A model generated the notes under the pieces. It ran no database searches. It was not told the DNA's origin and saw only the letters and a program-made list of their open reading frames with translations. Positions 1-40,344 of a DNA stretch of 40,344 nt are shown here, piece by piece. The stretch lies in the NCBI GenBank assembly GCA_030428165.1, contig JAUIBG010000004.1:1-40344 (forward strand), written 5' to 3'. Positions within the stretch are counted from its first letter, which is position 1; each line of letters starts with the position of its first letter. The position numbers were made by a program, and so were the translations under genes. The DNA is from Actinomycetes bacterium (GTDB taxonomy: Bacteria > Actinomycetota > Actinomycetes > Actinomycetales > Demequinaceae).

Positions 1-940
1 GAACATACTTGCCGCCGGACGCGAGGTAGCCCGTCCCGGAGTCCGTCACCACGATGGTCTCCGGCACCGACGAGCCGCCGCCCGAGCCGTTCCACTGGAT
101 CCTGGTGAAGAGGATCAGCACGTTGGTCGCGGACACCTGGGTGCCGGACACGGTCTGCATCGGCACGCCCTTCTCGGTGCGCATCCATGCCTGGCGGTCT
201 CCATCCCAGGTCCACTCGGGCTGCGCCCAGCCGGACATGTAGATGTCGATGACGCGCGTCGCGGTCCCGGACTCGACGGCCGTGGGCGTCGACAGCGGCG
301 GGTAGGCGAAGTCCCACACCAGGTCGGGCGCGTCCAGGTGCGAGGACTGGGCGAGGAAGCTCGACGTGGTGCCCCACAGGTTGTGCGGCGCGTAGCGGCC
401 GCTCAGCCGGTAGAAGCCGCCGGAGCCGACGTCCTGCGCGATGAGCGTCAGGCCGGAGTTGCGCGCCTGCGAGATGAAGCCGGACTGCGCGCCGGAGAAG
501 ACGAGCGGGCCGCCGAACGAGCCCATGATGTTGCGGTCCATCGGTCGCATCGAGCGCACGGGCCCGACGACCTCGGGCACGTCGGAGTGGAAGACGGCGA
601 CGAGGCGCGAGATCCCGGCCTCGACATACTCCTCGAAGACGATGTCAGCACGCTCGATGCCGTCCTGCGGTCGAGCCTCGAGCGAGTTCTCGATCTTGAT
701 GCTCAGCGCCGGCTGCGCGAGCGCCACGGCGGACGCTCCCGACGCGTCCTCGCCGGTGAGCGGGAACACGACCTCGGGGATGGGGTTGGCCGGCGGCGAC
801 GGGGCGGCGATGCGGGCGACGTCCTCCGCCTCGGCGGTGAGGGTGACGGTGGGCGTCGGCACGGGCTCGGCAGCGGGTGCGCAGGCGGCCAGGACCGCGA
901 GGGCGAGACCGGCGAGCACCGCTGCGGGAGCGCGATTCAT
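1..940 (-). CDS. DUF3048 (YerB-like) domain lipoprotein, C-terminus truncated by window edge
   Basis: Reverse-strand reading from ATG at 940: MNRAPAAVLAGLALAVLAACAPAAEPVPTPTVT...ARPQDGIERADIVFEEYVEAGISRLVAVFHSDVPEVVGPVRSMRPMD; lipobox LAAC and a DUF3048-like core. Open to the window edge. Confidence 0.85.
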   Translation of the reverse strand, partial: MNRAPAAVLAGLALAVLAACAPAAEPVPTPTVTLTAEAEDVARIAAPSPPANPIPEVVFPLTGEDASGASAVALAQPALSIKIENSLEARPQDGIERADIVFEEYVEAGISRLVAVFHSDVPEVVGPVRSMRPMDRNIMGSFGGPLVFSGAQSGFISQARNSGLTLIAQDVGSGGFYRLSGRYAPHNLWGTTSSFLAQSSHLDAPDLVWDFAYPPLSTPTAVESGTATRVIDIYMSGWAQPEWTWDGDRQAWMRTEKGVPMQTVSGTQVSATNVLILFTRIQWNGSGGGSSVPETIVVTDSGTGYLASGGKYV

Positions 941-974
941 GCGTGGAAGTCTAGGTCGCCCCTACGCTGATTCC

Positions 975-1994
975 GTGGAGTACACCCGCCTCGCCGGCAA
1001 TCCGATTCGCGAGATTCGCGCACTCGTCGACGGCGACCGCGCTGGGCTCATCGCCGCGACCTCGGGCTCGACCGGCAGCGCCAAGGACGTCGCGATCTCG
1101 CGCGACGCGCTGATGGCGTCGATCGCGGCGACCGGCATGCAGGGGCACTGGCTCCTCGCCCTTCCACCGGACCGCATCGGCGGCGCACTCGTCGTCGCCC
1201 GCGCCCACGTCTCCGGGCATGGGCACACGGCCATGGCCGAGGGCTCCTTCACCGCACGGGCCTTCGCCGATGCCGTGGCCGGGCTCCCCGACGACGGCCC
1301 GCTGTTCACGTCGCTCGTGCCCACTCAGCTGCGCCGCGTGCTCGCCTCGCCCGAGGCGACCGAGGCGCTCGCCCGCTTCGACGCCGTGCTCGTCGGTGGC
1401 GCCGCCCTGCCTGAGGACGCGCCCGCGACCGTGGTGCGCACCTACGGAATGACGGAGACCTGCGGCGGCTGCGTCTACGACGGTTGCCCGCTGGACGGCG
1501 TCGAGATCGCGATCGAGGACGGCCGCGTGCGACTGACGGGGCCGATGCTGGCCGAGGGCTACCTCGACGCCTCCGGCGGCAGGGCCGACGATCCGGCATT
1601 CGTCACCGAGGACGGCAGGCGCTGGTTCGTCACCTCCGACATGGGGCGCGTCGTCGACGGCAGGCTGGAGATCCTGGGCAGGGTCGACGACGTCGTGAAC
1701 ACCGGCGGCTTCAAGGTCCACCCGCTCGCAGTGGAGCGCGCCCTCGGGGCGCTGGCGACGGTCGCCGAGGTGCTGATCGCGCCCGCTCCCGACGACGAGT
1801 GGGGCCAGCGGCTCGTCGCACTCGTCGTGCCGGTCGACCCCGCGTCGCCGCCCTCGCTCGACGAACTCAGGGACGCGCCGGGCCTCGCCAGGCACGAGCG
1901 ACCGTCCGCTCTGCGCGTAGTCGAGGATCTGCCGCGCACCGAGGCTGGCAAGATCGACCGCAGGGCCGCGGCGCGCATCGCCGCCGCGCAGTGA
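975..1994 (+). CDS. menE: AMP-binding protein, o-succinylbenzoate-CoA ligase (MenE-like, short form)
   Basis: GTG start VEYTRLAGNPIREIRALVDG; AMP-binding motif SGSTGSAKD; TYGMTETCGG; GRVDDVVNTGGFKVHP; C-terminal TEAGKIDRR. Immediately upstream of menA. Confidence 0.88.
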   Translation: MEYTRLAGNPIREIRALVDGDRAGLIAATSGSTGSAKDVAISRDALMASIAATGMQGHWLLALPPDRIGGALVVARAHVSGHGHTAMAEGSFTARAFADAVAGLPDDGPLFTSLVPTQLRRVLASPEATEALARFDAVLVGGAALPEDAPATVVRTYGMTETCGGCVYDGCPLDGVEIAIEDGRVRLTGPMLAEGYLDASGGRADDPAFVTEDGRRWFVTSDMGRVVDGRLEILGRVDDVVNTGGFKVHPLAVERALGALATVAEVLIAPAPDDEWGQRLVALVVPVDPASPPSLDELRDAPGLARHERPSALRVVEDLPRTEAGKIDRRAAARIAAAQ

Positions 1995-2017
1995 CGCCCG
2001 GAACGCAAGGAGAAGGC

Positions 2018-2887
2018 ATGACCGCACCCGCCGACTGGATCGCTGGCGCACGCCCCAGGACGCTGTGGGCGTCGATCGCGCCCGTGCTCATCGGCACCGC
2101 GGCCGCGGCCGCGGTGGGCACGGCCGACTTGCTCGCTGCGGTGCTCGCGCTCGGCGTGGGCGTGGCGCTCCAGGTGGGGTCGAACTACGCGAACGACTAC
2201 TCCGACGGCATCCGCGGCACCGACGTCGACCGCATCGGCCCTGACCGACTGGTGGCCACCGGAAAAGCGCGCCCCTCGGCGGTGAAGGCCGCCGCCTACC
2301 TCTCGTTCGGCATCGGCGCCGTGCTGGGCGCAGTGCTGGTGGTGCTGTCGGGCCTGTACTGGCTGCTGGCCGTCGGCGCGGTGGCGATCCTCGCCGCCTG
2401 GTACTACACCGGCGGCTCGCGCCCCTACGGCTACGCCGGCTGGGGCGAGGTGTCGGTGCTCGTGTTCTTCGGTCCCGTCGCCGTGCTCGGCACGATGATC
2501 ACGCAGACCGGCGAGCTCACGTGGTGGGCGCTGGCGGCCTCGCTGGGCATCGGCATGTACTCGGTGGCGCTGCTGATGGTGAACAACCTGCGCGACATCG
2601 AGACCGATGCGCTGGCAGGGAAGTTCACCTACGCCGTGAAGGTGGGCGAGGTCGCCGCGAGGCGCACGTTCCTCACCGTGATCCTGCTGCCGATCGTGGC
2701 CGCGGTGGTCGTGGCGTTCTGGTTCCCGTGGACGCTGCTCGCCGCGCTCGTGGCGCTGCCGTCGCTGCTCGTGGGACTCGGCGTCCTCACCCGAGCGGAC
2801 ACCGTGAGCGCGCCGCTGATCTTCCAGTCGGTGGGGTACATCGCGCTGGCCTACTCGGTGCTGCTGAGCGTCGGCCTGCTGATCTAG
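2018..2887 (+). CDS. menA: 1,4-dihydroxy-2-naphthoate polyprenyltransferase
   Basis: MTAPADWIAGARPRTLWASIAPVLIGTAAA...QVGSNYANDYSDGIRGTD (UbiA/MenA motif); NNLRDIETD second Asp-rich motif; multiple TM helices. Confidence 0.93.
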   Translation: MTAPADWIAGARPRTLWASIAPVLIGTAAAAAVGTADLLAAVLALGVGVALQVGSNYANDYSDGIRGTDVDRIGPDRLVATGKARPSAVKAAAYLSFGIGAVLGAVLVVLSGLYWLLAVGAVAILAAWYYTGGSRPYGYAGWGEVSVLVFFGPVAVLGTMITQTGELTWWALAASLGIGMYSVALLMVNNLRDIETDALAGKFTYAVKVGEVAARRTFLTVILLPIVAAVVVAFWFPWTLLAALVALPSLLVGLGVLTRADTVSAPLIFQSVGYIALAYSVLLSVGLLI

Positions 2888-2890
2888 CCG

Positions 2891-3190
2891 CTAGGCCGCG
2901 TCGTCGTCCTCGGGGCGCCGCTTCGACTCAGGCTCGCCTGAGACCGCGTCGACCTCGGCGTCCTCCTCAGCGTCCAGCTCCGCGCGGCTCGACCCGGCGT
3001 TCGACATCACGCCGGCCATCTGCTCGGCGGCGCGCTGGCGCATGCCGGGCAGGGCGATGTAGCCCACGAGCCAGGCGATCACCATCGCCGCGACGACCGC
3101 GATGAGGTCGAACCAGCCGACGAGGTAGAGAATCCCCAGCACCACCAGGAACACGGCGGTGCGCACGGCCCAGTACGCGACGATCTGCAC
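2891..3190 (-). CDS. DUF4229 domain-containing membrane protein
   Basis: MQIVAYWAVRTAVFLVVLGILYLVGWFDLIAVVAAMVIAWLVGYIALPGMRQRAAEQM; two TM helices, acidic tail; usual neighbour of menA in actinobacteria. Confidence 0.8.
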   Translation of the reverse strand: MQIVAYWAVRTAVFLVVLGILYLVGWFDLIAVVAAMVIAWLVGYIALPGMRQRAAEQMAGVMSNAGSSRAELDAEEDAEVDAVSGEPESKRRPEDDDAA

Positions 3191-3226
3191 CTTCCAAGCG
3201 TAGACGCTCGAAACTAGACTCGCAGA

Positions 3227-3511
3227 ATGCGCTACTTGCTCTTCACCGTGCTGTGGATCGGACTCGCGGTCTACTCGATCGTCGACATCCTGAATCAGCG
3301 CGATGACTCGCCTTTCGGCCTGCCCAAGCCGCTCTGGGTCATCATCGTCGTGCTGGCGCCGCTCATCGGCTCGCTCGTATGGATCGCCCTCCGGTGGCTG
3401 GGCCGGCCAGGCGCCCGGCCGGAGCCGCGCGCGCCGCTCGCACCCGACGATGACCCCGAGTACCTCACGTGGTTGCGCGAGCAGGAGCGGCGCAGGGACC
3501 GCGGGCTCTGA
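3227..3511 (+). CDS. PLD nuclease N-terminal (PLDc_N) domain small membrane protein
   Basis: MRYLLFTVLWIGLAVYSIVDILNQRDDSPFGLPKPLWVIIVVLAPLIGSLVWIALRWLGRP. Confidence 0.85.
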   Translation: MRYLLFTVLWIGLAVYSIVDILNQRDDSPFGLPKPLWVIIVVLAPLIGSLVWIALRWLGRPGARPEPRAPLAPDDDPEYLTWLREQERRRDRGL

Positions 3512-4146
3512 GCGCGGCCGCAGGCACGTTCACGAGGGCGCCTGCACTGCCAGACCTGGCAGGCGTCTACCGCGTGTGCCACGACACCGCGCTGACCGTC
3601 GGCGGCAGGCCGATGCGGCTGCGCGATCCTGACCTGGTGGGCCACCTCTACGCGGGCCCGTACGTCGTCGCCGCACCGGAGTGGGCCGAGATCGTGGTCG
3701 ACGACCAGGGCGTCGCGGGCTACGTGCTGAGCGTGCCGGACACGGCGGCTCTCGCCGCGTGGGCCGAGGCCGAGTGGTGGCCGGCGCTGCGCGAGCGCTA
3801 CCCGCTCGGACTCGCCGAGGAGCGTGCGGAGAGCTGGCCGGACGATGCCGCTCTGATCCGCTCGGTTCACTCCCCCGGCAGCCCTCCGGCTGAGATCGCC
3901 TCGGGCTACCCCGCGCACTTCCACATCGACCTGCTGCCGCGACTCCAGGGCCAGGGGTGGGGAAGGCGACTCATCGAGCGCATGCTCTCGCGGCTGCGCG
4001 CGGCGGACGTCGCGGGCGTGCACATGGGCGTCGTCGCCGACAACGCCAGCGCGATCGGCTTCTACGAGCACCTGGGGTTCAGGGTGCTGCACGCCGACGT
4101 CCACACCTGCTGGATGGGCATGGACCTGCGTCCCCAGCCGGCGTAG
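3469..4146 (+). CDS. GNAT family N-acetyltransferase
   Basis: C-terminal GNAT core HFHIDLLPRLQGQGWGRRLIERMLSRLRAADVAGVHMGVVADNASAIGFYEHLGFRVL. Exact start uncertain (GTG 3469 overlaps the preceding gene; a later start is possible). Confidence 0.8.
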   Translation: MVARAGAAQGPRALSAAAGTFTRAPALPDLAGVYRVCHDTALTVGGRPMRLRDPDLVGHLYAGPYVVAAPEWAEIVVDDQGVAGYVLSVPDTAALAAWAEAEWWPALRERYPLGLAEERAESWPDDAALIRSVHSPGSPPAEIASGYPAHFHIDLLPRLQGQGWGRRLIERMLSRLRAADVAGVHMGVVADNASAIGFYEHLGFRVLHADVHTCWMGMDLRPQPA

Positions 4147-4250
4147 CGACGGGGGCTCCGTCGGAGGAGCCGCGTGTGAACCCCGCCCTCGCGCAACGCG
4201 CCGATGCTGGTGGCCGCGCCGCGGTGGCGCAGGATCGGGGGCTAGGCGGC

Positions 4251-4562
4251 ATGGCACACGACGGCATGAGGCTCAACGGAGAAGAGCTGCACCAGGAGGC
4301 GAACGAGATCGCCGAATCGTGCGAGGCCGTTCGCTCCGCCGCAGGGGTGCTCGCGACCCTCGCCGATGCGATCGGACACCCCCAGCTCGCGGCCATCGCG
4401 CGTGAGGTCGCGCAGCGCTGGGAGGACGCACGGTTCGCGGCCGAGGCCGATGCGGAGGCAGTCGCCCACGCGCTCCGCACCATCGCCGATGTGGCGGCAC
4501 AGATCGACGAGCGTCTGGCGACTGCGGCTGCGGTGGTCGAGGGGCGACGAGCGCGAGGGTGA
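4251..4562 (+). CDS. Small all-helical hypothetical protein (about 103 aa), translationally coupled to downstream hydrolase
   Basis: MAHDGMRLNGEELHQEANEIAESCEAVRSAAGVLATLADAIGHPQLAAIAREVAQRWEDARFAAEADAEAVAHALRTIADVAAQIDERLATAAAVVEGRRARG; stop overlaps the next GTG (GTGA). Confidence 0.65.
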   Translation: MAHDGMRLNGEELHQEANEIAESCEAVRSAAGVLATLADAIGHPQLAAIAREVAQRWEDARFAAEADAEAVAHALRTIADVAAQIDERLATAAAVVEGRRARG

Positions 4563-6181
4563 CCGCAGGCATTGCAGGACCCGAGGATGTCCTGGCGCTG
4601 ATCGCGGGGCCGCCGTCGCCTCAGGCGATCACGAGGGCCAGGAACTCCGCCGCGGCACTCGCCGAGGAAGCCGCGACGGTGCGGGCGTTGGCGCTCACGG
4701 GGAGCTCGGCAGCGCTGTCCGCAACGCGCGAGGTGCTCGCCGACGTCGCGTCCGACACGGCGTCGGTCGCTGCGGCGCTCGAGGCGGCGACCGCAGCGAT
4801 CGCGGGATATGCCGAGGCGGTCGAGGCGGAGACGACGTGGGCGCGGTGGGCGTGCATGGCGCTGGTCGATCCGATCGAGTCGATTCGCGCCGCGTGGCAG
4901 GCGGTGGAGCGGATCGACGAGGCTGCGGCCGTAGCGTCCTCGGCGCTGCTGGCGGCCGTGGCAAGCCTCCCGACGACTCCTGGGCGGGCAGGCGGAGCTG
5001 CCCAGGGGATGGTCGGTGGAGACGCCCTGCAGGGCTGGCGCGCCGTCGCCGGCACGGTGACCGGCTGGGTCTCCACGGCCGCGGCGGCGTGCGTTCGAGG
5101 CGCGCGCGAGGCGCTCGCCGACTACGCCACCGCGATGGGCCGTGACCTCATTGGGCTCGGTCTCGCCTGGATGCTCGCCGACGCCGCGACGTCCCATGAG
5201 GTGCGTGCGCGTCTGGTCGCGGTGGCGGCGGACCTCCTGAACGGCGGCGACAACTCTGCGGCGGTCCGCACCGCGGAGGAGCTCGCTCGCCACTACTTCG
5301 CTGCGGGGCTGGGAACGCTCGCGATCGCGCAAGCGCTGCAGCCCACGCCTCGCGTCCACCCCTACGGCTCGGCTCCTGGCGTCACGCACACGCCGCAGAT
5401 GACGTTCGCGGCCCACCAGGCCGTCGCAAGCCCGCCCTCCACCGTCGCGGAGGCGATCACGACGATGGACGCGGTGGACCACGCCGGCGGCGAGGGGGAC
5501 GACGTCACCACCGCAGTCGCCGTCGAGCGGCTGGACTTCGTGGACGAGGACGGCACTGTCCTCGAGACCCGCTGGATCGTCACACTGCCGTCCACCCAGG
5601 AGGGTGCCGCGGGACTGCTCGCTCCGTCGTGGGCCGATGCCGGCGCCCTGGGCGACTGGGAGTCCGACGCCGCGTCGAGGTGGAACAGCGCGACGGGCTC
5701 GTCGCTCACGACCGCCTACGAGAGGGCGGTGCTCGACGCCATGGAGGCCGCCGGCATCGGCGCGGGGGAACCAGTGATGCTTGCAGGGTTCAGCCAGGGC
5801 GGGATGATCGCCGCCGACATCGCGCGCTCGGACGCACACGACTTCCAGATCGACGCCGTGTTCGCGGTCGGGAGTCCGATCGACGACCCGCCCGTGCCCC
5901 CGGGGATCGCGACGGTGCAACTCGCCCACACGGACGACTCGCTCGTGCCGCAGGTCGACGGCGTCTACCGCGCCCCACCGACGGACACGGCAGTCTCGAT
6001 CGTGACGGGCACTGGCGGCCACGACGCAGGTGAGTACGTCGCGACGGCGGAGTCTCTCACGGGGCCGGAGGCGGATCGCGCCGCGGCCTTGCTCGCGGGC
6101 TTCGTGGGTGTCGAGGCGTCAGCCGTGGACGGAGCGGTGGCGATCCAGTCGCACGGCGCGGTCTATGAGTTCAGGGAGTAG
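4559..6181 (+). CDS. Alpha/beta hydrolase with long helical N-terminal region
   Basis: Nucleophile elbow LAGFSQGGM, candidate Asp in AHTDDSLVP and His in GTGGHDAGEY; Ala-rich helical N-terminal half. GTG start overlaps stop of previous gene. Confidence 0.75.
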   Translation: MTAGIAGPEDVLALIAGPPSPQAITRARNSAAALAEEAATVRALALTGSSAALSATREVLADVASDTASVAAALEAATAAIAGYAEAVEAETTWARWACMALVDPIESIRAAWQAVERIDEAAAVASSALLAAVASLPTTPGRAGGAAQGMVGGDALQGWRAVAGTVTGWVSTAAAACVRGAREALADYATAMGRDLIGLGLAWMLADAATSHEVRARLVAVAADLLNGGDNSAAVRTAEELARHYFAAGLGTLAIAQALQPTPRVHPYGSAPGVTHTPQMTFAAHQAVASPPSTVAEAITTMDAVDHAGGEGDDVTTAVAVERLDFVDEDGTVLETRWIVTLPSTQEGAAGLLAPSWADAGALGDWESDAASRWNSATGSSLTTAYERAVLDAMEAAGIGAGEPVMLAGFSQGGMIAADIARSDAHDFQIDAVFAVGSPIDDPPVPPGIATVQLAHTDDSLVPQVDGVYRAPPTDTAVSIVTGTGGHDAGEYVATAESLTGPEADRAAALLAGFVGVEASAVDGAVAIQSHGAVYEFRE

Positions 6182-6186
6182 CGGGC

Positions 6187-7074
6187 TCAGGAGTTGCCGG
6201 CGTAGGTGTGGAGACCCTGGAACACATAGTTCACGACGGTGAAGTTCATGATGAGGGCGACGAAGCCCGCGATCGCGATCCACGGCGCGGCCTTGTTCAG
6301 CCCCGTCGTCGCGCGGGCGTGGAGATAGGCGGCGTAGATCACCCAGATCACGAAGCTCCACACCTCCTTGGGGTCCCAGCCCCAGAAGCGGCCCCAGGCA
6401 TCCTCGGCCCACAACGCGCCGGACATCACGGTGAATGTCCACAGCACGAAGCCCACCGCGTGCAGCCGGTAGGCGTACGAACTGAGCGTCTTCTGGTCGG
6501 GTGCGACGGCGACCATCCGCCAGACGCGCCCCGTGTAGCGCTCGGGATCGAGTTCCCGGCGCTTCTGCAGCAGCTGAAGCACGACGATCAGGAAGCCCAC
6601 CGCGAACACACCGGTCGAGATGATCGCGATCGAGACGTGGATCACGAGCCAGTAGCTCTGCAGCGCGGGGCGCAGGCCGGTCGACTGTCCGTACAGCACC
6701 GCGAGTCCGAGACCTAGCGCGATCGTCGCGAGGCCCGTGACGAGCGGGCCGAGCCACGAGCCGTCGCGCTTGCGGGTGAAGATCATGTAGACGAGGACGG
6801 CGACGAACGACCCTGTGATCGTGTACTCGTACATGTTGGACCACGGCGTGTGCCCGGCCTCGATGCCGCGGGCCACCAGGCCGACCGCGTGCATCACGAG
6901 GCCCACCAGGGTCGTCGCCCTCGCGATGCCGCGCGCACGGGTGCGCACCGAACCGCGCTCCTCCGGGGCGACCTCGGCGAGCGCGGAGACGTGGATGGCC
7001 CCGGCGATCATCGCGATCGCGTAGAGCGTGGTCGCCGCCCATAGCGTCATCACGCTGAGCTCTGCTGCCGTCAT
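6187..7074 (-). CDS. ccsB: Cytochrome c biogenesis protein CcsB (ResC)
   Basis: MTAAELSVMTLWAATTLYAIAMIAGAIHVSALAEVA...; WWD-like signature EDAWGRFWGWDPKEVWSFVIWVIYAAYLHARAT. Confidence 0.95.
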   Translation of the reverse strand: MTAAELSVMTLWAATTLYAIAMIAGAIHVSALAEVAPEERGSVRTRARGIARATTLVGLVMHAVGLVARGIEAGHTPWSNMYEYTITGSFVAVLVYMIFTRKRDGSWLGPLVTGLATIALGLGLAVLYGQSTGLRPALQSYWLVIHVSIAIISTGVFAVGFLIVVLQLLQKRRELDPERYTGRVWRMVAVAPDQKTLSSYAYRLHAVGFVLWTFTVMSGALWAEDAWGRFWGWDPKEVWSFVIWVIYAAYLHARATTGLNKAAPWIAIAGFVALIMNFTVVNYVFQGLHTYAGNS

Positions 7075-8651
7075 CAGTCCTCCGGGGTGGTGGCTGCTGC
7101 CAGGAGTCGGTCACGGGCCTCGGTCGCGTCGGCATCGTGCTCGGGCGCGGAGACTCCGGCGGTGACCACTGTAGCCGCGCCAGGAGCGCCCGAGTTCTCG
7201 GCGAGAAGGTACAGCCGGCGACGAGGCGCGAAGAGGCTCGCGGACAAGCCCAGGAGCGCGAGCACGGCACCCACGAGCACGTACGGCAGCGACGGGTCCT
7301 TGCGCAGGTCGAACGCCGCGAAGCGACTCAGTCCCTCGAAGGTGACCGAACCCGCACCCTCAGGCAGGTCGACGGTCTCACCGATCGCGACGCTCATGAC
7401 GGCCTGCTGCCCGTCGTCGCCGCGCAGCGGTGAGAGGAGCGTCTGGTCCAGCACATAGACGTTCTGCGGGATGCCCTCGTCGAGGCCGAGATCCCCCTGG
7501 TACGCGGTGAACACGATGAGCGGATTGGAGTCGTCCGGGTGGATGGACAGCACGGTCTCCCCGTCGGTGACCGCACTGGGGTACAGCACCGCCTCGAGGC
7601 CCAGCTGCTCACCCACGGTGACGTCCGGCACCTTGACCACACCGGTCGAGGTGTAGGCCGAGTCCTGCGGCAGGAACGGCACGGCGCCCGAGAACACGAC
7701 AGCGCCCGCCGCGTCCCTCACCGTCAGGACCGGCGCGTAGCCGTTTCCCTGCAGATAGACCTTGGCGCCGTTCACGATGATGGGCTCGTTGACCCTCGCG
7801 ACCTGGGCCACCGGCTCCTGACCGGGCTCGGTCACAGTGACCGTCGCGGCGAAGTCCTCGGCGAGGCCAGCCAGGGAGAAGTCCGCCGAGAACTCGTCGA
7901 GCGTGAGGGTGAAGGGCTCGAGGGAGCCCTCGTCGAACCATGCGCCGGACTCGAACGAGTCGTAGCTGACGACCGCATTCGCGAAGCTGTCGCCCACCAC
8001 GATGATGGCCTGCCCGCGGAACGTCAGCAGCGTCGAGGCGCCCACCGCGACCAGGATCCAGATCAGCGCGACGTGGAACAGCAGGTTGCCTGCCTCGCGC
8101 ACGTGCTCGTGCTCGGCGACCAGAGACGCGCGGCCCTCCTCCGACTCGACCCGCGTGCGGTAGCCGCGCCACGAGCCCAGCGACGCGCCGGCGGACTCGA
8201 TCACGGCGCGGGGCGACGCATCGGCCACGTCGGACTGGACCTCCGCCACCGCGGGGCTGAACCTCGTGAGGAGGCGCGGCATCGGCGGGACCGGTTCGCG
8301 CAGGCGCCGCCAGTAGACGCCGATGCGCGGGACGATGCAGCCGATCAGCGACAGGAAGAGGAGCACATAGATCGCGGTGAACCATGCCGAGCCGTAGACG
8401 TCGAACATGCCCAGCGCGTCGAGGAACGGACCCCAGAACGGGTTCTCACTGATGAAGGCGCGCACGGCGGCGGGGTCCTGCGGATCCTGGGGAAGCACGG
8501 AGCCAGGGATCGCGGCGATGGCGAGGACCAGCAGCAGCACGAGCGCGACGCGCATCGAGGTGACCTGACGCCACATCCACCGCAGCCAGCCCTTCACTCC
8601 GAGGCGCGGCGCGTCGGGGTACGCGTAGTTGTCGATCCTCACCCTGGCCAT
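7074..8651 (-). CDS. resB: Cytochrome c biogenesis protein ResB
   Basis: MARVRIDNYAYPDAPRLGVKGWLRWMWRQVTSMRVALVLLLVLAIAAIPGSVLPQ...; ResB family; stop overlaps ccsB start (ATGA). Confidence 0.94.
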   Translation of the reverse strand: MARVRIDNYAYPDAPRLGVKGWLRWMWRQVTSMRVALVLLLVLAIAAIPGSVLPQDPQDPAAVRAFISENPFWGPFLDALGMFDVYGSAWFTAIYVLLFLSLIGCIVPRIGVYWRRLREPVPPMPRLLTRFSPAVAEVQSDVADASPRAVIESAGASLGSWRGYRTRVESEEGRASLVAEHEHVREAGNLLFHVALIWILVAVGASTLLTFRGQAIIVVGDSFANAVVSYDSFESGAWFDEGSLEPFTLTLDEFSADFSLAGLAEDFAATVTVTEPGQEPVAQVARVNEPIIVNGAKVYLQGNGYAPVLTVRDAAGAVVFSGAVPFLPQDSAYTSTGVVKVPDVTVGEQLGLEAVLYPSAVTDGETVLSIHPDDSNPLIVFTAYQGDLGLDEGIPQNVYVLDQTLLSPLRGDDGQQAVMSVAIGETVDLPEGAGSVTFEGLSRFAAFDLRKDPSLPYVLVGAVLALLGLSASLFAPRRRLYLLAENSGAPGAATVVTAGVSAPEHDADATEARDRLLAAATTPED

Positions 8652-9400
8652 CAGATCGCCACCCAGAAGCCGTCGATCCAGCCCTGCAGCTGGCCCACCG
8701 CCTGCTGCCACAGTCCGGTGACGAGCAGCGCTCCCAGGATGATGAGCATCCCGCCGCCGATGCGCATGAGGGTCAGGCGGTGGCGCCGCATCCAGGCGAG
8801 GGCCCTGCCGGAGCGCTCGAGCCACAGCGCGACGACGAAGAAGGGGATGCCGAGCCCCAGGCAGTACGCGACGGCGAGCAGCGCGCCGCGGCCGACGGTG
8901 CCGTCCGACAGGCCGAGCGTGAGCACCGCCGCGAGGGTCGGGCCGATGCACGGGGTCCAGCCCAGCCCGAACACGACACCGAGCAGCGGCGCTCCCCACA
9001 GCGACGCGCGCGGGCTGAGGTGGACCCGCTTCTCGGCCTGCAGGAACGGGATCGCACCCATGAAGCCCATGCCCAGCACGATGACCACAACGCCGAGCAC
9101 CCGGACCACGATGTCGGTGCGCTCGCCCAGCACGAAGCCCAGGCTGGAGACGGCCACGCCGAGCAGCACGAACACCGCGGTGAAGCCCAGCACGAAGAGC
9201 AGCACTCCGAGCGCGAGCCTGGGCTTCGAGCGCGTCTGACCCGTCTGGCCCGCAGTGCCGGACAGCAGCGCGACGTAGCCGGGGATGAGCGGGACGATGC
9301 ACGGCGACGCGAAGCTCACCAGGCCGGCGAGCGCGGCGATCGGAAGCGCCAGCAGGAGCGATCCGCTCAGCACCGTCTCGGAGAACGAGGCGGTGATCAT
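8651..9400 (-). CDS. ccdA: Cytochrome c biogenesis protein CcdA (DsbD-like)
   Basis: LAGLVSFASPCIVPLIPGYVALLSG and GLGWTPCIGPTLAAVLTL, the two conserved Cys-Pro motifs; ATGA overlap with resB. Confidence 0.94.
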   Translation of the reverse strand: MITASFSETVLSGSLLLALPIAALAGLVSFASPCIVPLIPGYVALLSGTAGQTGQTRSKPRLALGVLLFVLGFTAVFVLLGVAVSSLGFVLGERTDIVVRVLGVVVIVLGMGFMGAIPFLQAEKRVHLSPRASLWGAPLLGVVFGLGWTPCIGPTLAAVLTLGLSDGTVGRGALLAVAYCLGLGIPFFVVALWLERSGRALAWMRRHRLTLMRIGGGMLIILGALLVTGLWQQAVGQLQGWIDGFWVAI

Positions 9401-9960
9401 GAAGCGCTCGCGCCCTCCACGAGCGCCTGGAAGGTCGACGCCTCCGCGCGGCCGATGATGCGCGCGGCCACGTTGCCCTCGGCGTCCAGCACGAGGGTGG
9501 TGGGGACCGCGTTGACCGCCACGAGCCCCTGGAGCGAGGCGATGGCCCGGCCGTCGTCGCCCAGGATGGAGGGGTACTGCACGCCGAATGTCTGCTCGAA
9601 CGCCTGGCCGGTCGCGGCATCGTCACGGGTGTTGATCCCGACCACCTGGACGCCGTCCAGCGCGTCGATCGCGACCAGGTCCGGCGCCTCGGCTCGGCAC
9701 GGCGGGCATGCGGCGTACCAGAGGTTCAGCACCACGACCTCGCCGCGGTAGTCGGTGATGTCGACGGCGGAGCCGTCCAACGCGGTGCCGGAGACCTCGA
9801 CGGGCCCCGGCCGCTCACCCGGCTGCCACTCGGTCACCGTGCCGTCGCCGCTGACGTAGCCAGGCGACGTCGCGGCGTCGCTGGGCGCGCAGGAGACGAG
9901 CGCGAAGACAATCGCCAGCACGATCGCGGCGATCAAGATGAAGCGGGCGCCGCGCCTCAC
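9397..9960 (-). CDS. TlpA/ResA-like thiol-disulfide oxidoreductase lipoprotein
   Basis: GTG start VRRGARFILIAAIVLAIVFALVSCAPSD; GEVVVLNLWYAACPPCRAEAPDL (CPPC); VNAVPTTLVLDAEG. Confidence 0.9.
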   Translation of the reverse strand: MRRGARFILIAAIVLAIVFALVSCAPSDAATSPGYVSGDGTVTEWQPGERPGPVEVSGTALDGSAVDITDYRGEVVVLNLWYAACPPCRAEAPDLVAIDALDGVQVVGINTRDDAATGQAFEQTFGVQYPSILGDDGRAIASLQGLVAVNAVPTTLVLDAEGNVAARIIGRAEASTFQALVEGASAS

Positions 9961-10571
9961 GAGGGCACCTCCACCTCGGCCGCGGGCTCGGCGTACCCGA
10001 CGAGCCTGATCAGGTCGTCGTCGATCTCGAACGTCGTCAGGGACGCGAGCGCGCACTCGCGCCGGCGCGGGTCGTGCAGGTACGTGCCGCCCTCGACGGA
10101 GCGGCGGGCGATCCAGATGGGCAGCTGGTGGGAGACGAGCAGCGAGGTCTCGTGCTGCGCGGCCGCGGCGCGGATCGCCGCGCGCATCCGCGTGGCCTGC
10201 TCCTTGTAGGGCTCGCCCCAGCTGGGCTTCCACGGATTGCGGAGCCGCCACAGCTCGGACGCCTTGAGAATGTCCTTCGCCCCGGTGGGGAGCCTGCCGC
10301 CCTCGTAGTCGTTCCCGGCCTCGATGAGGCGGTCGTCCGTCCCGATCTCCAGGCCGTATGCCTCAGCGATCGGCGCGGCGGTCTGCTGCGCCCTGGTCAG
10401 CGGCGACGCGATCACGGCCTCGAGGGGCACCTCGCGGGCGCTGAGATCGGCGGCGACGACTCGCGCCATCTCGCGTCCGGCATCGGACAGCTCGAATCCG
10501 GGGAGTCGCCCGTAGAGGATCTTGTCCGGGTTGTGCACGTGGCCGTGCCGCAGCAGGTGAACGGTGGCCAT
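9957..10571 (-). CDS. Histidine phosphatase family protein
   Basis: MATVHLLRHGHVHNPDKILYGRLPGFELSDAGREMA (LRHG motif), ASPLTRAQQTA, LLVSHQLPI. Confidence 0.92.
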   Translation of the reverse strand: MATVHLLRHGHVHNPDKILYGRLPGFELSDAGREMARVVAADLSAREVPLEAVIASPLTRAQQTAAPIAEAYGLEIGTDDRLIEAGNDYEGGRLPTGAKDILKASELWRLRNPWKPSWGEPYKEQATRMRAAIRAAAAQHETSLLVSHQLPIWIARRSVEGGTYLHDPRRRECALASLTTFEIDDDLIRLVGYAEPAAEVEVPS

Positions 10572-10575
10572 GCGC

Positions 10576-10836
10576 CTATTCTCTCCCAGCCAGGGCGGCC
10601 TCGAGTCCGCGGGCAGTGACGAGGTACCTGGCCACCTCGCGACCGTCCACCTCGACCACGGGGATGGAGAGGCCGTAGCGCTCGGTGAGGGCGTCATCGG
10701 CGTCGATGTCCCGCTCGTCCCAGGCCACGTCGAGCCGGCCGCAGACCTCGGCGACGACGATCCGTGCGTCGTCGCACAGGTGGCAGCCGGGGCGCGAGAA
10801 CAGGGTCACTGGTGGCGCGGCGGGGGCATCGGTCAC
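10576..10836 (-). CDS. Glutaredoxin-like (DUF836/NrdH-like) redox protein
   Basis: GTG start VTDAPAAPPVTLFSRPGCHLCDDARIVVAEV...LSIPVVEVDGREVARYLVT; CxxC motif CHLC and cis-Pro region. Confidence 0.82.
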   Translation of the reverse strand: MTDAPAAPPVTLFSRPGCHLCDDARIVVAEVCGRLDVAWDERDIDADDALTERYGLSIPVVEVDGREVARYLVTARGLEAALAGRE

Positions 10837-10865
10837 GATGACCAGAGTAAAGCGCGTACCTGAGT

Positions 10866-11738
10866 ATGGTTGCGGGTGTGAATGGCGGCCCCGCCAGCGA
10901 CGCCACCGTCGCGGCATTCTTCGACGTGGACAACACGATCATCAGGGGCGCCTCATCCTTCTACCTCGCTCGCGGACTGCAGCAGCGCGGCTACTTCGGC
11001 TTCGCCGACCTCGCGCGCTTCGCCGTCGAGCAGCTCAAGTACCAGCTGTTCGGCGAGTCCAAGGAGCAGGTCGCCGCACTCAAGCGCGAGGCGCTGACCA
11101 TCATCAAAGGCTGGTCGGTCGCCGAGATGGCGGCGGTGGGCGAGGAGATCTACGACGAGGTGCTGGCCTCGCGGATCTACCCCGGCACCCGCGACATCAT
11201 CAAGGGCCACCTCGCGAAGGGCCACGAGGTGTGGCTCGTCACGGCGGCCCCCGTCGAGATCGGGCGGCTCATCGCACGACGCGTGGGCTGCACCGGGGCC
11301 CTGGGCACGGTCGCGGAGCACAAGGACGGCTACTACACGGGCACCCTGGTGGGCGACATGCTCCACGGTCCGGCCAAGCAGGTGGCGGTGCGCGACCTCG
11401 CCGACGAGCGCGGCATCGCCCTGGACGAGTCGTACGCCTACGGCGACTCGATGAACGACGTCCCGATGCTCGAGTCCGTGGGTCACCCCACGGCGATCAA
11501 CCCCGAGCCTCGCCTGCGCAAGCTGGCGAACAAGCGCACGTGGGGCGTGCACGAGTTCCGCGACAGGAACACCAAGGGACGCCGCGGGATCGTGAAGTCC
11601 ACCGTCGCGGGCAGCGTCTGGATCATCCTCGCCGTGTTCCGCATCCTCAAGGCGACGCTGCTCGCGCCCTGGCGTGCATGGAAGGGCCGCAAGGGCGCCC
11701 GCAGGGATGACGTCACCGACCAGCGCTCAGCCGAGTAG
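10866..11738 (+). CDS. HAD-IB family hydrolase (phosphoserine phosphatase-like)
   Basis: ATVAAFFDVDNTIIRGASSFYLA (HAD motif I), VWLVTAAPVEIG, AYGDSMNDVPMLESVGHPTAINPEPRLRKLA. Start may be ATG 10866 or GTG 10878. Confidence 0.9.
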   Translation: MVAGVNGGPASDATVAAFFDVDNTIIRGASSFYLARGLQQRGYFGFADLARFAVEQLKYQLFGESKEQVAALKREALTIIKGWSVAEMAAVGEEIYDEVLASRIYPGTRDIIKGHLAKGHEVWLVTAAPVEIGRLIARRVGCTGALGTVAEHKDGYYTGTLVGDMLHGPAKQVAVRDLADERGIALDESYAYGDSMNDVPMLESVGHPTAINPEPRLRKLANKRTWGVHEFRDRNTKGRRGIVKSTVAGSVWIILAVFRILKATLLAPWRAWKGRKGARRDDVTDQRSAE

Positions 11739-14052
11739 ACCCGTGGGACGTCCGCTGGTCATCACGGACGAGTTCGCCCGCGCGCTCGACCTGCTCCACT
11801 CCGGCAGCAGCCTGTTCCTCACGGGCAAGGCAGGCACCGGAAAGTCGACGCTGATCCGGCGCTTCCTCGAGGAGACGGACCGCCGCGCGATCACCGTCGC
11901 TCCCACGGGGATCGCAGCGCTCAACGTCGACGGCTACACCATCCACCGGCTGTTCTCGTTCCCGACCGGCGTCACGGCCGAGGACGTGAGGGGGCCGCGC
12001 TACTTCCCTGGCCGCTTCGCCAGCACTCTGGCGAACCTCGAGATCCTGATCGTCGACGAGGCGTCGATGGTGCGGGCGGACCTCTTCGACGCCCTCGCGG
12101 CCGCGCTCGAGCGGTTCGGGCCGCGACGCGACGAGCCGTTCGGTGGCGTCCAGCTCGTGCTGGTGGGCGACCTCTACCAGCTGCCGCCGGTGGTGACCGA
12201 TGCCGAGGCGCCCTACATCGACGCCACGTACGCGACGCCCTACTTCTTCTCCGCCCACGCCTTCGACAGGACGGCGTTCCCCACCGTCGAGCTCACCACG
12301 GTCTTCCGCCAGCAGGGCGACGACCGCATGGTCGACCTGCTGAACTCGGTGCGGGACGGGGCACTGCTCGACTCCGCGCGCGCGGAGCTCAATCTCCGCA
12401 CTGACCGGGACTTCGAACCGCCGCGCGACGAGTTCTGGCTCACCCTCGCCACGACCAACCGGATCGTCGGCGCGCGCAACCGGCAGATGCTCGAGCAGCT
12501 CGGCGCCCAGGTGCTCCGGTACACCGCGGTGATGCACGGCGACCGCGACGGCTTCGAGATGCCCACCGACGAGCACCTGGACCTCGCCGTCGGCGCTCAG
12601 GTGATGCTGCTGACCAACGACCCCGCAGACCGCTGGGCGAACGGCACGCTGGGACGCATCGAGACCCTGGGCAGCGACGGCGACGGTCCGGTCGTGTCCG
12701 TGCGGCTGCGCGACGGGCGCAGCGTCGCCGTGCGCGAGCACACGTGGGAGATCACGCGCCCGCGTGTGGAGGGCGGCAGTCTCACCCACGATGTGATCGG
12801 CACGTTCACGCAGCTCCCGATGAAGCTCGCCTGGGCGATCACGATCCACAAGAGCCAGGGCCAGACGCTCGACCGCGTGGTCGTCGATCTCACGGGAGGC
12901 ACGTTCGCCAACGGACAGCTCTATGTCGCGCTGAGCCGGTGCACTTCGATGGAGGGCCTGGTACTGCGACGCGAGGTCCTCCCTCGCGACCTCAAGTCGG
13001 ACATCAGGATCAGGCGGTTCCTCGCGAACGCAGGCGCCGCCCGCACCACGAGTGCCGGCCTCGCATTCCTGTCGGTCATCAGCATCGGGAACCACGGTGA
13101 CAGGTACCGGCCGCGTCCCATCGAGATCGCCGTGGTCACCGACGACGGGGACGAGGCGGTCACCGTCGTCAACCCGACGAGTGACCTGTTCAACGCGCAG
13201 ACCGACTACGGGATCACCACCGCCGATGTGCAGCTCGCGCCGCTCCTGCCCGAGGCGTGGGCGGCGCTGTCTCCGCTGCTGGCGGGCCGCGTGCCGGTCG
13301 GAGTCGGGATCGACGAGACGCTCGCGCTGGTCGACTTCGAGCTCAAGCGCTGTGGACTCGTGGAGCGGCTCCCCATCGGGCGGGAGCTGCCGCCGGGCTC
13401 GATCGCGCGCGCCCACCGCGAGCTGCTCGCCTCACCGTCGGCGCTGAAGAGGGCACGGGCGATGGCCGATGCGGTGCGGCACCACGGGTGGGCGTCCACC
13501 GAGGGCGCCCAAGGCACCCCATTCCCGGCGCATCCGCGCGGGCGCGGCTACCTTCTCGCCCGCACCACCGGACCTGGGGGGCAGACCGGGCCCGAAGGCT
13601 TCGTGGTGGGCGGCAACCTCTCCGCTCAGGACGATGCGGCAGCGATTCTGGCCGAGTCGCTGGCGGCAGCCTGGGAACGCCTCGCGGACAAGAGCGCGGA
13701 GACACTGACGAGGCTGCGCACTGTCGAGCACCACTACGGGGTGCGGGTCCTGCCGGATCGCGTCGTGCTCGCGGATGAGCTGGACCTTGAGACCCTGCTG
13801 CTGCCAGGCGCCAGGGTGTGCTTCACCGGCACGGTGGTGGACGGCTCGGGGCGGGTGCTCGAGCGCGTCGAGATGGAGGGCATCGCTGCGCGGTGCGGGC
13901 TCGTTCCGGCGCCCAGCGTCACGAAGTCGAGGACCGATGCGCTGGTCGTCGCCGAGCGCGGGACGCAGTCCTCGAAGGCGCGCAAGGCGAACGACTATGG
14001 CACGCCGGTCATCGCCGCGGCCGACTTCCTCGAATGGGCGGCGGGGCGCTAG
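11707..14052 (+). CDS. PIF1/RecD-like superfamily 1 helicase with degenerate DnaQ-like segment and C-terminal BRCT domain
   Basis: Walker A LTGKAGTGKSTLI; LIVDEASMV; VLVGDLYQLPPV; AWAITIHKSQGQTLDRVVVDL; QLYVALSRCTSMEGLVL. C-terminus GARVCFTGTVVDGSGRVLERVEMEGIAARCGLVPAPSVTKSRTDALVVAERGTQSSKARKANDYGTPVIAAADFLEW matches a BRCT pattern. Confidence 0.88.
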   Translation: MTSPTSAQPSRPVGRPLVITDEFARALDLLHSGSSLFLTGKAGTGKSTLIRRFLEETDRRAITVAPTGIAALNVDGYTIHRLFSFPTGVTAEDVRGPRYFPGRFASTLANLEILIVDEASMVRADLFDALAAALERFGPRRDEPFGGVQLVLVGDLYQLPPVVTDAEAPYIDATYATPYFFSAHAFDRTAFPTVELTTVFRQQGDDRMVDLLNSVRDGALLDSARAELNLRTDRDFEPPRDEFWLTLATTNRIVGARNRQMLEQLGAQVLRYTAVMHGDRDGFEMPTDEHLDLAVGAQVMLLTNDPADRWANGTLGRIETLGSDGDGPVVSVRLRDGRSVAVREHTWEITRPRVEGGSLTHDVIGTFTQLPMKLAWAITIHKSQGQTLDRVVVDLTGGTFANGQLYVALSRCTSMEGLVLRREVLPRDLKSDIRIRRFLANAGAARTTSAGLAFLSVISIGNHGDRYRPRPIEIAVVTDDGDEAVTVVNPTSDLFNAQTDYGITTADVQLAPLLPEAWAALSPLLAGRVPVGVGIDETLALVDFELKRCGLVERLPIGRELPPGSIARAHRELLASPSALKRARAMADAVRHHGWASTEGAQGTPFPAHPRGRGYLLARTTGPGGQTGPEGFVVGGNLSAQDDAAAILAESLAAAWERLADKSAETLTRLRTVEHHYGVRVLPDRVVLADELDLETLLLPGARVCFTGTVVDGSGRVLERVEMEGIAARCGLVPAPSVTKSRTDALVVAERGTQSSKARKANDYGTPVIAAADFLEWAAGR

Positions 14053-14071
14053 CGCTCACCGCTCGCTCAAC

Positions 14072-14120
14072 TTCACCATCTCGCCTGGATTCCGGCGCCG
14101 TTTCCAGGCGAGATGGTGAA
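14072..14120. repeat. Perfect 18-bp inverted repeat (ttcaccatctcgcctgga / tccaggcgagatggtgaa), 13-nt loop
   Basis: Left arm 14072-14089, right arm 14103-14120, in a convergent intergenic region; no T-tract. Confidence 0.9.
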
Positions 14121-14238
14121 CTTCCGGCCGGTCACAGGAGCGGCAGGCCGCGCAGGACCCAGCCCCGGCATCGGCCCTCATCCGGGCACAGCAAAGCCCG
14201 CCGAGGCCGGATCTGGCCTGGCGGGCTGGCGCTGAGAC

Positions 14239-14259
14239 AGGGGCGTTCGAGTCGCCCCT
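14239..14259 (-). terminator. Putative terminator hairpin downstream of the bS22-like gene
   Basis: aggggcg-ttcgagt-cgcccct, 7-bp stem and 7-nt loop, just past the minus-strand stop at 14268; a second stem (agcccgcc..aggcc / ggcct..ggcgggct) lies at 14195-14227. Confidence 0.55.
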
Positions 14260-14267
14260 GGGCACGG

Positions 14268-14366
14268 CTACTTCTTGTTGCGGCGCTGGTGGCGCGTCTT
14301 GCGAAGGAGCTTGCGGTGCTTCTTCTTCGACATGCGCTTGCGGCGCTTCTTGATGACGGAACCCAT
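14268..14366 (-). CDS. bS22-like / AURKAIP1-COX24 domain micro-protein (32 aa)
   Basis: [32 protein letters not shown], the highly conserved actinobacterial small basic ribosome-associated protein; absent from the supplied ORF track because of its size. Confidence 0.93.
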
Positions 14367-14444
14367 GGGGTACCCCTGTTCTTGGATGTGCGACGTGCAG
14401 GTGCGTGGCGCTCCGCGGGCGACCGCGATGCGACAGACGGCTAC

Positions 14445-14678
14445 CTAGCCTACCTTGCCTGCGGCGCTGCCGTCGTCCTCGTCCGCGATGGAGTCGAAGG
14501 TGGCCTGCTCCATGAACTGCTCCACCGCACTGGCGGGCACCCGGAACGAGCGACCGAAGCGCACCGCCGGGAGATCACCGGCGTGGACCCACCGGTAGAC
14601 GGTCATGCGCGAGACACGGAGCATCTCCGCAACCTCCGCGACCGTCATGAAAGTGGTCCGACTCGCCCCATCAGCCAT
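14445..14678 (-). CDS. Excisionase-family helix-turn-helix DNA-binding protein (MerR/BldC-like fold)
   Basis: MADGASRTTFMTVAEVAEMLRVSRMTVYRWVHAGDLPAVRFGRSFRVPASAVEQFMEQA. Confidence 0.88.
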   Translation of the reverse strand: MADGASRTTFMTVAEVAEMLRVSRMTVYRWVHAGDLPAVRFGRSFRVPASAVEQFMEQATFDSIADEDDGSAAGKVG

Positions 14679-14852
14679 TCGTCGACTCTCCTCGAATTCG
14701 CAGTCAAGCGTTCTATCGGCTGGCTGCACGTTCTACTGTAGGGGCTGTTGTGACAGATGTGAAGGAAACGCGGGGCCTTCCACGATCGTTCCCCGGCCGC
14801 GCGTAGCCTGGGCTGAGGCGGTGCCGGACACGGCGCCGAGGTGAGGAGGCGC

Positions 14853-16244
14853 ATGAGCAGGGCCACCTCTGTTCGCGAGCGCCTGTCGCTGTGGGTGGGC
14901 CACGTCGCCCAGCACTACCCCGCTCGCCTCGCCATGGGCGCCTTCGGCGCCGTCATCCTCGTCGTGACCGGTCTCCTGATGCTCCCGTTCTCGACCGCGT
15001 CGGGCAAGAGCGCGTCGTTCGTCGACGCGCTGTTCACCGCGACATCCGCCGTGTGCGTCACGGGACTCACGGTGGTCGACACCGGCACCTACTGGTCGGA
15101 CTTCGGCCGCGCCGTCATCCTGCTGGGAATCAAGGTGGGCGGACTGGGCGTGATGACGCTCGCGAGCGTGCTGGCGCTGGCGGTCTCGCGGCGGCTCGGG
15201 GTCACCCAGCGCATGCTCGCCGCTGGCGAGGCGCGCGCCTCCGGCCTGGGCGACGTCAAGCGGATGCTCATCATCATCGTGGTGTTCTCGTCCGCGGTGG
15301 AGCTCATCATCACCGCGATCCTCTTCCCACGGTTCTGGATCGACGGACTGCCGCCGCTGAGCGCGCTGTGGCACGCCGTCTTCTATGCGGTCTCCGCCTT
15401 CAACAACGCGGGCTTCGTGCCCAATGCCGGCGGACTGGTCGAGTTCACCGGCGACTTCTGGGTGATCGTGCCGATCGGCATCGGCGTGCTGGTGGGAGCC
15501 CTGGGCTTCCCGGTCTACGTCAACCTCATGGAGTCCTGGAACAAGCCGCGCAACTGGTCGCTGCACACCAAGCTCACCCTGTGGATGGTCGTGGTCCTGA
15601 CCGGCATCTCGACGGTCTTCCTCGGCGTCTTCGAATGGAACAACCCCGCCACCTACGGCGGGGAGTCCGTGCCCACGAGGCTGCTGCACATCTTCTTCGG
15701 CGGCATCAACCAGAGATCGGGCGGCTTCGCCGCGATCAGCCACGAGAACATGACGCAGCAGACGTGGCTGCTCGAGGACGTGATGATGTTCATCGGCGGC
15801 GGCTCGGGAGGCACCGCAGGCGGCATCCGCATCACGACGCTCGCGGTGCTGCTGCTCGCGATCGTGGCCGAGGCGAGGGGCCGTCGCGACATGGAGGCCT
15901 TCGGCAAGCGCATCGGCACCCAGGTGCTCCGCACGGCCGTCGCGATCACGCTCGTGTCGCTGGCCTTCGTGCTGCTCGGGTCCACCGCGGTGCTGTTCCA
16001 GACGGCGCACCTCGGATGGCGGCTGGACGAGGTGCTCTACGAGGTAGTGTCGGCCTATGCGACGTGCGGACTGTCCGTCCTCTCGGCAGAGCAGACTGCA
16101 GCGATGCCGGACTCCACGAAGTACACGCTCACGCTGCTCATGTTCATCGGCCGCGTCGGCACGACGACCATCGCGGCGGCGCTCGCGCTGAACTCCCAGC
16201 GTCGAGTGATCCGCTACCCGTCGGGGAGGATCCTCATTGGCTAA
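14853..16244 (+). CDS. TrkH/KtrB family potassium uptake protein
   Basis: Selectivity-filter type repeats FTATSAVCVTGLTVVDTGTYWS, SAFNNAGFVPNAGG, NQRSGGFAAI, YATCGLSVL. Confidence 0.93.
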   Translation: MSRATSVRERLSLWVGHVAQHYPARLAMGAFGAVILVVTGLLMLPFSTASGKSASFVDALFTATSAVCVTGLTVVDTGTYWSDFGRAVILLGIKVGGLGVMTLASVLALAVSRRLGVTQRMLAAGEARASGLGDVKRMLIIIVVFSSAVELIITAILFPRFWIDGLPPLSALWHAVFYAVSAFNNAGFVPNAGGLVEFTGDFWVIVPIGIGVLVGALGFPVYVNLMESWNKPRNWSLHTKLTLWMVVVLTGISTVFLGVFEWNNPATYGGESVPTRLLHIFFGGINQRSGGFAAISHENMTQQTWLLEDVMMFIGGGSGGTAGGIRITTLAVLLLAIVAEARGRRDMEAFGKRIGTQVLRTAVAITLVSLAFVLLGSTAVLFQTAHLGWRLDEVLYEVVSAYATCGLSVLSAEQTAAMPDSTKYTLTLLMFIGRVGTTTIAAALALNSQRRVIRYPSGRILIG

Positions 16245-16902
16245 CGAAGCGAAGAACACCGCAGGCGTCCTGGTCATCGGCCTGGGCCGCTTCGGCTCCG
16301 CGCTCGCCGACACCCTCGACAACATGGACGTCGAGGTGCTCGCGGTCGAGACGGACAAGGACCTGGTGGAGCGCTGGTCGCGCCGCCTTCCCGTCGTCGA
16401 GGCCGACGCCACCGACATTCGCGCGCTCGAACAGCTGGGAGCTGACGAGTTCTCGTCCGCCGTGGTCAGCGTCGGCACCAAGCTCGAGGCCTCCGTGCTG
16501 ATCACCGCGAACCTCGTGGACATGGGCATCAAGGAGATCTGGGCCAAGGCGATCTCGCTCGAGCACAAGCGCATCCTCAGCCGCATCGGCGCGCACCACG
16601 TGGTGCTGCCCGAGTCCGAGGCCGGAGCACGCGTGGCCCACTCCGTGGGCGGCCGCATGCTGGACTACATCGAGGTCGAGGACGGGTTCACGATCGTGAA
16701 GCTCTCGGCTCCGCTCGAGACTCACCACTTCACGGTGGGGGCGCTAGACCTGCAGGGCACCTACGGCGTCCACGTCATCGGCGTGATGAACCCCGGCAAG
16801 GACTTCGAGTACGCGACGAAGGACACGCTCATCGAGCCCGAGGCGCTGCTGGTGGTCGCCGGCGAGGGCGAGCTGCTCGAGCGCTTCGCCCAGCGCCCCT
16901 AA
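16237..16902 (+). CDS. TrkA/KtrA family potassium uptake regulatory protein
   Basis: TTG start; VLVIGLGRFGSALADTLDNMDVEVLAVETDKDLVERW (Rossmann RCK_N), VEADATDIRALEQLGA; RCK_C follows. Overlaps trkH end by 8 nt. Confidence 0.93.
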   Translation: MANEAKNTAGVLVIGLGRFGSALADTLDNMDVEVLAVETDKDLVERWSRRLPVVEADATDIRALEQLGADEFSSAVVSVGTKLEASVLITANLVDMGIKEIWAKAISLEHKRILSRIGAHHVVLPESEAGARVAHSVGGRMLDYIEVEDGFTIVKLSAPLETHHFTVGALDLQGTYGVHVIGVMNPGKDFEYATKDTLIEPEALLVVAGEGELLERFAQRP

Positions 16903-17071
16903 CCCCCTCGGGGAAGTGGTGAGTTCTGCGCGTGCGTGCGGCGTGTCGCGCCCCGAAGTGGTGAGTTAATGGCGCTCGGCTCTCGGAGCCGATGCGGTTG
17001 CCGCAGCGCGGAGAACTCACCACATCGACCGGCGACACGCCGCATCCGCGTCAACAAGTCACCACTTCCCG
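16901..17071. repeat. Nested palindromic intergenic element with four GTGGTGAGTT-related arms
   Basis: gaagtggtgagtt motifs near 16912-16925 and 16955-16967; inverted aactcaccac at 17014-17023 and aagtcaccacttcc at 17055-17069; gcggcgtgtcgc 16938-16949 inverted with gcgacacgccgc 17032-17043; central hairpin cggctc-tcg-gagccg 16977-16991. Confidence 0.85.
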
Positions 17072-17081
17072 CGTGGGGGGG

Positions 17082-17522
17082 TTAGCGGAGCACCGAGCTC
17101 AGGATGATCGACGTCTCCGACCGCCTGACTCCATCCAACGCCCTCACGAAGCCCAACACCTGATCCAGCTCGGCGAGCGAGCCCGCGTGCAGCCGCACGA
17201 TGAGGTCCCACTGCCCGTTGGTCGAGTACAGCTCGGACACGTTCTCGAGTCCCCGCAGCTGCCGGATCACGTAGTCGGCGTTTCGCCCGTGCACCTCGAC
17301 CATCGTCATCGCCTGCACGGTCTCGGCGGCGTCGCGGGTGCGCACGGTGAAGCCCACGATGACCCCGGCGTCCACCAGGCGGTCGATGCGAGCGGTGACT
17401 GTGGCGCGGCTCACCTCCAGCTGCCGCGCGAGCTCGGCGGTGGAGGCGCGGCCGTCCACTCGCAGCGCCGCCAGCAGCGAGCGGTCCAGGTCGTCGAGTC
17501 CCATCTTCTTCATAGTGCTCAA
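17082..17522 (-). CDS. Lrp/AsnC family transcriptional regulator
   Basis: LDDLDRSLLAALRVDGRASTAELARQLEVSRATVTARIDRLVDAGVIVGFTV... plus RAM domain. Confidence 0.93.
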   Translation of the reverse strand: MSTMKKMGLDDLDRSLLAALRVDGRASTAELARQLEVSRATVTARIDRLVDAGVIVGFTVRTRDAAETVQAMTMVEVHGRNADYVIRQLRGLENVSELYSTNGQWDLIVRLHAGSLAELDQVLGFVRALDGVRRSETSIILSSVLR

Positions 17523-17644
17523 TACTGCCTGTCATATCGCCAGAATGACCAACAGAAATTGCGCACTACGGTCGTTGTGGCCTCACATCGCCGGTTCCTA
17601 CGCTGAGTCAACCGACAGCATGAGCGCAGGAGAGGACGGCAATA
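17523..17644. promoter_or_regulatory. Divergent intergenic promoter region between Lrp/AsnC gene and ornithine cyclodeaminase
   Basis: Only non-coding gap between the divergent genes, locally more AT-rich than surroundings; exact boxes not resolved. Confidence 0.4.
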
Positions 17645-18673
17645 GTGACCGGATTCGTGGGAGTGAACGACGCGGCCAGGTGGGTGGCGACGACCGGCGT
17701 GGAGGCCATCGTGCCCGGCATGGTCGAGTACCTCGAGCACGACTTCCGCCGCTGGGAGCAGTTCGACAAGATGCCCCGCGTCGCGAGCCACACCCCGCTG
17801 GGCTGCATGGAGCTCATGCCCACCGCGGACACGGAGCTGTACGGCTTCAAGTACGTCAACGGCCACCCGTCCAACCCCGCCCGCGGCTTCAACACCGTCG
17901 TCGCGTTCGGCATGCTCGCGGACGTCAGCAACGGGTATCCGATCTTCATGTCCGAGATGACCCTGCTCACGGCGATCCGCACGTCCTCCACCTCCGCCAT
18001 GGCGGCGAAGGCGCTCGCCCGCAAGGACTCGCGCGTCCACGGCATGGTGGGCGCCGGCAGCCAGTCCGAGTTCCAGGCTCTCGCCATGCGCGCGGTGCTG
18101 GGCCTGAATGAGATCGTCGTCTACGACATCGACCCCGACGCGATCGCCAAGTTCGTGCGCAACCTCCGTCCGCTCGGATTCGAGATCACGGTCGCGGCCG
18201 ATGCGGCAGAGGCGGCCGCCGCCGGCGACGTCGTCACCACCTGCACGGCCGACAAGCGCCGCAACGTGATCCTGCGCGACGGCGACGTCAGGCCGGGAAC
18301 CCACGTCAACACCATCGGCGGCGACACCCCTGGCAAGACCGAGCTCGACCCCGCACTGCTGGACCGCGGACCCGTCTTCGTCGAGTTCCCGCCGCAGACC
18401 AGGGTCGAGGGCGAGATCCAGGCCAAGCCCGCGGACTTCCCCGTCACCGAGCTGTGGAAGGTCATCGACGGCCGGGTGCCTGGGCGCACGTCCGACGACC
18501 AGATCACCATCTTCGACTCCGTGGGCTTCGCGATCGAGGACTTCGCGGCCCTGCGCTACCTGCGCGACGCCACCCTCGGCACGCCCTACGTCACCGACAT
18601 CGACCTGGTCGCCGAGCCCGACGACCCCAAGGACCTCTTCGGCCTGCTCGGGGCGCTCTCGCCGGTGGGCTGA
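17645..18673 (+). CDS. Ornithine cyclodeaminase
   Basis: GTG start; FMSEMTLLTAIRTSSTSAMAAKALARKDSRVHGMVGAGSQSEFQALAM, GDVVTTCTADKRRNVI, GTHVNTIGGDTPGKTELD: ornithine cyclodeaminase / mu-crystallin family. Confidence 0.92.
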   Translation: MTGFVGVNDAARWVATTGVEAIVPGMVEYLEHDFRRWEQFDKMPRVASHTPLGCMELMPTADTELYGFKYVNGHPSNPARGFNTVVAFGMLADVSNGYPIFMSEMTLLTAIRTSSTSAMAAKALARKDSRVHGMVGAGSQSEFQALAMRAVLGLNEIVVYDIDPDAIAKFVRNLRPLGFEITVAADAAEAAAAGDVVTTCTADKRRNVILRDGDVRPGTHVNTIGGDTPGKTELDPALLDRGPVFVEFPPQTRVEGEIQAKPADFPVTELWKVIDGRVPGRTSDDQITIFDSVGFAIEDFAALRYLRDATLGTPYVTDIDLVAEPDDPKDLFGLLGALSPVG

Positions 18674-18716
18674 CGCACCCACCCAACCATTCGCGGCGGC
18701 CGCGCGTCCTCACTGC

Positions 18717-19703
18717 ATGGAGACCATCAGCACCGCCGTTCGCCCCCACCGCCGCGCCGCCCGCACCGGCGCCATCGCCGCGCTCCTGCTGGCCGGATCG
18801 CTCGGCCTCGCCGGATGCTCCAGCGCCTTCGAATCGGGCGCGACCGACGGCGCCTACGGCGAGCCCGAGATGCTCTACGACGAGGCAGGCGGCGCCGACG
18901 CCTCATACGCGGCAGCCGAGGAGTCCGAGGCCTACACGGAGGACGGGTCCGGCGACGCGACGCTCGTCTCCGACGCCGACCGCGCGGTCATCGTCACCGG
19001 ATCGATGGCCATCACCGTGGACGACCCGTCCGAGGCCGCCCAGCGCGCCTCCGACATCGTCGAGGGCGCCGGCGGCCGCATCGACGCCAGGGAGGAGCAG
19101 GCGGCGACCGAGTATCAGACGGGCTGGGCCAGCCTCACGCTGCGCATTCCGGCGGACAAGCTCGACACCACGCTCGACGACCTGCGCGAGCTGGGCGAGG
19201 TCGACAATCTCTCGACCAGCTCGTACGACGTCTCGACCGAGGTCCAGGACGTCGAGTCCCAGATCGCCACGCTGGAGCAGTCGATCACCAGGATCCGCGG
19301 CCTCATCGCCGAGGCCGAGGACCTCACCGACCTCATCTACCTCGAGGACCAGCTCGCGAACCGCGAGGCCGAGCTGCAGTGGCTCGAGGCCCGCCAGCGC
19401 GGTCTCGACGACCAGGTCGCCATGTCGACGATCCACCTGGGGCTCTACAGCGAGGACGCCGAGCCGGAGCCCGAGCCTGGCACGTTCCTCAGCGGCCTGC
19501 AGGGCGGCTGGGACGCCTTCATCGGCTTCTGGTCGGTCGTGCTGGTGGTGCTCGGCGCGATCACCCCGTGGCTCGTCCTGGCGGCGCTCATCGCGCTGGC
19601 CGCCTGGCTCACGGTGCGGTTCGCGCGCCGCCGTCGCACGGACGCCACGGCCGATGCCGGGGTCGGCTCCGCAACGGAGCCCACCTCGACGACGGTCGAG
19701 TAG
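18717..19703 (+). CDS. DUF4349 domain-containing lipoprotein
   Basis: Signal + lipobox LAGCSSA; VIVTGSMAITVDDPSEAAQRASDIVEGAGGRIDAREEQ; coiled-coil; C-terminal TM helix. Confidence 0.86.
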   Translation: METISTAVRPHRRAARTGAIAALLLAGSLGLAGCSSAFESGATDGAYGEPEMLYDEAGGADASYAAAEESEAYTEDGSGDATLVSDADRAVIVTGSMAITVDDPSEAAQRASDIVEGAGGRIDAREEQAATEYQTGWASLTLRIPADKLDTTLDDLRELGEVDNLSTSSYDVSTEVQDVESQIATLEQSITRIRGLIAEAEDLTDLIYLEDQLANREAELQWLEARQRGLDDQVAMSTIHLGLYSEDAEPEPEPGTFLSGLQGGWDAFIGFWSVVLVVLGAITPWLVLAALIALAAWLTVRFARRRRTDATADAGVGSATEPTSTTVE

Positions 19704-19707
19704 CCGG

Positions 19708-21195
19708 CTAGATCCCCCGCCAGGTGAAGCGGCCACCCACCAGGGTGGCCGCGACCGGCATGCCGCGCACCGTGTCGCGGTCGGCGGTGAGCGGGTCGGC
19801 GTCCGTGAGGATCAGGTCGGCGGGCTGACCTACCTCGAGCGTGGTCCTGGCCGATGCGGCCAGCGCCTCCGCGAGGCCGATCGCCTCCTGGGGCTGCCAC
19901 GGCTCCTGGTCGTCCCTGGTGCGCCACACGGCCGAGGCGATCGCCTCCCACGGGTCCGGCGGCGCCACCGGCGCGTCCGATCCGAGCACGACTCGGACGC
20001 CCGCAGCGAGCATCGTGCGGAAGGCGAACGCGCGGTCGGAGCGGCCGGGCCAGGCGACGTCCACGACGTCGCGGTCGTCCATGGCGTGCTCGGGCTGCAC
20101 GCAGGCGCCGATGCCCAGGCCGGCCATCCGCGAGGCGTCGCCGGCGCCGAGCAACTGGGCGTGCTCCACTCGCCCGGCAGCGCCGGTCTCCTCGAAGGCG
20201 TCCAGGACGGAGGCAAGCGCACGGTCGCCGATCGCATGCACGGCCGCCCAGATGCCGGCCTCCCTGGCCGCCGACACCAGCCTCACCAGCTCGTCGTGGG
20301 GGACATTCTCGATGCCGTAGTGCGGGTCCTCCCCCGGCGCGGCGGGATACGGCTCGTTCAGCCAGGCGCTCCTGGTGTTGATCGCACCGTCGACGATCAC
20401 CTTCAGCGGCCCCATCGTCACCAGGCCGGACGCCTCCAGCGCCTGACCGCTGCGCTGGCCGCGCGCGATCGCCCTGTCGAGGTGCTCGGGCCAGACGCTC
20501 GCCACGACGCGCAGCAGGTCGGCGCCTCCGGCGATGCGGCCGGGCCACTCCGCCGGGTTGTCGGTGTTCTCGAAGTCGATCACGCCGACGAGGCCACGCC
20601 GGGCCATCTCGCGCTGAGCGTCCGCGTAGGACTCGAGCGCAGGCGCCGCCTTGAACGCGGGCGACCCCAGCGCGGCGAAGAACTCGTTCTCCCGCACGAT
20701 GCCGCTCGGGTCCAGCTCGATTCCGGCGAGCCTCGCAGCGGCCGAGTTGATCCATCCGGAGTGGAGGTCCACGCCCACGATCACCACGGGCCGGTGCGGC
20801 GCGACGGCGTCGAGCAGGGCCGCGCTGGGCTGCTCGTCCCAGAGCATGCGCTTCATGCCCCCCGCGAAGAGCACCGCGTCGCTCGCGGGATCCGCCCGCA
20901 GAGCCTCGGCCACGCCTGCCAGCGCCTCGCCAGGCGAGTGCGCGTCGGACAGGTCGAGGCGCTCGCGCGTCGCGACCCACTGGGTGAAGTGCACGTGCTC
21001 GTCCCAGAGCCCGGGGCCGATCCAACGGCCTCCGCAGTCGACGCGTTCCGCCCCTGGAGTCTCCAGCGATCCCACGTCAAGCGATCCCACAGCGCCGATG
21101 CCGGCGATGAGGCCGTCGGACAGCAGGATGTCGACGGGCTCGCCGCCGTACGGTCGGGCGCCGCTCAGCAGCACCGGGTCAGGGCCGTGGGTCAC
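19708..21195 (-). CDS. Amidohydrolase family protein (YtcJ-like)
   Basis: MTHGPDPVLLSGARPYGGEPVDILLSDGLIAGIG...GPGLWDEHVHFTQW...VHAIGDRALASVLDAFEE...VVLGSDAPVAPPDPWEAIASAV. Confidence 0.88.
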   Translation of the reverse strand: MTHGPDPVLLSGARPYGGEPVDILLSDGLIAGIGAVGSLDVGSLETPGAERVDCGGRWIGPGLWDEHVHFTQWVATRERLDLSDAHSPGEALAGVAEALRADPASDAVLFAGGMKRMLWDEQPSAALLDAVAPHRPVVIVGVDLHSGWINSAAARLAGIELDPSGIVRENEFFAALGSPAFKAAPALESYADAQREMARRGLVGVIDFENTDNPAEWPGRIAGGADLLRVVASVWPEHLDRAIARGQRSGQALEASGLVTMGPLKVIVDGAINTRSAWLNEPYPAAPGEDPHYGIENVPHDELVRLVSAAREAGIWAAVHAIGDRALASVLDAFEETGAAGRVEHAQLLGAGDASRMAGLGIGACVQPEHAMDDRDVVDVAWPGRSDRAFAFRTMLAAGVRVVLGSDAPVAPPDPWEAIASAVWRTRDDQEPWQPQEAIGLAEALAASARTTLEVGQPADLILTDADPLTADRDTVRGMPVAATLVGGRFTWRGI

Positions 21196-21222
21196 ATCGC
21201 CAGCCTAGGACTGGCGAGGGCG

Positions 21223-21969
21223 TCAGGCCTCCGCAAGTACCCCCCGCACGAGGGAGTCGCCGGAGTGCGTCGGCACGCCGTCGAACGGCTCCCTGGAGAT
21301 GTCGACGATGGGGTGGATCGCGAGGTCGAAGCCGTCGGGGATGACGAACCTGCCCTCGGCGCTGTCGAGGAAGCCCACCGAGATCATGCCCTCGACCGAC
21401 GTGTCGATGAGCCAGACCTCGAGAGCCGCATTGGCGTCGACCTCCACGGCCGCGTCGATCACGAGCTCGCGGTGGCCGTCCTCGAACTCCTCGACCCTGG
21501 CGGTGCCGACCTCGTCCTCGGTCGAGAGGTCGGCCAGCTCGGTCTGGGCGATCACGGTGCCGTCGGCCTGGGGGCCCCCCACCTGGGCGCCGATCGCGGC
21601 GCCGCTGGCCACCAACGCCAGCCCTGCGGCCGCGGCCAGCGACCACCGCGCGAAGCGCGATCCCGAGCGCGGGGCGGGTTCGGCATCGGCCTGAGGGGCG
21701 CGCGCCACCGGCACGGCCTCGCCCGCGCCGTCCACGACCGACAGCGCCGGGCGTGGCCGGTCCACACCCGTCTCCTCGGCGATGCTGTCCCACAGGGCCG
21801 CTGGGGGCTCGACGAGCTCGCCGTCGGAGCCATCGAGGACGCTGACGATCGCGCGCAGCTGCTCCACCTCGGTGCTGCACGTCGCGCACGCGGCGGCATG
21901 CGACGCGTCGGCCTCCGAGACCTGCTCGCCCATCGCGAGCGCGGCGAGGGTCTCCTCGTCACAGTGCAT
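21223..21969 (-). CDS. Anti-sigma factor (RskA-like)
   Basis: MHCDEETLAALAMGEQVSEADASHAAACATCSTEVEQLRAIV (zinc-finger-like anti-sigma domain), TM helix, C-terminal RskA-like domain; overlaps the sigma gene. Confidence 0.88.
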   Translation of the reverse strand: MHCDEETLAALAMGEQVSEADASHAAACATCSTEVEQLRAIVSVLDGSDGELVEPPAALWDSIAEETGVDRPRPALSVVDGAGEAVPVARAPQADAEPAPRSGSRFARWSLAAAAGLALVASGAAIGAQVGGPQADGTVIAQTELADLSTEDEVGTARVEEFEDGHRELVIDAAVEVDANAALEVWLIDTSVEGMISVGFLDSAEGRFVIPDGFDLAIHPIVDISREPFDGVPTHSGDSLVRGVLAEA

Positions 21970-22555
21970 CCTCCATCACCCCCAAGGTGTCTCTCAGTGC
22001 GATCAGCGATCGCCGGATATGGCTCTTCACGGTGCCGATGGGCATGTCCATCGTCGCCGAGATCTGCTGGTGCGTCATGCCCTCGAAGTAGGCCATCGCC
22101 ACCAGTTGCGACTTGGGCGGGCCGAGCCGCCTCACCTCGTCGGCGACCAGCACGCTGCGGTCGATGTCGTCGAGCGGCGCCTCGCCCCCGCCGACTGCGA
22201 CCAGGACGTCCGGCTCGGCGGCGTGCTCCCGCACCCTCGCCCGGGCCGCGAGCGCATCGGCGATGCGGCGCTTCGCGATCGTCGTGAGCCAGGCGCGCAG
22301 CACGCCGCGCTCCGGATCGAACGACTCCCGCGACTTCCATGCCGCCACGAAGGTCGCCTGCGTCACGTCCTCGGCATCGGCCCTCGAGCCCAGCTTCCGC
22401 AGCGCCATGGTGAACACGAGAGCGGAGGCGTCCCGGTAGAGCTCCTCGAGCGCGCCATCGTCGCCGCGGGCGAACCGGCGGCCGAGGTCGTCAGCGTCGA
22501 CGTCGCGATCGATGTCCATCCAGGCTTCCGTGACGGGAGGGCTCGTGAGGGTCAA
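21959..22555 (-). CDS. ECF RNA polymerase sigma factor (SigK-like)
   Basis: [68 protein letters not shown]-like region 2; [39 protein letters not shown] region 4. Confidence 0.9.
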   Translation of the reverse strand: [198 protein letters not shown]

Positions 22556-22561
22556 TGCGGA

Positions 22562-23242
22562 TCAACCTACACGCTTCGCATAGACGATGACGTTGTCCTC
22601 ATAACTCAGCCTTTCGGGGATCCACACGCCCCCGCAGGTGACGAGTGCGAGCCTCGACGGGCCGTCCTCGCGGAACAGCGTCTCGACGTCGAGGTCCGGC
22701 TTGTAGACCTGCTGGCGGTCGAACACCTCGTAGACGGCCGTCGTGCCGTCCTCGAGCGTCACCGTGATCCTGTCGCCCTCGCGGGCGTCGTGGATGTTCG
22801 CGAACGGCCCGAGCCCATCACGGGTGTCCACGTGGCTGAACAGGACTGCGGTGCCCTCGTCGGCGCCTGGCGCGGCGCCGAACCGGTACCAGCCCGCCTT
22901 CTCCGTGCCGGGCGGCACCTCGACCTGGCCGTCGTCTCGCAGGCCGGCGGGGACCACCGGCATGTCGATGGACAGGTCGGCGGACGTCACCTGCACCGGC
23001 GGCGGGAGTCTGTCGGCGCCCAGTGCGGTCAGGTCGGCCGTGACGATCTGGACGTCGGGCAGAGCCGCCTCGGCCTCGATCGCGGGGATGGTGTCGACCA
23101 TCGCCTCGACGCCCGCCGGCGGCACGGTCGCCTCCGGACTGGCGAGGTCCGCAGGCCCGAGCTCGGGCCCCGGGGGAGCCGCGCACGCCGCCAGGGCGAG
23201 GATGACGACCCCGGCAAGGGTGCCGGCGCGGAGCGTGATCAT
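22562..23242 (-). CDS. Class F-like sortase
   Basis: MITLRAGTLAGVVILALAACAAPPGP; VLFSHVDT (catalytic His), RLALVTCGGVW (catalytic Cys), ERLSYEDNVIVYAKRVG (Arg). Confidence 0.88.
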   Translation of the reverse strand: MITLRAGTLAGVVILALAACAAPPGPELGPADLASPEATVPPAGVEAMVDTIPAIEAEAALPDVQIVTADLTALGADRLPPPVQVTSADLSIDMPVVPAGLRDDGQVEVPPGTEKAGWYRFGAAPGADEGTAVLFSHVDTRDGLGPFANIHDAREGDRITVTLEDGTTAVYEVFDRQQVYKPDLDVETLFREDGPSRLALVTCGGVWIPERLSYEDNVIVYAKRVG

Positions 23243-23280
23243 GACGAGCCTCCTGACGATCAGAAGTGGGAACGGAGCGA

Positions 23281-23321
23281 GCCGGTGGCGGCCGGGAGAG
23301 TGGGTGGTGGCCGCCACCGGC
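23281..23321 (-). terminator. Strong hairpin between DUF4397 gene and sortase gene (attenuator candidate)
   Basis: gccggtggcggcc (23281-23293) perfectly inverted to ggccgccaccggc (23309-23321), 15-nt loop. Confidence 0.6.
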
Positions 23322-23335
23322 ACAGGTGTGGAGTG

Positions 23336-24151
23336 CTAGCGGCGGTTACGGGCCACGGCGGCACCGCCGATGCCCATCGCGACCAGCAGGGCCAGTCCGG
23401 CTGCGGCCAGCGGGAGGGTCGAGCTCTCCTGCTCGCCCAGCAGGCCGCCGGTTCCGGTCGGGACGCCGCCGGGGGCGTCGGAGCCCACGGTCACGGTCTG
23501 CACGGCGAGGGCGAGGTTGCCGTCCTCGAGCGAGCCCCAGGCGTACACGATGGTGTTGACGCCGTCCTCGATCATCACGTCGGCGGGCCCGACGACCGGG
23601 TCGGTGGTGCCGGTCGCGGCGACGGCGGCCGAGTAGGTGTCTGCCGGGACGTCGCCCATGACCTCGTCAGGGTTCGCGAGGTTCGAGAACAGCACGGCGT
23701 CGCCCGCGAGGATGTCGACGGCCGGGGCTGCGGCGGTGTGGCGGACCGTCAGGCGGCCCTCACCCGCTGCCGTGGGCGCGAGGTCGTTGGTGAAGAGGCT
23801 CGCGGTCGGGTCGCCCTCGGCAGTGAGGTGAGCGACCGCCGTGTAGCTCATGTCGGCCTCGAGCGGCAGGTCGATCGGTCCGAGCACCGGCGAGGAGTCG
23901 TCGGCCGCGTCGGACGCAGTGATCGCCACCGAGTAGGTGCCGGGGTCGAGCGTCAGCGGACCGGCGAGGTCGCTGGGCGCGAAGTCGTCGAGCGTGAGCT
24001 CGCCGTTGACGTAGACGTCGACGGTCAGGTCGGGGATGCCGTGCAGGACCGACAGCTCGGCCTTGCCCTCCTCGACGGCGAGCGCGGGAGCCGCGACGCC
24101 GGCCGCCAGGGCGAGGCCGGCGGCAGCGGCGATGATGCCTGTGGTGCGCAT
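23336..24151 (-). CDS. DUF4397 domain-containing secreted/anchored protein
   Basis: Signal peptide; AELSVLHGIPDLTVDVYVNGELTLDDFAPSDLAGPLTLDPGTYSVAIT; RLTVRHTAAAPAVDILAGDAVLF; C-terminal TM helix + RNRR tail. Confidence 0.9.
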   Translation of the reverse strand: MRTTGIIAAAAGLALAAGVAAPALAVEEGKAELSVLHGIPDLTVDVYVNGELTLDDFAPSDLAGPLTLDPGTYSVAITASDAADDSSPVLGPIDLPLEADMSYTAVAHLTAEGDPTASLFTNDLAPTAAGEGRLTVRHTAAAPAVDILAGDAVLFSNLANPDEVMGDVPADTYSAAVAATGTTDPVVGPADVMIEDGVNTIVYAWGSLEDGNLALAVQTVTVGSDAPGGVPTGTGGLLGEQESSTLPLAAAGLALLVAMGIGGAAVARNRR

Positions 24152-24203
24152 GATGCTTTCCTCCGTGGTTGATGTCTGGGCGTTCGCCCTCTGACACCCC
24201 CTA

Positions 24204-24230
24204 CTTCCGACGGGGACGGAGGTTTGGATG
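24204..24230 (-). promoter_or_regulatory. Candidate ECF (SigK-type) promoter upstream of DUF4397 gene
   Basis: Minus strand reads CATCCAAA-cctccgtcccc-CGTCGGAAG; resembles the M. tuberculosis SigK -35 (CCATCC) / -10 (CCGAAT) pattern as I recall it. Confidence 0.45.
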
Positions 24231-24273
24231 CAGCGATCTCAGGAATATCTCGAGGACCGCGCCGATGCCGGTG

Positions 24274-27200
24274 TCAGGCAGTCGGCACCGGCACCTCGTA
24301 GCGGCGCGGGGTTCCGAAACGGTGCGCCGTGATCGAGACCGCCTGCTCGCGCAGGAACGGCAGCATCTCGATGCGGCCGGCGGCCACGGGGGCGGCGGAG
24401 TAGACCGCGACGGCGGGCGTCCCGCCGAGCGCGTCGATCGTCGCGGCGGGCTCGACTCCCACCAGACGGACCCGGCCGCCCGCGGCGGACATACGCGCCG
24501 CGCGCTCGGCCCAGCTCTGCTCGCCCTCGACCACCAGCTCGACCCCGCGGTCGCGCAGCGCGGCCATGACGGGCTCGGGCAGCGCCTCGGTGAGGCTCAG
24601 CGCGGGTCGCGCACCGGCGCGCAGGCCGGCGGCGACGACGCGCAGCGTCTCGACGGGCGAGGCCGCACCGGCGCGGACCGTCACCGGCGTCGGGTGATAC
24701 CGGAAGGCGTTGATCTCGAACTCGAGGCCCGACGGGTCCGCGACCACGCCGAACTCCCGCTGCCAGGCGGCCGCGTCGGAGGCGAGCGCCGAACGCAGCC
24801 ACGCCACGGCATCGGCCCCGGCGCCGCACCGCTCGGCGAGGGACGCGAACTCCACGGCCAGCTCGTCGGCAGCCTCCGCTTCGGCCGCCGCGCCGGACGT
24901 GACCGGCGCATCCGACCACGTGCCGAGCGACGCCACGTAGGACGGCCCGCCCGCCTTGGTGCCCGTGCCCACCGCGGACTTCTTCCAGCCGCCGAACGGC
25001 TGCCGGCGCACGATCGCGCCCGTGATCGAGCGGTTCACATACAGATTGCCCGCCTGGACGCCTCCCATCCAGCGCTGGATCTCCTCCGTGTCGAGGCTGT
25101 GGAGGCCCGACGTGAGGCCGTAGTCCACGGCGTTGACCAGAGCGATCGCCTCGTCGAGCGTGTCGGCGGTCATGATGCCCATCACCGGACCGAAGTACTC
25201 GGTGAGGTGGAACTCGGATCCGGGCTGCACGCCGGTTCGGATGCCGGGCGTGAAGAGCACGTCGGAGCCGTCCACGGCGCGGGGCTCGAGCAGCCACTCC
25301 TGGCCGGACTCGAGCTCGGTGAGCGCCTTGGCGAGCTTGCCGCGCGGCGGCTCGATGACGGGACCGATGCGGCTGGCGGCCTCCCACGGGAGCCCCACCG
25401 GCATGGACGCGGCGGCGTCGACGAGCTGGCGACGGAAGCGCTCCGAGGTCGCGACGGAGCCGACGAGCACCACCAGCGACGAGGCCGAGCACTTCTGTCC
25501 GGCGTGGCCGAAGGCCGAGTACGCGACGTCCCTGGCGGCCAGGTCGAGGTCGGCGCTGGGCGTGACGATGATGGCGTTCTTGCCGGAGGTCTCGGCGAAC
25601 AGGCGCATCGAGGGCTTGAAGGAGCGGAACAGCGCGGCGGTCTCGTAGGCGCCGGTGAGGATCACCTGGTCGACGCCGTCGTGCGCGACGAGCCTCTCGC
25701 CCAGCTCCCTCTCGTCCACCCGGACGTACTGGAGCACTCCCTTGGGGGCGCCGGCCTCCGCGAGCGCGGCCAGCAGCGCCTCGGCGAGGACGGCGCCGGA
25801 GCGGTGGGCGGCCTCGGCGGGCTTGAGGATCGCGGCGGATCCGGCCGCGAGCGCGGCGAGCACGCCGCCCGCCGGAATAGCGACGGGGAAGTTCCACGGA
25901 GGCGTGACCAGCGTGACGGGCAGCGGCGAGAAGGTCGCGCCGTCGACGTCATTCAGTTCGAGGGCCGATGCGGCGTAGTAGTTCGCGAAGTCGATCGCCT
26001 CGGACACCTCCGCGTCGCCCTGCTCGATGACCTTGCCGGTCTCGTGGCCCATGACCTCGAGGAGCTCGGCGCGGCGGGCCTCGAGCTCGAGCGCGGCCTG
26101 GCGCAGAACGCGGGCGCGCTCGGCGGGGGCCCACGCACCCCAATCGGCCCCGGCGGCCCGGGCCGTCGCGACCGCGCCGTCCACAGCATCGGCCGTGGCG
26201 AGCCAGCCGGCTTCCGCTGTCTCGAGACCCAGAGTCGAGTGCTCCATGCGGGAGCGGATGCCGTCGGCCCAGCGCACGTTGGCGAGCACCGACGGGTCCG
26301 TGTCGGGCGCGTTGTCGAACTCCGCCTGCGGAGCGGTCGGGACGGCGCGGGGCGTGCGGCGGGCGGCCGGGACATCGGCCGGAATGAGTGCGAGCGACTG
26401 CGCGAAGCGCTCCCGCTCGCGGGCGAAGAGCTGCGGGTCATCGAGGTCGAAGACGGCGGACATGAAGTTCTCGTGGCTCGCGCCCTCCTCGAGCCGGCGG
26501 ATCAGGTACGCGATCGCGGTGTCGAAGTCGTGCGGTTCGACGATGGGCGTGTAGAGCAGGAGGCGGCCCACGGTGTCGCGCACGGCCGCCGCCTGCTGGG
26601 GCGCCATGCCCAGCAGCATCTCGACGTCGACGGCGTCGGTGACGCCGCGGTCGGTGGCGATCTCCCACGCGAGCGCCACGTCGAAGAGGTTGTGCCCGGC
26701 GACACCGATGCGGATGTTCGCCGCGTGCTCAGGGGTGAGCGCGTAGTTGAGCACCGCCTTGTAGGAGGCGTCGCTGTGCCCCTTGGACTCCCAGGTGGCG
26801 AGGGGCCAGCCGTGGAGCTCGGCGTCCACCTGCTCCATGGGCAGGTTCGCTCCCTTGACGACGCGCACCTTCACGGGCGCGCCGCCGTCCGCGACGCGCA
26901 TCCGTGCCCACTCCTGCAGGCGGATCATGCCGCCCAGGGCGTCGGGCAGGTAGGCCTGGAGCACGATGCCGGCCTCGAGGGACGGGTGCGACTCGAGGAT
27001 GCGCGTGAACACGGCGAGCGTGAGCTCGAGGTCCTTGTACTCCTCCATGTCGAGGTTGATGAAGGTGGGCGGGGTCTGCGCGGCGGCCGCCTCGTAGAGC
27101 GGGGCGAGGGCCTCGACCGCCTCGTCGACGGCAGCGTCGAATGCCCACGGCGTGTGCGGCGCGACGGTGGACGACACCTTGATCGAGACGTAGTCGACGT

Positions 27201-27789
27201 CGGGGCGCTCGATGAGCGCGCGGGTGCCTGCGAGGCGACGGCCCGCCTCCTCGTGGCCCAGGACGGCCTCGCCCAGGAGGTTGAGGTTGAGGCGGACCTG
27301 GCCGTGGCCGTCGCTCTTGAGGCGGTCGATCGCCTTGCCCAGTTGCGCGGGGCGCGCGTCGATGACGAGGTGGCGGAGCATCGAGCGCAGCACGCGGCGG
27401 GAGACCGGCACGATCACCGCGGGGGCAACGGGGGCGAGCAGGCCGCCGATGCGCACCGCAACCCGCCACGGCCACGACAGGAATCGCGGCGGCTTCGCGG
27501 CGATGCGCGCGAGGCTGCGCGCGGCCACCTTCACGTCCTCGGGGCGGATGACCTCGTCGACGAACGCGACGGAGAAGGCGAGCCCGTCCTCGTCGCGCAG
27601 GAGCGCGGCCAGGCGCTCGGCCGCCGCGTCGCTGGGCTTGGCCCTGGACGCCTCGAGCCATGCGCGCACCTGCGCGATCGCGTCGTTCTCGTGAGCGCGC
27701 AGATCGTCGGCGGCGGCGAGCTGCGGAGCGAAGTGCTCGGAGTCGTGCTCGGGGCTCTCGTACGGCGAGGCGTCGTGGACGGCGGTCAT
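24274..27789 (-). CDS. putA: Bifunctional proline dehydrogenase / L-glutamate gamma-semialdehyde dehydrogenase
   Basis: 1171 aa; PRODH core (LNLLGEAVLG, VSIKVSST, RVVKGANLPMEQV) followed by ALDH core (VTPPWNFPVAIPAGG, AETSGKNAIIV, GHAGQKCSASS). Confidence 0.95.
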   Translation of the reverse strand: MTAVHDASPYESPEHDSEHFAPQLAAADDLRAHENDAIAQVRAWLEASRAKPSDAAAERLAALLRDEDGLAFSVAFVDEVIRPEDVKVAARSLARIAAKPPRFLSWPWRVAVRIGGLLAPVAPAVIVPVSRRVLRSMLRHLVIDARPAQLGKAIDRLKSDGHGQVRLNLNLLGEAVLGHEEAGRRLAGTRALIERPDVDYVSIKVSSTVAPHTPWAFDAAVDEAVEALAPLYEAAAAQTPPTFINLDMEEYKDLELTLAVFTRILESHPSLEAGIVLQAYLPDALGGMIRLQEWARMRVADGGAPVKVRVVKGANLPMEQVDAELHGWPLATWESKGHSDASYKAVLNYALTPEHAANIRIGVAGHNLFDVALAWEIATDRGVTDAVDVEMLLGMAPQQAAAVRDTVGRLLLYTPIVEPHDFDTAIAYLIRRLEEGASHENFMSAVFDLDDPQLFARERERFAQSLALIPADVPAARRTPRAVPTAPQAEFDNAPDTDPSVLANVRWADGIRSRMEHSTLGLETAEAGWLATADAVDGAVATARAAGADWGAWAPAERARVLRQAALELEARRAELLEVMGHETGKVIEQGDAEVSEAIDFANYYAASALELNDVDGATFSPLPVTLVTPPWNFPVAIPAGGVLAALAAGSAAILKPAEAAHRSGAVLAEALLAALAEAGAPKGVLQYVRVDERELGERLVAHDGVDQVILTGAYETAALFRSFKPSMRLFAETSGKNAIIVTPSADLDLAARDVAYSAFGHAGQKCSASSLVVLVGSVATSERFRRQLVDAAASMPVGLPWEAASRIGPVIEPPRGKLAKALTELESGQEWLLEPRAVDGSDVLFTPGIRTGVQPGSEFHLTEYFGPVMGIMTADTLDEAIALVNAVDYGLTSGLHSLDTEEIQRWMGGVQAGNLYVNRSITGAIVRRQPFGGWKKSAVGTGTKAGGPSYVASLGTWSDAPVTSGAAAEAEAADELAVEFASLAERCGAGADAVAWLRSALASDAAAWQREFGVVADPSGLEFEINAFRYHPTPVTVRAGAASPVETLRVVAAGLRAGARPALSLTEALPEPVMAALRDRGVELVVEGEQSWAERAARMSAAGGRVRLVGVEPAATIDALGGTPAVAVYSAAPVAAGRIEMLPFLREQAVSITAHRFGTPRRYEVPVPTA

Positions 27790-27898
27790 GGGGGCTCCTC
27801 AACGTGGGTTTCCCTCAGTGTGGGGCCGCACTAACCATCGCGAAAAGCGGCTAGTTCCGTCGATGACTATTCGAATCTGTCGATGCTAACGTGAGGAG
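27790..27898. promoter_or_regulatory. Divergent putA-lysR intergenic region with 7-bp direct repeat GTCGATG spaced 20 bp
   Basis: GTCGATG at 27859-27865 and 27879-27885 immediately upstream of the LysR gene. Confidence 0.4.
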
Positions 27899-28789
27899 AT
27901 GTTCGAGACCCGGCGCCTGCGGCTGCTCCACGAGCTCGCGCAGCGCGGCACGATCGCCGCGGTGGCCGAGGCGCTCTCCTACAGCCCCTCGACGGTGTCG
28001 CAGCAGCTGGCCGTCCTGGAGCGCGAGGCGGGAGTGCCGCTTCTCGAGGCCGACGGCAGGCGCGTGCGCCTCACCCCGCAGGGCAGGACGCTCGCGAGGC
28101 ACGCCGCCGCGATGCTCAACGCGGACGAGGCGGTGAGGGCTGCGCTCGTCGCCGACCACGCCGAGCACATCACGCTTCGCGTGGCCGCGATCCACACGTC
28201 GATCCATCCGCTTGTCTCGGCGGCGCTCGCCGCGCTGCGCGAGGCCGAGCCCGGCATCGACGTCACCGTGACGGCCACCGCGCCGGAGCACGGCCTCACC
28301 GAGCTGCGGGCGCGAGGCTTCGACCTGGTCATCGCGGAGCAGTACCCGGGTGCGACCCGCGGCTACTCCCCCGACCTGGAGCGCGACCTGCTGGGCCTCG
28401 ACCCCATCGCGCTGGCGGTGCCGCCGCACCTGGCAGCGTCGAGTCTCGCCGATGTCCGGGCGATGCCGTGGGTGATGGAGCCCGAGGGCACGGCCTCGCG
28501 CCAGTGGGCGACGCAGCAGTGCAGGGCTGCGGGGTTCGAGCCCGAGGTGGTCTTCGAGGTGGCGGACCCCCAGATCCACATGCAGCTCATCGCGGACGGC
28601 CACGCCGTCGGCCTGCTGCCGGGGCTGGTCTGGTCGCGGGGTGCGCCCGTCAGGGTCGTCCAGCTCAGCGACAGCCCCAGCCGCGAGCTGTTCGCGGCGA
28701 CGCGCGCGGCATCGGCCGGCTCCGTGCCGTTGGCGGCGCTCAGGCGCGCGCTGCGGGAGAGCCTGCTCGCGCTGCAGGGAGCGGACTGA
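27899..28789 (+). CDS. LysR family transcriptional regulator
   Basis: MFETRRLRLLHELAQRGTIAAVAEALSYSPSTVSQQLAVLEREAGVPLLEADGRRVRLTPQGRTLARHA + substrate-binding domain. Confidence 0.93.
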   Translation: MFETRRLRLLHELAQRGTIAAVAEALSYSPSTVSQQLAVLEREAGVPLLEADGRRVRLTPQGRTLARHAAAMLNADEAVRAALVADHAEHITLRVAAIHTSIHPLVSAALAALREAEPGIDVTVTATAPEHGLTELRARGFDLVIAEQYPGATRGYSPDLERDLLGLDPIALAVPPHLAASSLADVRAMPWVMEPEGTASRQWATQQCRAAGFEPEVVFEVADPQIHMQLIADGHAVGLLPGLVWSRGAPVRVVQLSDSPSRELFAATRAASAGSVPLAALRRALRESLLALQGAD

Positions 28790-28856
28790 ATCGTCCCCGA
28801 GTCGTGGGTGACGTCCCGGACTCCCCACCTGAGACCGGATCTGGGAGACTAGCGCC

Positions 28857-29162
28857 ATGATCAGTGCTGCCCTGCTCGACGTCGAGGCAATCCGCCGCGC
28901 GTGCGAGCACCACGGCGTCGCCAGGCTCCGAATCTTCGGATCCGCGCTCACTGATCGCTTTGAACCTGAATCGAGCGACGTCGACTTCCTGGTGGACTTC
29001 CTGCCTGAACGGGAGGACATGTTCGACGACTACTTCGACCTGAAGCTCGAGTTGGAGCGGATCGTGGGTCGCGGGGTCGACTTGGTCGATGCTGGCTCGA
29101 TTCGCAATCCATTCTTCAAGAAGTCTGCCCTCGGTAACGCGCAGGAGCTCTATGCGGCCTGA
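28857..29162 (+). CDS. MntA-like nucleotidyltransferase (MNT domain) antitoxin
   Basis: HHGVARLRIFGSALTDRFEPESSDVDFLVDFLPEREDMFDDYFDLKLELERIVGRGVDLVDAGSIRNPFFKKSAL; GS...DVD nucleotidyltransferase motif. Confidence 0.88.
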   Translation: MISAALLDVEAIRRACEHHGVARLRIFGSALTDRFEPESSDVDFLVDFLPEREDMFDDYFDLKLELERIVGRGVDLVDAGSIRNPFFKKSALGNAQELYAA

Positions 29163-29513
29163 GTCACGACTTGCCGGTCTCGTCTGGGACGCGCTCGAGT
29201 TCTCCCGCAACGCCCAGATCGCGGTCGGCGAGGCGACAGTCGCGGAGTTCCTCGAGGGCGGGGTGGTCCCTTGGGCGACCGAACGCCAGATCGAGCTGGT
29301 CGGGGAGGCACTCAGCAAGCTGAGGCAGGCTGCACCTGAGATCGCCGAGCGGTGCCGAACGTACACAAGATCATCGGCATGCGAAATGTCCTGATCCACG
29401 GCTACCTCGTCGTGAACCCCCGCATCGTGCATCGGGCTGCGACCGAACAGGTTCCCGAGCTGATTCCCGTTCTCGAAGCACTCTTGGCCGAGCTGGCACC
29501 GTCGGAGGGATAG
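29152..29513 (+). pseudogene. HepT-like HEPN RNase toxin, frameshifted
   Basis: N-terminal part MRPESRLAGLVWDALEFSRNAQIAVGEATVAEFL...RQIELVGEALSKLRQAAPEIAER in frame to 29352; then frame changes to NVHKIIGMRNVLIHGYLVVNPRIVHRAATEQVPELIPVLEALLAELAPSEG* (HEPN RX4H motif RNVLIH + Tyr). Premature TGA at 29392-29394 in the original frame. Confidence 0.82.
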
Positions 29514-29686
29514 CCGGTGCCCGGTGCAGGGCGACTGCGGCGAGTCGGGTGACGGGGCCAGATTGGGACCCGCAACTTCCAGAGAGTCCGAGATTGAGCC
29601 TGCGCGCACCGCAGCAGACGGACTAGCGCGGGGTCGACGATCGGAGCACAATCGGGATTGAGACGGCGAATACGAGGAGGACAACC

Positions 29687-29860
29687 GTGATCCGTGGACT
29701 GCTGACAGTCCTGCTGTGGATCCTCGCCACCGCGGTGCTGGTGCTCCTGCTCGGGGCGCTGGGCGGCATCGGCCCCCGCGAGCTGGGCCTCGCCGCCCTC
29801 GTCGCTCTGCCCATCGGATGGTTCGCCGCGAAGGCCGTCGTGCGAGGACGCCCGTCGTGA
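29687..29860 (+). CDS. Small membrane protein (57 aa)
   Basis: GTG start with upstream gaggag; [57 protein letters not shown]; two hydrophobic segments. Confidence 0.6.
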   Translation: MIRGLLTVLLWILATAVLVLLLGALGGIGPRELGLAALVALPIGWFAAKAVVRGRPS

Positions 29861-30237
29861 CGATTGCGCGAGTGGCGGCGGTCGTCGCCGCGACCACGCT
29901 CGCCCTGTCGGGTTGCGCCCTCGTCGTCACGCCCGAGCCTCCGAGCCCGACATCCGCGGAGCGCGAGGCCTTCGACAAGGCGGCCGACCTTATCATCGAG
30001 GCGATCGACGTCAGCCAACTCGAGCAGGACGGCGATCCCGCCGGCGCCGAGTGGTGCGTGGGGTTCGAGCTCAACGGCGGAGCCGAGGGCACCGAGATCC
30101 TGGTGACCACGGAGCCCGAATTCGAGGGCGTCGTGGGCGAAGCCGTGGACGCGGTCGCCGACCAGGTCCTCAACGACTACGGCTACACCGTCGCGTTCGA
30201 GGTCAGACCCGGCGACTGCGCGCTCGACGACGACTAG
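29857..30237 (+). CDS. Small secreted lipoprotein (hypothetical)
   Basis: GTG start overlapping previous stop; [54 protein letters not shown]...; lipobox LSGC. Confidence 0.65.
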
Positions 30238-32663
30238 ACCGTCGCGACGACCTCCACCGTCGAGCCCGGAGCGGCGTACGGCACCGTGTTGCCCTCGACG
30301 GCCACGCCGTCGACCGTCAGCGCGGCACCCTTGGCGCCCGAGTTCTTCACCGTGATGACGTAGTCCGCGCCGCGCACCGTGCGCTTGACGGTGAACTCCC
30401 CGACCTCGGCGCCGATGCACGGGTCGACGATCAGTCCGTCGTACCCGGGGCGCACGCCCAGCAGGTACTGGGAGATCGCCACGAAGTTCCACGACGCCGT
30501 TCCGGTCAGCCAGGAGTTCTTGGCTTCGCCGTGGCGGACGGCGTCCTTGCCAGCGATCATCTGCGCGTAGACGTAGGGCTCGGTGCGGTGCAGGTCGGAG
30601 ATCTCCTCGCGGTACGCCGGGGCGATCTGCTTCCAGTACTCCCACGCGTGCTCGGCACGGCCCACCACGGTCTCCGCGATGATGATCCACGGGTTGTTGT
30701 GGCAGAAGATGCCGGCGTTCTCCTTGTAGCCCGGCGGGTAGGTGCTGACCTCGCCGTACTCGACTTTGTACTCGGTGAAGGCAGGGTTGAGCAGCACCAT
30801 GCCGTGCGGGGTGTTGAGGCGCTCGCGCACCGAGTCCAGCGCCTGGACGGCGCGGCCGTCCTCGACGCCGGCGCCGCCCATGATGCAGAAGCCCTGGGGC
30901 TCGATCCAGATCTTGCCCTCGTCGTTCTCGTCGGAGCCCACCGGGCGCCCGAAGTGGTCGAACGCGCGACGGAACCACGCGCCGTCCCAGCCGTGCTCCA
31001 TGATGAGCTCGCGCATCCGCACGATGGCCGCATCGGCCCTGTCGGCCTCGGCGATGTCACCTCCGCGACGCACCAGCTCGGCGTAGTCGGGGCCGATCGC
31101 GATGACCATGCCGGCGATGAACACCGACTCGGCCGTCAGGCCGTCGGTGCCGTGGCTCGTGGTCTGGAAGGACTCGCCTGGCTCGGTCGAGAAGCAGTTG
31201 AGGTTGAGGCAGTCGTTCCAGTCGGCGCGGCCGATGAGCGGCAGGCCGTGGGGGCCGACGTTGGTCAGGGCGTGGTCGAACGACCGCTTGAGGTGCTCGA
31301 GCAGCGGCGCCGCGAGCGCGTCGTCGTTCTCGAACGGCACCATCTCGTCGAGGATCCCGAAGTCGCCGGTCTCCTTGATGTAGGCGGCGGCGCCCAGGAT
31401 GAGCCACAGCGGGTCGTCGTTGAAGCCGGTGCCGATCGAGTCGTTGCCGCGCTTCGTGAGCGGCTGGTACTGGTGGTACGCCGAGCCGTCGACCTTCTGC
31501 GTCGCCGCGATGTCGAGGATGCGCTCCTTGGCCCGCTCGGGCACCAGGTGGACGAAGCCCAGTAGGTCCTGCGAGGAGTCGCGGAAGCCCATGCCGCGGC
31601 CCATGCCGGTCTCGAAGTACGAGGCCGAGCGCGACATGTTGTAGGTCACCATGCACTGGTACTGGTTCCAGATGTTGACCATGCGGTCGAGCTTGTCGTG
31701 GCCGGAGTCCACCGTGTACGAGCCCAGAAGGCCGTCCCAGTAGGCGCGCAGCTTGGCGAACTCGGCATCGGCCTGCTCGGAGGTCGCGAAGCGGGCGAGC
31801 AGCTCGTGCGCGCCGGCCTTCTTCACGACGCCCTTGGACTCCCACTTGTCGTCCTGCGGGTTCTCCAGGTAGCCCAGCGTGAAGACGAGGCGCTTGGTCT
31901 CGCCCGGCTCGAGGCGCACCTTGAGGTGGTGGGAGCCGATGGGGTACCAGCCCGAGACGACCGAGTTCCCCGAGGTGGCGGTGTGGACCGCGACGGACTC
32001 GTGGAAGCCGTTGCCGACGCCGCCCATGTAGGTGTCGCGGTCGGTGTCGAAGCCCTCGACCGGAGCGTTCACGGAGTAGACGGCGTAGTGGTCGCGACGC
32101 TCGCGGTACTCGGTCACGTGGTAGATCGAGGAGCCCTCGAGCTCGACCTCTGCCAGCGACAGGTTGCGCTGGTAGTTGGTCTGGTCGTCCTCGGCGTTCC
32201 ACAGCGCGAACTCGACGAAGCTGAAGAGGCTGATCTCCTTGACCTCGTGCGTCTCGTTGGTGAGCGCGACGTGGTGGATCTCCGCGTTGGTGTCCACCGG
32301 CACGAAGTACAGGACGGAGGCAGTGACGCCGCCGCGCGAGCCCGTGATGCGGGTGTAGCCCATGCCGTGGCGGGTCTCGTAGAAGTCGAGGTCGGCCTTG
32401 TAGGGCTTGTACGCGGGGCTCCACACGTCGCCGCCGTCGTTGATCGAGAAGATGCGGCCGCCGGCGTCGACCGGCACGTTGTTGTAGCGGTAGCGCATGA
32501 GGCGGCGCAGCTTGGCGTCGCGGTAGAAGCAGTAGCCGCCCGCGGTGTGCGAGATCAGCGAGAAGAAGTCCTGAGTGCCCAGGTAGTTGATCCACGGGTA
32601 GGGCGTGTGAGGCGTCTCGATGACGTACTCGCGGGCCTCGTCGTCGAAGTGGCCGTACTGCAT
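30234..32663 (-). CDS. GH94 family glycoside phosphorylase (cellobiose phosphorylase-like)
   Basis: [117 protein letters not shown]. Confidence 0.92.
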
Positions 32664-32744
32664 GGCAATGCCCTCTCTGGCGTGCGTTCCGCCCTCCCGG
32701 CGGCGGTCTGTTTCGACTCTACGCGCGCCGAGTCGGACGCGGCG

Positions 32745-32758
32745 TGAGAGCGCTCTCA
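32745..32758. promoter_or_regulatory. CebR/LacI-family-like operator TGAGAGCGCTCTCA
   Basis: Perfect 14-bp palindrome about 80 bp upstream of the GH94 start; one substitution per half-site from the known CebR operator TGGGAGCGCTCCCA. Confidence 0.8.
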
Positions 32759-32905
32759 CAGCATAGCCGGAACGGGGCGGCCGATGCGAGCCGAGGGTCC
32801 CGGGTGGGCTGTCGCCTCCGGCCCGCGCCGGGGTTTTCCACAGGCAGGCGGCGCCCGCTCGCGTCGGGTGCTCCACTGGAATCTCCGACGCCTGAGGGGG
32901 CACAC

Positions 32906-33547
32906 ATGAGCACGGACCAGCACTCGACGACTCAGCGACGCGGCCTTGGACCCGTGGCGCTCGGGTTCATCATTGGCGGCGCCGCGGCGATCGTCGGGAT
33001 CATCCTCGGAGTGGCGATCTCGGCGTTGGTGGTGGCGGCGCGAGGCGAGACCACCTCAGGCAGTTCCTCGACTGGCGCCACCGTCGTCGAGGTGCCGGCC
33101 ACGAGCTCGTCCTCCCCTGGTACCGACACCTCCTCGCAGCCGTCGCCATCGGCACAGTCGTTCGCACAGGGGCAACCCGATCCCTCATGGATCGTGCTCG
33201 ACGGGGAGCTCACCACGGAGTACGAGTACTACTCGTTCGCGACGGCCGCGGGCACCGCGGAGATCACTTTGGTCAGGAGTCCCGACACTGCGGCGACCTT
33301 GCTCGCCGCGCACCGGCAGTATCTCGACTCGGCCGCGACAGGCTGGAAGGAAGTCCGAGTCGACGCCATCACGTCCGCCCGGGACTACGAGATCGTCGCG
33401 ATGATGTGGACATGGAACGGCACGACGCAATGCTCGATGATCGTCGCCTCCGGGACCAGCGCGGCGTCCCTCGGCGCGTCGGGCTCCGCCGAACCCTGCG
33501 CGGAGATCGAGGCCTTCGCGCTGTCGATCGAGTTCACCGACGAGTGA
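32906..33547 (+). CDS. Hypothetical single-pass membrane protein with Ser/Thr-rich linker
   Basis: [55 protein letters not shown]... TM helix then extracytoplasmic domain. Confidence 0.7.
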
Positions 33548-33594
33548 GCCCGCCACTCCTGGCACCGCGAGGGACCACCCACTACCGTTGAGCC

Positions 33595-34170
33595 ATGCTC
33601 CTGTCTGACCGCGACATCCGAGCCCAGATCGACGCCGGACGCGTGACGCTCGATCCGTACGAGCCCGACATGATCCAGCCGTCGTCGATCGACGTGAGGC
33701 TCGACAAGTTCTTCCGGGTCTTCGACAACCACAAGTACGCGGCGATCGACCCTTCGATCGAGCAGCCGGAACTCACCCGCCTGGTCGAGGTCGAGTCCGA
33801 CCGGCCGTTCATCCTGCACCCCGGGGAGTTCGTGCTGGGCGCCACCTACGAGTCCGTCGCTCTCGCCGACGACCTCGCCGCACGCCTCGAGGGCAAGTCG
33901 TCGCTGGGACGCCTCGGCCTCCTCACGCACTCGACCGCCGGCTTCATCGACCCCGGCTTCGAGGGCAACATCACGCTCGAGCTGTCCAACACCGCGACGC
34001 TGCCCATCCACCTGTGGCCCGGCATGAAGATCGGCCAGCTGTGCTTCTTCCAGCTGTCCTCCCCGGCCGAGCACCCCTACGGCTCGTCGACCTACCTGTC
34101 GCGCTACCGCGGCCAGCGCGGCCCGACGGCCTCGAAGAGCTTCCTCAACTTCCACCGCACGGAGATCTAA
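33595..34170 (+). CDS. dcd: dCTP deaminase
   Basis: [43 protein letters not shown]...[34 protein letters not shown]...[28 protein letters not shown]. Confidence 0.96.
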
Positions 34171-34172
34171 GG

Positions 34173-34802
34173 GTGCGCGCGACGGCCGCGCTGCGAGGCT
34201 CGCTGGCCGCCGCAGCCGCGCTCCTCCTGCTCGGCGCCTGCTCGACCGCCGACGAGCCCGTCGGCCTCCTGGACGCGAGCGCGGCATCGGCCACCGCATC
34301 GGCCACCGCGACGCCCGATCCCTCGCCGACCCCAGCGCCCGCTGTGGCCACGCTCCCAGCCGATGCCGTCACGGACATCGCCGGCAAGGTCGCCTACACG
34401 CACCCCACCGGCTGGGTGGACGGACCCGAGTCCTCCGGCTCGAACTACGTGCGGCACGAGTGGAACACCGAGGAGGGCACGTACGTCGAGGTCACGGGCT
34501 TCTCGGGCCAGCCCACCGTGGACCCGACGGAGACGTCGCAGGCGTACGTGGACGCGACGTTCGGCTCCGCGTCGACGGTCACAAGGGATGCGGTCACCGA
34601 TGTCGACCCCACCCAGGACGCGCGCGAGGCCTCCGTCTCGCGCTTCGTCGTCGACTACAACGACGGCGGGCCCGTCGACGTGTTCTGCGTGGGAGCTGTC
34701 GAGGGCAAGGGCTTCGGCTTCCTCTACGTCGAGAGCTCCTCCGACGAGGACTTCCTCTGCAACGTGGCCGCGGCGGTGCTCGCCACCGTCGAGCGCGGCT
34801 AG
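34173..34802 (+). CDS. Hypothetical lipoprotein
   Basis: GTG start; signal + lipobox LLGACSTADEPVG; low-complexity linker ASATASATATPDPSPTPAP; globular domain. Confidence 0.75.
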   Translation: MRATAALRGSLAAAAALLLLGACSTADEPVGLLDASAASATASATATPDPSPTPAPAVATLPADAVTDIAGKVAYTHPTGWVDGPESSGSNYVRHEWNTEEGTYVEVTGFSGQPTVDPTETSQAYVDATFGSASTVTRDAVTDVDPTQDAREASVSRFVVDYNDGGPVDVFCVGAVEGKGFGFLYVESSSDEDFLCNVAAAVLATVERG

Positions 34803-34844
34803 CGTCCGGGCCGGTCGTGCACCCGCGCTACAGTGGCAAGTACG

Positions 34845-34950
34845 ACAGGGGAGCACCTCCCGTGACCGATGCGGGACCCAGGGTGCTGAGAGTGCGGGAA
34901 GCCGCAGACCCTCGAACCTGATCCGGCTCGCACCGGCGTAGGGAGTCGAG
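34845..34950 (+). ncRNA. TPP riboswitch (THI element)
   Basis: acaggggagcacc...gggtgctgagagtgcggg...cagaccctcgaacctgatccggctcgcaccggcgtagggag; conserved CTGAGA (34886-34891) and GAACCTGAT (34914-34922) with downstream GCGTAGGGA. Confidence 0.96.
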
Positions 34951-34999
34951 TCTCGCTCCGGTCGCGTATGCGGCACCCCCGCGAGCGCGACCGGGGACC

Positions 35000-35017
35000 C
35001 CTCCTAGTACTAGGAGG
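35000..35017 (+). promoter_or_regulatory. 18-bp perfect palindrome sequestering the Shine-Dalgarno (riboswitch expression platform)
   Basis: CCTCCTAGTACTAGGAGG; SD AGGAGG 35012-35017, ATG at 35023. Confidence 0.8.
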
Positions 35018-35022
35018 ACGCC

Positions 35023-36039
35023 ATGCGCACCACGCGCACCGTCGCCGCGCTGGGCGCGGCAGCCATCGCCATCACCCTCGCCGCCTGCACCGCGGCCGAT
35101 GCGGAGCCCGGCTCCACGGCATCGGCCACGTCCGGCGCACCCGAGGCGCCGTCGGAGGTCACGCTCGTGACGCACGACAGCTTCTACCTGCCCGAGGACC
35201 TCATCGCGTCCTTCGAGGCGGAGACCGGGTTCGCCCTCTCCGTCGTCGCCCCCGGCGACGCCGGCGCGCTCGTGAACCAGCTCGTGCTGACCCAGGACGC
35301 CCCGCTGGGCGACGTGGTCTACGGGGTCGACAACACCTTTGCCTCGCGCGCCGTCGAGGCCGGCGTCTTCGAGGGCAACCTCGCCGAGGTCGACTACTCG
35401 GACGTGTGCCTCAACTACGACCTCGCCTTCTTCGCCGACTCGAGCCTCGAGCCGCCGGCGACCATCGCCGACATCGCGACGCCCGAGTACGCGCCGCTGA
35501 CCTCCGTCACCAATCCCGCGACGAGCTCGCCGGGCCTGGCCTTCCTCCTCGCGACCGTCGCCGCGATGCCTGACGACTGGGAGGGGTTCTGGGCCGACGC
35601 GGCGGGCAACGGCATCCGCGTCACCGCGTCGTGGTCGGACACCTACTACACCGACTTCTCCGCGCCCAACTACGGCGGCGACTATCCCATCGTGCTCAGC
35701 TACGCCTCCTCGCCCCCGTTCGAGGTGGTGGACGGCGAGCCCACCACGGCCGCCCTGCTGGACACCTGCTTCCGCCAGGTCGAGTACGCCGGCGTGCTGG
35801 CGAACGCGGCCAACCCTTCAGGCGCCGAGGCCGTCGTTGACTGGCTGCTCAGCGACGAGGTGCAGGCGGCGCTGCCGGAGTCGATGTACGTCTACCCCGC
35901 CGTCGACGGCGTGGACGTCCCCGCCGACTGGGCCGCCTACGCGCCGCTCGCGGAGTCGCCGTTCTCCGTGGACCCGGCCGAGATCGACGCCAACCGCGAG
36001 GCGTGGATCGAGACCTGGACCGACCTGGTGATCGGCTAG
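35023..36039 (+). CDS. Thiamine-type ABC transporter substrate-binding lipoprotein
   Basis: MRTTRTVAALGAAAIAITLAACTAADAEPG...VTLVTHDSFYLPEDLIASFEAETGFALSVVAPGDAGALVNQLVLTQDAPLGDVVYGVDNTFASRAVE (ThiB-like), under a TPP riboswitch. Confidence 0.92.
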   Translation: MRTTRTVAALGAAAIAITLAACTAADAEPGSTASATSGAPEAPSEVTLVTHDSFYLPEDLIASFEAETGFALSVVAPGDAGALVNQLVLTQDAPLGDVVYGVDNTFASRAVEAGVFEGNLAEVDYSDVCLNYDLAFFADSSLEPPATIADIATPEYAPLTSVTNPATSSPGLAFLLATVAAMPDDWEGFWADAAGNGIRVTASWSDTYYTDFSAPNYGGDYPIVLSYASSPPFEVVDGEPTTAALLDTCFRQVEYAGVLANAANPSGAEAVVDWLLSDEVQAALPESMYVYPAVDGVDVPADWAAYAPLAESPFSVDPAEIDANREAWIETWTDLVIG

Positions 36040-36041
36040 CC

Positions 36042-37676
36042 ATGCGCCCCGCCCGGCTCCTGCTCGCCCTCGCGCCTGCGGCGTTCGTCGCCGCGTTCGC
36101 GCTCTACCCCGTCGGGGTGGTGCTGGTGCGCGGGCTGGGCGGGGACGGGCTCGGCGGCGAGGGCTCGGGGCTGGACCTGGCCGGGACTCTCGCCGTCCTC
36201 ACCGAGCCGCGCACCCTGCGGGCGATGTGGACCACGGTCTACCTCTCGCTCGCCGGGACGGCCGTCTCGCTGCTGCTCGGCCTTCCGGCCGCCTGGGCGC
36301 TGTACCGCCTCAGGTGGCCGGGGGCACGGACGCTGCGCTCGGTGCTCTCGGTGCCGTTCGTCCTGCCGACCATCGTGGTCGCCGCGGCCTTCACCGCGCT
36401 GCTCGGCTCCTCAGGGCCGATGGGATGGCTGGGATGGGACCAGTCCCCCGCCGCGATCGTCGCGGCGCTGGCCTTCTACAACGTGTCCGTCGTGCTCCGC
36501 GTGGTCGGCACGGCATGGGCGGGCATCGATCCCCGTCGCGAGGCCGCCGCGGCCACGCTCGGGGCGTCGAACTGGCAAGTGCTACGGAATGTGACGCTTC
36601 CCGCGCTGCTGCCCGCGATCCGCTCGGCTGCGGCCGTCACGTTCCTGTTCTGTGCGACCTCCTACGGCGTCGTGCTCGTGCTGGGCGGGTCTCGCATCGC
36701 GACCATCGAGACGGAGATCGCGCTGCAGCTGACGCTGTTCCTGGACCTGCGCGCCGCAGCGGTGCTCGCGATCGTCCAGCTGGTCTTCGTGGGCGCCGTG
36801 ATCGCGCTCACGGGAGCGGGCCGCACCGTCGGCTTGTCGGCGGCGGCGACCGGCGGCCGCCGCGCCCGCGCCGCGCAGACCCCCGCGATCCTCGCAGCGA
36901 CGCTACCGGCCGTCGCCCTCTTCGCCGTGCCAGCCATCGCGCTGGTCGAGCGGTCGCTGCGCACCGCGGACGGGCACTCGCTCGCGAATTTCGCCGGGTT
37001 GCTCGCCCAGCCGGAGCGTGCGGCGCTGGCGGTGCCGGTCGGGCAGGCGATTCTCAACTCTCTGGCGGCCGGTGCGGTCGCCGCCGCACTGGCCGTCGGT
37101 CTCGGGCTGCTCGTCGTCACTCTGCTCGCGCATCAGTCCCGAGGGGCGAGGGCGCTCGACGGAATCGTCGCGCTCCCCCTCGGCGTCAGCGCGGTCGTCA
37201 TCGGCATCGGCGTCCTGCTCGCCTACTCCGCGACGGCCCTGGGCGGCTCGTGGTGGCTCGTCCCCGCGGTCCAGACGCTCGTCGCCCTGCCGCTCGCGGT
37301 GCGCGCGATGGCACCGGCGGCACGCGCGGTCAGCCCGCGCGCGAGAGCCGCTGCGGCGTCGCTCGGCGCGGGTCCGTGGCGGGTGTGGCGTCACGTCGAC
37401 TGGCCCGCGCTGCGCGCTCCAGCCGGGGTCGCTGCCGCCTTCGCCTTCGCGGTGTCGCTGGGCGAGTTCGGCGCCACCAGCTTCGTCGCGAGGCCCGACG
37501 CCCCGACGCTGACGACCGCGATCTACCGACTGCTGGGCCGGCCGGGCATCGAGAGCGTGGGGCAGGCCTTCGCCGCGTCCGTGGTGCTCGCGGTGATGGT
37601 CGCCGCCGTCATGATGGTGTCCGAGCGGGCCGCGAGCGCGCGGGCACTCGAGCGCGAATGGGGAGGACGGGCATGA
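36042..37676 (+). CDS. ABC transporter permease (ThiP-like, two fused permease domains)
   Basis: About 545 aa with two EAA-like loops (PRREAAAATLGASNWQVLRNVTLP and PRARAAAASLGAGPWRVWRHVDWP). Confidence 0.9.
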   Translation: MRPARLLLALAPAAFVAAFALYPVGVVLVRGLGGDGLGGEGSGLDLAGTLAVLTEPRTLRAMWTTVYLSLAGTAVSLLLGLPAAWALYRLRWPGARTLRSVLSVPFVLPTIVVAAAFTALLGSSGPMGWLGWDQSPAAIVAALAFYNVSVVLRVVGTAWAGIDPRREAAAATLGASNWQVLRNVTLPALLPAIRSAAAVTFLFCATSYGVVLVLGGSRIATIETEIALQLTLFLDLRAAAVLAIVQLVFVGAVIALTGAGRTVGLSAAATGGRRARAAQTPAILAATLPAVALFAVPAIALVERSLRTADGHSLANFAGLLAQPERAALAVPVGQAILNSLAAGAVAAALAVGLGLLVVTLLAHQSRGARALDGIVALPLGVSAVVIGIGVLLAYSATALGGSWWLVPAVQTLVALPLAVRAMAPAARAVSPRARAAAASLGAGPWRVWRHVDWPALRAPAGVAAAFAFAVSLGEFGATSFVARPDAPTLTTAIYRLLGRPGIESVGQAFAASVVLAVMVAAVMMVSERAASARALEREWGGRA

Positions 37677-38350
37677 GCGATCTCGATGTCGCCGGGCTGT
37701 CGGTGGTCTACCCCGGCTCTCCACCGGTGACGGCGGTCGACGACGTCTCGCTGCACGTCGCGCGGGGTGAGATCGTCGCGCTCACCGGCCCGTCGGGCTG
37801 CGGCAAGTCGTCGCTGCTCGCCGGCATCGTCGGCGTCGCAGCCGAGCAGGGCTCCGCTCGGGTGACGGGCACCGTGACCTGGGACGGCGAGGACGTCACG
37901 GCCATGCCGGTGCACCGGCGCGGGTTCGGCCTGGTATTCCAGGACGGCCAGCTGTTCGAGCACCTGGACGTCGCTGCCAACATCGGCTTCGGGCTGCGGA
38001 TGGCGCGGGTGCCGCGGGACGAGCGCGAGGCACGGGTCGCCGCGCTGCTCGAGACCGTGGCGCTCCAGGGCTACGGCGCCAGGCGCGTCGACGAGCTGTC
38101 GGGGGGCCAGCGCCAGCGGGTCGCTCTCGCGCGGTCGCTTGCGCCAGGGCCCCGGCTGCTCGCGCTCGACGAGCCGCTGTCCTCCCTCGACGCCGAGCTG
38201 CGGGCCTCGCTCGCCGTCGAGATCCGCCGGATCCTCACGGAGGCCGGCGCCACCGCGATCGTCGTGACGCACGATCTGGCCGAGGCTGAGGCGATGGCCG
38301 ACAGGCTCGTGCGGATGGACGCGGGACGGCTGGTCGCCGGCGAGGCGTGA
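37673..38350 (+). CDS. ABC transporter ATP-binding protein (ThiQ-like)
   Basis: MSDLDVAGLSVVYPGSPPVTAVDDVSLHVARGEIVALTGPSGCGKSSLLAGI (Walker A), LSGGQRQRVALARSL, LLALDEPLSSLD; ATGA overlap with permease. Confidence 0.93.
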   Translation: MSDLDVAGLSVVYPGSPPVTAVDDVSLHVARGEIVALTGPSGCGKSSLLAGIVGVAAEQGSARVTGTVTWDGEDVTAMPVHRRGFGLVFQDGQLFEHLDVAANIGFGLRMARVPRDEREARVAALLETVALQGYGARRVDELSGGQRQRVALARSLAPGPRLLALDEPLSSLDAELRASLAVEIRRILTEAGATAIVVTHDLAEAEAMADRLVRMDAGRLVAGEA

Positions 38351-38419
38351 TCGCCTGGCGGCCCGCCGCACGCTGAGTAGGCTCGATGCATCAGCCACGA
38401 CCACTCGCAAAGGGGCATC

Positions 38420-39922
38420 ATGACCGTCGCCATTCCCGCCCGACCGGAGGGGTTCACCCCCGTGCCGTCGGCGCAGCAGACCACCACCGTCAGCGCGGGC
38501 CCCGCGGGCGAGTCCGCGGCGGTCGCCTACCTCGTCACCGCGGACACGCCCCTGCCCGAGGGGCTGGGAGTGGACCGCGACGCCCTGACCGCGGCGGGCC
38601 TCACCGAGGACGCGGGCTCCACGGTCGTGGTGCCGCGCGCCGGCGCCGCGGCGATCGTCGTCGAGCTGGGCAAGGAGGCCGAGGTCACGGTCGACGGGCT
38701 GCGCAACGCCGCCGCCGCTGCCGTGCGAGCCGTCGCGAAGGTCGCCTCGTCGGTGGGCATCCTCGTGCCCGAGGTCCCCGTCGACCCGACCGATGCGGCA
38801 GCCGCCGTCACCGAGGGCGCCCTGCTGGGCCGCTACCGCTACACCGCGCTCAAGTCCGAGGCGAAGGAGAAGCCGCTCGAGTCGCTCGCCGTCGAGATCG
38901 CCGGCGCGGACGCCGAGGAGGTGGCGGCCGGCATCGGCTCCGGAGTCGTCACCGCTCGAGCCGCCGCGATCGCGCGCGACCTCGCCAACACCCCGCCCGG
39001 TCACCTCTCCGCCGTGGACCTGGCCGATGTCACGGCCCAGCTCGCGGGCGAGTACGGCTTCGAGTCGGTCGCGTTCGGCAAGGACGAGCTGATCGAGATG
39101 GGCTGCGGCGGCATCCTGGGCGTCAACGCGGGCTCGGCGTTCGAGCCGCGGCTGATCAAGCTGCACTACGCGCCGGATGGCGAGGCCGCAGGCCACCTGG
39201 GCCTGGTGGGCAAGGGCATCATGTATGACTCGGGCGGCATCAGCCTCAAGCCCTCCAACCCGCTGCACCTGCTCATGAAGATGGACATGGGCGGCGCCGC
39301 CGCGATCGTCGGCACGTTCGCCGCGCTGAGGGACGCCGGCGTGGACACCGAGGTCACGGCGTGGCTGTGCTGCACCGACAACATGCCGTCGGGCTCGGCC
39401 ACCAAGCTGGGCGACGTGCTCACCGCCCGCAACGGCATGACCGTCGAGGTCAAGAACACGGACGCCGAGGGTCGCCTGGTGATGATGGACGGGCTGTCGC
39501 TCGCGGTCGAGGAGGGCGTCGACGCGGTCATCGACATCGCGACGCTCACCGGCGCGTCAATCGTCGCGCTCGGCACCCGTCGGGCCGCGCTCTTCGGCAC
39601 CGACCGCGTACTGCTCGACACCCTCGCCGCGTCCTCGGAGGCCGTCGACGAGCCCGTCTGGGAGATGCCGCTCGAGGCGTCGTACCGCAAGGAGCTCGAC
39701 TCGCAGATCGCGGACATCTCGAACATGGGCGGCCAGTGGGCAGGGGCGACGGCGGCGGCGCTGTTCCTCAAGGAGTTCACCGGGGACACCCCGTGGGCGC
39801 ACGTCGACATCGCGGGCCCGATGTCGTCCGACGCCGACGATGCCTGGCGCTCGGCGGGCGCGACCGGCTTCGGCGCGCGACTGCTGCTGCACGCCGCCGC
39901 CGACTTCGCCGGCGGCGAGTAG
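38420..39922 (+). CDS. pepA: Leucyl aminopeptidase (M17)
   Basis: [43 protein letters not shown]...VEVKNTDAEGRLVMMDGLSLA (M17 NTDAEGRL signature). Confidence 0.94.
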   Translation: MTVAIPARPEGFTPVPSAQQTTTVSAGPAGESAAVAYLVTADTPLPEGLGVDRDALTAAGLTEDAGSTVVVPRAGAAAIVVELGKEAEVTVDGLRNAAAAAVRAVAKVASSVGILVPEVPVDPTDAAAAVTEGALLGRYRYTALKSEAKEKPLESLAVEIAGADAEEVAAGIGSGVVTARAAAIARDLANTPPGHLSAVDLADVTAQLAGEYGFESVAFGKDELIEMGCGGILGVNAGSAFEPRLIKLHYAPDGEAAGHLGLVGKGIMYDSGGISLKPSNPLHLLMKMDMGGAAAIVGTFAALRDAGVDTEVTAWLCCTDNMPSGSATKLGDVLTARNGMTVEVKNTDAEGRLVMMDGLSLAVEEGVDAVIDIATLTGASIVALGTRRAALFGTDRVLLDTLAASSEAVDEPVWEMPLEASYRKELDSQIADISNMGGQWAGATAAALFLKEFTGDTPWAHVDIAGPMSSDADDAWRSAGATGFGARLLLHAAADFAGGE

Positions 39923-39968
39923 CGCTCGGACGGGAATACGGACGCGGCCTCTGCCGATTGACTCGCAC

Positions 39969-40344
39969 GTGACAGCCTCACTCGAGCACCTCGACGAGAT
40001 CGCCAGGGCGCCGTGGTTCGCGCTCACCGGACCGCACCGGCACCTCGCCGAGCGGCACGGCACCGCCATGCGGTACCGCAGCAGCATCGGCCCGATGGTG
40101 GCCGTGCCTCCCGAGCCCGACGCGGCCTACTGGGATGACCTCGCCGGCCTCGTCGGAGCAGGTCCGACCTTCCTGTTCGGCGGCGTGGTCGACCTTCCGG
40201 AGTCATGGGTCGAGCAGGATCGCTTCCCCGTGCTGCAGATGGCGGGGCCGGAGTCGTTCGGCCACCCGCACGCCGACGTCACCAGGCTGGGGCCCGACGA
40301 CGTCCCCGAGATGCTCGCCCTGGTCGAGCAGGCCCGGCCCGGAC
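39969..40344 (+). CDS. GNAT family N-acetyltransferase (FR47-like), truncated by window edge
   Basis: GTG start VTASLEHLDEIARAPWFALTGPHRHLAERHGTAMRYRSSIGPMVAVPPEPDAAYWDDLAGLVGAGPTFLFGG...DVTRLGPDDVPEMLALVEQARPG; open to window edge. Confidence 0.72.
   Translation, partial: MTASLEHLDEIARAPWFALTGPHRHLAERHGTAMRYRSSIGPMVAVPPEPDAAYWDDLAGLVGAGPTFLFGGVVDLPESWVEQDRFPVLQMAGPESFGHPHADVTRLGPDDVPEMLALVEQARPG

What the first reader, a model, noticed from the sequence alone, without database searches (positions are those of the whole stretch)
11707..14052. Three-part fusion: PIF1-type helicase + degenerate DnaQ-like exonuclease domain + BRCT
Seen: after a complete PIF1/RecD-like helicase (motifs I to VI) the protein continues with FLSVISIGNHGDRYRPRPIEIAVVTDDGDEAVTVVNPTSDLFNAQTDYGITTADVQLAPLLPEAWAALSPLLAGRVPVGVGIDETLALVDFELKRCGL, which follows the layout of a DnaQ/epsilon exonuclease (..DVETTG..IIEIAVV..NP..GIT..DV..AP..VGHN..FD..L..EL.R.G). 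The residues where the catalytic DxE and later Asp should sit read SxG and ET, so the domain looks catalytically dead. The C-terminal about 75 aa match BRCT domains of the kind found in DnaQ-BRCT proteins. Inference: a helicase that uses a pseudo-exonuclease as a binding module, perhaps for DNA ends or the sliding clamp, plus BRCT for targeting. This could be an uncharacterised actinobacterial repair or replication-restart enzyme.
Basis: partly seen in the sequence, partly recalled or inferred. Interest (0 to 1): 0.72.

Follow-up and report, generated by a model that had tools for sequence, protein, structure and literature searches.

The report
Helicase fused to dead exonuclease-BRCT
An actinobacterial gene joins an intact-looking Pif1 DNA helicase to a whole second protein, a DnaQ-type exonuclease with a BRCT tail, in which every catalytic residue of the exonuclease is lost while the fold is still kept by selection, so the nuclease has probably become a binding module; I found no description of this arrangement.

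Summary
Window 11707-14052 (+) encodes one 781-aa protein: an intact Pif1-family helicase (residues ~17-440), a DnaQ/DEDDh-fold domain (~450-593), a short linker and a C-terminal BRCT (~697-781). 80 relatives were fetched from other Actinomycetota genomes; nearly all carry the same fusion. AlphaFold plus Foldseek give a DnaQ fold, and residues 445-781 are collinear with complete stand-alone DEDDh-linker-BRCT proteins that keep all five catalytic residues (hhalign E 8e-39). In 46 compared fusion proteins those five residues are lost, yet the domain is as constrained as the helicase (dN/dS 0.145 against 0.159). Best reading: an accessory 5'-3' helicase whose C-terminal half is a pseudo-nuclease/BRCT tether for DNA or a partner protein. 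Beyond the finding: the parent family is PADLOC's uncharacterised phage-defence candidate PDC-S48; the gene is patchy (13 of 37 same-genus genomes) and in relatives the flanking genes lie together without it; neighbours of homologues held more defence-like genes than control regions. A defence role is a lead, not shown. The helicase and binding activities are inferred. New variant of a known kind.

The parts
11707..14052 (+). whole gene, 781 aa, ATG start at 11707 (overlaps the stop of the upstream HAD-family gene by 32 bases; a GTG at 11743 is an alternative start and would lose only 12 unconserved residues)
   Evidence: family alignment starts at about residue 17-20
11755..13026 (+). Pif1-family SF1B helicase core, residues 17-440, all motifs intact
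   Evidence: Foldseek of the full model 8bns E 1.8e-43
13054..13485 (+). DnaQ/DEDDh-fold pseudo-exonuclease, residues 450-593
13081..13089 (+). S459-I460-G461, where the catalytic D-x-E of DEDDh exonucleases should be
   Evidence: T or S in 41 of 46 and G in 46 of 46 fusion proteins
13318..13320 (+). T538, position of the second catalytic Asp (Asp in 2 of 46 fusion proteins)
13435..13452 (+). P577 to R582, positions of the catalytic His and last Asp (His in 0, Asp in 0 of 46; R582 in 40)
13504..13791 (+). linker, residues 600-695, with two helices at 644-677 that align with the C-terminal part of the TerB-like segment of the stand-alone relatives; the least constrained part
13795..14049 (+). 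BRCT domain, residues 697-781
10866..11738 (+). upstream HAD-family gene; in same-genus genomes it is followed by the TrkH gene with no helicase between: left edge of the site where the helicase gene sits
14841..16244 (+). TrkH-type K+ transporter gene, right edge of the same site
   Evidence: identity of the protein family from sequence

Best explanation
The gene encodes an accessory Pif1-type 5'-3' DNA helicase to which a complete DEDDh-linker-BRCT protein has been joined at the C-terminus (shown by homology). After or before the fusion the exonuclease lost all five catalytic residues and the neighbouring substrate-contact residues (shown), a helical segment between exo motifs II and III was deleted, and a new set of invariant residues arose (G461, R468, P471, L514, W518, P530, D536, K547; shown). 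The pseudo-nuclease is therefore kept as a structural or binding module (strongly supported by selection), most likely one that holds single-stranded DNA, a 3' end or a partner protein while the helicase translocates 5'-3' (inferred), with BRCT as a further protein- or DNA-end-binding contact (inferred). The enzyme acts on stalled or broken DNA or on foreign DNA; which of the two is not settled.
For: Collinear profile match of the whole C-terminal half to stand-alone proteins with intact DEDDh; DnaQ fold; catalytic positions lost in 46 of 46 with E to G invariant; also in the most divergent member L105/L126; pseudo-exonuclease dN/dS 0.145 against helicase 0.159 and linker 0.374 over 121 close pairs; nine invariant residues not conserved in the stand-alone proteins; helicase motifs intact.
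Against: No structure of domain arrangement: the full model has pTM 0.75 and gives no tested interface. No biochemical data. Binding of DNA ends or of any partner is untested; the conserved surface could equally serve folding or an intramolecular contact with the helicase.
Confidence: 0.62

Rival explanations
1. The protein is a single-gene (or loosely associated) anti-phage defence factor: the C-terminal half is a remodelled PDC-S48 protein that recognises foreign DNA ends or replication intermediates and the helicase acts on them. This rival concerns the pathway, not the architecture.
For: The intact stand-alone relatives are full-length members of PADLOC PDC-S48 (E to 1e-173) and the fusion's C-terminal half hits the same models (PDLC05027 9.2e-23). 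Patchy: 13 of 37 same-genus genomes, 16 of 346 genomes of the class. Position not conserved; relatives have the flanking genes together without it. Neighbours of 22 homologues hit PADLOC models at E <= 1e-20 for about 8-9 of 121 proteins (type I restriction enzyme, type III-like methyltransferase, MkoC-like helicase, AbiEi, PDC-S01 and others) against 1 of 119 in control regions; Fisher p about 0.01-0.02 if 8-9.
Against: PDC families are candidates by genomic association and described as still uncharacterised (PMC12482510); no paper on PDC-S48 was found. At least one neighbour hit (a Ser/Thr kinase in L020) is probably housekeeping; the count of distinct proteins is partly reconstructed; control regions were not from the same genomes. 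The window's own neighbours are housekeeping genes. No phage record with a credible copy.
Confidence: 0.3
2. The middle domain has kept or re-invented catalysis with other residues (for example around invariant E473, D493, D536, E545).
For: Several acidic residues are invariant in the fusion family, D536 newly so and two positions from a lost catalytic Asp.
Against: E473, D493 and E545 are equally conserved in the intact stand-alone proteins, where they are not the catalytic residues, so they are probably structural. Four of the five catalytic positions are never acidic or His in 46 sequences, and substrate-contact residues (T-T, H-N, F) are gone too.
Confidence: 0.06
3. The C-terminal half is a decaying passenger of a gene-fusion event without function.
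For: Complete loss of the active site; shortened linker with relaxed constraint.
Against: Purifying selection equal to that of the helicase, 24 invariant columns across Demequina, Brachybacterium, Brevibacterium, Leucobacter, mycobacteria, Aeromicrobium and others.
Confidence: 0.02

Closest known systems
Bacterial Pif1 helicases (Bacteroides, Thermus oshimai, Deferribacter, Sulfurihydrogenibium), some with a C-terminal WYL domain (PMC9964779)
   Same: Same helicase family (PDB 8bns E 2.8e-102) and same principle of a C-terminal accessory module thought to add nucleic-acid contacts.
   Different: Accessory module is a pseudo-DEDDh exonuclease plus BRCT, not WYL; that paper states that most mesophilic Pif1 have only short extensions.
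PADLOC PDC-S48 / PRK06063-like stand-alone DEDDh-linker-BRCT proteins
   Same: Residues 445-781 are collinear with these proteins end to end; they are the source of the C-terminal half.
   Different: They keep all five catalytic residues and a TerB-like segment and carry no helicase.
Gram-positive DinG (DEDDh exonuclease + XPD-type helicase; PDB 8zef, 9ii8)
   Same: Best Foldseek match of the middle domain; also one polypeptide with a DnaQ-fold domain and a 5'-3' helicase.
   Different: Different helicase superfamily (SF2), opposite domain order, no BRCT.
RecD2 / RecD helicases
   Same: Same SF1B superfamily; weak profile hits.
   Different: Far below the family cut-offs (81 of 500 bits and 52 of 310 bits); Pif1 is the closer family.

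Membership tests
Pif1-family SF1B helicase | match above the curated Pfam PIF1 cut-off | tested here: met
   98.9 bits, cut-off 25.9
Pif1-family SF1B helicase | intact Walker A, Walker B and motifs III-VI, with the PFGGxQ stretch before GDxxQLPP | tested here: met
   invariant columns in 37 homologues
Pif1-family SF1B helicase | fold of solved Pif1 cores | tested here: met
   Foldseek 8bns E 1.8e-43, target TM 0.79
Pif1-family SF1B helicase | 5'-3' ATP-dependent unwinding | not testable with these tools
   needs purified protein
DEDDh exonuclease (active) | RNase H-like DnaQ fold | tested here: met
DEDDh exonuclease (active) | five catalytic residues D-E-D-H-D | tested here: not met
   S459, G461, T538, P577, R582; lost across 46 fusion proteins
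PADLOC PDC-S48 | full-length match to the model | tested here: not met
   partial match only, 82.7 bits in two stretches, against 325-574 bits in the stand-alone proteins
PADLOC PDC-S48 | common descent with the C-terminal half | tested here: met
   hhalign of A1 and A5, 343 columns, E 7.9e-39
BRCT domain protein | BRCT fold and sequence profile | tested here: met
   PRK06063 BRCT part in 46 of 46; Pfam BRCT in 17 of 46; strand-helix order in the model
RecD2 | NCBIfam equivalog cut-off | tested here: not met
   81 of 500 bits

The most novel reading that the evidence does not exclude
An unrecognised, horizontally moving defence or DNA-surveillance helicase of Actinomycetota in which a candidate anti-phage exonuclease has been turned into a catalytically dead sensor of DNA ends that recruits or gates a Pif1 motor, through a newly evolved conserved surface (G461, R468, P471, W518, D536, K547).
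Probability: 0.22. Interest if true: 0.75.

Novelty: new variant of a known kind. Interest (0 to 1): 0.5.

Why it matters
Bacterial Pif1 helicases have few assigned roles. This family offers a natural case in which a nuclease fold was recruited, killed and kept beside a motor, with the living ancestor-like protein available for side-by-side tests. It would show what a DnaQ fold is good for without catalysis, and it links a Pif1 subfamily found in mycobacteria and other actinobacteria to an untested phage-defence candidate family.

Tried and rejected
Fusion as an assembly or frameshift artefact: rejected, same fusion in dozens of independent genomes. RecD2/RecD identity: rejected. Direct Pfam/PDB sequence search with the middle domain: nothing, so profile-profile and fold comparison were needed. 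Pif1 fused to an intact DEDDh domain as an intermediate: none found in 296 + 346 genomes of phylum and class; other Pif1 genes there are about 410-575 aa where the frame is tight, and the A1/A2 searches gave no intact DEDDh in them. Conserved operon partner: none across genera; only Demequina genomes share neighbours with each other, and Brevibacterium relatives share an upstream methyltransferase (one larger all-against-all run timed out). Phage or plasmid carriage: no plasmid hit; one 'phage' record is an unverified faecal scaffold with bacterial-looking genes; IMG/VR gave one BRCT-only match. Literature: no paper combines Pif1 with DnaQ and BRCT or with an exonuclease domain in actinobacteria, in an open-access library only. 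The first dN/dS run mixed in saturated pairs and was replaced. Whole-genome download was not available.

Full report
What is there. The window belongs to an actinobacterial genome of 2.4 Mb in 229 contigs, in the same genus as genomes whose copy of this gene is identical to that of named Demequina strains. ORF 11707-14052 (+) gives 781 residues without an internal stop. The ATG overlaps the stop of the upstream HAD-family gene by 32 bases; a GTG at 11743 is an alternative start, and family conservation begins only near residue 17-20.

Helicase. Residues 17-440 are a Pif1-family core: Pfam PIF1 98.9 bits against a cut-off of 25.9, solved bacterial Pif1 8bns at E 2.8e-102 by sequence and 1.8e-43 by fold. 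All nucleotide- and DNA-contact motifs are present and invariant or nearly so in 37 aligned homologues. RecD2 and RecD profiles match far below their cut-offs.

Middle domain. No sequence library recognises it directly in the window protein. An AlphaFold model of residues 425-781 built on 46 homologues is confident (pLDDT 91.3, pTM 0.88), and Foldseek places the domain among DnaQ/DEDDh exonucleases: the exonuclease domain of S. aureus DinG, the DnaQ domain of S. thermophilus, E. coli epsilon, TREX and RNase T (query TM values are low because the query holds three segments). A profile of the domain found, in other actinobacterial genomes, stand-alone proteins of about 390-430 aa with an intact DEDDh exonuclease, a TerB-like segment and a BRCT. 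Profile-profile comparison of the whole C-terminal half with ten of these aligns 343 columns end to end, probability 99.96%, E 7.9e-39; the domain alone gives 98.5%, 3.7e-15. So the C-terminal half is not two separate acquisitions; it is one whole DEDDh-linker-BRCT protein.

Catalytic death and retention. The five catalytic residues correspond to S459, G461, T538, P577 and R582. In 46 fusion proteins they read T/S (41 of 46), G (46 of 46), T/Q/A and others (Asp in 2), never His, and R (40 of 46, never Asp). Residues next to the active site that are invariant or nearly so in the stand-alone proteins (T-T after D-x-E, H-N and F before the second Asp, H in the GIT motif) are gone as well, and a segment between exo motifs II and III is deleted. 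In contrast, G464, R470, E473, N489, P490, D493, P512, E545 and A579 are kept in both groups, and G461, R468, P471, L514, W518, P530, D536 and K547 are invariant only in the fusion. Nei-Gojobori dN/dS over 121 close pairs is 0.145 for the domain, 0.159 for the helicase, 0.225 for BRCT and 0.374 for the linker (pairs are not independent, so this is a comparison of parts, not a test). The domain is thus dead as a DEDDh nuclease but under full selection. The most divergent fusion found (L105/L126) shows the same losses. No Pif1 with an intact DEDDh domain was found in the searches of phylum and class, so whether the loss came before or after the fusion is open.

Distribution. 80 loci were kept from the bacterial genome collection, in Demequina, Brachybacterium, Brevibacterium, Leucobacter, Pseudoclavibacter, Acidipropionibacterium, Nesterenkonia, Garicola, Isoptericola, Actinotalea, Aeromicrobium, Pilimelia and many mycobacteria; one (L061) was not open in a single frame and two were cut by contig ends or misread in my extraction (L060, L079), and these were left out. 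In a sample of the class 16 of 346 genomes hold the fusion; in the window's genus 13 of 37. In the tree the window protein lies on a long branch outside the well-supported Demequina clade (SH-aLRT 100), its exact place unresolved. In eleven same-genus relatives the HAD gene has the same upstream neighbours as in the window, and in five of them TrkH is found about 0.65-0.95 kb downstream with no helicase gene between; other loci ended too early to tell. Genomes such as G001, G011, G012 and G636 carry the helicase elsewhere. The gene therefore behaves as a single-gene accessory element that has moved; mechanism unknown.

Pathway. PADLOC's model PDC-S48 describes the stand-alone relatives over their full length (E 2e-97 to 4e-173) and the fusion's C-terminal half in part. 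These are candidates and described as still uncharacterised (PMC12482510); no paper naming PDC-S48 was found. I tested neighbourhoods: of 121 neighbour proteins from 22 homologous loci, 64 PADLOC models were hit at E <= 1e-20; of 119 proteins chosen in the same way from 20 arbitrary actinobacterial regions, one. The 64 models collapse to about 8-9 proteins: a type I restriction enzyme (L066), a type III-like methyltransferase (L055, conserved in L064 and L060), an MkoC-like helicase (L004), AbiEi (L042, by coordinates), PDC-S01 (L071, by coordinates), a Ser/Thr kinase that is probably housekeeping (L020), and hits named SoFic, HEC-01B and mad3 not traced to a locus. With 8-9 against 1 Fisher's p is 0.01-0.02, but the control was not taken from the same genomes and the neighbour count is partly reconstructed. 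This is a lead. The window's own neighbours are ordinary housekeeping genes.

Mechanism. From established knowledge of Pif1 enzymes, the helicase should load on single strands and move 5'-3'. WYL domains at the same position in some thermophilic Pif1 are modelled to add nucleic-acid contacts (PMC9964779). By analogy the pseudo-DEDDh domain most likely supplies an additional contact for a strand, a 3' end or a partner, and BRCT a further contact. Architecture, homology and catalytic loss are shown; binding, partner and pathway are inferred.

Judgement. The new points are the source of the C-terminal half, the family-wide and complete loss with retained selection, the patchy mobile occurrence and the tie to a phage-defence candidate. 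It is a new variant of a known kind (Pif1 with a C-terminal accessory module).

Noticed in passing
L055:3531-4802, L064:3484-4794, L060:3779-5077: Brevibacterium relatives share a type III-like DNA methyltransferase directly upstream of the helicase gene, the only conserved non-Demequina neighbour seen.
   Followed up: partly
G003 C1:2619150-2632985 (same genus as the window): Three DEDDh-BRCT-like genes or fragments lie within 14 kb, one with an internal stop; looks like a small cluster of stand-alone relatives.
   Followed up: no
L195 (MT835623.1) 7479-10994: An unverified 'Bacteriophage sp.' record from faeces holds a C-terminal half 56.5% identical over 353 residues; neighbouring genes (TauE, rhodanese, CAAX protease, M78 peptidase) look bacterial, so the record is probably mislabelled.
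   Followed up: partly
L061 (Flaviflexus massiliensis) 6001-8323: The homologue does not stay open in one frame; either a pseudogene or a sequencing error.
   Followed up: no
window 11707-11738: 32-base overlap between the HAD-family gene and the ATG of the helicase gene at the site where relatives have no helicase; the junction may record how the gene arrived.
   Followed up: no
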